64,000 nucleotides of DNA from the IMG/VR virus record IMGVR_UViG_3300040809_000996, positions 62,001 to 126,000 of that record; one strand, written 5' to 3'. Numbering within the stretch: position 1 is the first letter of the stretch; each line of letters opens with the position of its first letter. Of the stretch, positions 1 through 64,000 are shown one piece after another. This DNA is from a virus. A program made the position numbers and the translations under genes. The notes under the pieces were generated by a model. That model saw only the letters and a list, made by a program, of their open reading frames with translations, did no database searches and had not been told where the DNA came from.

Positions 1-209
1 CTACAGCAACAGCTGGAATTAATGTTGCAATAAGTGAAACCGGAACAATTGGTGTTGCTGATTATATTGAATTCAATACACAAATTGTACCAAATGGAGT
101 TTTAGAAAGAACAGGAATTGTTGTTCATGACGGTTATTCAGTAATGGTTCGGTCTGATGTAGCAAATATTACAGCCATAGCATACGGAATAGAAACATCA
201 ACATTATAA
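1..209 (+). CDS. 3' end of a virion-type protein (truncated by window start)
   Basis: An open frame runs from the window edge to a TAA at 207-209 and encodes about 68 residues beginning TATAGINVAISETG. The visible part is rich in Val, Ile, Thr and Gly with alternating hydrophobic residues, as in the beta-rich ends of phage baseplate or fibre proteins. The next gene follows after 9 bp with the Shine-Dalgarno sequence AAGGA, so the two are probably co-transcribed. The start lies outside the window and the family cannot be named; a structural role is inferred from the neighbours. Confidence 0.6.
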   Translation, partial: TATAGINVAISETGTIGVADYIEFNTQIVPNGVLERTGIVVHDGYSVMVRSDVANITAIAYGIETSTL

Positions 210-218
210 GGATGATTA

Positions 219-680
219 ATGGGTAGAAGAGTACAATATGGATCTAGTTTTGTATCATTACCAGTTGGATATGGAGTAGATAGCACCAGACCGGATCCTG
301 CAGTTCAAGGAGCATTGTTTTTCAATACAGATAAACATACTCTAGAAATTTATGACGGAGACGGTTGGCATTCAATTCGAGATATGCACAGTGTTGATAT
401 ACAAAGCGATACAAATGTTGTGGTCAATAAACATTATTGGGTAGACTGCTTACCAAACTCTGGATTTACAGTTACACTTCCAACATCACCATCAAAGTAC
501 GACAAAATTACTTTTACTGATAAAAATAATTCAATTAACAACATCAGAATATTTAGAATTAATCCAGGATCTAATCCAATTATGGGCACAACTGATGTCA
601 TGGAAGTTACCACAACTGGTGCATCTTTTACTCTTATATGGTTCGATAATACCGAAGGATGGAGAGTTGAAAATATTTAA
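219..680 (+). CDS. Virion structural / fibre-like protein
   Basis: 153 residues with an AAGGA ribosome site 9 bp before ATG. Residues about 31-52 hold a short module, GALFFNTDKHTLEIYDGDGW, that recurs in phage fibre and baseplate proteins and in several other proteins of this window (gp14, gp18, 31622-32452). The remainder is beta-rich and ends in a Trp-containing strand. No enzyme motif is visible. It sits 2 bp before the first adhesin gene and is probably a virion component of the same operon. The exact role is not recognised. Confidence 0.6.
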   Translation: MGRRVQYGSSFVSLPVGYGVDSTRPDPAVQGALFFNTDKHTLEIYDGDGWHSIRDMHSVDIQSDTNVVVNKHYWVDCLPNSGFTVTLPTSPSKYDKITFTDKNNSINNIRIFRINPGSNPIMGTTDVMEVTTTGASFTLIWFDNTEGWRVENI

Positions 681-682
681 GG

Positions 683-1540
683 ATGACTATGGCGTTTGAT
701 TATCAGACTTTAAAAAATTATACAAACGACAGCTTAATTGATAACACTTTACTACAATCAAATATAGGAACAGATCAAATAGTAAATGCAAATTTGATTG
801 ATGATTCTATAACCGCAAACAAATTTGCCGACGATGCTGTTGTAAATTCAAATAGCAAAACAACTGGTACATTACCAACTTCAAAAGGCGGAACCGGATT
901 AACATCTTTAGGAGGAGCCTTCAAAGCTATACGAAGTACAGGTAGCTCATTAGATTACCACGAACATGGTTTAAGATCAATGAGTGTTTTTACAGGGAAT
1001 GGTACATGGACTAGACCTGCAAATGTAAGATATATCAAAGTTCAAGTACAAGGCGGTGGCGGTGGTGGCAGTGGTCACGGAGAAGGCGGTGGTGCCGGTG
1101 GCTATGCTGAGAGATATCTTGATGTAACAGGAATCAGTTCTGTAGGAGTAACTATAGGTGGCGGTGGCAGTGGTACATATTATTCTGGTGCAGGAGGTAA
1201 TGGAGGCGGAAGTAGTTTTGGACCATATGTAAGTGCAAGTGCAGGTCATGGAGCTAATAGACAGAATCAACACTCAGGAGGAGTGAGCGGAAACGGATCG
1301 GGTGGCAATTTAAATTTACATTCAGGTGGCGGATTTAACCATCATGCATATAGTGCCCAAAGTTGTGCAAACACATTCTTTGGAGGTGGTGCTCCAGGAA
1401 ATCATCCCCAAGGTGGTCATTTTGCTCATAATCATCAAGGTTACTCTGCACCCGGCACAGGCGGAGCAGGCGCTCATTTTCATGGTCATAGAGGATCAGA
1501 CGGAAAACCAGGTATTATAATTATCACAGAATATTATTAA
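683..1540 (+). CDS. Glycine-rich tail-fibre adhesin, copy 1
   Basis: 285 residues. The N-terminal ~95 residues (starting MAFDYQTLKNYTNDS after MTM) are a polar fibre-type head with the motif GTLPTSKGGTG. The centre has the strand NGTWTRPANVRYIKVQVQ followed by poly-glycine runs separated by short loops, and the C-terminus is rich in Gly and His (GGHFAHNHQGYSAPGTGG, HFHGH) and ends in IIIITEYY. This layout matches the Gly-rich adhesins of T-even phages (gp38 type), whose poly-Gly sandwich carries the receptor-binding loops; that role is known for the family and inferred here. The start could be either ATG in MTMAF; the second matches its two paralogs. It is the first of three tandem copies. 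Confidence 0.75.
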   Translation: MTMAFDYQTLKNYTNDSLIDNTLLQSNIGTDQIVNANLIDDSITANKFADDAVVNSNSKTTGTLPTSKGGTGLTSLGGAFKAIRSTGSSLDYHEHGLRSMSVFTGNGTWTRPANVRYIKVQVQGGGGGGSGHGEGGGAGGYAERYLDVTGISSVGVTIGGGGSGTYYSGAGGNGGGSSFGPYVSASAGHGANRQNQHSGGVSGNGSGGNLNLHSGGGFNHHAYSAQSCANTFFGGGAPGNHPQGGHFAHNHQGYSAPGTGGAGAHFHGHRGSDGKPGIIIITEYY

Positions 1541-3190
1541 GGCAATTTCAATGGCATTTAATTATCAACTATTAAAAAAATTAACAAATGATTCATTTAT
1601 AAGTGGTTCAATAACAGGAACAGATATAGGAAATGAAGAAATTACAAATACAGAAATTGCCAGTAATACTATCGAAGCTGCAAAATTTGCAGACAATAGT
1701 GTTAATCTCACATCAACTAGTGTGTCAGGTACATTACCTGTAAACAAAGGCGGAACTAATACAACTGCCAGTGGAAATCCTTTTGAAATTTTAATGTCAA
1801 ATAGTGCTAACAATTCTTTATCATTTAGACCATATGGTATAAAAGGAATGGTAGTTTTTACAAGTAATGGTACATGGACTAGACCGTCAAATGTTCGTTT
1901 TATTTGGGTACAAGTGCAAGCAGGCGGTGGCGGTGCAAGTGGCCACGGAGAGTCAGGAGCTGCCGGGGGTTATAGTGAAAGAATTTTAGAAGTTGAAAAT
2001 GCAAATATTTCAAGCGTAGCAGTAACTATAGGTGGCGGCGGCGGTGGTACATATTATTCTGGTGCAGGAGGTAACGGAGCTGGAAGTAGTTTTGGACCTT
2101 ATCTTAGTGCAGGTGGAGGCCATGGAGCGAACAGACATAATCAACATAATGGCGGACTTAGTGGAGGAGGATCTGGTGGTAGTTTAAATTTACATTGTGG
2201 TAGTGGCGGAAGCCACGAACAAAGATCTTCTGGAATGGGAGGATCTTCATTTTGGGGAGGACCTGCACCTGCCGGACACCCCCAAGGTGGTCATTTTGCT
2301 CATAATCATCAAGGTTACTCTGCTCCTGGCACAGGCGGTACATCTGGATATTATTCGGGTCACAGAGGATCAGATGGTAAACCAGGCATTATTGTTATAA
2401 CAGAATTTTATTGAAAGTTAATTATGGCGTTTAATTATCAACTACTAAAAAATCTAACAAATCAATCTGTAACAAACGAATCGTTAGAAACAACAAGTTT
2501 TGCCAATAATACTATTGCCACTGCTAACATAGAAGATAATACTATTATAGAAGATAATATCAAAGATGGAGCAATTGATTATAGCACTTCAACGGTGGCA
2601 GGAACAATGCCACGAGATAAGGGAGGAACTGGATTATCAACAATAGGAAGTAATCAACAACTCCTAAGACGAACAAGTGCTTCGGGTAGCGCTCTAGAAT
2701 ATGCTAATTTAGGGTTCAGTGGAATTTCAGTATTTACATCAAACGGAACATGGAATAAACCAGCCGGAGTTAGGTATATTAGGGTAAAAGTACAAGGTCC
2801 TGGTGGTGGTGCAAGTGGGCACGGAGAGTCAGGTGGAGCCGGAGGGTATGCAGAGAGAATAATGAACGTAGATAGCATCAGTTCTGTAAGTTGTAATATA
2901 GGTGGCGGTGGCAGTGGTACTTATTATTCTGGTGCAGGAGGAAATAGCGGAACAACATCTTTTGGACCATATGTAAGCGCAAGTGGAGGCCATGGAGCTA
3001 ACAGACAGAATCAACACTCTGGCGGTGTGAGCGGAAACGGATCAGGTGGCAATTTAAATATACATCAAGGCGGTGGCGGTGCCCACCATCACAGTTTTGG
3101 ACCAGGTGGCACCAGTTATTTTGGAGGAGCAGCACCAGGAGGACATCCCCAAGGTGGTCATTTTGCTCATAATCATCAAGGTCACTCTGC
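1406..3190 (+). repeat. 44-bp conserved block repeated in the three adhesin genes
   Basis: The stretch beginning ccccaaggtggtcatttt is at 1406-1449, 2280-2323 and 3147-3190. The first two copies are identical over 44 bp and the third differs by one base. It encodes PQGGHFAHNHQGYSA. Such DNA identity inside divergent paralogs points to recent duplication or gene conversion. The interval given spans all three copies. Confidence 0.85.
1551..2414 (+). CDS. Glycine-rich tail-fibre adhesin, copy 2
   Basis: 287 residues, paralogous over the full length to the genes on both sides. It starts MAFNYQLLKKLTNDS, has the strand NGTWTRPSNVRFIWVQVQ near residue 105, then the Gly-rich core with GGGGGGTYYSGAGGNGAGSS, and ends GKPGIIVITEFY. 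Sequence between the glycine runs differs from the other copies (for example SGGSHEQRSSGMGGSSFWGG), which is where a receptor-binding protein would vary. The final ~60 residues are almost invariant. Ten bases separate it from copy 1. A role in host recognition is inferred from family and position. Confidence 0.75.
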   Translation: MAFNYQLLKKLTNDSFISGSITGTDIGNEEITNTEIASNTIEAAKFADNSVNLTSTSVSGTLPVNKGGTNTTASGNPFEILMSNSANNSLSFRPYGIKGMVVFTSNGTWTRPSNVRFIWVQVQAGGGGASGHGESGAAGGYSERILEVENANISSVAVTIGGGGGGTYYSGAGGNGAGSSFGPYLSAGGGHGANRHNQHNGGLSGGGSGGSLNLHCGSGGSHEQRSSGMGGSSFWGGPAPAGHPQGGHFAHNHQGYSAPGTGGTSGYYSGHRGSDGKPGIIVITEFY

Positions 3191-3281
3191 TCCTGGCACA
3201 GGCGGTACCGGAGGATATTTTCATGGTCACAGGGGATCAGATGGTAGACCAGGCATAATCGTTATAGAGGAATACAAATGA
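2424..3281 (+). CDS. Glycine-rich tail-fibre adhesin, copy 3
   Basis: 285 residues, starting MAFNYQLLKNLTNQS. It has the same architecture: a polar N-terminal fibre domain with the motif GTMPRDKGGTG, the strand NGTWNKPAGVRYIRVKVQ near residue 110, a Gly-rich core and a His-rich end (GAHHHSFG, HFAHNHQGHSAPG, YFHGHRG). The C-terminus overlaps the next gene by 4 bp (ATGA), so translation is probably coupled. Three expressed copies could give mixed fibres or a reserve of recombining receptor specificities; neither can be decided from sequence. Confidence 0.75.
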   Translation: MAFNYQLLKNLTNQSVTNESLETTSFANNTIATANIEDNTIIEDNIKDGAIDYSTSTVAGTMPRDKGGTGLSTIGSNQQLLRRTSASGSALEYANLGFSGISVFTSNGTWNKPAGVRYIRVKVQGPGGGASGHGESGGAGGYAERIMNVDSISSVSCNIGGGGSGTYYSGAGGNSGTTSFGPYVSASGGHGANRQNQHSGGVSGNGSGGNLNIHQGGGGAHHHSFGPGGTSYFGGAAPGGHPQGGHFAHNHQGHSAPGTGGTGGYFHGHRGSDGRPGIIVIEEYK

Positions 3282-3772
3282 AAAAAGTTTTAATGTCGTA
3301 TCAAGGTTTTGTAAGTGAAATTCGCGATCCTGGAGAAGAATATGAAATTTATGACGGCCCAGATGCAACTATAGCATGGGTTAATGCTCCGGATAATGTT
3401 ACTTTAGATTGGACACTAGAATGGAGTCCGGCACAACAAGATATGGTATGGGTAGAAAGAGATGGCGGTTTTACCAATACCGCAGTTGCAAGGCAAGTTG
3501 CATATGGAACAGTTGGCGAACAATTAGACATGCTTTATCATGAACTAAAAGAATCTGGTACAATAAGCCAAAATGGCACATGGTACCAGCATATTAGTTT
3601 GGTAAAAGATATAATAGACAAACCAACAGTTAAAGAAGAATTTTTAACTGCAGAGGATCAACAGGCTGCACTAGAAAATACAGAACCTTCTATTGATAGA
3701 TCTCCAGTTCCGTCAACTATGGAACTACCAGCATGGCGTAGATATTCCGTTTGGCTCAATTCTAATTCATAA
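3278..3772 (+). CDS. Phage structural or fibre-assembly protein
   Basis: 164 residues overlapping the third adhesin by 4 bp. The central part, RQVAYGTVGEQLDMLYHEL (about residues 77-95), is a signature I associate with marine phage virion or tail-assembly proteins; these often follow fibre genes. The C-terminal third carries several acidic residues and ends AWRRYSVWLNSNS. Nine tryptophans make it unusually Trp-rich. No catalytic motif is seen. Possible roles are tail-fibre chaperone or baseplate component. It closes the structural block before the accessory island. Confidence 0.6.
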   Translation: MKKVLMSYQGFVSEIRDPGEEYEIYDGPDATIAWVNAPDNVTLDWTLEWSPAQQDMVWVERDGGFTNTAVARQVAYGTVGEQLDMLYHELKESGTISQNGTWYQHISLVKDIIDKPTVKEEFLTAEDQQAALENTEPSIDRSPVPSTMELPAWRRYSVWLNSNS

Positions 3773-3786
3773 TCTAAATATCTTTG

Positions 3787-3794
3787 CATAAATA
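3787..3794 (+). promoter_or_regulatory. Candidate late promoter CATAAATA
   Basis: CATAAATA matches the T4-type late octamer (reported as NATAAATA in marine T4-like phages). It lies 20 bp before the first halogenase gene, which also has an AGGA ribosome site, and would start the plus-strand half of the accessory island. Confidence 0.5.
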
Positions 3795-3814
3795 TCCCAT
3801 AACAGGAATAATTT

Positions 3815-5431
3815 ATGCACATTAAAAAAGTTGTAATTATAGGCGGCGGAAGTTCAGGCTGGATGACAGCAGCCGCTTTAAGCAAATGTTGTCCCCATTT
3901 ATCTATAACACTTGTAGAATCTAAAATAATAGGAACAGTTGGTGTAGGTGAAAGTACACTAGGACATATTAATAGATTTTTGCGGCTTTTAGATCTAAAA
4001 GATGAAGATTGGATGCCAAAATGCAATGCAACATATAAAAATTCAATACGTTTTACAAATTTTAGGATTGGGCAAGGCGAATCGTTTGAATATCCATTCT
4101 CAGAAGGATTAGACTATACAGATAAACCCGGAGGAACTGATTCCTGGTCTGAATTAGCAACGCTTTATCCTGACGAGTTTCCTCCGGAATCATTTGCTGA
4201 ATTTTTTTGCACCGGAAACACATTATTAGCAAAATATAATAAACAAACAAAAAACAAAGATAAATTATTAAGAAATTTTGATTTTGATTTTGACACAGCA
4301 TATCATCTTGATGCGCAATTATTTGGTCAATATTTAAAAGATAATGTAGCAATACCAAATGGTGTTGAGCACATAATAGGTGATGCTCATTCATTTAAAA
4401 AAGATCACTTAAACAATATAACAGACATACTTTTAATCGACGGAAGAACTCTAACTGCTGATCTTTGGATAGATTGCACAGGATTCAAATCACTTCTATT
4501 AGAAGATTGGATGGGTTCTGCATTTATGCCATTTACAAAATATTTGGCTAATGATAGCGCATGGGCATGTCGTTTGCCCTACACAGATAGAAAAAAGCAG
4601 ATGCTAAATGTAACAGATTGTTTTGCTCTAAATAATGGATGGGTTTGGACTATTCCGTTATGGAACAGAATAGGAACAGGATATGTTTATTCTAAAAGAT
4701 TTATTGAAAAAGAGAATGCCGCTATTGAATTTAGTAAACATTTAGAAAAAATTTATGGTAAAAAAATAGCAGATAAAGCAGAACTATTTCCTATTAGTAT
4801 TAGACACGGTAAAAGAAGAAGAGCATGGTTGAATAATGTTTTAGGAATAGGACTTAGTTACGGATTTGTAGAGCCGTTAGAATCAACAGGTTTGCTAACC
4901 ACTCACGAAAATATAGTAAAATTATTAGATGTTTTAAATAGACGAAATGGATATGTAACAAGGGCAGAAAAAGATGCCTACAATTTAGCAGTTGATTTTG
5001 ATGTAACAAAATTTAGAGATTTTGTATCGCAACATTATGCATTGTCACAGAGAACTGATACACCTTATTGGAGATGGTGTACACAAATTAATGAGTATGT
5101 TCCGGAACAATTTAATGAATTTGTTTTAAATCAAAATCAATATACAAATTTTCTAGGAAGCATGATAAATCATCATTATCATAGCGATTATATAGGAAAT
5201 ATGTACATTGCAGCTGGAATGGGGTTAAAATCTATTGCTACAAAAAATCTTATATTTAATTTTAATGATACAAAAAATTTAGCAACAAAAAAAGAACAAA
5301 TTGGTTTTACTAAACGTGCTTATTTTAAATATAGAGAGGCTATTACAAAACATGTTCTTACACTTCCTAGTCATTATGATTTTTTAAAAGATAATATATA
5401 TAATGGCATAGATGAATATATTAACAAGTAA
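3815..5431 (+). CDS. FAD-dependent tryptophan-halogenase-like protein 1
   Basis: 538 residues, the usual length for flavin-dependent tryptophan halogenases. The N-terminal Rossmann motif is IIGGGSSGWMTAAAL (residues 8-22), followed by VGVGESTLGH. Lys75 in NATYKNSIRF matches the lysine that activates HOCl in PrnA/RebH; the family motif WxWxIP is complete (WVWTIP), and the glutamate of FVEPLESTG matches the second catalytic residue. All canonical features are present, so this is the copy most likely to be a working halogenase. Halogenases of this family need FADH2 from a flavin reductase; none is seen nearby. It heads the plus-strand operon and overlaps the next gene. The substrate is unknown; phage halogenases of this kind are known from marine cyanophage. 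Confidence 0.88.
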   Translation: MHIKKVVIIGGGSSGWMTAAALSKCCPHLSITLVESKIIGTVGVGESTLGHINRFLRLLDLKDEDWMPKCNATYKNSIRFTNFRIGQGESFEYPFSEGLDYTDKPGGTDSWSELATLYPDEFPPESFAEFFCTGNTLLAKYNKQTKNKDKLLRNFDFDFDTAYHLDAQLFGQYLKDNVAIPNGVEHIIGDAHSFKKDHLNNITDILLIDGRTLTADLWIDCTGFKSLLLEDWMGSAFMPFTKYLANDSAWACRLPYTDRKKQMLNVTDCFALNNGWVWTIPLWNRIGTGYVYSKRFIEKENAAIEFSKHLEKIYGKKIADKAELFPISIRHGKRRRAWLNNVLGIGLSYGFVEPLESTGLLTTHENIVKLLDVLNRRNGYVTRAEKDAYNLAVDFDVTKFRDFVSQHYALSQRTDTPYWRWCTQINEYVPEQFNEFVLNQNQYTNFLGSMINHHYHSDYIGNMYIAAGMGLKSIATKNLIFNFNDTKNLATKKEQIGFTKRAYFKYREAITKHVLTLPSHYDFLKDNIYNGIDEYINK

Positions 5432-6200
5432 ACTGACCTCTTTTTTTAAAAAAAAACAATTTATTAGATTTTATACTCTTGAACCAGGGGTTGCAAAATT
5501 GTATCCAATACAAAAATCCCGACTTGTAAAAAGAGATTGGTTAAAAATAAAACAAGAAGTAGATACTAATACTAAAAGTTCTCAAAATTGTCCAGGAATA
5601 CAGAAAATAATAAACACAGGATATATTTTAACTGCACCTGCTGATTTTATAATAAAAACAAACGGAGATGGAGTAAGTGTTTATTGGGACGAAAGTTATC
5701 AGTTTAATAAATGTGGACAAATGGCAGAATATGCATATATAAATACACACAATTCTATACAAACCGAACCTTTATTAAATGATAAAGATAATATCCTTAA
5801 GACTGTAATTAAAGTTGAAACTCCGTGGAGGGTTGAAGTTTCAAATAATATCATACTGCTTATAATGCCAGTTGCTTATAATAATGAAGATAGGTTTGAA
5901 GCTGCAACTGGTTTTTTAGATCCAAGTTACATGCATGTTTTAAATGTCCAGTTGTATTGGAAAAAATTAAATGACGAAATTTTGATTAAAGCAGGCACTC
6001 CTCTTTGTCAAATTTTACCAATAGATAAAAAGATATTGCAAGATTCTACTTACACTTTAACAGTTGAAGAAGCAACTAATGCTGATTATAAACTTGAAAG
6101 AGATTTTGTTTATGCTTCAAATTCTTCAATCTACAGGAAAGATTCTGTTTTGGCTAGAATTAAAAGACTAAATAGAATATTATCAAAAGGAAAAAAATGA
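5412..6200 (+). CDS. DUF6065-like protein, copy 1
   Basis: 262 residues, overlapping the halogenase end by 20 bp. It is a clear paralog of the minus-strand protein at 18549-19373: both share RFY.L.....LYP near the N-terminus, NCP.I.....GY.LTAPADF, VKVETPWR (here IKVETPWR), P.YNNE.RF.AA.G..DP.YMH, and .AGTPL.Q..PI. I associate this pattern with DUF6065, a family of unknown function often found next to halogenases and 2OG oxygenases. No classical catalytic motif is seen. The predicted fold is beta-rich and may be cupin-like, which is inference only. Its presence in both halves of the island suggests it is a core component. Confidence 0.6.
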   Translation: MNILTSKLTSFFKKKQFIRFYTLEPGVAKLYPIQKSRLVKRDWLKIKQEVDTNTKSSQNCPGIQKIINTGYILTAPADFIIKTNGDGVSVYWDESYQFNKCGQMAEYAYINTHNSIQTEPLLNDKDNILKTVIKVETPWRVEVSNNIILLIMPVAYNNEDRFEAATGFLDPSYMHVLNVQLYWKKLNDEILIKAGTPLCQILPIDKKILQDSTYTLTVEEATNADYKLERDFVYASNSSIYRKDSVLARIKRLNRILSKGKK

Positions 6201-6439
6201 TTTATGTTGATAAAATAAACAATGCATTAAAAAATCTTGAAAATAAGTCATTAGAAATAAAAAATGACTTAGAACGTATTGAAAATGAGTTTAATGATTT
6301 AAAACTTAACCCATACGGTATTACTAGTATAGATTTTGCATCCAGACAAGAACTAAGTTCTGATTTACTTAAAATAGAAGGAACAATAATGGGTCTACAA
6401 TTAGCGTTGGAGCTAATAGAAAATGAACCTATTGAATAA
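6197..6439 (+). CDS. Small acidic coiled-coil protein
   Basis: 80 residues, overlapping the previous gene by 4 bp (ATGA). Residues 5-35 are strongly heptad-like (LKNLENKSLEIKNDLERIEN) and a second helix fills residues 50-75. No Trp or Cys is present. A different small helical protein (19370-19645) stands next to the other DUF6065-like copy, so a small helical partner may be part of the set. Unrecognised family. Confidence 0.55.
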   Translation: MIYVDKINNALKNLENKSLEIKNDLERIENEFNDLKLNPYGITSIDFASRQELSSDLLKIEGTIMGLQLALELIENEPIE

Positions 6440-7004
6440 TGGAGTTAATCTTTTTACTCCTTATATTTACAAATTTCAATTTCCATTTGAATTTGAAATA
6501 TTAAAACCTAAAATTTATAACCTATTAGAAAATAATTCAGAAACAAGTTTATTAGAAATAGGAAATTCAAAATCGTCAATTAAAGCTAGCAACACTGAAC
6601 AGCCACATACTTGGGAAGAACTAAGTGAATTCCAAGAATGGCTAGGAAGTATGATTTATTTTATTAGGAAAGAAAATAAATTTATTTATGAATATAATGA
6701 AGTTACAGAATCATGGATTAACATTCATTATAAAGGTGGACAAACTTTAGAACATAGTCATAATTTTATAACATTTGTAGTTACGGCTTACTTACAAGTT
6801 CCTGATAATTCTGGATATATAGAGTTTAAAGACCCATTAGAATATCATAAATCTATATATCCTATTTTTCCTGAAGAATCTCTTTATAAAGAATTACCTG
6901 TAACCACTAATGATGTTTTAATATTTCCCGGCTGGTTAAAACACAGAGTCCAACCCAATTTAAGTGATCACGAAAGAATTATATTTACTTTTAACATAAG
7001 ATGA
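6423..7004 (+). CDS. Putative 2OG-Fe(II) oxygenase, PF13759/TIGR02466 type
   Basis: 193 residues. The core shows H111-S-H113, then a strand ending VTAYLQVPDNSGYIEF, a second metal-type histidine at LKH174RV after LIFPG, and R185 in the final strand IIFTFNIR. The order matches the TIGR02466 group of putative 2OG-Fe(II) oxygenases, and the other members here (7794, 17357, 20036) show the same HxH ... FP....H ... R pattern. It overlaps its neighbours by 17 and 4 bp. Activity is inferred; the HxH in place of HxD should be kept in mind. The substrate is unknown. Confidence 0.65.
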   Translation: MNLLNNGVNLFTPYIYKFQFPFEFEILKPKIYNLLENNSETSLLEIGNSKSSIKASNTEQPHTWEELSEFQEWLGSMIYFIRKENKFIYEYNEVTESWINIHYKGGQTLEHSHNFITFVVTAYLQVPDNSGYIEFKDPLEYHKSIYPIFPEESLYKELPVTTNDVLIFPGWLKHRVQPNLSDHERIIFTFNIR

Positions 7005-7804
7005 CAGAATTTAAAAGATGCTATCCTGATGCAAATAATTTTGACAAAGTAATTAAAATTCACAATGTTGACAATTGGAATTGTAAATATTTTTCAATTG
7101 ATAAAGATTATGGTTATTGGATAACTGATCCGCCGTTTGACATAAAGCATTTTGAAATTTTTAAAAATCTTATAGCATCTTTTCCAATACAAAAAGACAA
7201 TAGCGCATTAACGAATTTTGATCCTAACCCATTTGATAGCATACACTTACCAGAATGGATTTATAAAGATATTTGCTATTTACTTATTGATTTTTATTCA
7301 AAAAATATTTCTAATGATATATATTTAGAGCAAATACACGAATGGGGCAATTTATACTTTCGTGAATTAACTAAACCTATAAGTTGCTGGAGAATTCCTC
7401 ACGTAGATTATGTTAATGGCTTAGTTACTAATTTATGGTTTACAGATCATTCTCTTGATATGTCATGTACAAAGTTATTTCATTATGAAGGAAAAATGTA
7501 TGAAACTGTTTATGATTTTCAAGTTGACGAAACCCACAAATTTCATAAACAATGGGTAGAAATAAGCAGGAATGCTACTAGGGCAAATAATTGGTTTAAC
7601 ATGCCAGATGAGGAATTAAAGAAATGGGGATTTAATTTGTTAGCGTCAATACCTACAAACGAAAAAACTATGACAATGTACAAAGCAAACATACCGCACC
7701 TAGCATATGTAGATCCTGAAGTTGATTTTAGATGGAGTCATTCGTTTGCTTTTAGCTTTATACCTGTGCCAAAAACTTTAAATGATTTAAGATATGCATT
7801 TTGA
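7001..7804 (+). CDS. Putative 2OG-Fe(II) oxygenase-like protein
   Basis: 267 residues. H134-V-D136 in the segment RIPHVDYVNGLVTNLWFTD looks like the HxD metal motif, with a candidate distal histidine in NIPHLAYVD (H233) and arginine R244 in RWSHSFAFSF. The remainder does not resemble a family I can name. It overlaps the oxygenase genes before and after by 4 and 11 bp, and this position in an unbroken run of oxygenase genes supports the call. Confidence is limited because the spacing between metal motifs, about 97 residues, rests on a distal His that I chose by eye. Confidence 0.5.
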   Translation: MTEFKRCYPDANNFDKVIKIHNVDNWNCKYFSIDKDYGYWITDPPFDIKHFEIFKNLIASFPIQKDNSALTNFDPNPFDSIHLPEWIYKDICYLLIDFYSKNISNDIYLEQIHEWGNLYFRELTKPISCWRIPHVDYVNGLVTNLWFTDHSLDMSCTKLFHYEGKMYETVYDFQVDETHKFHKQWVEISRNATRANNWFNMPDEELKKWGFNLLASIPTNEKTMTMYKANIPHLAYVDPEVDFRWSHSFAFSFIPVPKTLNDLRYAF

Positions 7805-8393
7805 CCTTTATTTTCCGACGCCGATATGGTGGGAAGAGACTAATATAGATACAACTGATTTACTTAATTTGTGTTACGATATATACAAATATGACCCAAC
7901 AGGTCGCGAACTTAGTAATGACGGAGGATGGCAAAGTAAAGATTTTTTACCTACAGCATTTAAACCATTACAAATTTTAAATAATAAAATATTAGAACAA
8001 GCAGAACAATGCGTCAGAGATTATGGATATATAGAAAAATTATCAAAAGTAAAAATTGAAAATTATTGGTTTAATATTAATAAAAAAGGACATTCTAACT
8101 CACATCACATACATGATAATTCATTTTTATCTGGAGCATTTTATCTAAAAGCAACAGAAAATCAAGGAGATATTACTTTTTATAAAAATAGTCTAGCAGA
8201 TTATATTATTACAAGTCAAAGTTTTATCGAAAATTATACTCAAATTAGTTGCGGTGCTATTAGTTATAAACCAAAAACTGGAAAATTATTATTATTTCCA
8301 GGACATTTAGCTCACGGTGTTTCTAGAAATCCTACTGACGAAGATAGAATATCAATAGCATTTAATGTTAGGATTGATAGGATATATGAATAA
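7794..8393 (+). CDS. Putative 2OG-Fe(II) oxygenase, PF13759/TIGR02466 type
   Basis: 199 residues starting FDLYFPTPIWWEE after MH, a typical TIGR02466 start (name of a fold that begins 'FPTPIW'). The metal region is HHIHDNSFLSGAFYLKA (H105, H107, D108), which matches the family block H-x-H..S..SG.YYL. The distal histidine is H174 in LLLFPGHLAHGVSRN and R185 follows in DRISIAFNV. This is the most typical member of this family in the window. The gene overlaps both neighbours. The reaction would be hydroxylation using 2-oxoglutarate and O2; substrate unknown. Confidence 0.75.
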   Translation: MHFDLYFPTPIWWEETNIDTTDLLNLCYDIYKYDPTGRELSNDGGWQSKDFLPTAFKPLQILNNKILEQAEQCVRDYGYIEKLSKVKIENYWFNINKKGHSNSHHIHDNSFLSGAFYLKATENQGDITFYKNSLADYIITSQSFIENYTQISCGAISYKPKTGKLLLFPGHLAHGVSRNPTDEDRISIAFNVRIDRIYE

Positions 8394-9105
8394 TTTTTTT
8401 GAAAATTTTAAAAAACAAAGTAATTTATTTTTAAATGATAATCCGTTATATATGAAAAATATTTTTCCTGCACCAGAAAAATATCTAAATTGGCACAACG
8501 TAGAACAATGTTTAAATTATCCTGAATTATTCGACTTTGAAGTTATTGATCCGCAAACAAATAGTAAAATAGAAATACCAACTTATAATAAAACTTGGGT
8601 TTGGTCAAAAACTGTACAAGACAAATCATTTATATTTGATAAAATTAACAATGGATTTGGACTTGTAATTTTAAATTATGGATCATTCAACGATGCCACT
8701 AATCAACTGTTAAAATATTTTGAACAAGAATTTTATGTGAATGCAGCTATTCATGTGTACTGTAACATTAAAAAAAATGGTTCTTTTTACATACATGAAG
8801 ATTATCCGTCTAATTTTATTATTCAAGTAGAAGGAACAACTCCGTGGAAAGTCTATAATAATAGATTATCAAATTTGTTTCCTACCGGTACTATGAATAA
8901 TTTTATTAAAGAAAAAGATTTATCTATTGCTTTAGATGTTGTGTTAGAACCAGGAGATGTTTTGTATATTCCGTCAAGAATGTATCATTATGCAAATCCA
9001 TGTAGTAAGCGATTAAGTATGAGCATACCGTGTTGGAATAAATATAAAACTGATCCAAAACATTTTTCTATTGATAGAGAAAGGTACAAATTAAATTATG
9101 AGTAA
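8386..9105 (+). CDS. JmjC/cupin-type 2OG oxygenase (ribosomal-oxygenase-like)
   Basis: 239 residues. I choose the ATG at 8386 because it overlaps the previous stop codon (ATGAATAA) and is preceded by AGGAT; a longer frame from 8365 is possible. H137-E-D139 in FYIHEDYPSNFIIQVEGTTPW gives the HxD motif followed by the Q.EG...W block of Cupin_4/JmjC proteins such as YcfD, and the segment LEPGDVLYIPSRMYHYAN supplies the distal H201. Known bacterial relatives hydroxylate a ribosomal protein arginine, so a protein substrate is plausible; this is inference. It is the only JmjC-type member among the island's oxygenases. Confidence 0.7.
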   Translation: MNNFFENFKKQSNLFLNDNPLYMKNIFPAPEKYLNWHNVEQCLNYPELFDFEVIDPQTNSKIEIPTYNKTWVWSKTVQDKSFIFDKINNGFGLVILNYGSFNDATNQLLKYFEQEFYVNAAIHVYCNIKKNGSFYIHEDYPSNFIIQVEGTTPWKVYNNRLSNLFPTGTMNNFIKEKDLSIALDVVLEPGDVLYIPSRMYHYANPCSKRLSMSIPCWNKYKTDPKHFSIDRERYKLNYE

Positions 9106-9682
9106 CATTTTTAAACCTATCGAAAAAAATATAGAAGATAAAGAATATGTTAAAAAAATTTATAATTATCTTACAAATATAGATTTTGACTGGCATTTTA
9201 TGGAAGATACAACTTTTGAAAATTCTAATATGCCTCAACACTCAACTCCTGCTTTTGGTAACTTAATTTATAATGAAAATAACATAAGTAATCTGCATTT
9301 AGATTTTTTTAAGCCTTTGTTATCTATAATAGAAAAACAATTTTCTCTAACAATAATTGATTTAAAAAGAATTAGGGCTGGATTTTTATTGAACACAAAA
9401 TTTTCATTGCCAAGCTTGCCATATAAGTACAATACTCCGCATAGAGACTTTGATCAAGAACATTTTGTTGTAATTTATTATGTAAATTACAGCGATGGAG
9501 ATACAATTATATTCCATGAAATTGATAAAGCTGAAAAATACTATCCTATGCATACGTGTACACCCAAGGCTGGAAAATTGTTATTGTTTAACGGATGGCA
9601 TTATCACGCAAGCACTTGTCCTAAAATGTGTACGAAAAGAATTGTAATTACATTTAATTTTACTGGAAAAATAAATGGATAA
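9098..9682 (+). CDS. Prolyl-4-hydroxylase-like 2OG-Fe(II) oxygenase A
   Basis: 194 residues. H115-R-D117 in NTPHRDFDQEHFVVIYYVN is a clear HxD motif, followed by YSDGDTIIF, the lysine-rich AGKLLLFNGWHYHAS with distal H170 (or H168), and R181 in KRIVITFNF, the 2OG-binding arginine. The layout is that of P4H-type oxygenases. It is a paralog of 10884-11498, sharing IYYVN.SDGDTIIF. Start ATG overlaps the preceding gene by 8 bp. The substrate is unknown; a peptidyl side chain is the family's usual target. Confidence 0.75.
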   Translation: MSNIFKPIEKNIEDKEYVKKIYNYLTNIDFDWHFMEDTTFENSNMPQHSTPAFGNLIYNENNISNLHLDFFKPLLSIIEKQFSLTIIDLKRIRAGFLLNTKFSLPSLPYKYNTPHRDFDQEHFVVIYYVNYSDGDTIIFHEIDKAEKYYPMHTCTPKAGKLLLFNGWHYHASTCPKMCTKRIVITFNFTGKING

Positions 9683-10379
9683 TTGGTACATTAATATTTT
9701 CAACAATAAACACAATTTGCCAGTATCTCAATTCATGGAATTACATGATGTCAAAAATAGATTTTTATATCCATATTTTCCTACAATAATAATTGATGAT
9801 TTTTATGAAGACTGTGATATAATAAGACACTTTGCTCTACAGCAAGAATTTTACAAAGGAGATAGAGGTAACTGGCCCGGATTACGCACTACATTATTGC
9901 ACGAATTAAATTATGATTTCTTTCAAATTTTTCTAAAAAAAATCCTGTTTATATTAAAAGATTACGGCATTACAAAAATTGAAAGATTAGAAACCGGATT
10001 TCAATTAACTGACGAAAACTACGGTAACGGATGGGTTCATGATGACGATCCGCAAGATCAAGTTGCCGGTGTTATCTATCTTAACAATGATGCACCTTTA
10101 GGTTCTGGTACCTGTATTTACAAAGATTGCAACGATCATAATGGAGAGTTTTTTAAAGATTTATTTGAGCAAGATGTAAATCAAACTGATGAAATAGATA
10201 GTAATAAATTTGAAAAATATAGGAAAGATCAAAGATCAAAGTTTGATACTGACATAGTAATTGAATCAAAGTTTAATAGATTTATTATGTTTGATACTAG
10301 AAATTGGCATTCTGCTGAAAACTTTTTTGGTAAAGGAAAAGATGCTAGACTAACCCAAGTTTTTTTTGTTAAAATCTAA
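9675..10379 (+). CDS. 2OG-Fe(II) oxygenase, DUF6445-like
   Basis: 234 residues. The N-terminal TIIIDDFYEDCDIIRHFAL block leads to H122-D-D124 in GWVHDDDPQDQVAGVIYLN, then SGTCIYKD, and a distal H212 in RFIMFDTRNWHSAENFF, with R225 nearby. The family resembles DUF6445, which I associate with halogenase clusters (from memory, not searched). All three expected metal ligands are present. It overlaps the preceding gene by 8 bp, and the next gene, a shorter paralog without the metal ligands, begins 1 bp after its stop. Confidence 0.68.
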   Translation: MDNWYINIFNNKHNLPVSQFMELHDVKNRFLYPYFPTIIIDDFYEDCDIIRHFALQQEFYKGDRGNWPGLRTTLLHELNYDFFQIFLKKILFILKDYGITKIERLETGFQLTDENYGNGWVHDDDPQDQVAGVIYLNNDAPLGSGTCIYKDCNDHNGEFFKDLFEQDVNQTDEIDSNKFEKYRKDQRSKFDTDIVIESKFNRFIMFDTRNWHSAENFFGKGKDARLTQVFFVKI

Positions 10380-10380
10380 T

Positions 10381-10887
10381 ATGCGTTATTTTAACCAGCC
10401 TGTAAAAATTATAGATGATTTTTTTGAATTTTATACATTATACAAAAATTTAGCTTTAGATGAAGAGTATATAACAACAGAACATATTTTTCCTGGCAAT
10501 ATATCTAAACCAATTAATGAAATTAACGAAAAAATATTTCATAACATTGCTAAAAAAATTATTATACATGCAAATGGTAAAGAAGATTTTAACCAATTGT
10601 ATATGGTTTTTAATTACATAACTAAATTAGAAGATAATACTGATATTAATATTTACTATCCTAATTTTGATATTGGAGGTATAATTTTTTTAAATTCAAA
10701 TGAAAACGATGATATTGTATTTTACAATTCTATTGATAGCAATTTTACTCCTTCAATTACAATAAAAATTAAAGAGAACCGATGTATATTTTTTTCTCCA
10801 AAAGAATATTTTAAAATACATAATTCTTTTATGCCAAACGAAAATGATAAATTAGTAATATTAAGATTTTTTGGACAAGTCACATGA
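10381..10887 (+). CDS. Degenerate 2OG-oxygenase paralog (probable pseudoenzyme)
   Basis: 168 residues from the ATG at 10381, which directly follows the previous stop. It aligns with 9675-10379: VKIIDDFFEFYTLYKNLAL matches the IIDDFYEDCDIIRHFAL block, and PNFDIGGIIFLN matches P..QVAGVIYLN. In that alignment the HxD histidine becomes N90 and the aspartate Y92, the distal histidine becomes F144 (CIFFSPKEYF), and the 2OG arginine becomes lysine. So no metal site remains, although the frame is intact. It may be a structural partner of the active paralog. It overlaps the next gene by 4 bp. Confidence 0.6.
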   Translation: MRYFNQPVKIIDDFFEFYTLYKNLALDEEYITTEHIFPGNISKPINEINEKIFHNIAKKIIIHANGKEDFNQLYMVFNYITKLEDNTDINIYYPNFDIGGIIFLNSNENDDIVFYNSIDSNFTPSITIKIKENRCIFFSPKEYFKIHNSFMPNENDKLVILRFFGQVT

Positions 10888-11498
10888 TAAATGAAATTAT
10901 TGAAATAAAAAATATTATTCCAAAAAGTCAGGCTGATTATATTGAAACTGTAATGACCGGATTTAATTTTTCTTGGGCATTAAATAAAAACATTGTATCA
11001 GGAGATAAATGTTTTATTAATGATTTAGACAACCCTGCTGGATGTAATCACTTTTTTTATGAGCAAAATTCTTTTACAAGCACTTTCTTTGATATGGTGT
11101 ATCCAATCATTTTAAATTTACAAGATAAAATCAAAGACCAAGACATATCAAGGCTAATAAGAATGAGGGCTAATTTAGTTTTTAAAAATCCTGCAATTAA
11201 TGAAAATGCATTTATGCCACATATAGATAGTTTTTTTAAACATATTGTAGCCATTTATTATGTAAATGATAGCGACGGAGATACAATAATTTTTAATGAA
11301 ATAAATGAAAATTATGATCCAGGAAGTAAAGACATTGAAAAAATTTCCTCTAGAGATTTTACTATTAAAAAAAGAGTAAAACCAGAGAAAGGTAAAATTT
11401 TAGTTTTTCCAGGATACTACTATCATACTGCAAGTTTTTGTAAAAAAAGTAAATTTAGATGCGTCATTAATACAAATTTATCTAATATTATATTATGA
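10884..11498 (+). CDS. Prolyl-4-hydroxylase-like 2OG-Fe(II) oxygenase B
   Basis: 204 residues. H113-I-D115 in FMPHIDSFFKHIVAIYYVN forms the HxD motif; then come NDSDGDTIIFNEIN, EKGKILVFPGYYYHTAS with distal H181, and R192 in KFRCVINTNL. It is the closest relative of 9098-9682 in the window and carries about 20 additional residues between the sheet and the distal histidine. Four-base ATGA overlaps on both sides suggest translational coupling. All expected catalytic residues are present; the substrate is unknown. Confidence 0.75.
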   Translation: MINEIIEIKNIIPKSQADYIETVMTGFNFSWALNKNIVSGDKCFINDLDNPAGCNHFFYEQNSFTSTFFDMVYPIILNLQDKIKDQDISRLIRMRANLVFKNPAINENAFMPHIDSFFKHIVAIYYVNDSDGDTIIFNEINENYDPGSKDIEKISSRDFTIKKRVKPEKGKILVFPGYYYHTASFCKKSKFRCVINTNLSNIIL

Positions 11499-12049
11499 AA
11501 GATTATATTTTACATCAAAGTTCTTACATCACAAATAATATTGAAGGTATTTTAGAAGATATTAAAATTGGTTTGAGACTACATCAAGAATTATTTCCTT
11601 ACGAAGATACAACATGGACGTATCCTAAATATAATACATTCAGTCTACTCGCACCTTCAAGTCATTTCTGGTATATTTTCCAAGAATTAAAAAATTTAAT
11701 ACTTACAAATATAACAGAAAATAAAGAACTTTGGTTACAATCATGGATTAATTATCATACTCATCAGGATTTATTAGATTGGCACGATCATGAATGGCCT
11801 TATCATGGATATATTAATTTAAATTGTGAAAAAACTGAAACAGTTTTTGAGTCGCATACTGTAAAAAATAAACCTGGTCAAATTTATTTTGGACATGGGC
11901 ACATTAAACACAAGGTAGTAGCGTTAGAAAATTTCGGTTATAAAAGAATTACAATTGGGTTTGATGTGCATACAATTCCAACTGGTAAATTATATAGGAC
12001 ATTTAATGAAAAACCATTTTTTAATCTAGGATTTATACCATTAGTATGA
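11495..12049 (+). CDS. Putative 2OG-Fe(II) oxygenase-like protein
   Basis: 184 residues. The segment LDWHDHEWPYHGYINLN holds H97-D-H99 in the position of the first metal motif, and GQIYFGHGHIKHKVVAL holds histidines H134, H136 and H139 for the distal site, with R151 in YKRITIGFDV. This order (metal motif, FGHGHIKH, arginine strand) fits a double-stranded beta-helix oxygenase, but which residues bind metal is uncertain. Four-base overlaps join it to both neighbouring genes. Confidence 0.6.
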   Translation: MKDYILHQSSYITNNIEGILEDIKIGLRLHQELFPYEDTTWTYPKYNTFSLLAPSSHFWYIFQELKNLILTNITENKELWLQSWINYHTHQDLLDWHDHEWPYHGYINLNCEKTETVFESHTVKNKPGQIYFGHGHIKHKVVALENFGYKRITIGFDVHTIPTGKLYRTFNEKPFFNLGFIPLV

Positions 12050-12669
12050 AAAAAGATTTTATTACAGTAAAAAATATTATTTCATTAGAGTTAGCAAATT
12101 TTATTTCATTAGAATTTAAAATGATGGAAGATGTTTGCAAAATAATTTATCCTAATACAGACTTTGCCGATTTAACAGAAAACACATTTGCAAGATACGC
12201 TCCTTTAATGATGGAAGCATTGTCTGTAAAAATTTTACCAATAATAGAAAAAAAATTAAAAGTAAAATTATATCCTACATATTCATATGCACGAATATAT
12301 TACAAAGATAGTTTTTTACAAAAACATTTTGATAGACAAAGCTCTGAATATACCGTCAGCATAGCATTAGAGCAGACAGATATATGGCCTTTGTATATTA
12401 GAAACAAATCTGATAAGATTTATGAAATTAAATTGAATATAGGCGATGGGGTAATTTATAAAGGTCACGAAAACCAGCATTGGAGAGACCCTTTACAAGA
12501 ACAAAGTCACACGCAATGTTTTTTGCAATATGTAGATGCAGAAGGACCTCACAGTAATCTAAAATTTGATACTAGACCTGTATTAGGCCTTCCTTTTGAA
12601 TATGCATCTACTGAAATGCAAGATAACATGTTTAAAACAAATACTTTATCAAAATTAGTTAAATTATAA
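12046..12669 (+). CDS. 2OG-Fe(II) oxygenase
   Basis: 207 residues. H94-F-D96 in FLQKHFDRQSSEYTVSIAL gives HxD; IGDGVIYKGHENQHWRDPL gives the distal H145 with R147 just after it, the pattern Y.G....HWR.P seen in other 2OG oxygenases. It is the last gene of the plus-strand oxygenase run and its TAA is interleaved with the stop of the minus-strand gene beyond it (TTATAA at 12664-12669). The segment after the metal site (LKFDTRPVLGLPFEYAS) is long for the fold. The substrate is unknown. Confidence 0.7.
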   Translation: MKKDFITVKNIISLELANFISLEFKMMEDVCKIIYPNTDFADLTENTFARYAPLMMEALSVKILPIIEKKLKVKLYPTYSYARIYYKDSFLQKHFDRQSSEYTVSIALEQTDIWPLYIRNKSDKIYEIKLNIGDGVIYKGHENQHWRDPLQEQSHTQCFLQYVDAEGPHSNLKFDTRPVLGLPFEYASTEMQDNMFKTNTLSKLVKL

Positions 12670-12867
12670 TTGTAAAATTGATTCTCCACTAGGAACAGAA
12701 TCTATTCTATTTGGACCTGCTATTGTATATTTAGGATGATATGCCTTCTCAAATATAATTTCTGCGTCTGCAATTGTGTTAGCTTTTGCATAAACTTTTT
12801 TAATATTCATTTTTTGAGCTGTATTCTCTAGCTCTGGAACCCTAATTATTTTTACATAGTAATTCAT
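12664..12867 (-). CDS. Small protein of unknown function
   Basis: 67 residues with an AAGG ribosome site. It starts MNYYVKIIRVPELENTA and has an amphipathic central helix (AKANTIADAEIIFEKA). Last gene of the minus-strand half of the island; it begins 6 bp after the third halogenase. Not recognised. Confidence 0.5.
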   Translation of the reverse strand: MNYYVKIIRVPELENTAQKMNIKKVYAKANTIADAEIIFEKAYHPKYTIAGPNRIDSVPSGESILQL

Positions 12868-12873
12868 TATTTT

Positions 12874-14391
12874 TTACCTTTCATTATTAAGCCATTTTGT
12901 TATAGTAATATGGCTATCAATTTCTTTACTATAAATATTTGTAATTGTATTTAACACATTAGAAAAATTATTTATTACTGAATTGTTTATATTGTACTCT
13001 TTATCAAAATAATTCATACCCTGCATTACCATTAACCATGCAGTCGGCGAGTAACCATTAAAAAAAGGTTTTTCTTTGGAATGTTCGACATGTTCAGTTA
13101 ACAAATAGATTTTATTTTTTAAGGATTCGCTTAAATCTATCTCATTAAGATACATATTCCAAAAATCTGTATTATTTTTTTGTCCTGTATAATGCAACAA
13201 TAAAAAATCTCTTATATCAACTGTAATAGTATACAATCTTTCATTATATCTATTTTGTAGTGTAGTATTAACTTCATATGGATTCCATAAATCGTCTAAA
13301 GCAAATAAAGATTCACAAATTAAAGCAATACCATTTGCCTCTAAAGGTTCTAAAAATCCAGTGCTTAATCCTATGCCTATAACATTATTTTTCCAGGAGT
13401 TTTCCATAAATCCTGGTTGATACGTAAAATTAGCTACAGGATCAATTTTTTTATTAAATTTTTTTTCAGCTTCTTGAATTGCATTATCTAAAGTTGTATG
13501 GTTGCTATCATATATATATCCACTACCATTACGATTTTTTAAATTTACATTCCAAGACCACCCATAATCCATTGCATATGCTTTTGTGACAACATTAGGT
13601 TCTGTTTCTCCCCACCATGCTACTACAGAATGAGCTGGAAAATAATAACTATTATCAATTATTGGTTCTTTTAACGTATTTCCTAATAATAATCGTGCAA
13701 AGCCAGTACAATCAAAAAACCATTTACTGTATATTTTTTCGCCATTTTTTAATTGCAAAAAGCTTATATTACCGTTATTAGAGTTACGTTCTGCATCTAC
13801 AAATATTGCATCTTTATAAATAATTCCTCTATTAAAAGAGATTTCTTTAAGATAAGCAGCAGTTGCTCTACTTTCATAGTGCCACATAGGCTGTAAACGA
13901 CTATCATTAGATTTAGGAACTTTATTTTGCTCTATAAAAGCATCAGCAAAAAATAATTTTGACAAAGGTATTTTATTCTTAATACAGTGCAATTCTACAA
14001 AATAACCAGCTCTTTCTTTTTGTAAAAAATTATTCATACTTTTAAAACTAAACTCATTATTAAATGTTTTATAGTTATCGAGCCATGGTGAATAATCAGT
14101 TTGTAAAGCATGAATAAACTCGGTATTTTTACTCCAGTTGTAAAATTTTCCTCCTAGCTTAGGAGTAGCATTTGTTTTTTTTTGAAAATCTTGTAAATCA
14201 ATATTTAAGTAGTTTAAAATATCATTAAACGTAGTGGCGCCACTTTCGCCTGCTATAATTGGTAAATGTTTAGAATTCTCAATAACTAAAATTTTTAAGT
14301 TTGGATAAATTCTTTTCACAAATAAGGACGTTAGCCATCCTGCTATACCTCCTCCTAATATTACAACATCATAACTTGTATTTGTATTCAT
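12874..14391 (-). CDS. Divergent tryptophan-halogenase-like flavoprotein 2
   Basis: 505 residues. The FAD motif is VILGGGIAGWLTSLFVK (residues 10-26), with AGESGATTF after it. The catalytic lysine is kept (K78 in NATPKLGGKF) and so is the glutamate in FLEPLEANGIALI. The family motif WxWxIP is changed to WSWNVN in DYGWSWNVNLKNRNGSGYIY, so Ile and Pro are lost. The motif normally marks halogenases against monooxygenases, so this copy may have another flavin chemistry. It overlaps the upstream halogenase gene by 23 bp. Confidence 0.78.
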   Translation of the reverse strand: MNTNTSYDVVILGGGIAGWLTSLFVKRIYPNLKILVIENSKHLPIIAGESGATTFNDILNYLNIDLQDFQKKTNATPKLGGKFYNWSKNTEFIHALQTDYSPWLDNYKTFNNEFSFKSMNNFLQKERAGYFVELHCIKNKIPLSKLFFADAFIEQNKVPKSNDSRLQPMWHYESRATAAYLKEISFNRGIIYKDAIFVDAERNSNNGNISFLQLKNGEKIYSKWFFDCTGFARLLLGNTLKEPIIDNSYYFPAHSVVAWWGETEPNVVTKAYAMDYGWSWNVNLKNRNGSGYIYDSNHTTLDNAIQEAEKKFNKKIDPVANFTYQPGFMENSWKNNVIGIGLSTGFLEPLEANGIALICESLFALDDLWNPYEVNTTLQNRYNERLYTITVDIRDFLLLHYTGQKNNTDFWNMYLNEIDLSESLKNKIYLLTEHVEHSKEKPFFNGYSPTAWLMVMQGMNYFDKEYNINNSVINNFSNVLNTITNIYSKEIDSHITITKWLNNER

Positions 14392-15877
14392 GTTTATCTA
14401 ATTCTTTTAATAATTCAATAGCTTCATTGTGTGAATAGGTTTGCAAATCTGGATTTGACATGTCATTATATATATCTTCTAATTTTAAAGAATTGATATA
14501 TAAATGTTTTTGAAATTGCTGTTTAATATTTTCCTGTCCTTTTTTTGATATTAAATTCAAACCTAACATAACTTGGCCAAAATTTAAACAATTAAACATT
14601 AACATAGTATCTTGAAAAAGTTGACTATCAGGAAAATTATAAGACATATAATCAAGATACTCTGCATTAAAATCAGTTAATTTTAAATCATTTTTGCAAA
14701 ATTTCCAAAAATTTGAATCTTTTCTACTTGTAAGGTAATGAAGTTGAATAAAGTCAATTATGTTACTAACAATCTTATTCATCCTGTCATTGTGTATTTT
14801 ACTTACTTTGGTATCATTTTTGTGGAAAAAATACAAAGAATTAGTTAATAAAAAACATTGTTGTATTACGGCTCCTATAGAAGTTGCTTCTAGTGGTTCT
14901 ACAAACAATCCACTTAGCCCAACAAATGCACAATTTTTATACCAAAATTTATCAGAAAACCCACTTGTAAAGTTAAAATATCTTGCATCTGTAATTTTTT
15001 TTGTAATATTGTTGGTTACATAATAATTTTCTATTTCATCTAACGCCCTATCAGGATTTATAAAATTGTTACAAAAAACGTATCCATTGCCATACCTTTC
15101 CTGTGTAGGAATCCTCCATGCCCATCCACTAGACATTGCTGTCGATAATGTATAATTTGGTATTACTTCGGTAATATCGGTTGAAAATGCCAAGGCACTA
15201 TTCATTGGAAGTTTATCAAATATAGTATGCCATTTAACTTCTAATTTTCTAGCCAGTATCCTTGCAAAACCTGTACAATCAATAAAAAAATCTGCAGCAT
15301 AAATTTTGTTATCTTTGTCGATAATATGGTTAATATTATTATTTTCATCTAGTATAGTATCAACTATTTCAGTGTCAACAATATGGATATTCCTTGTTAT
15401 TGAAAGATTCCTAAAAAAAGAATTCAATTTAAAAGTGTTAAAATGGAATTGTGATATAATTTTATCTAAAGGAGCAATATGTTTACCATTAATAGCTAAA
15501 TCCCAAACAGTTTTATCTGGCTCTACATTATCCATCACTAATTGTAACCATGATGTAAAAAGACCATTAGTATCAGATTGTGTAACAAAAAATTCAGTAA
15601 GATTATGCCAATAATGTTTATTATTTCCTAACCAATTTTGAAATTTGATTCCAATTTTAAAAGTTGCATCTGTTTCTCTAAATAAATCAAAGATATTGAT
15701 GTTCGAATGTATAATGAACTTACGGAAATGTTCTGTAGTTCCTTCGCCCACTCCTACAATTCCAATTTTAGAACTTTCAATTAATTGTATATCTAAATTA
15801 GGATATGCAGATCTAAGCATTAACGCTGCAATGTATCCACTTGTTCCGCCACCTACTATACAGATTTTATCTATCAT
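14369..15877 (-). CDS. FAD-dependent tryptophan-halogenase-like protein 3
   Basis: 502 residues. It starts MIDKICIVGGGTSGYIAALM (GGGTSG FAD motif), has VGVGEGTTEHFRKF, catalytic K74 in DATFKIGIKF, the complete WxWxIP motif (WAWRIP) in SSGWAWRIPTQERYGNG, and the glutamate in FVEPLEATSIGAV. All canonical halogenase features are present. It is closest to the next copy (15874), sharing KIGIKF.NW and the segment NGYVF...F. A four-base overlap couples it to that gene. The substrate is unknown. Confidence 0.85.
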   Translation of the reverse strand: MIDKICIVGGGTSGYIAALMLRSAYPNLDIQLIESSKIGIVGVGEGTTEHFRKFIIHSNINIFDLFRETDATFKIGIKFQNWLGNNKHYWHNLTEFFVTQSDTNGLFTSWLQLVMDNVEPDKTVWDLAINGKHIAPLDKIISQFHFNTFKLNSFFRNLSITRNIHIVDTEIVDTILDENNNINHIIDKDNKIYAADFFIDCTGFARILARKLEVKWHTIFDKLPMNSALAFSTDITEVIPNYTLSTAMSSGWAWRIPTQERYGNGYVFCNNFINPDRALDEIENYYVTNNITKKITDARYFNFTSGFSDKFWYKNCAFVGLSGLFVEPLEATSIGAVIQQCFLLTNSLYFFHKNDTKVSKIHNDRMNKIVSNIIDFIQLHYLTSRKDSNFWKFCKNDLKLTDFNAEYLDYMSYNFPDSQLFQDTMLMFNCLNFGQVMLGLNLISKKGQENIKQQFQKHLYINSLKLEDIYNDMSNPDLQTYSHNEAIELLKELDKHEYKYKL

Positions 15878-17364
15878 AATACATAATTAGTTGAAATAGA
15901 TTTCATGTACTCTAATGCTTCTCTACTAGAATACCATTCTTCTGTTAATTTGTTAGGAACATAAGAAATTTGCAATTCGTCATATTCTTGATATTGCGAA
16001 AATCTTGTCTTAAAGAGTTGTAATATATTTGTTTGATTAAACATTCTTAAGCCGTGCATTACCTGTATCCAATTTAAGCAATCATAAATCCTATATGTAC
16101 GGTTAGTAAAATCCTCAGGTAATAAAATTTGATTTACAAAATTATTTGAAAATAGTTCTAAATTTTCTTTATTAAAATCTGTTACAGTCATTTCATTACT
16201 ACACCATTTCCAAAATGCAGTATCGTCACGTTTTGTAAAATAGTGCAGTTGTATAAAATCTAAAATATTATATAACATATCATCAAAAATCTTATTATAA
16301 TTTTTACTGGTAGATACATCTTTCCGAGACCAATTCCATAACGAACTTGCTAATAATCTGACTTGTTGTATAGTTGTACTGATGCTGCTTGCTTCTAAAG
16401 GTTCTACAAAATTACTGCTTAATCCAATTGATACACAATTTTTAGTCCATGCTTTGTCAATTTTTCCTGAGATAAAATTAATTTTCCTACCAATGTTGAT
16501 AGTATCAGGAAAATATTTTTGTATTTCGTTGACTGCAGTTTCTTCATTAATAAAAGCATCGCTAAATACATATCCATTACCAAATCGATCTTGTACTGGA
16601 CTCCGCCAATGCCATCCTGCATCCATGGCTTTTGCTAAAGTAAAAACTGGAATATCTTTTTGACTGGGTGTTTGAAACGCAACAGCTGAGTTTAATGGTA
16701 AATATTTTGACCAGTCTGTCCAAGTAGACCCTAACTTAGATGATATAACCCGCCTAAACCCGCTACTATCTATAAAAAAATCAGCAAAATATTTATTGTT
16801 GTTATTATCTATTATAGATTCTACAAATCCTTCATTATCTACAGAAACATCGACAATATCAGCAATTACAAATTTAATATTTAATGCTTTTGCTTTATTT
16901 TCTAAAAAAAGATTTAATTTTTCACTGTCAAAATGGAATTGATAATAATCAGTGAAAGGTTCTTTAACATAACCTTGTAACGGTAAATCCCAATGTAATT
17001 TTTCTGAGGAAATTCCATTGCCTATAAGTCGCATTAAAGTATATGGTGCACCGCAATACGGATCTGTATTTACTAAAAACTCGGGCAAACTATGGAAATA
17101 ACTTGTGTTATCACCGTGCCAATTTTCGAATTTAATACCAATTTTAATCGTTGCACCGCATTCTTTTACGAGATCTACCATGCTAATGTCAACTGCATCT
17201 GCAAATAATTTCCAATGTTCTGTAGAACCTTCGCCAACACCTATAGTTCCAATTTTATCAGATTTTATTATTGACAAATTTAAAGAAGGAATAGCAGTTT
17301 TTAGATATATAGCAGCCATTAATCCTGCATTTCCTCCTCCTAAAATAATTATATCGTTAATCAT
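15874..17364 (-). CDS. FAD-dependent tryptophan-halogenase-like protein 4
   Basis: 496 residues from the ATG at 17364 (a TTG two codons earlier is less likely). It has the FAD motif DIIILGGGNAGLMAAIYLK, IGVGEGSTEHW, K74 in ATIKIGIKF, and the glutamate in FVEPLEASSIS. The WxWxIP motif reads WHWRSP, so the isoleucine is replaced by serine. It is most like 14369-15877. The gene overlaps the oxygenase gene at 17357-17968 by 8 bp. It is probably a halogenase, with some doubt from the altered motif. Confidence 0.82.
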   Translation of the reverse strand: MINDIIILGGGNAGLMAAIYLKTAIPSLNLSIIKSDKIGTIGVGEGSTEHWKLFADAVDISMVDLVKECGATIKIGIKFENWHGDNTSYFHSLPEFLVNTDPYCGAPYTLMRLIGNGISSEKLHWDLPLQGYVKEPFTDYYQFHFDSEKLNLFLENKAKALNIKFVIADIVDVSVDNEGFVESIIDNNNNKYFADFFIDSSGFRRVISSKLGSTWTDWSKYLPLNSAVAFQTPSQKDIPVFTLAKAMDAGWHWRSPVQDRFGNGYVFSDAFINEETAVNEIQKYFPDTINIGRKINFISGKIDKAWTKNCVSIGLSSNFVEPLEASSISTTIQQVRLLASSLWNWSRKDVSTSKNYNKIFDDMLYNILDFIQLHYFTKRDDTAFWKWCSNEMTVTDFNKENLELFSNNFVNQILLPEDFTNRTYRIYDCLNWIQVMHGLRMFNQTNILQLFKTRFSQYQEYDELQISYVPNKLTEEWYSSREALEYMKSISTNYVL

Positions 17365-17968
17365 CTTCAATTTTAATATTAATTTTTGAGTCTGTTGCTA
17401 AATTATAGTTAATTTTACCCGTTGGCATTGTATTAAAACTTATAATGTATCTTGAAGTATTTGCGATATGTATATCGCTCTTATGATAAATGTAACTAGG
17501 AAAAATTATTAATTTTCCTGGTTCGGGACTAATTTTTTCTTCTGGGTGATAATTAAATTTTAATACCTGCAATTGTGTATCAATAGCTTGTTCAAATGGA
17601 TCAATGAAGGTTGTAGCAGATCCGTCTGTTAAGTAATATATACCACTGTAAAAACTCATACTGTGTTTGTGTGTATCTAAATACATGTTGTAATCTGCTA
17701 ATGAAACATTTACCCAGCTATTTGTTATTTTTATTTGATCACAATCATATTGCTTAATTTTTTTTACTTCTTTTAAACAGTCACTAAACCAATTAAATAA
17801 ATCTTGAAAGTTTTTATTGTTTTTTAAATTAATTAGTAAACTAATTTGAGTAGTTTTTTTTATTTGTATATCTTCTAATGTTTCTAAATTTGCAATTAGC
17901 TTTTTATTATCAAAATTTTTGTTATAAAAAACAAAAAAATCTATAGGAAAAAGTTTTAAAATTTCCAT
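17357..17968 (-). CDS. Putative 2OG-Fe(II) oxygenase, PF13759/TIGR02466 type
   Basis: 203 residues from the ATG at 17968, which overlaps the preceding stop by 1 bp (TAATG); a longer frame lacks support. Residues 84-113 read SWVNVSLADYNMYLDTHKHS then SFYSGIYYL, with H100-K-H102 in the metal position. FPSYIYHKSD supplies H162 and R173 follows in SRYIISFNTMPTGKI. This matches the other TIGR02466-like members of the island (6423, 7794, 20036). Function is inferred from fold motifs and context. Confidence 0.7.
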   Translation of the reverse strand: MEILKLFPIDFFVFYNKNFDNKKLIANLETLEDIQIKKTTQISLLINLKNNKNFQDLFNWFSDCLKEVKKIKQYDCDQIKITNSWVNVSLADYNMYLDTHKHSMSFYSGIYYLTDGSATTFIDPFEQAIDTQLQVLKFNYHPEEKISPEPGKLIIFPSYIYHKSDIHIANTSRYIISFNTMPTGKINYNLATDSKINIKIEDD

Positions 17969-18546
17969 TAGTACTCTAGCCAACCTGTTAGTAAATATTT
18001 TTCTCCTTTTAAAGGAGGATTTCCTCTGTGAGTATGCGTGTAGGTTGCAGGCCATAATATTAACCTTCCTTCTAACGCAGAAACCCGCATACTTTGATAA
18101 AGGAATTCTGTTTCTCCGCCGTCATTTATTGTATTTAAATATAATCCCCACGCACACAATCTAGAGCACTTTTCGGCACTATCATTTTCAAAATGCCATA
18201 TATGATAACCTTCGCCTGGTAGAGTTTTTTGTAATTTCATTGATCTAATATAATGATTACCTGCTTCTTTTATAACACTATAATGATCTGTGTATTGTTT
18301 GTAACAATTCCAAAATTTATTCAAAAAAGTTTCTAAAAAATCCATTGTAGGCAAAAGACGCATAGATTTTTCTTCTAGTAAAAATACAGCGTTATCTTTA
18401 ATTCTATGACTATCAAAAGAACCTAAATCTATACGATTAAAAGATAAATTAAGTCCTGCTAATAAATTGTATTGATCAATTATTTTTTTGCATTCGTCTG
18501 TGTTTAAAACGTTATCAAAAATACCAACCGAATTTTCTATTTTCAT
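17968..18546 (-). CDS. 2OG-Fe(II) oxygenase (HxE type, P4H-like)
   Basis: 192 residues. GYHIWHFENDSAEKCSR gives H118-F-E120, an HxE variant of the metal motif, followed by AWGLYLNTINDGGETEFLY and RLILWPATYTHTHRGNPP with H171 or H173, then KYLLTGWLEY. I recall this exact order (WH.E, YLN...GGETEF, P..TH.HRG.P, K.. TGW) from P4H-like oxygenases of bacteria and phages, where the carboxylate ligand can be Glu; K183 would bind 2-oxoglutarate. The first ATG is used, 2 bp after the stop of the DUF6065-like gene upstream. Confidence 0.72.
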   Translation of the reverse strand: MKIENSVGIFDNVLNTDECKKIIDQYNLLAGLNLSFNRIDLGSFDSHRIKDNAVFLLEEKSMRLLPTMDFLETFLNKFWNCYKQYTDHYSVIKEAGNHYIRSMKLQKTLPGEGYHIWHFENDSAEKCSRLCAWGLYLNTINDGGETEFLYQSMRVSALEGRLILWPATYTHTHRGNPPLKGEKYLLTGWLEY

Positions 18547-18548
18547 TT

Positions 18549-19373
18549 TTAAATCTTTTGTTTAGGATATTTTTTTCTAAAATAGTTGAACAAATTTTTT
18601 ATAATTTTAATTTTATTGTTTGCAGTATCCGTCCGAGGAAATCTGCTATGATTGGCAAAGGCATACGCATCTTCTAGTTCTTTTTCTACATCTGTAGCTT
18701 TATCCACAATAAAATCTATACTGTTTTTTTCTAAAAAGTTCCTATGAATTGGAACATATTGTGCTAGTGGAGTTCCTGCTCTTACAAGTGTTTCGCTGTT
18801 AGTTACATGCCAAAACAACTGTACAGTGACCGCATGCATATATTCTGGATCAACGATTCCTATAGCAGCAGTAAATCTTTCTTCATTATTGTATGTAACA
18901 GGAATTTGTAATAAAACTATATCACTGCTTGCCTTTATCCTCCATGGAGTTTCTACTTTTACTGCAGTGTGTAAATATGGTTTATTAACTTGGGTATTGC
19001 TCTTTGGAATAATTGGTTCAACCTGAGCATGACTATGCCAATCGATGTAATAATCGGTACCCCCAAAAGTATACCGTTCACTTGACCTTTTAAATATAAA
19101 AGGTGTTTCCCAGGAAAAATAAGCAGACTCATCTCCAGATTTTATAACAAAATCTGCAGGAGCAGTTAATACATATCCAAAATCTTTTACTAATTTAATA
19201 GCAGGACAATTTAAAACAGTCTGTGATCCTTGTTCAGGACGATTCCTTTCTGTGCTTGCTAAATTATTCCAGTTTCGAATTACTGCTTTTGATTTAATTA
19301 AAGGATATAATGTTGCAACATTTTCGTCTAAACAATAAAATCTAACCCATTTTTTTTTTGATTTAAATATCAT
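18549..19373 (-). CDS. DUF6065-like protein, copy 2
   Basis: 274 residues. It shares with 5412-6200 the blocks WVRFYCLDENVATLYPLIKS, LNCPAIKLVKDFGYVLTAP, ADFVIK, VKVETPWRIKAS, PVTYNNEERFTAAIGIVDP, YMHAVTVQLFWH and RAGTPLAQYVPI, so the two genes are paralogs rather than exact copies. No enzymatic signature is visible. It starts right after a 91-residue helical gene, with ATG overlap of 4 bp, and the downstream genes are oxygenases and halogenases. Likely a core member of the island. Confidence 0.6.
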   Translation of the reverse strand: MIFKSKKKWVRFYCLDENVATLYPLIKSKAVIRNWNNLASTERNRPEQGSQTVLNCPAIKLVKDFGYVLTAPADFVIKSGDESAYFSWETPFIFKRSSERYTFGGTDYYIDWHSHAQVEPIIPKSNTQVNKPYLHTAVKVETPWRIKASSDIVLLQIPVTYNNEERFTAAIGIVDPEYMHAVTVQLFWHVTNSETLVRAGTPLAQYVPIHRNFLEKNSIDFIVDKATDVEKELEDAYAFANHSRFPRTDTANNKIKIIKNLFNYFRKKYPKQKI

Positions 19374-19645
19374 TTTTTCTTTTGAGTATTTTCTTTAATT
19401 AATTTTTCAATTTCTTTTCTAAATAAAAAAATTTTTTCTCTGTGGTAATCAAACAAATTTGGACGTAAATCGCCTGAAGTTCTAATTCGATGAGCTTGTT
19501 CAATATCTGCGATAGCATTTTTTAAATTTTCTAAGGCTATAAGTGCTTTATTTTTTGCTTTAATATTTTTAATATATTGTATTTTATGACTGTACCTAGC
19601 TAAATTATTTCTAACATTAGACGAATTTTGTAAAGAAGGCAACAT
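19370..19645 (-). CDS. Small coiled-coil protein
   Basis: 91 residues, Lys/Glu-rich and mostly helical, without Cys or Trp. It contains KNKALIALENLKNAIADIEQ and a C-terminal charged helix ending LIKENTQKKK. It overlaps the DUF6065-like gene by 4 bp and may play the same partner role as the 80-residue helical protein at 6197. Function unknown. Confidence 0.5.
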   Translation of the reverse strand: MLPSLQNSSNVRNNLARYSHKIQYIKNIKAKNKALIALENLKNAIADIEQAHRIRTSGDLRPNLFDYHREKIFLFRKEIEKLIKENTQKKK

Positions 19646-19648
19646 AAT

Positions 19649-20005
19649 TTATCCAATATTTTTTGATTGTAAAATTATACAAACATCGTCTTGATTGTTA
19701 TCAGAAACTTCTGCAATCGATCCATTGTATGCTAGACTGCAAATTTGTATTGGCATCATTGCAGGAACATCAAAAGTATTACCTTCTAGAAATTCTACTT
19801 CTTTAATTTCGCCATTACTGGTTTCAATCCATCTAATTTTAAATTTTCCACTATTTACAAACAAACTTTTATTTTTTGTTTTATGAAGATACATATCTGT
19901 ACGAGCATTTAAACCTTCGAATACTAAAATTTTTCCCGTATAGGTAGGATGTGATGCCCATATTAATTCGTATCCCCAATCAGTTTTTTTAACTTTTTCT
20001 TCCAT
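19649..20005 (-). CDS. Cupin-domain protein (sugar-isomerase-like)
   Basis: 118 residues. The N-terminal segment KKTDWGYELIWASHPTYTGK resembles the WGYE start of mannose-6-phosphate isomerase type II and related WxmP-type cupins; a conserved-looking MYLHKTKNKSLFVNSGKF follows, and the rest forms a single cupin barrel. Only one His is visible in the metal-type motif, so activity is uncertain. It is the first gene of the minus-strand half of the island, starting from a bidirectional promoter region with TATATATA 6 bp before its ATG. Confidence 0.55.
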   Translation of the reverse strand: MEEKVKKTDWGYELIWASHPTYTGKILVFEGLNARTDMYLHKTKNKSLFVNSGKFKIRWIETSNGEIKEVEFLEGNTFDVPAMMPIQICSLAYNGSIAEVSDNNQDDVCIILQSKNIG

Positions 20006-20011
20006 ATAAAG

Positions 20012-20019
20012 TATATATA
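20012..20019. promoter_or_regulatory. Bidirectional late-promoter-like TATATATA
   Basis: This self-complementary octamer stands in the 30-bp gap between two divergent genes (20005 minus, 20036 plus). It has one mismatch to TATAAATA. The plus gene also has AAGGA before its ATG; the minus gene has none and lies 6 bp from the octamer. Confidence 0.35.
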
Positions 20020-20035
20020 ATAAAAGGAAAACAAT

Positions 20036-20626
20036 ATGAATGAATTAGGTATTCATCCGCTTTTTAGCCAACCATTATACGAGGGACGTATAGATATAGA
20101 TAGTGTCAATCTTGATAATATTGTATGGGCAGAAAATTATAACAATTTTATAAGCACGAGCACCGACGTGTTAGAAATGCCAGAATTTTCAATACTCAAA
20201 GAGCAAGTAATGCTTTCTTTACAAGATTATTTTTATGATGTTTTAAGTGTCAAAAAACAGACTGAAATTTATATAACAGAAAGTTGGCTTAACAAATCTA
20301 TTAGAGATCAAATGCACCATAGACATTGGCATCCTAATTCTGTTTATTCAGGTATAGTTATATTACAGGCCGATAAAGATACTGGATTATTAAATTTTAT
20401 CACTGGACAATATCAAACTCTTGAATATGAAATTGAAACTCCAAATTTATTTAATGCTAAATCTATGACTTTTTGCCCTGATCCGGGAACAATATTAATT
20501 TTTCCTAGCAATTTAGAACATCTAGTTACGCCAAATGTATCAGATTTACCTAGGATTAGTTTATCTTTTAATACTTTTATCAGAGGAATAGTAAACAACC
20601 AGTCAATGACACAGTTAAAGGTTTAG
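20036..20626 (+). CDS. Putative 2OG-Fe(II) oxygenase, PF13759/TIGR02466 type
   Basis: 196 residues with an AAGGA ribosome site. ITESWLNKSIRDQMHHRHWH then NSVYSGIVILQ (H97-W-H99) is the first metal region; TILIFPSNLEHLVTPN gives H162 and R173 follows in PRISLSFNT. The N-terminal start IHPLFSQPLYEG is typical of this family (LF..P...). It stands alone on the plus strand between two minus cassettes and its stop interleaves with that of the Nudix gene. Substrate unknown. Confidence 0.72.
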   Translation: MNELGIHPLFSQPLYEGRIDIDSVNLDNIVWAENYNNFISTSTDVLEMPEFSILKEQVMLSLQDYFYDVLSVKKQTEIYITESWLNKSIRDQMHHRHWHPNSVYSGIVILQADKDTGLLNFITGQYQTLEYEIETPNLFNAKSMTFCPDPGTILIFPSNLEHLVTPNVSDLPRISLSFNTFIRGIVNNQSMTQLKV

Positions 20627-21060
20627 GTACTTGCTAATAAATCTAATAATTTAATTACTGTTTCTAATTTTACTTGATTAATTTTAACACTTAAGGTATT
20701 TCTAAGACCAGGATGTAGCGGTCTAGGCCATTTTGATAATGATGTCCATGCATACCCATCATGTTCATCGTTTAATTGCGGAATAAATTCTTCTTCTACT
20801 AAACAGAGATAGGTATAAAAATGAAAATGATTGTCATTACTTACAAAAGTTTCTAATGGTATACTTTTACAAATACTAATAGGACCAATTTCTTCAACAA
20901 TTTCTCTTTGCAAGCCAGTCCAAGGAGTTTCTTCTTTTTCGGTAATACCACCCACTAACCCCCAAAAGTTTTTATTTTTGCCTTTTGTCCTATGCAAAAA
21001 TAAAAACCTTTTTTCTTTTTTACTGTAAATTAGCGCCCCACTACAAACTATTTCTTTCAT
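20623..21060 (-). CDS. Nudix hydrolase
   Basis: 145 residues with a full Nudix box G38-x5-E44-x7-R52-E-x-x-E-E-x-G: GITEKEETPWTGLQREIVEE then IG. The enzyme would hydrolyse a nucleoside diphosphate linked to another group. T4 has a Nudix protein (NudE) with ADP-ribose and Ap3A as substrates, but this one cannot be assigned. The N-terminal KEIVCSGALIYSKKEKRFLF forms the usual first strands. The stop codons of this gene and the upstream plus-strand oxygenase overlap. It lies just before gp15 and gp14. Confidence 0.85.
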   Translation of the reverse strand: MKEIVCSGALIYSKKEKRFLFLHRTKGKNKNFWGLVGGITEKEETPWTGLQREIVEEIGPISICKSIPLETFVSNDNHFHFYTYLCLVEEEFIPQLNDEHDGYAWTSLSKWPRPLHPGLRNTLSVKINQVKLETVIKLLDLLAST

Positions 21061-21073
21061 AAAAATAGTTATC

Positions 21074-22540
21074 TTAAAAATTTATCCTCCATGAACCATG
21101 TGGATATTCGCCTTCAAACGATAAGATCCATTCATTGTTAATAAATTTGTATTGTATATTTGTGTTTAAATTAGTAGTATACACTATTTCATTTCCGTGT
21201 TCACTTGAATCAAATACCACATGCCATGTATTTCCGTCCCATTCTATAATGTCATTTGCTCCTGCTATAAAATCGGTTCCGTTGTCATTTTTCCATGCAT
21301 CAGCACCGTCTGTGTTATTAGTATTTCCAATATTTGTATCTAGTAGCAATAACCTTAGTCCAACAGTTTTTAAATTAGTTGGATTAGTTTTTATGGGATC
21401 AATAATGTAGTCGATCTTTGTTTTATCACCTGTAGGACCTGATATGATAGTATCACTTGGTAAAGTATCATAATCCCAATTAACACTCATAATAAAATCA
21501 TCTAATGAACTAATTGTAATACTTCCTACAATATCTGTATCTAAATCATTCCTATACAAATGTATCTCTGAGATGCCAGGATTAAAAATATCAGGATAAG
21601 CATCTAGATATTCTTTCCAGGTAACTGATTTTGCAGAAGCAGTATTTGGTATTAATTTTAATGTATCATTCATTACAAACAAATCATAATCCTTATACGT
21701 GGTGGCAATCACTGCATCAGTATCAGGTCTTGTTGCAACTAAATTTCCGAATTCGTCTACTGTTGTTCCGTCTTCGTTAATACCTGTTTTATGGATAGCA
21801 TCTGATTTATATCTACTATCTGCGTAAGCTAATAATTCTGGCATTGTTTGATGTAAATCTACGTTACCGTAAGATTCATTAAAAATACTTGTAATAATTG
21901 TATGGATAATGCCGAGTTTTTTAACTTTAGCAGGAGGTGAAATGTATATAGGAGTACTAAATCCTAAAGTTGCTATATCTATTTCACTTTCTGTACTTGT
22001 TCCTATACTCCTACTACTGAAAGTTATATTTTCTAAATTAACTACACTTAAACTCGTCCAATCTACAAAATTATCTGTTGTTTGTATTTCTAAACTTGGA
22101 TTAAACAACATAAGAATTTGCTCTAAGATTTGTAATTTTTGGTCTGTGTTTGTTGACCAAATATCTGCATTAATTGATAAATTATATGGAGTTGGCATTA
22201 ATCTTTCAACTGTATAATTTTTTCCTTGCATGTTTAAATATTCTTCGTTATTAGAATCATATGCTCGTTCTCTAATATTAACTTTACTTACAAAGCTACT
22301 ATCAGATAATCTAGATCTATCTAATTCTAAACCAGTTATGTAAACTGAAATTTTAGGCGCTCCTATAATTTTTAATTCAGAATTATCTTTAAGGATAGAT
22401 CCAACTTGCCTAGCCAGATCTCCGTAAACTACAGGAATAGTTTTTAAATTTCCTTCAATATCTTTATGACTAAAATTACTCAACATCCTAACAATTTGAG
22501 TTATGTATCTTCTTATTTGACCATCATAAAAATGTTGCAT
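21074..22540 (-). CDS. 15: Tail completion and sheath stabiliser protein gp15
   Basis: 488 residues, well above the 272 of T4 gp15. The start MQHFYDGQIRRYITQIVRML matches the T4 gp15 beginning (FYNSSFRRYATLMGDLFSN), and the central PTPYNLSINADIWSTNTDQK plus LQILEQILMLFNP matches the gp15 PSPIKMIYELSIFTRYEDD and FQIVEQILPYFQP blocks. The extra C-terminal half contains two WDGNTW- and NNEW-type modules. gp15 caps the tail at the neck side. The ribosome site is AAGGTGA, 4 bp before ATG. It is transcribed with gp14. Confidence 0.85.
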   Translation of the reverse strand: MQHFYDGQIRRYITQIVRMLSNFSHKDIEGNLKTIPVVYGDLARQVGSILKDNSELKIIGAPKISVYITGLELDRSRLSDSSFVSKVNIRERAYDSNNEEYLNMQGKNYTVERLMPTPYNLSINADIWSTNTDQKLQILEQILMLFNPSLEIQTTDNFVDWTSLSVVNLENITFSSRSIGTSTESEIDIATLGFSTPIYISPPAKVKKLGIIHTIITSIFNESYGNVDLHQTMPELLAYADSRYKSDAIHKTGINEDGTTVDEFGNLVATRPDTDAVIATTYKDYDLFVMNDTLKLIPNTASAKSVTWKEYLDAYPDIFNPGISEIHLYRNDLDTDIVGSITISSLDDFIMSVNWDYDTLPSDTIISGPTGDKTKIDYIIDPIKTNPTNLKTVGLRLLLLDTNIGNTNNTDGADAWKNDNGTDFIAGANDIIEWDGNTWHVVFDSSEHGNEIVYTTNLNTNIQYKFINNEWILSFEGEYPHGSWRINF

Positions 22541-22548
22541 TGTTCACC

Positions 22549-23715
22549 TTACACATTATCGGTTTTAGCCTTAAGAGCTTTACTTACACTCTGTCTTTCA
22601 GGCACAGACTCGCCGGCGACAGTTGTAACATTTGTATTATTAATAAACGTGCCTTTTTGCGTACTTCTATCATTGGTTTGAGTCATTGTCATACGAACAT
22701 TATCTTCCATTTTAATCCAGCGTCTTCCGTCGTATCTAAATAATCTATTAGGAACCATATCTGTCCTTAAAAAATAATCTCCTGTTACACTACCTTCAGG
22801 AAAAAGAGTACCATGACCAAAAATTTCACCATTAGGGGCTATTCCATCACCAAGTAAATAACCAGTATAGCCTGTCCTTTCTGGAGTTTGCATAACTCTA
22901 TCAGCCAATTCATTTGCAACACTTGCATCTAATTCTGTTAAATCAGCTGTAACTAACTCTACCCTACCTTCGTCATTTGTTTGCAATGTAAAATAATGTC
23001 CAGTTTCGTAACCACTTTTCTTTGCATCAGCTTCTGCCTGTGCAATTACTGCATTATTAACTTGCATGTCTTTTTCATATGTTGATAATAAGTCTCGTAG
23101 ACTACCTGCTGCAGGAACTTCTTCGTCCATTGGTAAATCAAGTATTTCTTTAAATTCTTGACTATCGACAATTTGTTTACATTTTAATCTATACAAATGC
23201 GGATACCATGTAGGACTATATCCTTCTGCTGCTCTACTAACTTCTTCTACAACATAATAACTCTTAAGTGCAACATGAAAATCGTTTGCCGCATATTCAT
23301 CTTTCATATGAGGCAATTCAATTACATCTCCACTCATTATTTTTCGACCTATTGTTTTTACTGAACTATTAATATGAATAGTCATAAACAAAGTGTCATT
23401 GTTTAAAAATAATCCAAATTGACTTAAATTAAAATCAATATCTTGAACGCTATAAATTCCTCTAATTGTATAGATATCCGGATCATATTTCCTATCTCTA
23501 TTTTCTAAAAATAATAAATCTTGTATGTTAGTTTCAGTTATAGCATCATAACGAGGAATATCTGCAGTTGCATCTTCCTCAGTTGGATTTTTTGGTCCTA
23601 AATATTTGTGGATATTTACATCTGTTCCGCCAACAGTAAACATTTCAAATATTCTTGCATCTATAAAATTGTAATCGTTCCCTTTACTGGGTTTGTATAA
23701 AGATATTCTAGGCAT
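22549..23715 (-). CDS. 14: Neck protein gp14
   Basis: 388 residues. The start MPRISLYKPSKGNDYNFIDA leads to the block MFTVGGTDVNIHKYLGP, which I know from gp14 of marine T4-like phages; the middle has SGDVIELPHMKDEYA, similar to the T4 gp14 GDLIYFPMD region. The C-terminal third carries a GDYFLRTDMVPNRLFRYDG module also found in gp18 here. gp14 with gp13 forms the neck connecting head and tail. It lacks a Shine-Dalgarno sequence and its ATG is 4 bp after a GATAAATA octamer, suggesting a leaderless late mRNA. Confidence 0.85.
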   Translation of the reverse strand: MPRISLYKPSKGNDYNFIDARIFEMFTVGGTDVNIHKYLGPKNPTEEDATADIPRYDAITETNIQDLLFLENRDRKYDPDIYTIRGIYSVQDIDFNLSQFGLFLNNDTLFMTIHINSSVKTIGRKIMSGDVIELPHMKDEYAANDFHVALKSYYVVEEVSRAAEGYSPTWYPHLYRLKCKQIVDSQEFKEILDLPMDEEVPAAGSLRDLLSTYEKDMQVNNAVIAQAEADAKKSGYETGHYFTLQTNDEGRVELVTADLTELDASVANELADRVMQTPERTGYTGYLLGDGIAPNGEIFGHGTLFPEGSVTGDYFLRTDMVPNRLFRYDGRRWIKMEDNVRMTMTQTNDRSTQKGTFINNTNVTTVAGESVPERQSVSKALKAKTDNV

Positions 23716-23745
23716 ATAGTATTTATCGAGTCGATAAATACTATA
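23715..23745. promoter_or_regulatory. Palindromic divergent late promoter between gp14 and gp13
   Basis: A perfect inverted repeat: 15-base arms at 23715-23729 and 23731-23745 around a single central g. Each arm contains GATAAATA (minus 23727-23720; plus 23733-23740), the T4-type late octamer, so it fires both ways. The plus gene has AGGAGA at 23745-23750; the minus gene starts 4 bp after its octamer without a ribosome site. Confidence 0.75.
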
Positions 23746-23759
23746 GGAGACATAAAAAT

Positions 23760-24518
23760 ATGACTGAAATAGCTACATTGAGACAAGAAGTTTACGATTA
23801 CATTCACAACATGCTAGGCGGAGGAATGGTAGATGTAGAACTTGATCCTGTACATTATGAAACTGCTTTGGATAAAGCATTATCAAGATATAGGCAACGA
23901 ACTGAAAATAGCACAGAAGAAAGTTATTTTTTTATGCCAACAATTGTAGATCAGAATACCTACACCTTACCAAAAGAAATTTTAGAAGTGCGCCGAATAT
24001 TTAGACGTAGTATAGGCTCTCGAACAGGTGGCGGCGACGGTGGCAGTATATTTGAACCATTTAACCTAGCATACACTAACACATATTTACTTGCAAGTTC
24101 TAATTTAGGTGGATTAGCAACTTACGATTTTTTTAGTCAATTCCAAGAACTTGTAGGCAGGATGTTTGGATCTTTTATAGAATTTAATTGGAACAGGACA
24201 AGACATGTCTTAACAATACTCCAACGTCCTAGAGCAGAAGAAACTTTATTACTTGAATGCTATAACTATAGACCAGATGATCAATTATTAAGTGATTACA
24301 TGGCAAAAGTATGGATTAGAGATTATGCATTAGCTATTAGTAAAATGATGTTAGGAGAAGCAAGATCTAAATTTGCTACAATCGCAGGTCCCCAAGGCGG
24401 AGGACAACTTAATGGTGATGCATTAAAAAGCGAAGCGCAGGCAGAAATGGAAAAATTAGAACAAGAAATTTCTACAGCAGTTGCAGGTGGAACCGGCTAT
24501 GGATTTATTATAGGTTAA
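23760..24518 (+). CDS. 13: Neck protein gp13
   Basis: 252 residues. It starts EIATLRQEVYDYIHNMLGGG and has the block YETALDKALSRYRQR followed by QNTYTLPKEILEVRRIFRR, typical of gp13 of T4-like phages. Later blocks GSFIEFNWNRTRHVLTI and LLECYNYRPDDQLL fit as well. gp13 closes the portal after packaging with gp14. The ribosome site AGGAGA is 10 bp from ATG. The stop is interleaved with the HNH gene stop. Confidence 0.85.
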   Translation: MTEIATLRQEVYDYIHNMLGGGMVDVELDPVHYETALDKALSRYRQRTENSTEESYFFMPTIVDQNTYTLPKEILEVRRIFRRSIGSRTGGGDGGSIFEPFNLAYTNTYLLASSNLGGLATYDFFSQFQELVGRMFGSFIEFNWNRTRHVLTILQRPRAEETLLLECYNYRPDDQLLSDYMAKVWIRDYALAISKMMLGEARSKFATIAGPQGGGQLNGDALKSEAQAEMEKLEQEISTAVAGGTGYGFIIG

Positions 24519-24853
24519 AAATCCGGTATTAAATCGCCTTGTTTCCACTTTAATCCCTCTTTAGACAAAATTCTTTGACAATTTGCACAGATAGTTTTTA
24601 AATTAGAAAATTTACAATTTCGCAAATTACCATCAATATGATAAACGTTAAATTGTTCTTGGTAATGGCTAGAAAATTTACATTTTTCACAGTAATTTTT
24701 TTTTGTATATCCATTAATTTGCCATAACGGAATACCGACAGCTACCTCATCCGTTTTTAAACAAATCTCACATTTTTTTCTATAATAAGTTTTGTTGTTT
24801 TTTCTATAATTAATTGCTGCTGGTCGTATACCACAGATACATAATGGTCTCAT
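24515..24853 (-). CDS. HNH endonuclease-like protein with Zn-type cysteines
   Basis: 112 residues. The HNH-type block is YHIDGNLRNCKFSNLKTICA (H72, D74, N84) followed by C89-x2-C92. Four cysteine pairs or near-pairs (C5/C7, C28/C31, C55/C58, C89/C92) suggest zinc binding. Small HNH proteins at this type of location in phages are usually homing endonucleases; this one sits between gp13 and gp18 on the opposite strand. The ribosome site GGTGAG precedes ATG, and CATAAATA lies 25 bp upstream. Confidence 0.75.
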   Translation of the reverse strand: MRPLCICGIRPAAINYRKNNKTYYRKKCEICLKTDEVAVGIPLWQINGYTKKNYCEKCKFSSHYQEQFNVYHIDGNLRNCKFSNLKTICANCQRILSKEGLKWKQGDLIPDF

Positions 24854-24877
24854 TAGCTCACCTTTTTGCCCCTTTCC

Positions 24878-24885
24878 TATTTATG
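24878..24885 (-). promoter_or_regulatory. Candidate late promoter CATAAATA (HNH gene)
   Basis: Read on the minus strand this is CATAAATA followed by GG, 24 bp before the HNH start codon. It matches the T4-type late octamer. Confidence 0.45.
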
Positions 24886-24914
24886 TTTTGAAACCAATAA
24901 ATTCCCAATATTCT

Positions 24915-24922
24915 GCTAAATA
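24915..24922 (+). promoter_or_regulatory. Candidate late promoter GCTAAATA (gp18)
   Basis: GCTAAATACTTTT, 38 bp before the gp18 ATG, resembles the late octamer with a C for A. gp18 itself has AGGAG before its ATG. Confidence 0.4.
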
Positions 24923-24960
24923 CTTTTAGAATATTTATAGCCTTAATAGGAGAAAGTAAT

Positions 24961-27900
24961 ATGGCACTAGTATCACCAGGGGTAGAGGTTAAAGTAGTTG
25001 ACGAAAGTTTTTATACTCCGGCAACACCTGGTACCTTACCTTGTATTTTTGTAGCAACAGCTTCAAATAAACCAAACGGAGCCGGTACAGGTACAGCTCC
25101 TGGAACTTTATCAGCAAATGCTGGTACACCGTACCTGATTACATCTCAAAGAGATCTTGTAGATACTTTTGGAGACCCAATTTTTAAAACTGATACAAAC
25201 AATAATCCTATTCACGGTGGTGAATTAAATGAATATGGATTACAAGCAGCTTATTCATATTTGGGAATAGCAAACAGAGCCTATATTGTAAGAGCCGATG
25301 TAGATTTAGGCGCATTAGAAGGGTCTGCTACAGCACCAGGAGCAGATCCAGCCGACGGTACGTATTGGCTAGATACAAGCATTTCGTTATGGGGTATACA
25401 AGAATGGAATGGGGCAAGTATATTAAATGGCGGACAAAATTTTACAAATCAAGTTCCGGTTGTAATTACCGATACAACAAATTTAACAAATACAGGTTCA
25501 CTTAGCCTTAATGGATTTGCAGGAGAAATTCCTAAAAAATCCGTAGGATTATCTGGATCATATGCAGTTGTAGCAACAACTACCTTAAACAAAATTTTCT
25601 ACCGAAACACCACAGAATGGGTACTAGTTGGTAGTAATGCATGGATGAAAAGCTGGGCTACTGTTGCAGGAACAGCAGTAAACACGGTATTTTCAAATGA
25701 TGTAGGTGCTGTTGCAGCAGATTTTGAAATTAATGGAGTTGTTATTGCAGTTAATCCTGGAGATACAGTTGACGATGTAGTAGCATCAATTATTACTGCT
25801 CATCCAAATGGAAATGTATCTGCTGCAAATGTTGATGGTAAATTAGAAATTTACAGTGATGGAACAAATGGCGCAGGTGGAGCAATTGAAACACTATTGC
25901 TTCATAATAATGCAAATGCTGATATTAATCCACTAGACGAACTTGGAATTTCATTTGATGTAGGAACAGGCAATGCATTATTTTATGTTCCAATGTTACA
26001 AATTGGTCCGCATACAAATGTACCTGAATATAAGTCAACTGCAGCAAATCCAAGACCTACAGGATCTTTATGGTTAAAAACAACTAGTCCAAACAAAGGA
26101 ATGGCATTTTCTGTTTCCAAATGGAACGACGGAACAAAAATTTGGGAACAACAAGATATTCCAGTTTATGACTCAAATTTAGAGGCTTTGTACACATTAG
26201 ATAGATCACAGGGAGGTCTTGGCTTATTAACTGGAGATTTGTATGCTCAAACAAACATAGGAAATGCATCACGTCCTGTTGGAACAGTAAAATTTTATAG
26301 AAGAGATGATGTAGCTCCTACACAAATTGTTGGTGTAAGGATTACAAATCAACTTTCAGGTAATGCGCAAGCATTTACAGTCCAAGTGTCTGATGCAGGT
26401 ACATTAGATTACACAGATGTAGTTACAATTTCTGCAGATTATGCAGGAGCTGCATCTGATGCAACAATTTTAGCCGATGCGATCAATGACGCTGGTATAA
26501 AAAATTTAAGTGCCGCTGTAAATGCTCAAAATAAAGTTGTAATTTCACATACACTTGGAGGAGATATAAAATTCATCGACACTAACGGTGTGCTTACTGC
26601 AGCTGGATTTAGTGGTTACGTTGACGAAACAACAGGCACTCCAAATTTATATTATTCTCCAGGGACAGATTCGTCTACAAATCCTTTAGATTTTACTGCT
26701 ACTTTATGGAAAGTTTTAAATTATACCGCTAGCGATACAGAAGTTGTAGCAGACACAGCAGACGGTACATTATGGTATAGTTCAATAATTGACGAAGTTG
26801 ACATACTTGTCCACAACGGTAGCGAATTTGTAGGATATCAATACGACGGTACAAGTGGCATGAGCGGAACTGCAAGTCCGTTCTACACCGTAGTAGATAG
26901 CGAAAAAACCGATCCAAATGGACCAATTGTCAGTGCTTCTATGCCAAAAGTTCAAAGCGATAATACAGCTTTGGTTACAGGAGATTTATGGATTGATACA
27001 TCAGATATTGAAAAGTATCCTCAAATTTATCGCTATAATAACGATAGAACAGATCTACCAAAAGCAAATAGATGGTTCATTCTAGATACAACCGATCAAA
27101 CCACAGAGGATGGCGTTTTATTTGCTGATGCAAGATACAACACATCAGGTGTGAATAGTGATCAACCAGGCGATATTGCTGATTTATTAGCAAGCGATTA
27201 TGTTGATCCAGACAGTCCGGATCCAGCATTATATCCAAAAGGAATGTTGTTATTCAATCTAAGACGAAGCGGGTTTAATGTTAAAAAATATCATAAAAAT
27301 TATTTAGAATTATCTGGTAAGAATATTAGATATAACAACGAAGCAATGACAGGACTAACAGAAGATACAACATATTTTCCAGATAGATGGGTTACAGAAT
27401 CCGGTAATCAGATTGACGGAAGTGGATCTTTTGGAAGAATTGCTCAACGTAAAGTTGTTGTCCAACAATTACAAGCCCTTGTAAACAGCAATGATGAAAT
27501 TAGAGATGACGAATCACGATTGTTTAATTTAATGGCATGTCCAGGATATCCAGAATTAATAGGTGAAATGAATTCACTAAATTATGATAGAAATTTATCA
27601 GCATTTATCATTGGTGACACGCCTTTTAGATTAGAACCAAATGCAACAGTGCTCAATGAATGGGCAACTAACGTTAATGGTGCTGCAGAAGATAATATAG
27701 TAGGGTTAGTAAGTTCAGACCCATACATGGCAGTTTATTATCCAAGCGGTTTCACAAGTGATAATTTCGGTAATAATGTAGTAGTACCTGCAAGTCATAT
27801 GATGTTAAGAACTATTGCACTTAGTGATCAAGTTTCTTATCCATGGTTTGCTCCTGCTGGTACAAGGAGAGGTAATATTACTAACGCAACATCGAGCGGT

Positions 27901-28374
27901 ACGATTACAGCTGAAGGCGAGTTTAAAACTCTTGCAATGAATGAAGGTATGCGAGATACATTGTATTCAAATAATGTTAATCCAATTACGTTTATTACAG
28001 GTGCAGGATTAGTATGTTTTGGACAGAAAACAAGACAACTTGTAGCCAGTTCGCTAGATAGGATAAATGTTGCTAGATTAATCATTTACTTAAGAGGCCA
28101 ACTGAAAGTTTTAGCTAAACCTTACTTGTTTGAGCCAAATGATAAAATTACTAGAGACGAAATAAAACAACAAGTAGAAACATTATTGCTTGAACTTGTT
28201 GGATTAAGAGCATTATATGATTTCTTAGTTGTATGCGATGAATCAAATAATACTCCGAGTAGAATTGATAGAAACGAGTTGTATGTAGATATTGCCATAG
28301 AGCCAGTAAAAGCAATTGAATTTATCTATATACCACTAAGAATCAAGAATACCGGCGAAATATCCGGGCTTTAA
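24961..28374 (+). CDS. 18: Tail sheath protein gp18 (oversized)
   Basis: 1137 residues against 659 in T4. The N-terminal MALVSPGVEVKVVDESFY block and C-terminal blocks SDPYMAVYYPSGF, VSYPWFAPAGTRRG, INVARLIIYLRGQLKVL and VKAIEFIYIPLRIK are classic sheath features. The extra roughly 600 residues lie between about 120 and 720 and contain repeated G-x-L-W modules (GTYWLDTS at 133, GSLWLKTT at 368, GDLYAQTN at 425, GTLWYSSI at 602, GDLWIDTS at 674). The insert probably forms protrusions on the sheath. The start is AGGAG-preceded ATG. Length and insert are unusual for the family. Confidence 0.88.
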   Translation: MALVSPGVEVKVVDESFYTPATPGTLPCIFVATASNKPNGAGTGTAPGTLSANAGTPYLITSQRDLVDTFGDPIFKTDTNNNPIHGGELNEYGLQAAYSYLGIANRAYIVRADVDLGALEGSATAPGADPADGTYWLDTSISLWGIQEWNGASILNGGQNFTNQVPVVITDTTNLTNTGSLSLNGFAGEIPKKSVGLSGSYAVVATTTLNKIFYRNTTEWVLVGSNAWMKSWATVAGTAVNTVFSNDVGAVAADFEINGVVIAVNPGDTVDDVVASIITAHPNGNVSAANVDGKLEIYSDGTNGAGGAIETLLLHNNANADINPLDELGISFDVGTGNALFYVPMLQIGPHTNVPEYKSTAANPRPTGSLWLKTTSPNKGMAFSVSKWNDGTKIWEQQDIPVYDSNLEALYTLDRSQGGLGLLTGDLYAQTNIGNASRPVGTVKFYRRDDVAPTQIVGVRITNQLSGNAQAFTVQVSDAGTLDYTDVVTISADYAGAASDATILADAINDAGIKNLSAAVNAQNKVVISHTLGGDIKFIDTNGVLTAAGFSGYVDETTGTPNLYYSPGTDSSTNPLDFTATLWKVLNYTASDTEVVADTADGTLWYSSIIDEVDILVHNGSEFVGYQYDGTSGMSGTASPFYTVVDSEKTDPNGPIVSASMPKVQSDNTALVTGDLWIDTSDIEKYPQIYRYNNDRTDLPKANRWFILDTTDQTTEDGVLFADARYNTSGVNSDQPGDIADLLASDYVDPDSPDPALYPKGMLLFNLRRSGFNVKKYHKNYLELSGKNIRYNNEAMTGLTEDTTYFPDRWVTESGNQIDGSGSFGRIAQRKVVVQQLQALVNSNDEIRDDESRLFNLMACPGYPELIGEMNSLNYDRNLSAFIIGDTPFRLEPNATVLNEWATNVNGAAEDNIVGLVSSDPYMAVYYPSGFTSDNFGNNVVVPASHMMLRTIALSDQVSYPWFAPAGTRRGNITNATSSGTITAEGEFKTLAMNEGMRDTLYSNNVNPITFITGAGLVCFGQKTRQLVASSLDRINVARLIIYLRGQLKVLAKPYLFEPNDKITRDEIKQQVETLLLELVGLRALYDFLVVCDESNNTPSRIDRNELYVDIAIEPVKAIEFIYIPLRIKNTGEISGL

Positions 28375-28379
28375 TTTAG

Positions 28380-28387
28380 GATAAATA
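28380..28387 (+). promoter_or_regulatory. Late promoter GATAAATA (gp19)
   Basis: GATAAATACATTAGGAG: the octamer sits 5 bp after the gp18 stop and 17 bp before the gp19 ATG, with the ribosome site AGGAG between them. Confidence 0.6.
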
Positions 28388-28404
28388 CATTAGGAGCAAA
28401 TTAA

Positions 28405-29031
28405 ATGGCTATAGCAACATTATCTAAAATGACAGTGCCCTTAGCATCCGGTGATTCAGCATCATCGCAAGGGCTATTGATGCCAAAATTACAATATCGA
28501 TTTAGAGTATCGTTTAATAATTTTGGTGTTAAAACACCTACAACTGAATTAACAAAACAAGTGATAGATTGTACCAAACCAAATATATCCTTTGATCAAA
28601 TTACCCTAGATGTTTATAACTCTAGGGTATACTTGGCAGGAAAACATACTTGGGAACCTATTACAATTAACTTACGTGAAGATGTTAACAATGAAGTACA
28701 AACTTTAGTAGGTGAACAATTACAGAAACAATTTGATTTTTATGAGCAATCAAGTGCAGCATCAGGTTTAGATTACAAATTTACAACTGTGATAGAAATC
28801 TTAGATGGCGGTAACGCAGCAAATGTACCTACCGTTTTAGAAACTTTTGAACTTTTTGGTTGCTACTTAGAAAGTGCGAATTATAATAGTTTAAACTATG
28901 CAGAGTCAGCACCGGTAACAATTACCTTGAACATACGCTATGATAATGCAATTCAAACTCCACAAGGAGTTGGCATTGGAACAGCTATTGCAAGAAATGT
29001 AAGTACTCTTGCAACAGGCGGCGGTGCTTAA
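28405..29031 (+). CDS. 19: Tail tube protein gp19
   Basis: 208 residues (T4: 163). Features of tube proteins: LQYRFRVSFNNFGVKT near the N-terminus, ELTKQVIDCTKPNISFDQIT, the strand TWEPITINLREDVNNEVQ, and the final GCYLESANYNSLNYAE segment. gp19 forms the inner tube inside the gp18 sheath. It has its own late promoter and an AGGAG ribosome site, and is followed by a strong terminator-type hairpin. The poly-Gly end (ATGGGA) is short. Confidence 0.88.
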   Translation: MAIATLSKMTVPLASGDSASSQGLLMPKLQYRFRVSFNNFGVKTPTTELTKQVIDCTKPNISFDQITLDVYNSRVYLAGKHTWEPITINLREDVNNEVQTLVGEQLQKQFDFYEQSSAASGLDYKFTTVIEILDGGNAANVPTVLETFELFGCYLESANYNSLNYAESAPVTITLNIRYDNAIQTPQGVGIGTAIARNVSTLATGGGA

Positions 29032-29037
29032 TTAATT

Positions 29038-29065
29038 TAAGGAGCGTTTCGCTCCTTATTTTTTT
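29038..29065 (+). terminator. Rho-independent terminator after gp19
   Basis: The 7-base arms aaggagcg/cgctcctt with a ttt loop lie just after the gp19 stop and are followed by a run of seven T (29059-29065). The stem is G/C-rich for this genome. It would end gp18-gp19 transcripts. Confidence 0.8.
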
Positions 29066-29077
29066 AAAGAACAAAAT

Positions 29078-30115
29078 ATGGGACTTTTTGACGGATTTTT
29101 AGATAATCTTGTAAGCGGAGTGCTCAACCCTAAGGGAAATTTAGGCGATTGGCGACACGCAAGCAGAACATTTGTAAAAAATAGTTTTAGATTAGCCCCA
29201 AAAGTTAAGTTCCTATATCATGTAGCTTTCACTTTTAGTCCGGCCATCAAAAAAACTTTACCTACCTGGAGTGAGAAAAAACACACGTTAGAAGCTGGCC
29301 TATTGGTTAAAGCAAGTGATTTACCTAGTTTTTCTGCACAGATAGAAACAAAGAAAAAATACAATCGAACAGCAAATATTCAAACAGGTTTAACCTATAA
29401 TCCTATTAACATATCTTTCCATGATGACAATCTAGGAATTGCAACAGGATTATTTGAAGCATATTATAGATATTATTTTGCTGATGGTAATTACGGAGTT
29501 GATCAATTACGTAGAGCTTATGATAAGAGTTGGCCGGCAAGAGACAATACTTACCTAGGTGCTGAGAGAAATAAATACACGTTTGGTTTACATAATCAAA
29601 TTACAGATCCGTTTTTTATAGACATACAAATAAGTCAAATGACTAGACATACCTATACTACCTATACCCTAGTCAATCCTATTGTAACAGAATGGAAACA
29701 TGGAGATGTAAATTCTGCTGACGGAAGTAGCACAAATGAAAATACTATGACTGTTGCATATGAAACAGTTTGGATTGACAGAGGAGGTACCGAAGCAGGT
29801 GCAGATGGAGAACCTAATGGATTTGGAGATTTAGCACATTACGATGTCACACCTAGTCCTATAACTTTATTAGGTGGAGGATCAGTTTCACTAGGAGCAG
29901 TATTGTCAGGTGCAGCGGATTTATTTGAATACGGAGCAACAGGCAAAGGATTCAGTAACCCAATTGCGGCAGTTATTGCAGGAGTTAATCTTGCACAAAA
30001 TATAGGTGACTTAACGCAAGCTGGAATAAACGAAGATATTACAAATATTATTACTAGCGGATCTGACAGTGTCTATGATAATGTTGTAAGCGGTTTGCCT
30101 AATGCAAATTTTTAA
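29078..30115 (+). CDS. Tail-tube-like structural protein (possibly gp54-type)
   Basis: 345 residues starting MGLFDGFLDNLVSGVLNPKG. The centre has LEAGLLVKASDLPSFSAQIE, TGLTYNPINISFHDDNLGIA and MTRHTYTTYTLVNPIVTEWKH, the blocks of a tail-tube or tube-initiator fold (gp19/gp54 type), followed by NTMTVAYETVWIDRGG. The last ~100 residues are Gly/Ala-rich (LLGGGSVSLGAVLSGA) and may form a membrane-active or flexible tail. It is directly after gp19 and its terminator. I cannot separate a baseplate initiator from another tube-related protein. Confidence 0.6.
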   Translation: MGLFDGFLDNLVSGVLNPKGNLGDWRHASRTFVKNSFRLAPKVKFLYHVAFTFSPAIKKTLPTWSEKKHTLEAGLLVKASDLPSFSAQIETKKKYNRTANIQTGLTYNPINISFHDDNLGIATGLFEAYYRYYFADGNYGVDQLRRAYDKSWPARDNTYLGAERNKYTFGLHNQITDPFFIDIQISQMTRHTYTTYTLVNPIVTEWKHGDVNSADGSSTNENTMTVAYETVWIDRGGTEAGADGEPNGFGDLAHYDVTPSPITLLGGGSVSLGAVLSGAADLFEYGATGKGFSNPIAAVIAGVNLAQNIGDLTQAGINEDITNIITSGSDSVYDNVVSGLPNANF

Positions 30116-30128
30116 GTAAAGGATAAAA

Positions 30129-30593
30129 ATGTCAGCATTGCCAAAAAAACCTTTAACAAAATCTGAATCCAAAGTTATTCAATATTTTGATAATTATTTT
30201 AACAAACCTGTAGAAATAGCAGTGTCAGAATATGATGCGGTATTAGGTTTTTTTGAAAAAAGAGGGTTTGGTACTCTTGCAAGTCGTACAATTTCGCAAG
30301 TTTTGTTAACCCAAGCCAAAGTCGAAGGTGTAAAAATATTTACATTGTTAGACAGTTTAGGAGGATTAGATAAACGTGCTTTAAGTTCTATAGTTGTTAA
30401 GGTTATAAATTTAAGTAGAGATAAAACATCACAATTAGGATTTAAAACTACTAGAAAAAATCATCTTGTAGAGTTACGAAATCTACAAGATCCATTATCT
30501 ACCTCACTAAATATTAATGCAGAAGAAGATATTGTAATAGATACCAACACATACATAACACCAGATTATGTAGAATTAGGATATGTAGAATAA
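30129..30593 (+). CDS. Virion-associated protein of unknown function
   Basis: 154 residues, starting 13 bp after the previous gene with AAGGAT as ribosome site. It is mainly helical in the first 110 residues (QYFDNYFNKPVEIAVSEYDA, RTISQVLLTQAKVEGVKIFT) and ends in an acidic stretch rich in Asn and Thr (INAEEDIVIDTNTY). The next gene overlaps its last base. Conserved-type phage structural gene; not recognised beyond that. Confidence 0.55.
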   Translation: MSALPKKPLTKSESKVIQYFDNYFNKPVEIAVSEYDAVLGFFEKRGFGTLASRTISQVLLTQAKVEGVKIFTLLDSLGGLDKRALSSIVVKVINLSRDKTSQLGFKTTRKNHLVELRNLQDPLSTSLNINAEEDIVIDTNTYITPDYVELGYVE

Positions 30594-31603
30594 TGGCAAT
30601 AGTATTAAGACTAACAAAAAATGGTGCTCTAACGCACGAAGAATTAGATGGGAATTTCACGGATTTAAATACTAGGACAACAGCATTAGAAAATAACAGC
30701 GCAAATTGGAGCACAGCGTATACTTGGGGCAATCATGCTGCAGCTGGATATTTAACTTTTTATGAAGAAACTGATCCTGTTTTTACTGATAGTCCTGCTG
30801 CTGGAATAACTGATTTGAACATTGCAAATTGGAGCACCGCATACAACTGGGGCAATCATTCAAGTGCTGGCTATCTAACAACAATATCTGAGCAAAATTT
30901 AGGATCATTACAAGATGTTGATTTTACAGATAGTCCTGAAACTAACCAATTGTTAAGATGGAATGGAACAGCTTGGGTGGCATCTACATTTGCCTACACA
31001 GAAACTGATCCAGTTTTTACCCAAAGTCCTGCAGCAAATATTGGAAATACTGAAATTTCTAATTGGAATACAGCTTACAGTTGGGGAGATCATTCAACTG
31101 CTGGATATTTGACAACAGCTACTGCGGTATCTATTTCTGATACAGCTCCCGTGACTGCTGCTAATGGGGATCTTTGGTGGAATTCAAGCAACGGCTTACT
31201 AAAAATTTATTACAATGACGGTACAAGTTTGCAATGGGTTGATACCACACCACAAGGTGGTTCCAGTCCTTCACAAAGTTCACCAACTGCAATCGGTTGT
31301 ATTAATATGAATGGTAACAATCCAACATGGATGGGCACAACCGGTTATACTGTATCAAAGTCCGGCGGTGACGGATCAGCTCAAGGTTTAGACGTTGTAT
31401 ATACCCTTACATTTCCATCTCCTTACTCTGCTAGAACAGATTACATTGTAAATGCGTCTTATGATGGTACTAACTGGACAGCAGGAAATGGAGTACAAAT
31501 TGGCACAACAAGATTTGTTGACAGAGTTGAATTTATAATTAGACGTTGGAATGAAACTCCATTAGATTTAGGCGAAATCATGATAATTATTCATGATTTA
31601 TGA
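30593..31603 (+). CDS. Tail-fibre protein with WGNH repeats
   Basis: 336 residues. Three copies of an 17-residue repeat, NW.TAY.WG.H..AGYL, sit at residues 38-54, 79-95 and 157-173; the intervals between them are rich in DPVFTDSPAA-type loops. The C-terminal part has NGDLWWNSSNGLLKIYYND and QWVDTTP, a module shared with gp18, and a beta-rich end. This repeat is common in tail-fibre proteins of T4-like marine phages. The gene precedes another fibre-like gene. Confidence 0.7.
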   Translation: MAIVLRLTKNGALTHEELDGNFTDLNTRTTALENNSANWSTAYTWGNHAAAGYLTFYEETDPVFTDSPAAGITDLNIANWSTAYNWGNHSSAGYLTTISEQNLGSLQDVDFTDSPETNQLLRWNGTAWVASTFAYTETDPVFTQSPAANIGNTEISNWNTAYSWGDHSTAGYLTTATAVSISDTAPVTAANGDLWWNSSNGLLKIYYNDGTSLQWVDTTPQGGSSPSQSSPTAIGCINMNGNNPTWMGTTGYTVSKSGGDGSAQGLDVVYTLTFPSPYSARTDYIVNASYDGTNWTAGNGVQIGTTRFVDRVEFIIRRWNETPLDLGEIMIIIHDL

Positions 31604-31621
31604 GAAAAGGAATAGATAAAC

Positions 31622-32452
31622 ATGGCAATTAATTTTCCAAATTCACCAGTACTTAACGATACTCTTACAGTAGGTGATATAACTTGGACATGGGACGGAA
31701 CTACTTGGACTTCCGCAGCAACTGCATATACTTTACCTATTGCAACTAATACTGTTTTAGGTGGTGTAAAGCAAGGAACAAATATAACAATAGATGTAAA
31801 TGGTGTAATAAGTGCAACCGCAACTGGAGATGTTACAAAAGCAGCAAGTTCAACTGATAATGCTATTGTACGGTTTGATGGCACAACTGGTGATACACTG
31901 CAAAATTCTGCTATAACAATCGACGATACTGGTAATCTAATAACAACTGGCCAATTATGGTATTCAAACGTTTTTGCAGATTTTAACACCTTAGATACTA
32001 CAGTAAATGCAAGCACCTATCATGGAATGTTTGCCCACGCTCACACAGAAGGTCATGCATATTTTGCTCATGACGGCAACTGGAAACAAATACTAGATAT
32101 TGATGCAGTATTAAACGACTTGTCTGATACAAATATTACTACAGTTCAAAGTGGACAATTCCTAAAATGGAGTGGTACACAATGGATAAACGATGACTTT
32201 TCAACATCAGGAACACTAAGTTTTAGTGCCTTAGAAACGTCAGGAACTGGTACTATAACTTTAGATAGTGCAAGTACCTTAACATTGAATTCTGCCGACG
32301 GAACTAGAGTAACTGGCGGTGCTTTTAGACCACCTGTTTTAACTACTACAGAAAGAAATGATTTAACTGCAGGCAATGGTGATATTATATACAATGTAAC
32401 CGACAACAAATTCCAAGGTTACGAAAATGGTGCTTGGGTAAACTTAATATAA
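31622..32452 (+). CDS. Tail-fibre-like protein
   Basis: 276 residues. The N-terminus FPNSPVLNDTLTVGDITWTW is the phage fibre start module (also seen as GDxWxW). It contains NTVLGGVKQGTNITIDVNGV and DNAIVRFDGTTGDTLQNSAI, signature segments of phage fibre proteins, and ends NKFQGYENGAWVNLI. It is 18 bp after the previous fibre gene. It is likely part of the same virion structure; the receptor-binding part, if any, is not obvious. Confidence 0.65.
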   Translation: MAINFPNSPVLNDTLTVGDITWTWDGTTWTSAATAYTLPIATNTVLGGVKQGTNITIDVNGVISATATGDVTKAASSTDNAIVRFDGTTGDTLQNSAITIDDTGNLITTGQLWYSNVFADFNTLDTTVNASTYHGMFAHAHTEGHAYFAHDGNWKQILDIDAVLNDLSDTNITTVQSGQFLKWSGTQWINDDFSTSGTLSFSALETSGTGTITLDSASTLTLNSADGTRVTGGAFRPPVLTTTERNDLTAGNGDIIYNVTDNKFQGYENGAWVNLI

Positions 32453-32459
32453 GAAAATT

Positions 32460-34052
32460 ATGGAAAAAGAATACACAGTAATAGCAAACACTAGAGAAGA
32501 CTTGCCCGAACTAGAAGAAGAGATTACTGCTAGTAGCGGAGCAGGCCCTATTCCTAATCGCTCAGTAGACGTTGCTAACCCACGTCCTGGTTCACGTATA
32601 CAAACACACTTTATGCTTACAGATGAAGAAGCAGAAGCTCTACGTGCAGACCCTAGAGTACGTGCAGTAGAGATACCGCCAGAGCAACGTGATGATATTA
32701 GTATTGGATTAAATGCTTATCAACAAGGAACATTCCAAAGAGGCAGCGGAGTGAATAGTGCTTATGTAAATTGGGGACTAAGACGCTGCATAGAAGAAAC
32801 AAATACATACAATAATGGCACAACCATTTCAGGCGATTACGAGTATGCAATTGACGGCACAGGTGTTGACGTAGTAATACAAGACAGTGGCATTGAAGCA
32901 AATCATCCTGAATGGAATGACTATAACGGTGTTAGTCGTTTACAACAAATTGATTGGTACACTGCTAGTGGCCTAGCAGGAACACAGAGTGCTAACCACT
33001 ACAGAGACTTCGACGGACACGGAACACACGTAGCAAGTACAGCCGCAGGATTAAAATACGGATGGGCTAAGGGCGCTCATGTGTACTCACAGAAACTAGG
33101 CGGACTTGAAGGTGCAGGTGATAGTGGAACAGGCATTCCTTTAGCAGATGCATTTGATGCTATACGTCTTTGGCACAATGCTAAAACTAACGGGCGTCCA
33201 ACTGTAGTTAATATGAGCTGGGGCTACAGTGCTACAGCATCAGGCAATCCTACAAGTGGCGTATATAGAGGCACTGCGTGGACTTGGGGTGTTGACTATA
33301 CAGACAGAGCAGTACTAATGGCTGCAACAGGTGTAAGTGACACAATTGAAGGTGTTTACGGTATTTTTAATCCTGCATATGATTATTTTAGCATTCCGGC
33401 AAGAGTTGCTTCAGTAGATGCTGAAGTTGAAGATATGATCTTAGACGGTATACACGTTTGCATTGCAGCAGGCAATGATTGGCACAAAGCAGACATAAGT
33501 GGAGGACCGGATTATAATAACACTGTGTTATTTTCTGGTATAGGTACTAGAAGCTACCATCAAGGATCAAGCCCACGTTCACAAAATGCATTTATGGTTG
33601 GTAACATTAATTCAACACAAATACTTGATACAACATACAAAGATAAAACTGCATTTTCATCTAGTAGAGGACCAAGTGTTAATATATGGGCACCTGGTTC
33701 TAACATACTTGCTGGCACATCTAACATCAACGATAACTACACAACTGTTTCAGATCCTACTGATAACAATTATGTAATAACAAGTATTAGCGGAACATCA
33801 ATGGCTAGTCCTCAAGTATGTGGAGTAATTGCACAACACCTACAGGTATTCCCTAATCTAACTCCTGCAGAAATGCAAGATAGAATTTTTAATGACGCTA
33901 AGAGTGTGCTATACACAACGGGTTCAGATACAGACTATGAACTTATAGATGAAAGTCTAATAGGAGCAAGTAATAGGATGTTGTATTCTAGATACGGACG
34001 TCAACCATTAAACGTAACTACAAATAGTAAATTTACACTTAGCAATACTTAA
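32460..34052 (+). CDS. Subtilisin-like serine protease (S8 family)
   Basis: 530 residues. The N-terminal ~80 residues resemble an inhibitor-like propeptide (VIANTREDLPELEEEITASS; LTDEEAEALRADPRVRAVEI). The catalytic triad is visible: D142 in VVIQDSGIEANHPEW, H187 in FDGHGTHVAST, and the serine in ISGTSMASPQVCG; AAGND provides the oxyanion Asn. No signal peptide is seen. A subtilase inside a structural operon may be a virion component or processing enzyme, as in some marine phages. Compared to neighbours it uses more G/C-ending codons (cgt, ggc, cac), hinting at separate origin. Confidence 0.85.
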   Translation: MEKEYTVIANTREDLPELEEEITASSGAGPIPNRSVDVANPRPGSRIQTHFMLTDEEAEALRADPRVRAVEIPPEQRDDISIGLNAYQQGTFQRGSGVNSAYVNWGLRRCIEETNTYNNGTTISGDYEYAIDGTGVDVVIQDSGIEANHPEWNDYNGVSRLQQIDWYTASGLAGTQSANHYRDFDGHGTHVASTAAGLKYGWAKGAHVYSQKLGGLEGAGDSGTGIPLADAFDAIRLWHNAKTNGRPTVVNMSWGYSATASGNPTSGVYRGTAWTWGVDYTDRAVLMAATGVSDTIEGVYGIFNPAYDYFSIPARVASVDAEVEDMILDGIHVCIAAGNDWHKADISGGPDYNNTVLFSGIGTRSYHQGSSPRSQNAFMVGNINSTQILDTTYKDKTAFSSSRGPSVNIWAPGSNILAGTSNINDNYTTVSDPTDNNYVITSISGTSMASPQVCGVIAQHLQVFPNLTPAEMQDRIFNDAKSVLYTTGSDTDYELIDESLIGASNRMLYSRYGRQPLNVTTNSKFTLSNT

Positions 34053-34053
34053 A

Positions 34054-34491
34054 ATGGCACGTTTTGCACAAGGTAGATTTCGCTGTAAAAATCCAGAAAA
34101 ATATATAGGTGGTAATGCTCCATTATATAGGAGTAGCTGGGAGTTTACTATGATGCGTTTCTGTGACGAACATCCTAGCATAACGCAATGGGTATCAGAA
34201 GGTATTAAAATTCCTTACATTAATCCACTAACTGGTAAAAGAACAGTCTATGTACCAGACTTTTTAATCCAATTCAGTGATAAAACAGGAAAAGTTAGAA
34301 CAGAACTTATAGAAGTAAAACCTGCAAATCAAACGCTACAAGAAAAAATTGGACGTAGTAAGAACAATCAAGCACACTATGCACTCAATCAAGCTAAATG
34401 GGCAGCAGCCAAAATGTGGTGTAAAAAACAAGGAATAATCTTCAGAGTTATTACTGAAAATGACATTTTTCATTATGGCGCAAGGAGGTAA
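34054..34491 (+). CDS. 4: Head completion protein gp4
   Basis: 145 residues. The block YRSSWEFTMMRFCDEHPSIT followed by VYVPDFLIQF, ELIEVKPANQ and RVITENDIF matches T4 gp4 (YRSSWEFSFMLWCDNNPAVI; VITEHDLF). The D-x-n-E-V-K arrangement gives a nuclease-like fold, consistent with gp4 being related to restriction-type nucleases. gp4 acts in head completion after packaging in T4. The start ATG lies 1 bp after the protease stop. Confidence 0.8.
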   Translation: MARFAQGRFRCKNPEKYIGGNAPLYRSSWEFTMMRFCDEHPSITQWVSEGIKIPYINPLTGKRTVYVPDFLIQFSDKTGKVRTELIEVKPANQTLQEKIGRSKNNQAHYALNQAKWAAAKMWCKKQGIIFRVITENDIFHYGARR

Positions 34492-34508
34492 AATAAATAG
34501 TATTTATT
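34492..34508 (+). promoter_or_regulatory. Late promoter AATAAATA in a small palindrome (gp16)
   Basis: AATAAATA (34492-34499), a central g and TATTTATT (34501-34508) form an 8-base perfect inverted repeat just before the gp16 start (34521). Confidence 0.5.
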
Positions 34509-34520
34509 AGAGATTTTGCT

Positions 34521-35009
34521 ATGACCAAAAAATTAGAAGAATTATTAAACCTGCCTGAATCAAAAGAAATAATCCAACAAGAAAACGAAAAAAACAAAAG
34601 CCCAAAAAAATCTTCAATTCCAGTTCATGCGCTAGAACAATTGCAGGAATTTGATAAAATTACTGCTGCATTGCCGCAAGTTACAGGCTTAGGAGATTTA
34701 GGTGATACAGAACTTGACGAAGTCAGTGAAAAATCAATGGCTGCATACGAAGACTTAATGGATCTAGGTATGAATGTAGAAGCAAGGTACAGCGGCAGGA
34801 TATTTGAAGTTGCTGGTAATATGCTTAGGACTAACTTAGATAGTAAAGTTGCAAAATTAGATAAAAAATTAAAAATGGTTGAGTTACAATTGAAGAAAGA
34901 AAAGTTAGATAAAGAAGCTAATCCGGAGCAAAATGTTGTGCAAGGAGAGGGATACCTTGTTACTGATCGTAACAGTCTCCTAGAAAAACTAAAAAATATG
35001 GATAAATAG
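34521..35009 (+). CDS. 16: Terminase small subunit gp16
   Basis: 162 residues, Lys/Glu-rich with a helical middle. The segment YEDLMDLGMNVEARYSGRIF continues into AGNMLRTNLDSKVAKLDKKL, then KMVELQLKKEKL, matching the central coiled-coil oligomerising region of gp16 small terminases in marine T4-like phages. It lies 2.5 kb from gp17 with two gp16-gp17 spacer genes. gp16 helps start DNA packaging. No helix-turn-helix can be assigned by eye. Its stop codon is part of the next gene's GATAAATA promoter. Confidence 0.75.
   Translation: MTKKLEELLNLPESKEIIQQENEKNKSPKKSSIPVHALEQLQEFDKITAALPQVTGLGDLGDTELDEVSEKSMAAYEDLMDLGMNVEARYSGRIFEVAGNMLRTNLDSKVAKLDKKLKMVELQLKKEKLDKEANPEQNVVQGEGYLVTDRNSLLEKLKNMDK
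35001..35008 (+). promoter_or_regulatory. Late promoter GATAAATA (35030 gene)
   Basis: GATAAATA overlaps the gp16 stop codon and lies 21 bp before the next ATG, which has an AGGA-type site (ctAGGA) 8 bp away. Confidence 0.55.
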
Positions 35010-35029
35010 ATAAAACTAGGATTATTGCA

Positions 35030-35539
35030 ATGAAATCACTTAAAGAATTTTTAACCGAATCGAAAAAAACTTATAAATTTAAAATTAGAGCTGCTGGAGA
35101 ATTACCAGAAGGCTTTGTTGATAAGCTTGAAACCGCTCTTAACAAGTATGAAGTTGTTAGTTTCTCAAAAGGCAAAACAACTCCTATTACTGAAAGACCA
35201 TTAGACTTTCCTCAATTAACTAACTGTGAAGTTACTACTTTTGATGCTGAAGTAAGTTATCCAACTACAAGTCATGTTTTAGAAAGTTATCTAACACTTA
35301 ATACTGATTATCCTGCTAGTCATTTGCGAGTACGTGGAGAAAATGATGAAACAGAAAAATATCAAGAAGAAAAAGAACCTACACAATACGAAACACTGCT
35401 TACTAAAGAAGAACTTGGCGGAGAATCTGCACAGGATCAAGTTGGACAAAATAGGGTTATGGATCTACTAAAAGAATTAGAAACTGTAAAAAAAGAAAAC
35501 GAATATGATCCAACTAAAGGCATTGCAAAGGAAAAATAA
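35030..35539 (+). CDS. Conserved phage protein, possible internal head protein
   Basis: 169 residues starting MKSLKEFLTESKKTYKFKIR. The beginning resembles the capsid-targeting sequence of T4 internal head proteins (MKTYQEFIAE), and L-T-E fits the prohead protease site (L/I)-x-E; this is inference. The middle has RPLDFPQLTNCEVTTFDAEV, a signature I recall from marine phage proteins. It continues acidic to the C-terminus. It is transcribed with gp16. Confidence 0.55.
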   Translation: MKSLKEFLTESKKTYKFKIRAAGELPEGFVDKLETALNKYEVVSFSKGKTTPITERPLDFPQLTNCEVTTFDAEVSYPTTSHVLESYLTLNTDYPASHLRVRGENDETEKYQEEKEPTQYETLLTKEELGGESAQDQVGQNRVMDLLKELETVKKENEYDPTKGIAKEK

Positions 35540-35542
35540 TCT

Positions 35543-38500
35543 ATGAAAGATTTACGAAAAGTTGCAAAGCCTTCTAAGGATAATTGGAAATTGTGGGTAA
35601 ACATTGGAAATGATTTAATTGACGAATATGAAGAAATATTAGGCTTATCCGAACCAGAAATTGATGATACTGGATATAGAGATAAAATTAGAGATAAAAT
35701 TAGAGATTCTATAACAAGTGTCAAAGATATGTTTGCCTTATTAGAGGCTGAATCTGCTTTTAAGAAACGACAAAAACGTAAAGATTTAGATGATAGATGG
35801 AATTACTGGAAAAAGGTAATTAGACAGGCTTATAAAACTGTTCCCGGACCTGCAAAAGATGCATTCAAAAATATTATTCGTAGAAGAGATAAAATTTATT
35901 TTGCAGCAACAGATTCTTCTGATCCAGCATTAGGAGGATCAAGTGGATTTGATCCTGGCACAAAATCTTCAGGAACGTTTACAGGTAGCGGAGATGATGT
36001 TGAAGCAGATGCAATGCTAGCAAATTTACCTAAGCAAAGCGGCATGGGTATGCAGAGCCAGATAGATCCTAGCAATAGAGTAGCAAAAGATCAAAAAAAT
36101 CGTGACGGATATACAGAAAGAATTCAACGTATAATGTATTCGTTAAATATGGGCGATTTGAAAAATAGTGTACGTAAGGCAAAAACAGATTTAAGAAATA
36201 TCACAGCTCAGTTGCCAAACGCCGAAGCAGCAAAATACAGCACAATATTTTATTCATTATTAGCAACAAAATTAGGACTCCAGGGATTCGTAAGATCAGA
36301 CCGTATAGTTTTTGCAGATGGATCAACTGAAAAAGTTGATGCAAATAATGACACGCACAAAGAAATTGTCCAAGCTCAATTTGATTTAGATTTAATAGAT
36401 TCTACAAAAGCAAACAAATTAGTAGATCTTTTTGGGTTGAACGATCTACCTTCTCAAAGCGGCATGTCACAGCAGATGCAAGCTGGAACAAAAGGTTTTA
36501 AAAATACAGGGGAATTGAAATTAAAAGGAACTTCAAAAACATTGCCTCCTCTAACATCTGATACTTATAAAGAATATGTAACAGCTTACCAAAAAATATT
36601 GAGAAAATATAAATCAGGCAGCGGAAAAGGCGGCGGGTATAAAGATCTCTCAAAAGAATCTATTGCAGAACAAATTAGACACACACTTAATTTATTTTTA
36701 GTAGAACAACCTATGAAAATAAATCAGACTGATGCATATGACCTAGCTGCAATTGAGAAAGCCTTTCAGACTGCGGCAAAGCGAAAGACTATTAAACCTG
36801 CAGAACATGATATTTTCAAAAAAGTATTACAGCAAAGAGATGAAATAACTAAACAATCTGCAAGTACAAAAGGTAGTACACCTGATACGCTTAAAAAAGC
36901 AATGGATATCAAAGCACCTGGTAGCGATACAAATTATGGTGTATTTAACGATCAAGTAATGGCTGTTATAAATAATCCTTCACCTGAGAATTTAATAAAA
37001 CAAGCTGAGGCAGCAGCAGCAATGGATTTAGATGGGTTTGACACAGACCGAATGAAATTTAGCGCATTTTACGGACATGTAGCGAAAGCTATGGGATTGA
37101 CAGGGTTGATCACTCATAGAAACTCATTTATGAATAGTCCTATGGTTGTTTCTTCAAAAGCAAGGAAAACTGACTTCAGTAATAAAATGCCAGATATGTT
37201 ACCATTTGGCGAGTACAGTGTTGAAGCAGTTGATTTTGATAATCCACAACACAAAGCAGTTGCACAAGCTCAGCTTAATAAAAACTTATTACCTGCTTCT
37301 ATACAAATGAGCAGCACTAATACAGTTGATGATGTATACAAAAGATTTGGTATTACAAAGCAAGAACCACAAGAACCTGAAAAAACAGGTGATGTAAGTC
37401 CAACGGTTAAGAGTGGAGAACGAACTAAACCTGCTGATCTAGACACAGCAGATGAATTGCAAGCAGCCGGACAAGCAACTACTGATACCGGTCAAACTAC
37501 ATCAACTAGCGGTCGGTCAGATCGACCCTCAGCTGATGGCGGACTGGCAGCAAATAAAGTAGGTAGTGAGTTTGGTAAAAAGTTTGGACAAAAATATAAT
37601 AAAGACAAAATGCCAACAGGCAAATATGCTTATGTTAGATATGTGCCAATACCAAAAAACTTGAATAGGCTGTTTAGAGGTGATAAAAAAACCCAGTATT
37701 ATGTAGATAGATTACCTATTCCTGGAAGAGGCTTGATGAGTAATCAACTGCAGATTACTTCAGATACAAAAGGCACTGGATTTGAAACTGTACACGATAC
37801 TAAATTTAACAGGGCTCGTGATGCAATTATGCAATTCTTAAAGGACAATAATACTTCATTAATTGATCAAGCTCAAGCAGATAAGTTTGCAAAATTTCAA
37901 GCAACTAATGCAGAGCTAGACGCAAACAAGGGTGACCCAGGTGAAACAGGTGACTTATGGAGCCAAAGCCAATTTGGTAAAGATGCATTAGCCAAAAAGA
38001 AAGCTGAACGAGAACGTAAATTTAATTATGCCGCAGATCCTGACTCAACTGGATCAGGATTAGGATCTCCTGGGACTGGGTCTCGTCCAGCATCTGCGAT
38101 GGGCACAGGCAAAACCCCAGGCAAAGCTGTATATTACGACTACATAAATTCAAGCGGACAGATGAGGAAAAAAGTATGGGCCATATACGATGCAAATGAT
38201 ACAGAAGTTGACAGAGGAAAAGAGGGTCAAAAATACACAGGTACACTACCCACAAAAAATGAATACCGGAATAGACAAGAAGCTGGAACTACAAATCATT
38301 TACAAGGCGGGCAAGGTGGAAACAATCTAGGAGGTAGAAGACCAGCATACTACACTGGACCTCTACAAGGGGGCAGGTTTAAAATACATAGCGCAGATGG
38401 GACGGTGATTAAAACTGTACGAGAGCAGCCAACAAATTTACCTACGGAAAATCAATACAAGGCAACAGACAGGGTAGTTCCGGCAGATAGTGACACAGAG

Positions 38501-38836
38501 CGGGAGCGGGTAAACAGGCTAGACCAATTCCACAGCGAACTTGGACAACGAAAACAAACATCTACAGTAAATGACAAGGTTGATAAAAAAATTCCTGTAC
38601 AAAATCAAGATGCAAATAAAGTTAATGACGCTCCGGATTCATCGGTGCAGTCTGCTGCAAACAAACGTCCGGAAGGACCACTTAAAGATGTGATTAATAA
38701 AGCAAAAGACGAGCTATCTAGTAGTGGGAAAGAAGATTATGAGCAGTACCAAAAAAATCTAAGAAAGAAAGACAATTCCAGCACAGATTTTACAAGATTA
38801 TTAAAGAACGCAGGTTTATTAAAAGAGTTTTATTAA
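35543..38836 (+). CDS. Large putative internal virion protein
   Basis: 1097 residues, Lys/Asp/Gln-rich, with an SD GGAAAAA just before ATG. A domain appears twice: AAKYSTIFYSLLATKLGLQG (about 226-246) plus HKEIVQAQFDLDLI, and later MKFSAFYGHVAKAMGLTGLI (about 503-522) plus HKAVAQAQLNKNLL. The motif LP.QSGM occurs twice (LPKQSGMGMQ and LPSQSGMSQQ). The second half is low-complexity, Gly/Thr/Lys-rich, with no signal peptide. The end is FTRLLKNAGLLKEFY, containing the [IL]LK.AG[LI] motif shared with the next two large proteins. Probably packaged with DNA in the head; unproven. Confidence 0.55.
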   Translation: MKDLRKVAKPSKDNWKLWVNIGNDLIDEYEEILGLSEPEIDDTGYRDKIRDKIRDSITSVKDMFALLEAESAFKKRQKRKDLDDRWNYWKKVIRQAYKTVPGPAKDAFKNIIRRRDKIYFAATDSSDPALGGSSGFDPGTKSSGTFTGSGDDVEADAMLANLPKQSGMGMQSQIDPSNRVAKDQKNRDGYTERIQRIMYSLNMGDLKNSVRKAKTDLRNITAQLPNAEAAKYSTIFYSLLATKLGLQGFVRSDRIVFADGSTEKVDANNDTHKEIVQAQFDLDLIDSTKANKLVDLFGLNDLPSQSGMSQQMQAGTKGFKNTGELKLKGTSKTLPPLTSDTYKEYVTAYQKILRKYKSGSGKGGGYKDLSKESIAEQIRHTLNLFLVEQPMKINQTDAYDLAAIEKAFQTAAKRKTIKPAEHDIFKKVLQQRDEITKQSASTKGSTPDTLKKAMDIKAPGSDTNYGVFNDQVMAVINNPSPENLIKQAEAAAAMDLDGFDTDRMKFSAFYGHVAKAMGLTGLITHRNSFMNSPMVVSSKARKTDFSNKMPDMLPFGEYSVEAVDFDNPQHKAVAQAQLNKNLLPASIQMSSTNTVDDVYKRFGITKQEPQEPEKTGDVSPTVKSGERTKPADLDTADELQAAGQATTDTGQTTSTSGRSDRPSADGGLAANKVGSEFGKKFGQKYNKDKMPTGKYAYVRYVPIPKNLNRLFRGDKKTQYYVDRLPIPGRGLMSNQLQITSDTKGTGFETVHDTKFNRARDAIMQFLKDNNTSLIDQAQADKFAKFQATNAELDANKGDPGETGDLWSQSQFGKDALAKKKAERERKFNYAADPDSTGSGLGSPGTGSRPASAMGTGKTPGKAVYYDYINSSGQMRKKVWAIYDANDTEVDRGKEGQKYTGTLPTKNEYRNRQEAGTTNHLQGGQGGNNLGGRRPAYYTGPLQGGRFKIHSADGTVIKTVREQPTNLPTENQYKATDRVVPADSDTERERVNRLDQFHSELGQRKQTSTVNDKVDKKIPVQNQDANKVNDAPDSSVQSAANKRPEGPLKDVINKAKDELSSSGKEDYEQYQKNLRKKDNSSTDFTRLLKNAGLLKEFY

Positions 38837-38847
38837 GAGGAAAAACA

Positions 38848-40317
38848 ATGTTAAAAGAAGCAAGTATGAATATATCAATGACTGGAAACACCAGCAGCGA
38901 AGTCTTAGAATTAATGGCAATTCTAAAAAATGCAGGTTTAGACACTGCACATCTAGTTACAGACATGGACATTAATCAACCTATGCCTGATGAAGGTGAT
39001 CATATGTGTCCTGCTTGTGCTGCAGCCCACAGCATGGATACACCGTGTGGAGAAGCAGTAGAAGAAGAATATGCTAATTCTCCAGACGAAGAATATCAAG
39101 ATGATTCATACATGCTACAGGATTTATCTGGTGGCTTAAATAGGAAAAAAGATAAAGGTGCGTTACGAGCTAAAGATCCTGCAATAACATATGAGCAAAA
39201 ATTAAAAGCACAGTTAAAAAAAAACTTGTATGAAAAGTACGAACAACTAGATGAATTCAGTTGGAATGATGTAGTATCAGCCGGTAAGAACTTATTCAAC
39301 AAGGCTACCGGTGGAGGATCAGATAATAATCAGCAACCGCAAACTACGCAAACAAAAACAGCAGCTAAACCTACGGCAAAAAAAAAGAAAAAGAAAAAGG
39401 ACCCTGCAGCACAGCTTGATGCACAGATTGCAAATGTAAAAAACCAGCCTGATACTTATAAAGCAACAATGAATTATGGAACTGGTAAAACAGTCGAGTT
39501 AAATAAAGAACAAATGATAAAATATTTAGAGCAAAAGAGAGATCATTATAAAGGTGGCGGCGATCAATTTAGCTTAATGGACAAAGAGGATGAATTTATA
39601 AAAAATGCTCAAAGTGTTGGATCTGCAGACAAAGGGGCCGAAGATGCAGAAAAACAAGATCAAACTCAAGCGCAGAAGGTTTCTGCTACAGACGATAATA
39701 CTCAACAAAGTAGTGGTCAACAAACACCACCTGAACAACAACCAGCAGCAGCACCTGAAACACCACCTGAAGAACAAACACCACCTGAACAACAACCAGC
39801 AGCAGCAGAACCAGCAGCAGCAGAAGAACCAGCAGCTGGTCAGCAGGCATACGATCCTACAGCAGAATATACACCCGATATAGCACCAACTCCAGCTGAA
39901 GAACCACCAGCAGGACAAGCAAATCCCCAAGCAGGTCCGCCTCCTACTCCGACAAAAGGACAAGAGCCAACAGCAGAACCGGCAACTCAACCAGATGTTT
40001 CACAAACACAACCTACAGGAGCAGAGAAAAGTGGTGGAGCAGCCAAGCCAGCAACAAATGATCAAGCAAATTATTTCCAACAGCAACGTGCAGGTGGAGC
40101 AGCCAAGCCAGCACCTAAGCCAGCAGCTAAGCCAGCAGCTAAGCCAGCAGCACAACAGGCGAATTTTGCACAAGGTGGCGGTGGAGCAGCACCTCAGGCA
40201 AAAGGTGGAGCAGCACCAAAAATTGATCCAAAAATACAAGCGGTTAGTAAAAAGATAGTTAACTACTTACAAGGGCAAGGCGTAGATCCAAAAACCTTCT
40301 TTACAAATCTAGTTTAA
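38848..40317 (+). CDS. Low-complexity Pro/Ala/Gln-rich protein
   Basis: 489 residues. Near the N-terminus SSEVLELMAILKNAGL contains the shared [IL]LK.AG[LI] motif, followed by CPACAAAHSMDTPCGE, a possible metal-binding patch. Residues 90-140 are charged helices; 290-430 are dominated by P, A, Q, E and G with EEQTPPEQQPAAA and AAKPAPKPAAKPAAK runs. The C-terminus is a helical ~40-residue end. A flexible linker or internal head protein is the best guess. The ATG is preceded by AGAGGAA. Confidence 0.5.
   Translation: MLKEASMNISMTGNTSSEVLELMAILKNAGLDTAHLVTDMDINQPMPDEGDHMCPACAAAHSMDTPCGEAVEEEYANSPDEEYQDDSYMLQDLSGGLNRKKDKGALRAKDPAITYEQKLKAQLKKNLYEKYEQLDEFSWNDVVSAGKNLFNKATGGGSDNNQQPQTTQTKTAAKPTAKKKKKKKDPAAQLDAQIANVKNQPDTYKATMNYGTGKTVELNKEQMIKYLEQKRDHYKGGGDQFSLMDKEDEFIKNAQSVGSADKGAEDAEKQDQTQAQKVSATDDNTQQSSGQQTPPEQQPAAAPETPPEEQTPPEQQPAAAEPAAAEEPAAGQQAYDPTAEYTPDIAPTPAEEPPAGQANPQAGPPPTPTKGQEPTAEPATQPDVSQTQPTGAEKSGGAAKPATNDQANYFQQQRAGGAAKPAPKPAAKPAAKPAAQQANFAQGGGGAAPQAKGGAAPKIDPKIQAVSKKIVNYLQGQGVDPKTFFTNLV
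39721..39807 (+). repeat. Exact 33-bp direct repeat in the Pro/Gln-rich region
   Basis: The 33-base sequence starting caaacaccacctgaacaac occurs at 39721-39753 and again at 39775-39807, encoding QTPPEQQPAAA in the second copy. Such exact copies make the length prone to change by slippage or recombination. Confidence 0.85.
40105..40152 (+). repeat. 12-bp tandem repeat (aagccagcagct type), four copies
   Basis: Four successive units of aagccagca plus three bases (cct, gct, gct, gca) encode KPAPKPAAKPAAKPAA. It is a coding repeat in frame. Confidence 0.85.
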
Positions 40318-40322
40318 ATAAA

Positions 40323-41903
40323 ATGAGTAAATCTTTAGATGGTGTAATAACTAAAAAAGCAAATCAAACAGAAACTTTTACAAACGAACAAATTGAGGAT
40401 CTTATGAAATGCATGAATCCTCAAGATGGATACTTATACTTCTCTAAAAATTTTGCATATATTCAACATCCTGTAAAAGGCAAATTAAAATTTGATCCGT
40501 TTGAATACCAAGTTAGACTTTTTGATACATATCACAAATATCGATTTAATATAAACATGTTGCCAAGACAAACAGGTAAAACTACTTGTGCTGCAATTTA
40601 TCTAACTTGGTTTGCAATGTTTAACCCTGATCAAACAATTTTAATTGCTGCCCACAAATATACAGGCGCACAAGAAATTATGCAAAGGGTTAGATATGTG
40701 TATGAAATGTGTCCAGATTATATTAGAGCAGGAGTAATTAGTTATAACAAAGGTAGCATTGAATTTGAAAACGGATCTCGTATTGTAAGTGCAACTACAA
40801 CAGATAACACTGGTAGAGGTATGAGTATATCTTTATTATACTGTGACGAGTTTGCGTTTGTAGCTCCAAACATTGCAGAAGAATTTTGGACCAGTATATC
40901 ACCTACCCTCGCAACTGGTGGTCGTGCAATTATCACCAGTACACCAAACTCAGACGAAGATACATTTGCAACAATTTGGAAACAAGCAGAACAAAAGTAT
41001 GACGATCATGGAAATGAACAAGAATTAGGACTTAATGGATTCCATAGTTTTACAGTGCATTGGGATGAACACCCTGATCGTGACGAAGAATGGCGCGAAG
41101 CTGAAATGGGTCGCATTGGAGAAGAACGTTTCCGCAGAGAATATGGGTGTGAATTTTTAGTTTATGATGAAACACTTATTAATAGCATGACACTTGCTAC
41201 AATGGAAGCATCTAAAGTTGTTGTAAACATGGGGCAAACACGATGGTACGACAAAATAAAACCAGATGCAACATATGTAGTAGGTTTAGATCCTAGTATG
41301 GGAACTGGTGGTGATTATGCTGCTATACAAATAATAGAATTACCTACATATAAACAAGTAGGTGAATGGAGGCATAATACAACTGCAATACCAGGACAGA
41401 TCCGTGTGTTAAAAGATATTTGCGATTATATTGCTAGCCATACAAAAAACGCAACAAATATATACTGGAGTGTTGAAAACAATGCTATTGGAGAAGCTGC
41501 TTTACTTGTAATTAATGATTTCGGAGAAGAAAATATTCCTGGATTATTTATTAGTGAGCCTATACGCAAAGGTCATGTAAGGAAGTTTAGGAAAGGATTT
41601 AATACTACACATAGCAGTAAATTAACCGCATGTAGTAAATTAAAAGTAATGATTGAAAATAATAAATTACAGATTACAAGTGCTCCGTTAATTAGTGAAT
41701 TGAAAAATTTTGTTGCTGTAGGAACCACATATAGGGCAAAAGCAGAAGAGAGTGACGATCTAGTAAGCGCAATGTTGTTATGTTTACGCATTATTAGTAT
41801 ATTGCGAGATTGGGACCCACGGATATATAATTCATTTAAAAGCATGGACGAAGAGGAAGATTATCAGGCACCTATGCCTATCTTTGTAAGTACCAACTAT
41901 TGA
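40323..41903 (+). CDS. 17: Terminase large subunit gp17
   Basis: 526 residues. Walker A is LPRQTGKTT (residues 80-88), with EYQVRLFDTYHKY before it and the Walker B-type SLLYCDEFAFVAPN later. The nuclease domain shows YVVGLDPSMGTGGDYAAIQI (first acidic residue) and SVENNAIGEAALLVINDF, then DLVSAMLLCLRII. gp17 pumps DNA into the head and cuts the concatemer. It is slightly shorter than T4 gp17 (610). The ATG is preceded by TTTAAATAAA rather than a ribosome site. Confidence 0.92.
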   Translation: MSKSLDGVITKKANQTETFTNEQIEDLMKCMNPQDGYLYFSKNFAYIQHPVKGKLKFDPFEYQVRLFDTYHKYRFNINMLPRQTGKTTCAAIYLTWFAMFNPDQTILIAAHKYTGAQEIMQRVRYVYEMCPDYIRAGVISYNKGSIEFENGSRIVSATTTDNTGRGMSISLLYCDEFAFVAPNIAEEFWTSISPTLATGGRAIITSTPNSDEDTFATIWKQAEQKYDDHGNEQELGLNGFHSFTVHWDEHPDRDEEWREAEMGRIGEERFRREYGCEFLVYDETLINSMTLATMEASKVVVNMGQTRWYDKIKPDATYVVGLDPSMGTGGDYAAIQIIELPTYKQVGEWRHNTTAIPGQIRVLKDICDYIASHTKNATNIYWSVENNAIGEAALLVINDFGEENIPGLFISEPIRKGHVRKFRKGFNTTHSSKLTACSKLKVMIENNKLQITSAPLISELKNFVAVGTTYRAKAEESDDLVSAMLLCLRIISILRDWDPRIYNSFKSMDEEEDYQAPMPIFVSTNY

Positions 41904-41909
41904 TAAATA
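41902..41909 (+). promoter_or_regulatory. Late promoter GATAAATA 5 bp before ATG
   Basis: GATAAATACAATTATG: the octamer ends 5 bp before the next start codon. The expected transcription start coincides with the A of ATG, predicting a leaderless mRNA. Confidence 0.6.
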
Positions 41910-41914
41910 CAATT

Positions 41915-43657
41915 ATGGAAAAGAACATTAATTTTATAGGCGAAGAGCTATTTAACAAAGTTAGAGGAAAATTTCCCAGTGTTACACTAGGTGACGAAGA
42001 AGGAAATGTAACTAACGAACCAAAAGAAGCAAGATTTTTTGATTTTGATTTTACAGAAAATGGCGATAGTTTGGGCAAAGTAAGCATAGCTCTTGATGAA
42101 AAAAGTTTGAACATTATGTATGCACAAAATTTTGTAGAAGGACAAGATGCAACTACAAAGAAAAATTGGTATGCATTTTTAAGAGAATTAAGAAACTTTT
42201 CAAAAAAGAGATTATTAACTTTTGATGTAAGAGACATAACAAAAAGTAATTTAAATAGAAGAGATTATCAATTTTTAGCTAAAAACGCCGGAGAAGGAGC
42301 AATGACAGAATCACGACTTTATGGAACTAGTAAAACTAGTTATCAAGATATAGGTGCTGCTAGATTAAGTATTAAGCATTCGCAACCAGTAAATAATAAT
42401 CTAGCAAGTGGCCGAACACAACATATAGAAAATATATATGTAGAAAATGCCGAAGGAGAGAGATTTAAATATCCAATCAAGCATTTAAATGGCGCACGGG
42501 CAATGGCTAGACACGTCTCAGAAGGAGGCACAATGCATGATGATTTTGGCAAGCACATTGTAGGTCTTAGCGAAGAATTAGGTAAACTTAAGAAGTTTAA
42601 AAATTATGTAAGTCGATCAAGTGTTATGGCAGAAGGCTTATCTGAATATGCAGACATTGTAAATGATCGTATTACAACTGTAAAGAAAACTATCGAAAGC
42701 ATCCAAAAAGAAAACAGATATCGAGAAATGGTCGAAAATTTTAGTAATGAAGATCTACAAGAAGTTCCACAAGATGTTGCAGAAAATTGGATTGATCAAT
42801 TAACTATCAAGCAATTCAACGAAGAATTACAAGAAGTATTTCCTTACATTTATAAATTGATTAGTGAGAAACAAGCTGAAAAAATTACGCCTGATAATAT
42901 TATTGATGAAGTAAATGACGAAGAGGTAGAGGAAACAGAAAAAGAAGAAGATACTTTTCATGAATTTGAAGAATGGGCAGATGATATAGTAGATAATGCC
43001 CTTTCAGAAGATGATCTTAAGCCTAAGCAAAGTGTACCAGTAACTGAATTTATATTAAGCATGTATGATAGAGAAACAGGACAATTTCCAAAAGGAGAAA
43101 CTGCTGTATTAACTGCTGTAGAAAAGGATTATGGCGAAAATCTAATCAACCCAGCTAAACAATTTATAGAAGCTATAAATCAAAAGTTCCAAGAGTACAA
43201 CGGTTATAACACTGATGCCGATGGTGTATTAATGGACGACGATGTAGAAGAAAGATTAATTGATCCTAAACCAAAAAGTGATAGACGATATTTTGTAGTT
43301 CCTAACATGGAAGATTATTATGACATACAGAATGACAGAAGATTTGCCGGTTACATAGAAGTTGCTGATGAAAATTCAGAAGTCATGGTATTGCCTAATT
43401 CTGCGTTCCATAAATTAAAAATGATGTATGGCAATAAAATACACGAAGTTGATCCGCAATTCACAAAGACCTACGAAAACGATGTAGACGAATCCGGTTT
43501 ACAATATCATATTGGTAAAAAGAAATATGGCAAAGATGGCATGAAAGCCCTTGCTCAAGCAGGAAGAGATGGCGCCAATCAAGAAGAGCTTGGTAGAATT
43601 AAAGATAAGTACAGTACAGAAGCACAAGATATTTTGAAGCTTGCTGGAATAGCATAA
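41915..43657 (+). CDS. Large conserved phage protein, putative internal virion protein
   Basis: 580 residues from ATG 41915; a TTG five codons earlier is less likely. The middle segment QHIENIYVENAEGERFKYPI leads to KHLNGARAMARHVSEGGTMH, a strongly conserved-looking block I recall from marine T4-like phages. Several coiled-coil stretches follow (IESIQKENRYREMVENF), then an acidic EVNDEEVEETEKEED region. It ends QDILKLAGIA, the shared [IL]LK.AG[LI] motif. It could be delivered with DNA; function not known. Confidence 0.6.
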   Translation: MEKNINFIGEELFNKVRGKFPSVTLGDEEGNVTNEPKEARFFDFDFTENGDSLGKVSIALDEKSLNIMYAQNFVEGQDATTKKNWYAFLRELRNFSKKRLLTFDVRDITKSNLNRRDYQFLAKNAGEGAMTESRLYGTSKTSYQDIGAARLSIKHSQPVNNNLASGRTQHIENIYVENAEGERFKYPIKHLNGARAMARHVSEGGTMHDDFGKHIVGLSEELGKLKKFKNYVSRSSVMAEGLSEYADIVNDRITTVKKTIESIQKENRYREMVENFSNEDLQEVPQDVAENWIDQLTIKQFNEELQEVFPYIYKLISEKQAEKITPDNIIDEVNDEEVEETEKEEDTFHEFEEWADDIVDNALSEDDLKPKQSVPVTEFILSMYDRETGQFPKGETAVLTAVEKDYGENLINPAKQFIEAINQKFQEYNGYNTDADGVLMDDDVEERLIDPKPKSDRRYFVVPNMEDYYDIQNDRRFAGYIEVADENSEVMVLPNSAFHKLKMMYGNKIHEVDPQFTKTYENDVDESGLQYHIGKKKYGKDGMKALAQAGRDGANQEELGRIKDKYSTEAQDILKLAGIA

Positions 43658-43666
43658 AAGGAAATT

Positions 43667-43852
43667 ATGAAATTATTTTTTACTGTAGCGGCTGCAACTA
43701 TTTTACTCGCAGCTTGTACTACACCACACAGAGAACACCATATGTCACGAATGCATGATCATGATCATTGCAATTCATGGCAACATCATGATCATGACGA
43801 TCAACACGGAAGTTCATACTGGCACACACACTGCACAGATGAACACAAATAA
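43667..43852 (+). CDS. His-rich small lipoprotein
   Basis: 61 residues with AAAGGAAA before ATG. Residues 1-17 form a lipoprotein signal (MKLFFTVAAATILLAAC) with the lipobox LAAC, cleaved before C17. The mature 45 residues hold 13 His and 6 Asp (for example HDHDHC, HHDHDDQH), a strong candidate for binding metal ions. Phage lipoproteins are known for superinfection exclusion and lysis (spanin o-type); the His-rich mature part fits neither typical pattern. Which membrane it reaches is not clear. Confidence 0.6.
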   Translation: MKLFFTVAAATILLAACTTPHREHHMSRMHDHDHCNSWQHHDHDDQHGSSYWHTHCTDEHK

Positions 43853-43876
43853 TCTATCAAATCAGTAATTTAATTA

Positions 43877-43922
43877 TTGACATTTGATAAATACTCGTGT
43901 AGCATATATGTTTGTGCTACAC
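43877..43922 (+). promoter_or_regulatory. gp32 promoter region and leader hairpin
   Basis: TTGACA (43877-43882) with a 17-bp spacer to TAGCAT (43900-43905) is a possible sigma70 promoter; GATAAATA (43886-43893), the late octamer, overlaps it. An 8-bp perfect stem follows (43897-43904 gtgtagca with 43915-43922 tgctacac, 10-base loop), about 50 bp before the gp32 ATG and ahead of an A/T-rich leader. In T4, a pseudoknot and unstructured leader let gp32 repress its own translation, so the arrangement may be analogous. Confidence 0.5.
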
Positions 43923-43972
43923 ATTTAAGGCAACAGCTAAGGCACATTTAACAATTTATAGAAAGGCATATT

Positions 43973-44935
43973 ATGGCAACTTTAGCAGAAATTCGAGCAA
44001 AACTCAAAGAACAAGAATCAAGACAAGGTGGAAACACATCCGGTGGTGATAACGGTATCTATCCCTTTTGGAATATGGCAGAGGGTACTACTGCATCTCT
44101 TAGGTTCCTTCCAGATGGCGATAACAACAATACTTTTTTCTGGCGAGAGCGACTAATGATCAAACTTCCTTTTGCAGGTGTAAAAGGAGAAACCGACAGT
44201 AAACCAGTACAGGTGCAAATTCCTTGTATGGAAATGTATGGCGAGAGTTGTGCTATCCTTAATGAGGTACGTGGCTGGTTTAAAGATCCTAGCCTAGAAG
44301 AAATGGGTCGTAAGTATTGGAAAAAGCGTTCATATCTTTTCCAAGGTTTTGTGAACGACGATCCATTAAAAGAAGAAACTGTACCAGAAAATCCAATCCG
44401 CAGATTTATTATTGGACCTCAAATCTTCCAGATTATTAAACAAGCGTTAATGGATCCGGATATGGAAGAATTGCCAACTGATTATACAAGTGGTATTGAC
44501 TTCCGTCTTAATAAGACATCTAAAGGTGGATTTGCCGATTATTCAACTAGTAATTGGGCACGTAGAGAGCGGCCACTAAACGACAAAGAAATGCATGCAA
44601 TTAATTCATTTGGCTTATTTAATCTAAATGATTTCCTTCCTAAGAAACCAACTGATGTTGAGCTTAAAATCATTCAACAGATGTTTGAGGCTAGCGTAGA
44701 CGGAGAAGCATACGATAGCGAACGATGGAGTCAATACTTCCGTCCAGCAGGAATGTCAGCAATGACTGGAGATCCTAATACAAATGCAAATTCTACTCCT
44801 ACTACAACAACTACTGTAGTTGAAACAAAAGAAGAAACTGTTACAGTAAGCGAACCTGTAGTAGCAGAAACTTCAGCAGGCGGGGATAATGCAAAAGACA
44901 TCCTTGCAATGATCCGAGCAAGACAAGCAGACTAA
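43973..44935 (+). CDS. 32: Single-stranded DNA-binding protein gp32
   Basis: 320 residues. The start LAEIRAKLKEQESRQ is the basic self-association domain, followed by IYPFWNMAEGTTASLRFLPD and FFWRERLMIKLPFAG, the core of the gp32 OB fold. GRKYWKKRSYLFQGFV and FADYSTSNWARRERPL fit the family in marine T4-like phages. The C-terminus is acidic and Thr/Glu-rich and ends DILAMIRARQAD. It coats ssDNA in replication and recombination. The leader has a hairpin and the ribosome site AAAGG. Confidence 0.85.
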   Translation: MATLAEIRAKLKEQESRQGGNTSGGDNGIYPFWNMAEGTTASLRFLPDGDNNNTFFWRERLMIKLPFAGVKGETDSKPVQVQIPCMEMYGESCAILNEVRGWFKDPSLEEMGRKYWKKRSYLFQGFVNDDPLKEETVPENPIRRFIIGPQIFQIIKQALMDPDMEELPTDYTSGIDFRLNKTSKGGFADYSTSNWARRERPLNDKEMHAINSFGLFNLNDFLPKKPTDVELKIIQQMFEASVDGEAYDSERWSQYFRPAGMSAMTGDPNTNANSTPTTTTTVVETKEETVTVSEPVVAETSAGGDNAKDILAMIRARQAD

Positions 44936-44945
44936 CACATTACCA

Positions 44946-44981
44946 GCAAGGAACATATTGTTCCTTGCATTCTGACTTTTT
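44946..44981 (+). terminator. Terminator-like hairpin between gp32 and uvsX
   Basis: A 9-bp perfect stem gcaaggaac/gttccttgc (44946-44954, 44960-44968) with a 5-base loop is followed, 8 bases later, by TTTTT (44977-44981). The gap to the T run is longer than usual, so it may act as a partial terminator or mRNA stabiliser that lets gp32 be made in excess. Confidence 0.6.
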
Positions 44982-44992
44982 AAGGCACAATT

Positions 44993-46090
44993 ATGGCAAA
45001 AGCATTTGATCCAAGTAAATTTAGAACACAATTAACAAAATCTATCACAGGCATGAGTGCTGGTTTTAATGATCCAACTGATTGGATATCAACTGGCAAC
45101 TATGCATTAAATTATCTTATCTCAGGAGATTTTCACAAAGGCATTCCATTAGGCAAAGTGAGTGTGTTTGCAGGAGAGTCCGGTGCAGGTAAGAGCTATA
45201 TCTGTGCAGGTAACATTGTAAAAGCAGCACAAGACCAAGACATTTTTGTTGTGCTCATTGACAGTGAAAATGCACTTGACGAAGACTGGCTTAGGAAATT
45301 AAATGTTGATACAAGCGAAAAAAAGCTACTAAAGCTTAATATGAGTATGATTGATGATGTAGCTAAAACTATCTCAGTCTTTATTGATGATTACAAAAAT
45401 CTTGAAGGAGAAGACAAACCTAAGGTATTGTTTGTTATCGACAGTTTAGGCATGTTACTAACACCAACTGATGTTGATCAATTTGGCAAGGGCGATCTTA
45501 AAGGTGATATGGGTAGGAAACCTAAAGCACTTACTGCACTTGTAAGGAATTGTGTAAACATGTTCGGCAGTCATAATGTAGGACTTGTAGCAACTAATCA
45601 CACATACGCAAGTCAAGATATGTTTGATCCTGATGATAAAATTTCAGGCGGACAAGGTTTTATCTATGCAAGTAGTATTGTAGTTGCAATGAAGAAACTT
45701 AAACTAAAAGAAGATGAAGATGGTAACAAAACCTCTGAAGTACAAGGTATCCGTGCAGCTTGTAAGGTAATGAAAACACGTTATGCAAAACCGTTTGAAG
45801 GAGTGCAAGTTAAGATTCCTTATGAAACTGGAATGAATCCGTATAGTGGTCTTGTTGACCTATTTGAAAAACAAGGTCATCTTGTTAAGGACGGAAATAG
45901 ATTGCGTTACATCGATAGTGAAGGAAATGAGCACAAAGAATATCGTAAAAATTGGACTGGCGAACTGTTAGATATGGTTATGCAAGACTATCCAAAAAAA
46001 CAAAAAGACATAAATACTCCATCTATGGAAGAGGAGATTATAGAAAATGACGGAACAACAGATAGTCGAGATTTGGAGCCTGTTTCGTGA
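44993..46090 (+). CDS. uvsX: RecA-like recombinase UvsX
   Basis: 365 residues. Walker A is GESGAGKSY (residues 61-69). DIFVVLIDSENALDEDWL and KVLFVIDSLGMLLTPTDVDQ give the Walker B-type core, and LVATNHTYASQDMFDPDDK and SGGQGFIYASSIVVAM complete the RecA core. It matches T4 UvsX in length (391) and drives strand exchange in recombination-dependent replication. It ends in an acidic tail overlapping the next gene by 44 bp. Confidence 0.92.
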   Translation: MAKAFDPSKFRTQLTKSITGMSAGFNDPTDWISTGNYALNYLISGDFHKGIPLGKVSVFAGESGAGKSYICAGNIVKAAQDQDIFVVLIDSENALDEDWLRKLNVDTSEKKLLKLNMSMIDDVAKTISVFIDDYKNLEGEDKPKVLFVIDSLGMLLTPTDVDQFGKGDLKGDMGRKPKALTALVRNCVNMFGSHNVGLVATNHTYASQDMFDPDDKISGGQGFIYASSIVVAMKKLKLKEDEDGNKTSEVQGIRAACKVMKTRYAKPFEGVQVKIPYETGMNPYSGLVDLFEKQGHLVKDGNRLRYIDSEGNEHKEYRKNWTGELLDMVMQDYPKKQKDINTPSMEEEIIENDGTTDSRDLEPVS

Positions 46091-46259
46091 GCACTGTGAC
46101 AAGAAACAGTTAACAGTTGCAGCAGAACACTTTGTAGAACTACTTGCAGATTTTGGAACGACAGACGATGCAATGAAAAATTCATTAGGAAATTGTAATA
46201 CACTTGATATTGCAATTTCCTATTACTTAGACATAGACGAAGATGATGAAGATTATTAA
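46047..46259 (+). CDS. Small acidic protein of unknown function
   Basis: 70 residues overlapping the uvsX end by 44 bp in another frame, with GAGGAG about 10 bp before ATG. The protein is helical and ends in a strongly acidic tail DEDDEDY. It lies between uvsX and uvsY, so a role in the same process is possible but not shown. Confidence 0.55.
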   Translation: MTEQQIVEIWSLFREHCDKKQLTVAAEHFVELLADFGTTDDAMKNSLGNCNTLDIAISYYLDIDEDDEDY

Positions 46260-46267
46260 AAGGATAA

Positions 46268-46723
46268 ATGGGTTGGTATAGCGAAGTTGCAAGAGACATT
46301 GGAAAAATTCCGGATGCTATATTGCATTTTGAAACTGAATTAAGAGATGCAAAACTTGAATGCAAAGTTAAAGGTAATGTTGAAAAACTTGCTGCAGAAC
46401 TTCCAGGAATTGTAGAACATCGTTTTAATCAATTGCAAGAAATAGAAGCTATATTAAACTATCTGAATATTGAACTGAGGAAATTACGTAGCAGTTATTT
46501 TAAAAAATATTTAGAAAATTATCAACGAGCATTGTCTAGTCGTGATGTTGAAAAGTATGTAGACGGAGAACTAGATGTGGTTGATTTTGAAAAGATAGTT
46601 AACGAGTTTGCTTTATTAAGGAATAAATGGTTAGGAATACTAAAAGGTCTCGATCAGAAACAATGGCAAATTACTAACATTGTTAAGCTAAGGGTAGCAG
46701 GAATGGAAGATGCAAGTTTATAA
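46268..46723 (+). CDS. uvsY: Recombination mediator UvsY
   Basis: 151 residues, all-helical, close to T4 UvsY (137). The segment LSSRDVEKYVDGELDVVDFE followed by RNKWLGILKGLDQKQWQITN then IVKLRVAGM matches the second half of UvsY (VLKVDTSLQYWGILLDFC...FAIKHIQDMRAF). UvsY loads UvsX onto gp32-coated DNA, and the gene order gp32-uvsX-uvsY supports the call. The stop overlaps that of the minus-strand glycosyltransferase gene (TTATAA). Confidence 0.75.
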   Translation: MGWYSEVARDIGKIPDAILHFETELRDAKLECKVKGNVEKLAAELPGIVEHRFNQLQEIEAILNYLNIELRKLRSSYFKKYLENYQRALSSRDVEKYVDGELDVVDFEKIVNEFALLRNKWLGILKGLDQKQWQITNIVKLRVAGMEDASL

Positions 46724-47473
46724 ATTTTTCCTATCTCCTATATTATGTACAAATTTTTCTTGCAAAAGAGGGTGTTGAAATGTCTCATCTGCATGACTTG
46801 TTTTACCTACAATTTTTAATCCTTTGTTAAAATCATAAAAAGAAAACTTATATTTTTTTAGGATAAAACCAATTACATATCCGTCATATGGTTTTTTTAA
46901 TTTAAACAAATAATCCGACGTATAAAATAATTTCAACAAAGAATAAAATTGTTTTACATGTTGATTTGCTAAATCAAAAATTAATATGCCACTTTCTATA
47001 TGCGGATATCTATGTGTTTGTTTTTCTGTTTGACAACCTAAAAACTTACCGTCATTTATTTTTAAAATAAAGTTTTTATCTACAAAATCTATCGTTTCAA
47101 CATCTCCGTCTAACCAAACAAAATTTTTCAAAGATACGTTTTTAATTTCATTTAATACAACAAACATTTTATGACTGAATTTAATTGTTTTATCTTTAAT
47201 AACTAAACCTTTTCCTTTAGAATCCTTATAATGATCGTTAACCCTTTCAATTAAATTTTTTTGAATCGTAGAAAAATTTCTTTTAAAAGATAAGATTTTA
47301 AAATTTGATGGTAAGTTTGGAACTGTAAAATCTAAATATAAATGTACATTGATGTTCGGAGACCAATATTTTTTAACACTTTCAATCCAAGATTTACCGT
47401 ACTTATTATAACCATTTTCACTAAATGTAGTAGCAAGGACTACTTCTTTTGTAACATTATCATAGTGTGACAT
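46718..47473 (-). CDS. Glycosyltransferase-like protein (GT-A, DxD type)
   Basis: 251 residues. It starts with VLATTFSENGYNKYGKSWIE, similar to the 52171 and 51449 genes, and has LKNFVWLDGDVETIDFVDKN, in which D-G-D is a candidate DxD metal motif, then SGILIFDLANQHVKQFY. This order is that of GT8-type glycosyltransferases. The product would transfer a sugar to glycan or protein. The stop is shared in TTATAA with uvsY. It is the last gene of the minus-strand part of the glycan island. Confidence 0.6.
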   Translation of the reverse strand: MSHYDNVTKEVVLATTFSENGYNKYGKSWIESVKKYWSPNINVHLYLDFTVPNLPSNFKILSFKRNFSTIQKNLIERVNDHYKDSKGKGLVIKDKTIKFSHKMFVVLNEIKNVSLKNFVWLDGDVETIDFVDKNFILKINDGKFLGCQTEKQTHRYPHIESGILIFDLANQHVKQFYSLLKLFYTSDYLFKLKKPYDGYVIGFILKKYKFSFYDFNKGLKIVGKTSHADETFQHPLLQEKFVHNIGDRKNL

Positions 47474-47931
47474 TTATCTATTATCTCATAAAAATTTAAA
47501 ACTCTTTGGTAATAAGGACGTTCAATTAAATTATAATCATGAAGAAATACTAAATGATTTTCTGCTAAATTATCTAAAATTGACTCTGCACACCATTGCC
47601 TAGCACGACCATCAATTAAAACTTTTGTAAATATTTCTTTCCTAGTTGTAACCCAATTTATGTAGGATAGAAACTGTTCTTTTTGTGTAGGTATAGTCCT
47701 TGGACTATCTGGAGGTACAAAACACAATTCAACATTAGCAAGATTATTTTCATTTAAAACCTTTTCATACCATTTTTTATCATGTTCAAGACTTACTAAT
47801 TTTTTTACCAAGGGTCCTAGCAGAGTTGTTGATGAACCGCTTCCGTACTCTAACATTATATCTTCTGAATTTAGATGTGAAATTAAAAAATTCCATTCTT
47901 TACTTTTCATATAAGGTTTAGATTTTTTCAT
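47440..47931 (-). CDS. SAM-dependent methyltransferase-like protein
   Basis: 163 residues from the ATG at 47931 (starts at 47952 and 47910 are also possible; 47910 would begin MKSKEWNFLIS). It has DIMLEYGSGSSTTLLGP (motif I region), LVSLEHDKKWYEKV (acidic motif II) and FTKVLIDGRARQWCAESIL, matching class I methyltransferase cores. No substrate domain is visible. The end overlaps the start of the glycosyltransferase gene and its start overlaps the FkbM-type gene. It probably methylates a sugar or lipid, by context only. Confidence 0.55.
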   Translation of the reverse strand: MKKSKPYMKSKEWNFLISHLNSEDIMLEYGSGSSTTLLGPLVKKLVSLEHDKKWYEKVLNENNLANVELCFVPPDSPRTIPTQKEQFLSYINWVTTRKEIFTKVLIDGRARQWCAESILDNLAENHLVFLHDYNLIERPYYQRVLNFYEIIDKCHTMIMLQKK

Positions 47932-48496
47932 ATAAAAAATCTTTCTTTTCAAAATAAATCTCTTTATATCCTAAATCTTTCATCAAATTACTGTAGTAAC
48001 TATCCTTTGTTTCAACTCGCAGGTTATCTTCTATACAAATATAATCTATATTATAAAAATTCCAATCTATAGATTTTAATATTTTTGATTCTGCTCCTTC
48101 TACATCTATCTGTAAATAATTTATATTTTGTAATTTTACTGCATCATTAAACGCTATGCATGGTACAGAATATTTTTTTGTGGAATTTATATATCTTTCT
48201 TTATGTTTTGGTTGATGAGATTCACTAATACCTCCCCAACCTGAAATATCTACTTCGACAAATTCTATTTCCCCAGTGTAATCATACACAGCGGCATTTA
48301 TACATTCGCATTTCCTTCTTTTTTTTAGTTTCCTAAAATTACCATATACTGGCTCAAAACACAATCCATGCCATCCTTTTTTTTCTAATACAAATGTAGA
48401 ATTTTGAGTTTTACCAGTATAGGCGCCAATTTCTACGAAGTAACCATTTTCTTTAGCTCTGTGTTTAGCAAACCAGTCACACACATACATGAACAT
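47918..48496 (-). CDS. FkbM-type SAM-dependent methyltransferase
   Basis: 192 residues. The motifs ENGYFVEIGAYTGKTQNSTF, HGLCFEPVYGNFRKLKKRR, CECINAAVYDYTGEIEFVEV and INYLQIDVEGAESKILKSID follow the order of FkbM methyltransferases (PF05050), including the D-x-E-G block. The family methylates sugar hydroxyls in surface glycans and polyketides. It overlaps both neighbours. Confidence 0.78.
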   Translation of the reverse strand: MFMYVCDWFAKHRAKENGYFVEIGAYTGKTQNSTFVLEKKGWHGLCFEPVYGNFRKLKKRRKCECINAAVYDYTGEIEFVEVDISGWGGISESHQPKHKERYINSTKKYSVPCIAFNDAVKLQNINYLQIDVEGAESKILKSIDWNFYNIDYICIEDNLRVETKDSYYSNLMKDLGYKEIYFEKKDFLYEKI

Positions 48497-49250
48497 TTTT
48501 ATTCCATAATCCTTTCCAATCTATACACGGAGGAGGTTTAACATGCGTATCTAAATGGAAACTTAAACTTGGTAAAGGACTAACAATCAAACTGTCTTTC
48601 CAAATTTCTTCGCTTAAATAACTGTCGAAATTCTTATACCTTCTTTCAACAAACATCTGCTGGAATTGGTCTTTTAATAGATTTAAATTTGCAGTTTTAA
48701 TGCACCAAGAAAAAGTTGTATTGTGAATCTCTCTCCAATATCCGTAATCACCTAAAAATAATTGATATCTACTCCTGCCGTCCTGTGTTCTAATATATCT
48801 ATCGCTATAGTCAGCTGGATAGATGATTAAATTAATTTTATCATTTTTTTGTTTTAGTATTCTATTTTTATTATCAATGAGATTAAAAAAACTCTCAGCA
48901 GCATTTTCTACAAATAAATAATCATCTTCTTGTATCCATACCCAATCTGTTGTTACATTATAGGCTTCTTGTAAACTTGTTTGGATATTTTGTCGTAATC
49001 CTCCTTTAGAATCTCCTATATAATTTACAATTTTTGCATCTATTGTTTTATAAAAATTTAATAATTTTTGACTAGGACGGTCTAGGATAATTACAAACTT
49101 AGTTCTATCTAAATAATTTTTAAATGAATTATAAAAACTTTGGAAACAAGTTATAGAAACTTCTGTTTTACTATTTGAAAAAAATCTATCTTTTGCATGA
49201 ACTCCAAACCTAGCATCGCATGCTCTCCAGACAACTGTAACATTTTGCAT
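48477..49250 (-). CDS. Glycosyltransferase-like protein (EDD motif)
   Basis: 257 residues from the ATG at 49250 (a longer frame from 49289 would cover the promoter). TTDWVWIQEDDYLFVENAAE contains the acidic E-D-D motif typical of GT-A enzymes; SKGGLRQNIQTSLQEAYNV lies before it. No Shine-Dalgarno sequence is seen, and AATAAATA ends 4 bp before ATG. Acts in the glycan island. Confidence 0.55.
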   Translation of the reverse strand: MQNVTVVWRACDARFGVHAKDRFFSNSKTEVSITCFQSFYNSFKNYLDRTKFVIILDRPSQKLLNFYKTIDAKIVNYIGDSKGGLRQNIQTSLQEAYNVTTDWVWIQEDDYLFVENAAESFFNLIDNKNRILKQKNDKINLIIYPADYSDRYIRTQDGRSRYQLFLGDYGYWREIHNTTFSWCIKTANLNLLKDQFQQMFVERRYKNFDSYLSEEIWKDSLIVSPLPSLSFHLDTHVKPPPCIDWKGLWNKNVHVCV

Positions 49251-49254
49251 ACTA

Positions 49255-49267
49255 TATTTATTAAATA
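49255..49267. promoter_or_regulatory. Divergent late promoter pair
   Basis: On the minus strand AATAAATA (49262-49255) is followed by 4 bases and the ATG at 49250. On the plus strand ATTAAATA (49260-49267) lies 22 bp before the ATG at 49290, which has AAGG. Both octamers are near-matches to NATAAATA. Confidence 0.5.
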
Positions 49268-49289
49268 CACATATAACGAAAGGTAGCAC

Positions 49290-49835
49290 ATGTTAGAAGA
49301 AGTACTCGATCATTTTAATAATTTTAAATTTAACAAACTATGCGATATCGGCGGAGGCAATGGACACAAAGCTAAAATTTTAGCTGATAAATTTAGTTCT
49401 AAAGTTTGGATAATAGAAGGAGATGCAAGAAATAATAATTTAAAAATTAATCCCGTAAAAGCAAAATGGAATGCAGATGCTGCAAATTTTGCCCATTACT
49501 GGATAAAAGAAAAACTTGTTGAAAAACAAAAAATAATTTTTAAAGATACCGAGTACCATCTAGTAGATGCTGATAATTTAGATTTAGAGGATTCAATAAA
49601 ATTTGATTTGATTACTTCCTTTATGTCTTGCGGATTCCATTATCCTTTAAATACTTACTACGAATTTATAAAAAAACATAGCCATGACGATACAAAATAT
49701 ATTTTTGACATAAGAATAAGAAAATATAAGAATAGCGATTTTGTAAAAATATTGCTTCCTCCTGAGGTAGAAATATTTAAAACTCTATACAAGTGCGATA
49801 AGTATCATACATGCGAATTAAAATTTAATTTATGA
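49290..49835 (+). CDS. Methyltransferase-like protein
   Basis: 181 residues. FNKLCDIGGGNGHKAKILAD is the glycine-rich SAM motif I (DIGGGNGH), VWIIEGDARNNNLKI the motif II acidic region, and KFDLITSFMSCGFHYPLNTY the motif IV-type segment. This is the plan of class I methyltransferases. The downstream gene overlaps by 4 bp. Substrate unknown; probably a sugar nucleotide or glycan given context. Confidence 0.65.
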   Translation: MLEEVLDHFNNFKFNKLCDIGGGNGHKAKILADKFSSKVWIIEGDARNNNLKINPVKAKWNADAANFAHYWIKEKLVEKQKIIFKDTEYHLVDADNLDLEDSIKFDLITSFMSCGFHYPLNTYYEFIKKHSHDDTKYIFDIRIRKYKNSDFVKILLPPEVEIFKTLYKCDKYHTCELKFNL

Positions 49836-50551
49836 AAAAAATATTTATTGGTTACGATCCAAGAGAAGACATTGCTTATCAAGTTTGCAAGCATAGCATT
49901 TTAAAAAGAACTCCAGATGTAATCATACAACCTTTAATAAAAAAAGATCTTGAAGCAGAAAATTGGTACACTCGTCCTATAGATAAATTAGCTTCTACTG
50001 AATTTACATTTACACGGTTCCTTGTACCTGCGTTAATGGAACACAAAGGTTGGGCATTATTTATAGATTGCGACATGCTTTTACAATCAGACATTACAGA
50101 ATTATTTGAATTAGCAGATGATCAATATGCTGTAATGGTTGTTAAACACAAATTTCATCCAACACATACAATGAAAATGGATGGTAGAACCCAGTCTAGA
50201 TATCCTAGAAAAAATTGGTCTAGTGTAATGTTATTTAACTGTGGTCATCCTAGTAATAAAATTTTGACTAAAGAGTTAGTAAATGACGAAACAAAAGATG
50301 GTGCATACTTCCATAGGTTTAGTTGGCTAAAAGACATTGAAATAGGCACACTACATCATGAATGGAATTACTTAGTTGGTCATTATTATAATCATGACGG
50401 ACCTCCTAAACTTATACATTATACAGAAGGCGGACCTTGGTTTAACAAATATTATATGCAGCATCTTTCAGTCGAATGGTGTAATGAATATAAGGACATG
50501 ACTGGCAAAGATTTTTTAAGAACAGACACAATAGACTATGAAACAAGTTAG
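49832..50551 (+). CDS. Glycosyltransferase family 8-like protein
   Basis: 239 residues. MKKIFIGYDPREDIAYQVCK is the nucleotide-sugar region and WALFIDCDMLLQSDITELFE gives D-C-D, the DxD metal motif, followed by YPRKNWSSVMLFNCGHPSNK and HEWNYLVGHYY, a pattern of retaining GT8-type enzymes. The start overlaps the methyltransferase gene by 4 bp (ATGA). Its acceptor is not known. Confidence 0.75.
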   Translation: MKKIFIGYDPREDIAYQVCKHSILKRTPDVIIQPLIKKDLEAENWYTRPIDKLASTEFTFTRFLVPALMEHKGWALFIDCDMLLQSDITELFELADDQYAVMVVKHKFHPTHTMKMDGRTQSRYPRKNWSSVMLFNCGHPSNKILTKELVNDETKDGAYFHRFSWLKDIEIGTLHHEWNYLVGHYYNHDGPPKLIHYTEGGPWFNKYYMQHLSVEWCNEYKDMTGKDFLRTDTIDYETS

Positions 50552-51452
50552 GGTTTATTATGGGGGTATTCCTTCTTCTAACACAAAAAAAGAAAAATCT
50601 TTGGTTCTAACAAATTTTCATATTGGAGTTGGTGTAGATGCTCAAAGTAAAGAAATTCGTACAAGATCGTGGGAACCAGCTGACTTAGCGGTCATACAAG
50701 GATGGGTACATAAAGATTCAGGAAGAACTCCACATTTGATGTTTAGAAAAGAAATTATTGCTTCTCAAAAAAAAATAGGTAAACAAACCCTTACAGTAGA
50801 TAGTAATTTATTTTTATATTTAGATAAATCAAATTCCTCAAATTATTTAAGATTTAGTTTAAATGACGTATTTCCTACAACAGGAAATTATTTTACTAAA
50901 ACAATTTTACCAGAAAGATGGCAACAAATTAAAAAAGATTATAATATAGATTTACAACCTTGGAGATTACAAGGAGAACATATATTAATTTGTTTACAAA
51001 GAAATGGCGGTTGGTCAATGAAAGGAAAACCTATTATAGAATGGTTTGATTGGGTTATTAAAAATTTACGTTCGTACACCACCCGGCCAATAATTGTAAG
51101 AGGGCATCCAGGCGATCGTAAGTTTAATTTAGATCAATTAATTTGGAAATATAGAGTAAAAAAAAGTAAAAATGAATTACTACAAGATGATTTAAAAAAT
51201 GCGTGGGCATGCATAACTTATAATAGCAGTCCTGGAGTAGCTAGTGCAATTGAGGGAATTCCTGTATTTGTAACAGATCCGGTACCACAAGATAGTCAAG
51301 CATTTGATATATGTAATACAGATTTAAAATTTATTGAAAGTCCGCTTTTGCCCGACCGACAGGAATGGATTGAAAAAATTGCAATGTGTCATTTTAATTT
51401 TGCTGATTTAAAAAACGGAATAGCATGGAATATAATTAAGGAATATATATGA
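50538..51452 (+). CDS. GT-B-like capsule-type glycosyltransferase, copy 1
   Basis: 304 residues. ILICLQRNGGWSMKGKP and IIVRGHPGDRKFNLDQ form a possible sugar-nucleotide site, and WACITYNSSPGVASAIEGIP followed by VFVTDPVPQ resembles the KpsS/capsule-glycosyltransferase block (...NSS...A...GIPVF). It is related to 53046-53891, sharing R.HP and NSS.../NHSS.P...A..GIP.F. Transfer of a sugar phosphate or sugar in capsule-like polymer assembly is possible. Four-base overlaps join it to both neighbours. Confidence 0.55.
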   Translation: MKQVRVYYGGIPSSNTKKEKSLVLTNFHIGVGVDAQSKEIRTRSWEPADLAVIQGWVHKDSGRTPHLMFRKEIIASQKKIGKQTLTVDSNLFLYLDKSNSSNYLRFSLNDVFPTTGNYFTKTILPERWQQIKKDYNIDLQPWRLQGEHILICLQRNGGWSMKGKPIIEWFDWVIKNLRSYTTRPIIVRGHPGDRKFNLDQLIWKYRVKKSKNELLQDDLKNAWACITYNSSPGVASAIEGIPVFVTDPVPQDSQAFDICNTDLKFIESPLLPDRQEWIEKIAMCHFNFADLKNGIAWNIIKEYI

Positions 51453-52174
51453 ATTTTGCAGCAGTAACAAGCATGAATAGAGCCTACTATGATCATGTAG
51501 GTAGAGCTATGTTAAGAAGTTATAAACATGGTTGGTCAGCTCATACTCCTATGCATGTATACAATGAAGGAGATTTTGAAGTTAAGGTAAAAACTATTGT
51601 ATCTATGGGATGGCATATGCCAAAAGAATATTGGGATTTCCAAGCTAGGCATCAAAATAAGAAAGTTAAACAATTTTCTAAAAAAGCATGGTCGATCATA
51701 AAAGGCTGTGCAGAAATAGATTGCGATAGATTAATTTGGATTGATGCTGATACAATTATAAAAACAGACATACCAGACCAACTTTTAAATCTAATTGCAC
51801 CAGAGGATGTGTTGAGTACACATTTTTCAGTGTGGCATGACGTTGATGGAAAAATTTTCCATAGTTGCGAAACAGGATTTTTTATACTTAACAAAAAACA
51901 TCCAGCTTTCCAAGAATTTGTTGATACATATAGAGACATTTATGTAAATGACAAGTATCACGGACTACGCAGATTTTACGACGGTGAAGTCTATGGTAAG
52001 ACCGTAGAACTTTTGGAAGCAAAAGGTAATAAAATGTTGAACTTAAATCTACATAAACTTAAAACTCCAATTCCAAAAAGTGTTTTAGCTCCATACATTG
52101 ATCACATGAAAGCTGGAGCGAAAGACGGAGTTGATAATGAAATATTAGAAAAACGCTTTAAATTAACAGATTAG
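51449..52174 (+). CDS. Glycosyltransferase-like protein (DAD motif)
   Basis: 241 residues. It starts AAVTSMNRAYYDHVGRAMLR and has CDRLIWIDADTIIKTDIPDQ with the DxD-type D-A-D motif, then FFILNKKHPAFQEF. This is the same family as 46718 and 52171. The stop overlaps that of the minus-strand neighbour by 4 bp (TTAG). Probably retaining GT-A; acceptor unknown. Confidence 0.7.
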   Translation: MNFAAVTSMNRAYYDHVGRAMLRSYKHGWSAHTPMHVYNEGDFEVKVKTIVSMGWHMPKEYWDFQARHQNKKVKQFSKKAWSIIKGCAEIDCDRLIWIDADTIIKTDIPDQLLNLIAPEDVLSTHFSVWHDVDGKIFHSCETGFFILNKKHPAFQEFVDTYRDIYVNDKYHGLRRFYDGEVYGKTVELLEAKGNKMLNLNLHKLKTPIPKSVLAPYIDHMKAGAKDGVDNEILEKRFKLTD

Positions 52175-53007
52175 TTCCAATACTTTTCTGCTCGATGTAC
52201 AGTCAAGTCATTCTTTTTACTTTTTTGTAATCTTTTTCTGTCACCTTTTAAATGATCAATCCATTTTCCAAGAACAGTATTAATTAGAGGATGACCTCCT
52301 CCGCCTGTACTTGCCTGCTTTAACATCATGTCTTTAGTGTAATCGTGCATGTCTGGATACATTTGTTTAAATTTATCTAATACATGACCAAATACATAAC
52401 TGTCGTGCCATTCTTCTAATTTAAAAATTCCTATGTTGGCATTTTCATACATGTATTTAAAATTCGCAACAAATTGTCTACATTTTGCATCAGATACTTT
52501 TAAACCATAAAATCCACATTCAGGCCATGTCGCAGATGCTTTTCCTCTACCTACATATGTTAACCAAACATTATCTGGTAGTATAGAACTAAATTCTTCA
52601 TATGACCACGGACTATGAACATAAGAGTCTGCATCTATCCATACGCACCAATCTTCTGCTCTTTCACAAGCATCAAACACTGCATAAACTTTATTGGAAA
52701 ATCTTATTGCATCCCATTTAAAAGTTTTGTGATGATCTCTCGGACGCCGTTGAGGCCACGGACAGGTGCCAGTTGCCATTGGAACATCCTGCCATGTCTT
52801 TTTAAATCTAACTAAATCTGGCAGGGCTTCCTCCTGATCTAAAATTAAAATGTTGTTTGGGCTAGGATTTTCTGGTTGGCATTTTTCTGCATAACAAATC
52901 AATCGTATTTCCTTGTCTACATTTTCTGCAAAAGAGTTTAGGAATCTTTGTCCATACAAATCTAAACCTTCTTTATTAAAAGTTGTAACAGCTAAAATAT
53001 TTTTCAT
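52171..53007 (-). CDS. Glycosyltransferase-like protein (DAD motif)
   Basis: 278 residues from ATG 53007, chosen over an upstream start because MKNILAVTTFNKEGLDLYGQ parallels its relatives and AGAAAGA precedes it. DWCVWIDADSYVHSPWSYEE supplies D-A-D, and WPECGFYGLKVSDAKCRQFV follows. Resembles 51449 and 46718. It is alone on the minus strand in the middle of the island. Confidence 0.68.
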   Translation of the reverse strand: MKNILAVTTFNKEGLDLYGQRFLNSFAENVDKEIRLICYAEKCQPENPSPNNILILDQEEALPDLVRFKKTWQDVPMATGTCPWPQRRPRDHHKTFKWDAIRFSNKVYAVFDACERAEDWCVWIDADSYVHSPWSYEEFSSILPDNVWLTYVGRGKASATWPECGFYGLKVSDAKCRQFVANFKYMYENANIGIFKLEEWHDSYVFGHVLDKFKQMYPDMHDYTKDMMLKQASTGGGGHPLINTVLGKWIDHLKGDRKRLQKSKKNDLTVHRAEKYWN

Positions 53008-53020
53008 AGGCAAATCTTTC

Positions 53021-53043
53021 TTAAATAGTATAAAGGTATTTAA
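53021..53043. promoter_or_regulatory. Inverted TTAAATA pair in a divergent gap
   Basis: TTAAATA (53021-53027) and its reverse complement TATTTAA (53037-53043) are 9 bp apart between the minus gene starting at 53007 and the plus gene starting at 53046. They resemble weak late octamers facing each other. Confidence 0.35.
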
Positions 53044-53045
53044 CA

Positions 53046-53891
53046 ATGAAATTTGGACTTTGGACAGCAAACGGAGCATTAAATTCTAAACCTGTATTTG
53101 AAGCATTTGCCCAAGGAGTAAAAAAACTTGGATACTCTGTATGTTTAAATATGGAATCTGATATTGAAGTTATATGGAGTGTACTTTGGTCCGGAAGGAT
53201 GACGAAGAATAAACTTATTTGGGACAGATGTAGACAAAAAAATAAGCCAATTATTGTCTTAGAGATAGGATGCTTTAGGCGTGGTACTACATGGAAAGTT
53301 GCAGTAAATGGTGTTAATAGAGATGCATATTTTGGAGAAAAACTTAATAATGATCAACGTGTAAAAAAATTAAATTTGAAACTACATGATTGGAAAACTA
53401 ATACCGGACCTATACTAATTGCATGCCAACATCTAAAAAGTGGACAATGGAAAGATATTAATCATGGAAGGAATTATATTAATGACACAATTAAATCTTT
53501 AAGGATGCATACTGATAAAGAGATAGTAGTACGTCCCCATCCTCGTAACCCTATAAGAATTGATTTAGCAGGTTTTAAAAATGTTAAAATTCAGTATCCA
53601 AAAAAATTATTCAACACTTATGATGATTATGATTTGATATTTGAAAATTACACAGCACTTGTAAATCACAGTAGTAATCCTGCAATCCTGGCAGCAATGA
53701 ACGGAATCCCAATTTTTACAAGTTCTTCTAGCCTTGCATATGAAGTAAGTAATCAAAATTTTTCAACAATTAACAATCCTTCAAAACCTGATAGATATCA
53801 GTGGTTAAATGATCTTAGCTATACTGAATGGACCTTAGACGAAATTAGTACCGGCGAACCATTAAACAGATTGACGAAAGCTTTCAAATAA
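53046..53891 (+). CDS. GT-B-like capsule-type glycosyltransferase, copy 2
   Basis: 281 residues. KEIVVRPHPRNPIRIDLAGF gives R-P-H-P, the sugar-nucleotide phosphate block, and TALVNHSSNPAILAAMNGIP followed by IFTS is the KpsS/CDP-glycerol transferase-like block. Related to 50538-51452. The product is likely to work on a polysaccharide. A ribosome site AAAGG precedes the ATG. Confidence 0.58.
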   Translation: MKFGLWTANGALNSKPVFEAFAQGVKKLGYSVCLNMESDIEVIWSVLWSGRMTKNKLIWDRCRQKNKPIIVLEIGCFRRGTTWKVAVNGVNRDAYFGEKLNNDQRVKKLNLKLHDWKTNTGPILIACQHLKSGQWKDINHGRNYINDTIKSLRMHTDKEIVVRPHPRNPIRIDLAGFKNVKIQYPKKLFNTYDDYDLIFENYTALVNHSSNPAILAAMNGIPIFTSSSSLAYEVSNQNFSTINNPSKPDRYQWLNDLSYTEWTLDEISTGEPLNRLTKAFK

Positions 53892-53919
53892 TATATAATA
53901 ATATTTTGTTAGGATTTTT

Positions 53920-55128
53920 ATGACTATTGAAGATTATATTGAAATATTATCAACATTAGATGTTGACACACGAGATAGAAAATTAATTACTAGTTTATCA
54001 AGTCAAATTAAAAAAAACATAGGTTTAACTGATAGACAGCATTCCTTGGCAAAAAAGAAGGTAAAAGAATATGAAAAAGAGTTCTCAAAAAATGGTTATG
54101 ATATTAATGACGGATTAGATAATTTAAGACATCCCTATAGAGAAATAGACAGATCTAAAAAAGTTTTTTTGGTTGAAAAAGAGTCGTTTACTTTATTTGA
54201 TAATGAAAAGAAAGTAATGATAGGAATTACATTTCCTTACTCTAATAAAATGATAAAGCATATAAATTTTATAAAATCTTTGCAAGATAGGAATGATTAT
54301 GATAGTAAATCGAAAACTCATTTTTTAAAATTAAATGAGAAGAATGTATTTGAAATTGTAGATAGATTAAAAGAATGTAATTTTGAAATTGATGAAGAAT
54401 TGCTAAATTTTTATAATATTATACAAAAATTTATTGAGTCTAAAAATGATTTTATACCGGGTATTGTAAATTATAAATTTGTCAATACATCAAAAATTGC
54501 TGAAGAATATGCAATAAAAATCTTAGGAGTTCCTACTGTAAAAAATCTTGCATTATATTATGACAGGAAAGATATTCTTGGATTAAATTTATTTGATAGT
54601 AACGAATTAAATAGATCATTTTCGATGCTTACGCCATTGGCAGAAAAAATTGCAAAACTTGAAAATAAAAATATATTCATGTCAAAAATTATACATACTT
54701 TTTTTGATGTGTGTAATGTAATAAATGAACTTAAAAGATTTCCTTTGTTAGTAATTTTATCTAAAGGACAAGAAAATCAAGATCTAGTTGATTTGATAGA
54801 CAGTTTACAAAAATTCATAGATATAAAAGACATAAGCGTACTGTTTAGACTAGACAACATATCTGGAAATAATATCGACTTTAACGAAAATGTAAAAAAG
54901 TTTAAATTAAATAACAAAATTACAGAAGCAACACAGGTAATTATTATTAATAATGAAAAACTTCCTAAGCCTTTACTTATTAGTAAATGGCAGCCAACCA
55001 CAACATTACTTTTAGCTAGTATAAGACATAGCAGACTTGTGTCAACATATTATAATAAATGTGAACTAGTCATTCACTTTGATACTCAACCTACTACTTG
55101 GATTCATCAAAAAACAACAGAAATATGA
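53920..55128 (+). CDS. Phage protein of unknown function next to uvsW
   Basis: 402 residues with TAGGA before ATG. The segment KKVMIGITFPYSNKMIKHIN and its continuation (SLQDRNDYDSKSKTHFLKL) loosely resembles the HARP-like N-terminal substrate-binding domain of some DNA helicases; this is a faint similarity. The last ~200 residues are helical and then beta-rich (ATQVIIINNEKLPKPLLISK). The end overlaps uvsW by 4 bp, so it may take part in the same DNA process. Otherwise unrecognised. Confidence 0.45.
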   Translation: MTIEDYIEILSTLDVDTRDRKLITSLSSQIKKNIGLTDRQHSLAKKKVKEYEKEFSKNGYDINDGLDNLRHPYREIDRSKKVFLVEKESFTLFDNEKKVMIGITFPYSNKMIKHINFIKSLQDRNDYDSKSKTHFLKLNEKNVFEIVDRLKECNFEIDEELLNFYNIIQKFIESKNDFIPGIVNYKFVNTSKIAEEYAIKILGVPTVKNLALYYDRKDILGLNLFDSNELNRSFSMLTPLAEKIAKLENKNIFMSKIIHTFFDVCNVINELKRFPLLVILSKGQENQDLVDLIDSLQKFIDIKDISVLFRLDNISGNNIDFNENVKKFKLNNKITEATQVIIINNEKLPKPLLISKWQPTTTLLLASIRHSRLVSTYYNKCELVIHFDTQPTTWIHQKTTEI

Positions 55129-56588
55129 CATCATGTAAATTAATTATCGAAGATGAAGTCAATATTAAGTTAGAAGGACTTCCAGTTGAGATACGTAGGA
55201 AACTTGCAAATGCACTTAAATTTGAAGTACCATATGCACGTTACATGCCGCAGTATAAACTCGGTAGATGGGATGGAAAGGTAGCATTTTTTGGTATAGG
55301 CGGTACAGGATACGTCAATCATCTCAATACAATCGTAGAGATATTGCAAAACAATAATGTAGAGATCTCTGACATAGAAGATCGCAGGCATCCTGTTACA
55401 CTAGACTTCCAACCTATAACAGAAGACTATTGGAAACAACAAGGAGTAAAATGGCCTGAAGGACATCCTGCAGCAGGTGAAGATATTGTATTAAGAGATT
55501 ATCAAGTAGAAGCTATAAATAATTTTGTTAAGAATCCGCAGTCTCTACAGGAGATTGCAACAGGCGCTGGTAAAACTATTACCACCGCAACACTCTCACA
55601 CATAGCGGAAAAATATGGACGAACACTTGTCGTTGTTCCAAACAAATCTCTTGTGCAACAAACTGAAGAAGATTACCGAAATTGCGGGCTGGACTGCGGC
55701 GTATACTTTGGCGATAGGAAAGACCTATCCAAAACACATACCATATGCACTTGGCAAAGTCTCAACATACTAGATAAGAAAAGTAAAGACGGTACAGCAG
55801 TATTGACACTTGCAGAGTTCTTAGACGGTGTAAGCACAATAATAATTGACGAAGTGCATCAAGCAAAGGCCGAGGTCTTGAAGAATTTGCTTACACGCAA
55901 CCTACGTAATGCTCCGATACGTTGGGGACTAACAGGTACAGTGCCTAAAGAACGTTTTGAATTCGAAGCACTACACGCAAGTATAGGACCTGTTATTGGA
56001 CAGATTACAGCTAAAGAATTGCAGGACAAAGGTGTACTGTCTAACTGTCATGTAAACATTGTACAGCTAATAGACACAGTTGCACACAGAGACTATCAAA
56101 GCGAATTAAAATATCTTGTAACCGAAGAAAATCGTGTAAACTACATTGCTAAAATGTTAAATAAGATTAAGGAATCTGGTAACACACTTATATTAATTGA
56201 TCGTATTAGTGCGGGCGAACTTTTGCATGAACGTATAGAAAATTCAATTTTTATAAAAGGTGATGTAAAATTAAAGGACAGAAAATCAGCTTATGATGAA
56301 ATTCAAGATGCAGACAATATGGTTATCGTTGCAACTTACGGGGTTGCTGCTGTGGGGATCAATATTCCTCGTATTTTTAATCTTGTTTTAATTGAACCTG
56401 GCAAAAGTTTTGTTCGGGTAATACAATCAATTGGACGAGGAGTTCGTAAAGCTAAGGACAAAGACTTTGTACAGATTTGGGATTTTACTAGTACTTGCAA
56501 ATTTGCAAAAAGACATTTAACAGAGCGGAAAAAATTTTATAGAGACGCTCAATATCCATTTACAATAGAAAAGGTTGACTGGCAATGA
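55125..56588 (+). CDS. uvsW: DNA helicase UvsW
   Basis: 487 residues from ATG 55125, which overlaps the previous stop (ATGA). Helicase motif I is EIATGAGKTITTATLSHI, motif II is TIIIDEVHQAKAEVL, motif III is RWGLTGTVPKERF, and motif VI is IQSIGRGVRKAKD. The N-terminal ~100 residues with ARYMPQYKLGRWDGKVAFFG is the double-helix-binding domain typical of UvsW. UvsW remodels branched DNA and R-loops during late replication. Length fits T4 UvsW (503). Confidence 0.9.
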   Translation: MTSCKLIIEDEVNIKLEGLPVEIRRKLANALKFEVPYARYMPQYKLGRWDGKVAFFGIGGTGYVNHLNTIVEILQNNNVEISDIEDRRHPVTLDFQPITEDYWKQQGVKWPEGHPAAGEDIVLRDYQVEAINNFVKNPQSLQEIATGAGKTITTATLSHIAEKYGRTLVVVPNKSLVQQTEEDYRNCGLDCGVYFGDRKDLSKTHTICTWQSLNILDKKSKDGTAVLTLAEFLDGVSTIIIDEVHQAKAEVLKNLLTRNLRNAPIRWGLTGTVPKERFEFEALHASIGPVIGQITAKELQDKGVLSNCHVNIVQLIDTVAHRDYQSELKYLVTEENRVNYIAKMLNKIKESGNTLILIDRISAGELLHERIENSIFIKGDVKLKDRKSAYDEIQDADNMVIVATYGVAAVGINIPRIFNLVLIEPGKSFVRVIQSIGRGVRKAKDKDFVQIWDFTSTCKFAKRHLTERKKFYRDAQYPFTIEKVDWQ

Positions 56589-57091
56589 GAATACTTACAT
56601 TAGAAAACAAAACTTATGATCTTAATAATTTACCAGATGAAATCGAAGAAGATTTTAGATTTAGTGTACTAGATAACAGTGACCCGTCGGATCCTGATTT
56701 CTTTTTTATTCCATTAATCTTTTTAGAATCTTTTAGTAGTCCTGCTATAGCTATGGATATCAACGGAAATGAAATTATCATGCCAGTTGATTGGCATATT
56801 GCTGTGGGTGATCGTAATACAGGTAAAGATTTAGAAATACTACCTTTAACGAGTTTAAACGACAGAGGCTTTGATGCATTCTTGTTCAATCCATTAAAAA
56901 GTTTTAAAGCAGATTATGGAGAAATAAAAATTACAAATTTTTACAATGATGTAAAATGGTACTTTCCAAAAATGAAAAATGGTCAACTTTTATCTGTTCC
57001 ATTAAATAACGATGATAATCCATTGTGTGCTTTTTTTGTAAAGGATGTATCGAGACAAACTGAAGTCATTGATTTTTGTAATCTTATATAG
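56585..57091 (+). CDS. Conserved phage protein of unknown function
   Basis: 168 residues, overlapping uvsW by 4 bp. It has DPDFFFIPLIFLESFSSPAI, MPVDWHIAVGDRNTGKDLEI and LPLTSLNDRGFDAFLFNPL, a set I recall from marine T4-like phages without a named function. The composition is beta-rich with many acidic residues. Gene order points to replication or transcription, but nothing in the sequence proves it. Confidence 0.5.
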   Translation: MRILTLENKTYDLNNLPDEIEEDFRFSVLDNSDPSDPDFFFIPLIFLESFSSPAIAMDINGNEIIMPVDWHIAVGDRNTGKDLEILPLTSLNDRGFDAFLFNPLKSFKADYGEIKITNFYNDVKWYFPKMKNGQLLSVPLNNDDNPLCAFFVKDVSRQTEVIDFCNLI

Positions 57092-57102
57092 TAATATATA
57101 TT

Positions 57103-57555
57103 ATGGCTAATAAACTACCAGTAAAAGATATTCTTGCTGCAGTTGATATGGGCGCAAAATCTGTTTGGAAAGAATTAGATGACGAATCTAAAAAAGGTAT
57201 ATCCTTTTGGTTAATGAATAGATATGCTTCAAGTGTTGCAGGAAAAAGAGAAAAACAGGAACTTGCTGTCTTAAAAACAAACGAATACTATAACAAAAAC
57301 TATATGGTTGTTAGTTCACATCAGGAACTACAATGGCAGTTATTATGCTTATGCGGAAACACAGGCAAAATAGAATTCCATAAATGGCAAGGATTAAAAT
57401 CAAATGTCACAAACGTGACCGGAAAGTTTGAAAAAATACTTACAAAAATTTATCCTGAAAGAAAGGCAGACGAAATTGAATTGCTAGCTCAATTGTCTAC
57501 AGAGGATGAAATTAAACAGCTAATTGAGGATCATGCGCTTGACATCAAACTCTAA
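57103..57555 (+). CDS. Possible sliding-clamp loader small subunit (gp62-like)
   Basis: 150 residues. The helical N-terminus KKGISFWLMNRYASSVAGKR, then ELAVLKTNEYYNKNYMVVS, ELQWQLLCLCGN and IEFHKWQ resemble the arrangement of cyanophage gp62 (FMVNR.LS...D....ANE.N, ...L.N.IR..KRFAKW). The similarity is weak and by eye. gp62 pairs with gp44 in the clamp loader; gp44 is not in the window. No ribosome site is evident upstream of ATG. Confidence 0.4.
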   Translation: MANKLPVKDILAAVDMGAKSVWKELDDESKKGISFWLMNRYASSVAGKREKQELAVLKTNEYYNKNYMVVSSHQELQWQLLCLCGNTGKIEFHKWQGLKSNVTNVTGKFEKILTKIYPERKADEIELLAQLSTEDEIKQLIEDHALDIKL

Positions 57556-58228
57556 GTATACCTGCGAATACTGTAACACATCATACACACGAGAAAAAAC
57601 ACTTTTTGCACATTTATGCGAAAAGAAACGCAGAGCGTTACAGCGAGATGAGAAAAGGGTACAGTTAGGCTTCTATGCATTTAATCAATTTTACAAACGT
57701 AGTATGGGCTCTAAGAAAGATAAGACGTATGAAGAATTTTGCAAGAGTCCATACTACAACAGTTTTGTAAAATTTGGTAGCTTCCTTAACAATGTCAAAC
57801 CACTATATCCAGAAAAGTATGTAGACTATGTTGTAACAAGTGGCGTGAAGTTAGAACAATGGTGTAAAGAAGAATTATATGAACGTTACGCAATTGAGCT
57901 TATTAAAAAAGAAGATGTAACTACTGCGCTAGAACGTAGTGTACTTACAATGACTGAATGGGCCGAAGAAAATCCGCCAGCAGTATGGAATCATTATTTT
58001 AATTTAGTTAGTACAAACAGAGCTGTATATCATATTAAAGATGGAAAAATTTCTCCTTGGATTGTTTTAAATAGCACCAGCGGTAAACAAATGCTTGATA
58101 AATTTAATGAAGAGCAATTAAAAATGATATATCATATTGTTGATCCTGAACACTGGGCACTAAAATTTAAAAGACAAACAAAAGATTTAGAATTAGCAAA
58201 ACAAATTATTAAAGAAAGTAGACTATGA
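57533..58228 (+). CDS. Zinc-finger phage protein
   Basis: 231 residues from ATG 57533 (TTG at 57524 is a weaker choice; GAGG lies 5 bp before the ATG). C11-x2-C14 and H27-x-C29 in KYTCEYCNTSYTREKTLFAH form a likely zinc finger followed by a basic stretch KKRRALQRDEKR. The rest is helical with the blocks EFCKSPYYNSFVKFG and LEQWCKEELYERYAIELIKK. It resembles a conserved marine phage protein of unknown function. A DNA-related role is possible. Confidence 0.6.
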   Translation: MRLTSNSKYTCEYCNTSYTREKTLFAHLCEKKRRALQRDEKRVQLGFYAFNQFYKRSMGSKKDKTYEEFCKSPYYNSFVKFGSFLNNVKPLYPEKYVDYVVTSGVKLEQWCKEELYERYAIELIKKEDVTTALERSVLTMTEWAEENPPAVWNHYFNLVSTNRAVYHIKDGKISPWIVLNSTSGKQMLDKFNEEQLKMIYHIVDPEHWALKFKRQTKDLELAKQIIKESRL

Positions 58229-58722
58229 AACTTGTATATTATCCAGACGAATTTCTATCTAAAAAAGTCAATTCGGTTAATATCGATAACGTAGATTTTA
58301 ATCCAGTAGACTTAAAAAATGAAATGGTAGAATTTATGTTAAGTAACAATGGAATTGGATTATCAGCGAATCAGATTGGTTTAGATGCACAATTGTTTGT
58401 TATGGGAGACGGTAAAGAGAATAACTCGATTTTAATTAACCCTGTTGTACTTCAGCACACAAAAGAAATTGTTATTGACATAGAAGGCTGTTTAAGTTTT
58501 CCAAATGTATTTGCACAAGTAAAACGACCAAAAGAAATCCTAGTAGAGTATTATGATGAAAACTTAGAAAAGAAAAGAACACATTTAAAAGATTATAGTG
58601 TTAAAGTATTTTTGCACGAATATGATCACTTACAGGGTATTACTTTTAAAGATCGTGTATCCCCACTAGTTTGGAAAATGGCTAATAAAAAAGCAAAAAA
58701 AATACAAAAACATTATGCCTAA
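58225..58722 (+). CDS. def: Peptide deformylase
   Basis: 165 residues with all three family motifs: GIGLSANQ (43-50), EGCLSFP (87-93, metal C89) and HEYDHLQG (131-138, metal H131 and H135, catalytic E132). It removes the formyl group from nascent proteins. Phage deformylases are known from marine cyanophages; speeding up processing of phage proteins is the common interpretation. It overlaps neighbours at both ends. The family is usually ~170 residues, so it is complete. Confidence 0.92.
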   Translation: MKLVYYPDEFLSKKVNSVNIDNVDFNPVDLKNEMVEFMLSNNGIGLSANQIGLDAQLFVMGDGKENNSILINPVVLQHTKEIVIDIEGCLSFPNVFAQVKRPKEILVEYYDENLEKKRTHLKDYSVKVFLHEYDHLQGITFKDRVSPLVWKMANKKAKKIQKHYA

Positions 58723-59071
58723 TGTTATTATCATTATTATTATTTGGTTATTATTTACAATTTTACTCTACACCTTTACTGGGTGGAAGGAAATAATAAA
58801 TTGTTATAAATTATGGTTTACAAAAAAGTATTGGACTAATTATAATATAATCGAAGCTGCAAGTTGGTTTACAAAAGCTATTATTATTATACCTGGACTA
58901 TTATGGAAAATACAAATTTGGCAATTATATTTTTTAAGTCTATTTACAAGTGCAACATTAATATGGGCAAGCAATAAAAAACTGTTGCCTACGCTTGTTA
59001 GTTTTAATACATTATGGCTTTGGATAAGTTTAATGGTTTTATATCCTAATATAATTTTATACATAGAATAG
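58715..59071 (+). CDS. Small membrane protein
   Basis: 118 residues with about four membrane spans at 4-22, 50-64, 67-85 and 91-115, each rich in Ile, Leu and Trp. The first span has six consecutive Ile (IIIIII). The protein overlaps the deformylase gene by 8 bp. Could be a holin-like or superinfection protein; nothing in the sequence decides. Confidence 0.6.
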   Translation: MPNVIIIIIIWLLFTILLYTFTGWKEIINCYKLWFTKKYWTNYNIIEAASWFTKAIIIIPGLLWKIQIWQLYFLSLFTSATLIWASNKKLLPTLVSFNTLWLWISLMVLYPNIILYIE

Positions 59072-59072
59072 C

Positions 59073-59636
59073 ATGCCTGATATTGATATAGATTTTGCAG
59101 ATAGGAATAATATTCTTTCAAAAATAGAACATCGGATTGCAACTATTGATGACACAAAAAAACATAATACTGGGATATACGTAACAGAAATTCCGCATAA
59201 TCCTATTAATAATTATGCTTCAATTGATTATAAACAAGCAGAAGATAGAGGATATTTTAAATTAGATTTCCTAAATGTTTCAATTTACAAAGATGTAAAT
59301 GATGAAGAACATTTAATTCGTTTAATGGAAAAAGAACCATTGTGGGAATTATTAGAACACAAAGAATTTGTTGATTTACTTTTCCATTTATCAGGACATT
59401 CAGAAATTTGTAAAAAACTTAAACCTAAAAACATAGAACAACTTGCTGCTGTACTTGCTATAATTAGACCTGCAAAGAGATATCTATTGAATGAAAATTG
59501 GAGTACCATACTATCAGAAGTATGGTCGAAACCTGATGACAATAAATACTATTTTAAAAAAGCTCATGCAATATCTTATGCAGTTGCAATTACTGTACAC
59601 ATGAATTTAATTTGCGAAAATGTAATCAGTAAATGA
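59073..59636 (+). CDS. DnaE-like fragment (DNA polymerase III alpha motifs)
   Basis: 187 residues. It begins with MPDIDIDFADR, nearly the PDIDIDF.D.R motif of the catalytic palm of bacterial DNA polymerase III alpha, and ends with YYFKKAHAISYAVAITVHMN, resembling F.KSHA..YA. The full polymerase is about 1000 residues, so this is a fragment with two motifs joined by unrelated helices. It resembles a conserved marine phage protein I recall. Whether it has any polymerase function is unknown; two catalytic aspartates are present. Confidence 0.6.
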   Translation: MPDIDIDFADRNNILSKIEHRIATIDDTKKHNTGIYVTEIPHNPINNYASIDYKQAEDRGYFKLDFLNVSIYKDVNDEEHLIRLMEKEPLWELLEHKEFVDLLFHLSGHSEICKKLKPKNIEQLAAVLAIIRPAKRYLLNENWSTILSEVWSKPDDNKYYFKKAHAISYAVAITVHMNLICENVISK

Positions 59637-60256
59637 AAGATACTTATCTAGTTACTTTTAATAATAAAAATAAAATTTTGGTTACAGTTGCTAATAAATG
59701 TGGATCAAGTTCTGTAATAACTATATTAGGTTATCCATTTTTAGGATCTTTTAAATTTAGAAAAGATACTAGAAAAATTCCAACTAAAAATTGGGCAAAT
59801 GGCCAAATTGTCAAATTATCAAAAGACCAAATTTTTTCTTTTACAACCAGAGTTGCAATAATCAGAGACCCTGTTGAGAGATTTGTAAGTGCATACAAGG
59901 ATAGAGTCCTACAAAGGAATAAAGATCATATAAAACAAACAGTAAAATCGTTTACACAATTTGTCAACGAGTATGAAACAATTATTCTAAATTATCGTGA
60001 CATCAGAAATCACACCCGTTCTTTAATAACGTCTTATGGTAGCGATCCGTCTATATATACTGAAATAATTTTAACAAAAAATATAGGTGATAAATTTATT
60101 CCATTAGTAGAAAATGTTTCACTTACAGAAAATATTCCTAATGTGTTTTACAAAAATTCTTTTGCAGTTGAGTTTTTTGATATTAGAAAAGATGAAGTGG
60201 ATAAAATAAAAAATTTATATAAAGAAGACTATAGAGTTTACGGAAATTATTTTTAA
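59633..60256 (+). CDS. Sulfotransferase
   Basis: 207 residues. The 5'-phosphosulfate loop is VANKCGSSSVI (19-29) and the 3'-phosphate motif is RVAIIRDPVERFVSAYKD (73-90, R78, S86). This is the pattern of family-2 sulfotransferases (PF03567), which use PAPS to put sulfate on sugars. The gene overlaps the DnaE-like gene by 4 bp. Acceptor unknown; the glycan island suggests a surface carbohydrate. Confidence 0.8.
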   Translation: MKDTYLVTFNNKNKILVTVANKCGSSSVITILGYPFLGSFKFRKDTRKIPTKNWANGQIVKLSKDQIFSFTTRVAIIRDPVERFVSAYKDRVLQRNKDHIKQTVKSFTQFVNEYETIILNYRDIRNHTRSLITSYGSDPSIYTEIILTKNIGDKFIPLVENVSLTENIPNVFYKNSFAVEFFDIRKDEVDKIKNLYKEDYRVYGNYF

Positions 60257-60627
60257 TTTTTTTTTGGTTTCCTTACCATTTGAATACTTTTCCGCTTAAC
60301 ACGTTTTAAATGAAGACTTCCTAAATTGACTGTAGGACCAATAATTATATCAACATCTTTTGTATTCAAATTTTTTAAACAATATTTTAATGGAACTATA
60401 TCATGTCGTAAAAAGATTGTAATAGGAATCATTCGATTACTTTCCATCCACCACATTTCTCCTAATTGTAGAAAAAATTTTTTATCTTTTAGATTTTTTA
60501 AGATAGAATAATCTAAAATAGTGGTAATAAATGAATCTTGGTTTACTATAATTCCAACATATTCTTTACCACCATATTGTATTAAACTTATAAACGGATA
60601 CTTTTCTTCTATATCTTTTCGTAGCAT
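60253..60627 (-). CDS. Conserved phage protein of unknown function
   Basis: 124 residues from ATG 60627. The sequence MLRKDIEEKYPFISLIQYGG, EYVGIIVNQDSFITTI, FFLQLGEMWWMESNRMIPI and VDIIIGPTVNLGSL is a type I recall as conserved in marine T4-like phages without assigned function. It is a beta-rich small protein with a basic end (KRVKRKSIQMVRKPKKN). The 3' end is interleaved with the sulfotransferase stop. Confidence 0.55.
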   Translation of the reverse strand: MLRKDIEEKYPFISLIQYGGKEYVGIIVNQDSFITTILDYSILKNLKDKKFFLQLGEMWWMESNRMIPITIFLRHDIVPLKYCLKNLNTKDVDIIIGPTVNLGSLHLKRVKRKSIQMVRKPKKN

Positions 60628-60646
60628 TAATAATAGTATTCTTTCT

Positions 60647-60654
60647 AATAAATA
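60647..60654 (+). promoter_or_regulatory. Late promoter AATAAATA 4 bp before ATG
   Basis: TAATAAATATAATATG at 60646-60661: the octamer ends 4 bp before the 60659 ATG, and there is no ribosome site. Leaderless transcription is predicted. Confidence 0.55.
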
Positions 60655-60658
60655 TAAT

Positions 60659-61423
60659 ATGCAGCTTATACCAAGATATTTAGTAAAAAATACAATTATA
60701 ATTGTAACAAATGAAACAGGATTTGACACGGAGTACATGCCAGTGTATAGTAGACAGATAAAAGCCTACCGGGGTATTGACAATAAAATACAATTTAAAA
60801 TAGTTAATGCAGATCAAAAACCAATGGATATAACCGATTATATGCCTACATTTGTAGCGTTTGACGAAACAAAAAGACAAGTTATAAGAAGAGTAGGCAC
60901 TGTACAAGATGGAGCTAAAGGTAAATTTGAGATTAACATTACAGAAAATGATTTATTAAACATTCAAAGACAGTACTTACGTTACAATATCTATCTTACA
61001 GATTTAGAAGGTGATAATCATTTAACCTTCGCAGATAGTAATTTTGATAACAATGCCACTCTGTTTGTTGACGATTATGCATTTCCAGGACCAGCAGAAC
61101 CGCACACTGTATCTACTTTTGTACAAGACAATACAGAATGGATTAGTGAGGCCATATCAGCAGAACCTGCTCTCAACGGTAACGAAGCTTTACATACAGC
61201 AGCAATATATACAAACAATTATGTAGGTAATGCAACACTAGAAGCTACACTTGATGTAAACATTAATGAAGATACTAGTTGGGCACCGATAAACACGATA
61301 ACATTTGATGGTACAGAAACAATGCCTGCTTATTTTAATTTTAGAGGCGTATACAACTACTTACGATTTAAGACAACTGCATCACCAAATGATACCGTAA
61401 CAAAAATTTTAGTAAGGAATTAG
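60659..61423 (+). CDS. Virion structural protein
   Basis: 254 residues from ATG 60659. It begins MQLIPRYLVKNTIIIVTNET with GFDTEYMPVYSRQIKAYRG, a signature known from T4-like marine phage structural proteins. It continues beta-rich (IQFKIVNADQKPMDITDYMP) and ends with the block INTITFDGTETMPAYFNFRG. No enzyme motif is present. It stands with a second structural gene just before the primase, away from the other virion genes. Confidence 0.65.
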   Translation: MQLIPRYLVKNTIIIVTNETGFDTEYMPVYSRQIKAYRGIDNKIQFKIVNADQKPMDITDYMPTFVAFDETKRQVIRRVGTVQDGAKGKFEINITENDLLNIQRQYLRYNIYLTDLEGDNHLTFADSNFDNNATLFVDDYAFPGPAEPHTVSTFVQDNTEWISEAISAEPALNGNEALHTAAIYTNNYVGNATLEATLDVNINEDTSWAPINTITFDGTETMPAYFNFRGVYNYLRFKTTASPNDTVTKILVRN

Positions 61424-61431
61424 GAATAGGT

Positions 61432-61809
61432 ATGGCAACAAGTGAAACTATTATAGCAACCCAGACGCACCCGGGAGACAGTTCAGAACAAACTATTACA
61501 AGTGAAAAATTTAAAGGCGATGGTTATTATGGTCGTGCAGATGGCTTCCATACCGTACAAGTTGTGCTCACAGGATTCTTAGGTAAAGTAGAAATACAAG
61601 CATCACTAGCTACCGATCCTGCAGACGAAGATTGGTTTACAGTTAACATAACAGATGTGACTACAAATACAATATCGAATTATGTTGAATATCTTGTAAA
61701 TGAAACCAGTAGTAAAATGTATAACTTTACTGGTAATTTTGTATGGGTTAGATGTTTAATAACATCGTGGACTGATGGTTCTGTTAATAGTGTAAAACTA
61801 AATCATTAA
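61432..61809 (+). CDS. Virion structural protein
   Basis: 125 residues with AGGAATAGG before ATG. The segment GFHTVQVVLTGFLGKVEIQA and ASLATDPADEDWFTVNITD is a beta-sandwich type phage structural signature, and NFVWVRCLITSWTDGSVNSV closes it. It is separated from the previous gene by 8 bp. It is similar in plan to the end of the preceding protein (EATLDVNINEDTSWAPINTI). The exact virion position is not known. Confidence 0.65.
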   Translation: MATSETIIATQTHPGDSSEQTITSEKFKGDGYYGRADGFHTVQVVLTGFLGKVEIQASLATDPADEDWFTVNITDVTTNTISNYVEYLVNETSSKMYNFTGNFVWVRCLITSWTDGSVNSVKLNH

Positions 61810-61810
61810 C

Positions 61811-61839
61811 TTGACAAACGATAGTTACTTTGCTATAAT
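61811..61839 (+). promoter_or_regulatory. Perfect sigma70 promoter of the primase gene
   Basis: TTGACA (61811-61816), a 17-bp spacer, and TATAAT (61834-61839) are a full consensus match. The expected start is 61846, the A of the primase ATG, so the mRNA should be leaderless. No ribosome site lies before the ATG. Confidence 0.85.
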
Positions 61840-61845
61840 TAAAAT

Positions 61846-62826
61846 ATGAGCATTGTATCTAATATTGTATCTGTACACATACCAGCAAAGAAAAAAATTA
61901 CACCTAGTGGTTGGATAAGTTTTAATGCCCCGTGTTGTCATTATAATGGACACGCACAGGATACAAGAGGTCGCGGCGGTTTAATTATAAATGGCGACGA
62001 AGGTGTAACTTATCACTGCTTTAATTGTGGTTTTAAATGTAGCTGGCAAGCTGGACGTAATCTTTCTTTAAAATTTAAAAATTTTTTAAGTTGGATTGGC
62101 GTTCCTGATACTACAATTAATCAACTCGCCTTAGATTTATTAAAACAAATTGATAATAAAAAATCAAAACTGCATGATATCAAAGTACCAGCATTTAAAA
62201 AAATAAAACTACCAGATAATGTTGTTTGTATTAACGATTCTATTAGTGTTGATAAAAATTTAATTCCAATTATAGAATATATTGTAAATAGAGGATTAGA
62301 TTTTAATGATACAAATTTTTATTGGTCTAGTAAAATAGGATATAGAGATAGATTAATTATTCCTTTTTATTATGAAAATGAAATTGTTGGTTATACAGCA
62401 CGTACAACACAAAATAAAAAACCAAAATATATAACCAATTCACAGCCTGGATATGTTTTTGGGCTAGACCAGCAAAAAGAAAATTATAAACTTACACTAG
62501 TTTGCGAAGGCCCTATTGATGCACTACTTATTGGCGCTACTAGTATTTTAGGATCTGAAATATCAACTGGTCAGGCATTATTATTAAATTCATTAGAAAC
62601 TGAAAAAATTATAATACCGGACAGAGATCCTGCTGGAAAAAAATTAATCAACCAAGCAATAGATCTAGGCTGGAGTGTAAGTTTTCCTATGTGGAGTAAA
62701 GATATAAATGACATAGGTGACGCTGTACATAAATACGGTAGGATGTTAACTTTATACAGTATTATCACCGCAATAGAAACATCTAATTTAAAAATAAATT
62801 TAAGGGCAAAAAAATGGTTTGGTTAA
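61846..62826 (+). CDS. 61: DNA primase gp61
   Basis: 326 residues. A zinc-finger region with C30, C31, H32 and C58, C61 (APCCHYNGHAQDT; YHCFNCGFKCSW) leads to a TOPRIM-like domain: LTLVCEGPIDALLIGAT, IIIPDRDPAGKK and DINDIGDAVHKYG. This matches gp61 primase of T4 (342 residues), which makes RNA primers with helicase gp41. The promoter is a perfect sigma70 consensus, so it is probably an early gene. Confidence 0.85.
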   Translation: MSIVSNIVSVHIPAKKKITPSGWISFNAPCCHYNGHAQDTRGRGGLIINGDEGVTYHCFNCGFKCSWQAGRNLSLKFKNFLSWIGVPDTTINQLALDLLKQIDNKKSKLHDIKVPAFKKIKLPDNVVCINDSISVDKNLIPIIEYIVNRGLDFNDTNFYWSSKIGYRDRLIIPFYYENEIVGYTARTTQNKKPKYITNSQPGYVFGLDQQKENYKLTLVCEGPIDALLIGATSILGSEISTGQALLLNSLETEKIIIPDRDPAGKKLINQAIDLGWSVSFPMWSKDINDIGDAVHKYGRMLTLYSIITAIETSNLKINLRAKKWFG

Positions 62827-62948
62827 AAGAAAAATTAAGCATTATTTGGTATTGGATATCTTATCCTTATTACTGGATTAAAGATGAAATAAAATACCGG
62901 AAAAAATTAAAAAAATTAAGAGAAGACGATCCTTTTATATATGATTAA
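62814..62948 (+). CDS. Small conserved phage protein (44 residues)
   Basis: The frame ATG 62814 to TAA 62948 overlaps the primase end by 13 bp and encodes MVWLKEKLSIIWYWISYPYY, then WIKDEIKYRKKLKKLREDDP and FIYD. It has an aromatic first half (possible membrane contact) and a charged second half. I recall a similar EIxYRKRLKxLREDDPFIY protein in marine T4-like phages; function unknown. Confidence 0.6.
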   Translation: MVWLKEKLSIIWYWISYPYYWIKDEIKYRKKLKKLREDDPFIYD

Positions 62949-64000
62949 ATGATTACATGGGGAATTAGTGCTAATAGTCATGACGCTGCAATTAGTGTGC
63001 ATAACAACGACAAAATAAAATTTGCAAGTCATGCAGAAAGATTTAGCCATAAAAAAAATGATGCACACTTAAATCCTAGTATTATTAATTATGCACTACA
63101 ATGGGGGCAGCCTGATAGGATTGTTTGGTATGAAAAACCTTTTCTAAAAACTACAAGACAATGGTATGCAGGACAAAAAGATTTATTCAATAAGAATCGC
63201 ATAAAAAAATATTTGACACAATATGGTATAACATCGCCTATATCAACAGTAGGTCATCATCGTTCACATACAGCAGCGGGATATTATACTAGTGGATTTG
63301 ATCATGCAACAATTCTAGTCATAGATGCAATAGGAGAATGGAATACACTAAGTGTGTGGGAAGGTGAGTATGATAAACTAACCTGTAAACGGACATGGAA
63401 CTATCCTAACAGCATAGGTATTTGGTATAGTGCAATGACACAGCGCATAGGTCTTAAACCAAATGAGGAAGAATACATACTTATGGGTATGGCAGCATAT
63501 GGAGATGCAGGTAAGTATGGAGAAACAATATTAAACGATTTTTGGGAACAATTTCCTAACCATTTAAACTTTTTTAATCGCCTTCCTAACTTCCAGCTAA
63601 AGCACAATCTACATAGGGGATGCATGTGGTGGGAACCTACTAAGATTGCATTTAATATCTTAGACGATAAACAAGAATTTACACAATGGGCGTATGACGT
63701 AGCAGCAGGAACGCAATGGGCATATGAGCATATATTAACTAAGATAAGTAAGGCTGTAGCTAGGACATATGCTAGCAGTAACCTAGTGTTTATGGGTGGT
63801 TGTGCATTGAATTGCAGTGCTAACAGCAAGATAGTTGAACACTGGAATGGTGAAGGTAACATTTGGATAATGCCTAATCCGGGCGATGCAGGCAGTTGCA
63901 TAGGAGCAGTGCTTGCACATAGAGGCACACATATAGAATGGCCTGGACCGTATCTGGGTTATGATATAGAAGGAGAATATCCAGTAGATGAAATCATTAC
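62949..64000 (+). CDS. Carbamoyltransferase, NodU/CmcH-like (cut by window end)
   Basis: 350 codons from ATG 62949 with no stop before the window ends. The start MITWGISANSHDAAISVHNN and HAERFSHKKN are NodU-type; the metal and carbamoyl blocks are VGHHRSHTAAGYYTSGFDHA, LVIDAIGEW, LMGMAAYGDAG and NLVFMGGCALNCSANSKI. Carbamoyltransferases of this family use carbamoyl phosphate to decorate sugars or antibiotics, and carbamoyltransferase genes occur in marine T4-like phages. It begins directly after the small gene and fits the glycan-modification theme. Confidence 0.85.
   Translation, partial: MITWGISANSHDAAISVHNNDKIKFASHAERFSHKKNDAHLNPSIINYALQWGQPDRIVWYEKPFLKTTRQWYAGQKDLFNKNRIKKYLTQYGITSPISTVGHHRSHTAAGYYTSGFDHATILVIDAIGEWNTLSVWEGEYDKLTCKRTWNYPNSIGIWYSAMTQRIGLKPNEEEYILMGMAAYGDAGKYGETILNDFWEQFPNHLNFFNRLPNFQLKHNLHRGCMWWEPTKIAFNILDDKQEFTQWAYDVAAGTQWAYEHILTKISKAVARTYASSNLVFMGGCALNCSANSKIVEHWNGEGNIWIMPNPGDAGSCIGAVLAHRGTHIEWPGPYLGYDIEGEYPVDEII

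Follow-up and report, generated by a model that had tools for sequence, protein, structure and literature searches.

The window analysed here is a stretch of 64,000 nucleotides taken from the 144-kb virus record of a water-borne phage. Its oxygenase island (Table 1) contains two adjacent genes, copies A and B, of the DUF6445 (PF20043)/phrog_1644 family, to which syn9 gp52 and S-CREM1 78 also belong, in islands of similar gene order. Unlike the window, syn9 and S-CREM1 had one ligand-intact copy, and when both loci were read no copy B was found between their gp52-type and gp53-type genes. In the window the ATG of copy B is located one base past the copy A stop codon, while the start of the next gene overlaps the stop codon of copy B. 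A TTG would extend the frame upstream; we preferred the ATG because it is nearer to the starts of the relatives.

Table 1. Features of the window around copies A and B.
Feature	Coordinates	Strand	Remarks
Tryptophan halogenase gene	3815-5431	+	Adjoins the island
Oxygenase island	5412..12669	+	Gene order resembles syn9 gp43-gp54 and S-CREM1 70-80 (Synechococcus phages)
2OG oxygenase-like gene 5' of copy A	9098..9682	+	phrog_274; counterpart beside A in the compared loci
Copy A, intact DUF6445/phrog_1644 2OG oxygenase, 234 aa	9675..10379	+	Ligands H122, D124, H212 and Arg225
Possible TTG-started 5-aa extension of copy B	10366..10380	+	Shares bases with the 3' end of copy A
Copy B, ligand-less 2OG-oxygenase-fold protein, 168 aa	10381..10887	+	N90, Y92, F144 replace H, D, H
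2OG oxygenase-like gene 3' of copy B	10884..11498	+	phrog_274, as syn9 gp53
Three tandem tryptophan-halogenase-like genes	12874-17370	-	phrog_2928; converge on the oxygenase island

Near copy B, a promoter scan found 18 sites, compared to 12.9 (sd 3.3) in shuffled sequences, and no terminator-like site was detected by the terminator scan. The direct repeats between copies A and B were short and diverged. Near-identical strains differed by 47 synonymous and 20 nonsynonymous changes in 8365-9105 and by 7 and 7 in 9098-9682, while the other compared neighbour genes (copy B apart) had 0 to 2 differences. The segment 8365-9682, covering the JmjC/cupin gene and a part of the next gene, is probably a recombined block.

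Catalytic 2OG/Fe(II) oxygenases are defined by the HxD...H metal triad, and an Arg or Lys residue binds the C5 carboxylate of 2OG. Copy A has the triad, and its R225 is presumably the 2OG-binding Arg. The protein matched the DUF6445 profile with E 6.7e-14 and phrog_1644 with E 1.3e-32; its AlphaFold2 model had a pLDDT of 88.0 and a Z score of 16.9 to a bacterial P4H. Sequence searches against solved structures with copy A gave no match, or none better than E 0.33.

In copy B the triad is absent. The sequence-only reading had described this gene as an oxygenase paralogue that lost all its metal ligands in a frame that stayed open, and this description was borne out. The frame 10366-10887, counted from the TTG, is open in all four records of the window type, the present one included; one of the four ends at a contig end. 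In the alignment with copy A and the relatives, residues N90 and Y92 are placed under H122 and D124, and F144 under H212, while the flanking blocks IIDDF (residues 10-14), P94....GGIIFLN and R134-C-IFF are kept. The replacement of the 2OG Arg by Lys was a different matter: Leu158 aligns with R225 and is preceded by Lys157, so that Lys takes this position only by a one-residue shift. Two further features are missing from copy B, the Trp preceding the HxD motif and an insert of about 30 aa that lies between barrel strands in copy A.

The loss of ligands was no assembly slip, since the gene is present at 98% protein identity in three further contigs, of which one ends before residue 144. That the ligand-less state is an artefact of alignment or assembly is scarcely credible. 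The identity of window B to the intact relatives is just 27-37% (pairs aligned), which would leave room for misplacement; still, no gap interrupts the alignment of the motif blocks at the metal-ligand positions, and the near-identical contigs show the same state.

Copy B matched phrog_1644 with E 7.2e-5 over residues 5-109 and S-CREM1 78 with E 6e-10; no Pfam match was found up to E 1. All the seven relatives that were scanned had a better phrog_1644 match than window B; four of them clearly passed the Pfam DUF6445 cut-off, L107 passed it narrowly, and L125 and L145 failed. The two matches of copy B, along with relatives occupying the same place in many contigs, show that its homology is not due to chance.

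The AlphaFold2 model of copy B, made from 42 aligned sequences, had a pLDDT of 84.6 and a PHD2/P4H-like barrel, a confidence partly owed to intact relatives, since many of these were in the input. Among solved folds the closest were OGFOD1 (4nhx; VIA-align Z 14.8, rmsd 3.2 with 163 residues aligned), a bacterial P4H (Z 14.8; also matched by the copy A model) and PHD2 (Z 14.2). The model thus assigns copy B to the double-stranded beta-helix fold. Foldseek matches to the same model included a P3H1 chain at rank 3, a chain of vaccinia C16 at rank 5 and a chain of 7VBQ, the TlxI/TlxJ structure, at rank 31. CRTAP is a non-catalytic partner of P3H1. This human collagen-processing complex is a heteromer with a 2OG hydroxylase, and its P3H1 chain matches the copy B model by fold.

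Relatives were collected from IMG/VR in scans that used first an A-family alignment and later B alignments; these gave loci L015-L240. The lists comprised the best 80 of 494 confirmed relatives, 80 of 90, and 75 loci; the share of ligand-less copies among them is therefore not a frequency in nature. We observed that in many contigs of uncultured phages copy B is located directly behind copy A, mostly with its ligands intact (among the loci fetched). The fetched loci held 171 distinct family proteins, of which 146 were intact (HDHR) and 19 were ligand-less with a readable distal site; the remaining six were cut at contig ends or split, and include the window type in L005. By place, the intact proteins were divided into 57 first members of tandem pairs, 39 second members and 50 proteins outside tandem pairs. 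No readable copy A in the fetched loci had lost a ligand, and all 57 distinct first members were HDHR.

The search for equivalents in related islands, suggested by the sequence-only reading, showed that window B is not a unique oddity. Ligand-less B copies were found at the same place in other phages, in at least 39 records that make up four groups: the window type, KIY/VLHS/RIHS, KSYR and EGYK. Counted by hand among the loci listed, there were 26 KIY, four VLHS, one RIHS, two EGYK, two KSYR and four window-type records, some of which are perhaps re-assemblies of one sample. The sequence-only reading had counted intact ligands in related phages against itself, and such relatives do exist: B was intact in 39 distinct proteins of the fetched loci, compared to 19 ligand-less ones. 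The loss is therefore lineage-specific and recurrent, not unreal.

In all the 37 ligand-less records of the fetched loci with visible upstream sequence, copy A was directly upstream, i.e. each such B is encoded with a catalytic paralogue; a few of these A copies are contig-end pieces, and L164 shows just the last 78 aa. The position of B directly behind A, with a gp53-type gene downstream, also makes these genes orthologous by place; in KSYR, EGYK and many long intact groups the best gp53-type match is about 500-620 nt past B. With repeated loci counted, all KIY (49), VLHS (8), RIHS (2) and EGYK (2) pairs had a four-base overlap of B with A. The KSYR pairs overlapped by one base, and the window pair has a one-base gap.

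Two candidate broken copies were set aside. L232 is in fact an A gene followed by a B start cut at the contig end. In L037 the stretch with the split B aligns to L035 over 1306 bases with a single mismatch and a single gap, and the split may therefore be an assembly error.

Cultured phages were searched as well. A KIY protein had nine matches at 22-31% identity among 50,697 phage records, and the two loci read among these, syn9 and S-CREM1, were single-copy and ligand-intact; an intact short B matched 33 phage records. When contigs of bacterial and archaeal genomes were scanned with the ligand-less alignment, 151 stretches came up, none of which was confirmed. The Prochlorococcus phage P-SSM2 (L009, 5995-7375) has a tandem pair of the same family with both members ligand-intact. 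This pair is annotated as 'minor coat protein', which is also the label of phrog_1644 and seems doubtful for an oxygenase fold.

The ligand-less groups do not share one pattern of loss. VLHS and RIHS retain the distal His, KSYR retains the Arg, and EGYK has a Lys at the Arg position; the 2OG Arg and the insert of about 30 aa are lost in three of the four groups. These retained residues, the kept barrel and a His at position 74, present in both full-length near-identical strains of window B, could mean that catalysis persists in B with other ligands or a different cofactor. We regard this as very improbable. The first two ligand positions vary among the groups (K, V, R, E, N and I, S, L, G, Y, respectively). 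Furthermore, histidines in window B occur at 35, 54, 63 and 147 only, with none between residues 64 and 146, and its barrel therefore has no alternative HxD...H set. A clade of short B proteins (L025, L028, L031, L034, L038 and L094) also lacks the insert and the Trp before HxD while keeping H, D, H and R; loss of the insert and loss of the ligands are therefore separable.

Besides the losses, the ligand-less copies showed a common set of kept and new residues. Out of 40 columns conserved at 90% or more in 24 intact B proteins, 14 were kept and five were lost in all four ligand-less groups (by majority rule within KIY/VLHS/RIHS); the three metal ligands are among these five, partly through the definition of the groups. 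K9, H63, P140 and G165 are common to all four groups, while A mostly has other residues there; this pattern suggests that B had a role of its own before the ligand losses. Directly past the distal-ligand position, all 19 readable ligand-less proteins of the fetched loci had Lys or Arg. Such a residue was present in 0 of 96 intact tandem members (0/57 first and 0/39 second) and in eight of the 50 intact proteins outside tandem pairs. Independent losses would make the basic residue a case of convergence; if B was exchanged between phages, it is partly due to shared descent.

The number of losses was assessed with two trees. The B-family tree had 102 rows; it left out proteins under 130 aa and the distant loci L064-L093 and L235-L240, and where two proteins shared 93% identity or more, one was dropped. 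KIY frames with an earlier start (195 aa) had 26 residues trimmed for both the tree and the codon work. With the ligand columns in, ten of the eleven ligand-less rows formed one clade (support 99/94), while L145 (EGYK) was placed among intact proteins; a twelfth row labelled ligand-less, L045, is merely cut by the contig end. With the ligand columns out, the clade dissolved, and the tree had four state changes, two of them forced by well-supported branches. The AU tests on B rejected none of the constraints. Joining the ligand-less rows in a single clade gave p 0.475 for ten rows and p 0.119 for all eleven; grouping window B with L113/L152/L020/L017/L019 gave p 0.296, and grouping KSYR with L116/L153/L039/L140 gave p 0.24. 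The last two constraints place window B and KSYR B much like the positions of their A copies.

The neighbour tree was built from A and four neighbours in 37 phages (1058 columns) by a quick method with SH-aLRT support alone; the neighbours were the best match per locus, and in the three outgroup phages the second copy served as A. In this tree the window was beside L113, L145 beside L029/L030, and L151 beside L116/L039/L140, all of these partners having an intact B, while the KIY/VLHS/RIHS phages formed a clade of their own. The place of the window is the least sure, because its row is long and compositionally odd. The tree had four ligand-state changes, all forced by starred branches. A single origin of all ligand-less copies was rejected by the AU test on this tree (p 3.5e-5 for eleven rows and 6.7e-5 for ten), though not by that on the B tree. 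On these alignments, the ligand losses in B number two to four events: the ligands disappeared on four occasions, or B was passed between phages independently of the neighbouring genes, and such an exchange of B alone could lower the count.

For the KIY group we found that B is constrained by purifying selection, somewhat less than intact B. The codon model on 11 sequences gave an omega of 0.128 for KIY B (against omega of 1, 2dlnL 178) and 0.052 for KIY A. Omega values of B and A were 0.091 and 0.047 in the short intact set, and 0.040 and 0.024, and 0.071 and 0.029, in the two long intact sets. Thus, B had a higher omega than A in all four phage sets having both, the intact sets included. Pairwise counts had the same direction (0.26 for KIY B, 0.14 for KIY A). 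The omega of 0.017 for the four VLHS and RIHS sequences was near saturation and was not used.

For window B itself, the comparison with each of two whole near-identical contigs gave one synonymous and three nonsynonymous changes, too few to gauge selection, and its branch was very long (about 2.5). The higher omega of B and this long branch would also fit a relaxed constraint. A rival reading is that copy B of the window lineage is decaying, with selection relaxed and the frame not yet broken. The long branch, the strain changes just given, the loss of the insert and of the 2OG Arg, and the lack of a Pfam match are in line with this reading. We find it improbable. The frame is open in all four window-type records, as far as the one cut at its contig end extends, and selection in the KIY group is purifying. 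A neutral simulation, crude and limited to substitutions, was started from two intact relatives. With either start, none of 1000 runs reached the divergence of the window gene stop-free; with one of the two, 30 of 1000 reached 80% identity. The simulation informs on the window gene only if the divergence came after the ligand loss.

The sequence-only reading had proposed a pseudoenzyme kept for structure or binding. This proposal gained from the recurrence of ligand-less relatives at the same place, from purifying selection in KIY and from the presence of A upstream in every ligand-less record where that sequence is visible; for the window gene itself, the variation was too small to add to it. 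Its further suggestion, that B works with the active neighbour A, fits the pairing and the four-base overlap seen in most ligand-less relatives.

We give an even chance to the reading that B, after two to four ligand losses, was retained as a non-catalytic subunit of A, as in TlxI/TlxJ. The two genes would form an ancient tandem pair of DUF6445-type 2OG/Fe(II) oxygenases within a phage oxygenase-halogenase island. Copy A retains the catalytic residues, while B is predicted to adopt the same barrel and would have no need for an iron site of its own. In the window phage and the other groups, either the whole HxD...H triad of B or just the first two of its residues are gone, with the frame staying open. 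Produced beside A from adjoining or overlapping genes, B would serve as the non-catalytic subunit, and it may stabilise A or shape the substrate site of A in the manner of TlxI. A possible role of the basic residue is to fill or neutralise the emptied metal pocket.

A more specific version, which we hold tentatively as possible without favouring it, is that the enzyme was a two-subunit oxygenase in which B was mainly structural even before the losses, and up to four independent losses followed, each with Lys or Arg by the emptied site. In this version the basic residue would hold the pocket or a new ligand, and the groups would represent parallel evolution of an obligate dead subunit.

The closest known parallel is the fungal heterodimeric 2OG oxygenase TlxI/TlxJ (PDB 7VBQ), where a dead paralogue is likewise encoded with a live partner. 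TlxI is described as a catalytically incompetent paralogue sharing a gene cluster with the catalytic partner TlxJ, and kcat/Km was 1.63 for TlxIJ compared to 0.02 for TlxJ alone (PMC12141560). For TlxI a lack of the 2OG Arg is reported, whereas window B lacks the metal triad too. The fungal pair belongs to a natural-product cluster, while A and B are from a phage island and the pair is known from genes and monomer models.

It is also conceivable, though in our judgement unlikely, that B is a pseudoenzyme retained for a role that does not involve A, as a binder or decoy whose host or phage target would be a protein, a nucleic acid or another oxygenase. Vaccinia C16 follows the same logic, with a barrel kept without cofactor residues: its N-terminal PHD2-like domain is reported to lack key cofactor-binding residues and to bind PHD2 (PMC9674614). 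Like B, it is a viral 2OG-oxygenase fold; unlike B, it comes from an animal virus and is a two-domain dimer, and the available part of the source mentions no tandem active paralogue, so the likeness is at the level of fold only. A separate job would agree with the residues that B retains and A mostly lacks, and the basic residue by the old site could serve binding; on the other hand, no ligand-less B occurred without A in the 37 fetched records where the upstream sequence is visible.

A single cyanophage can carry many divergent 2OG-Fe(II) oxygenase genes, with ten reported in S-CREM1 (PMC9964418) and 24 in S-SCSM1 (PMC9602691); the parts of these two papers available to us mention neither ligand-less copies nor heteromers. 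In the open-licence literature we found no paper on DUF6445 and, in a limited check, none on ligand-less phage oxygenases. Pseudo-2OG-oxygenases as such are already known, while none that recurs in phage oxygenase operons came up in that literature within the same limited check.

The open frame and the losses at the same place in related phages suggest that the dead B copy still has a job. Such phages carry large sets of 2OG oxygenases along with tryptophan halogenases, and a recurrently dead paralogue beside a live one means that at least one phage oxygenase may act as a heteromer. An A/B pair should then be co-expressed before an enzyme is called inactive. The repeated losses and the common basic residue would form a natural replicate set for the transition from enzyme to pseudoenzyme.
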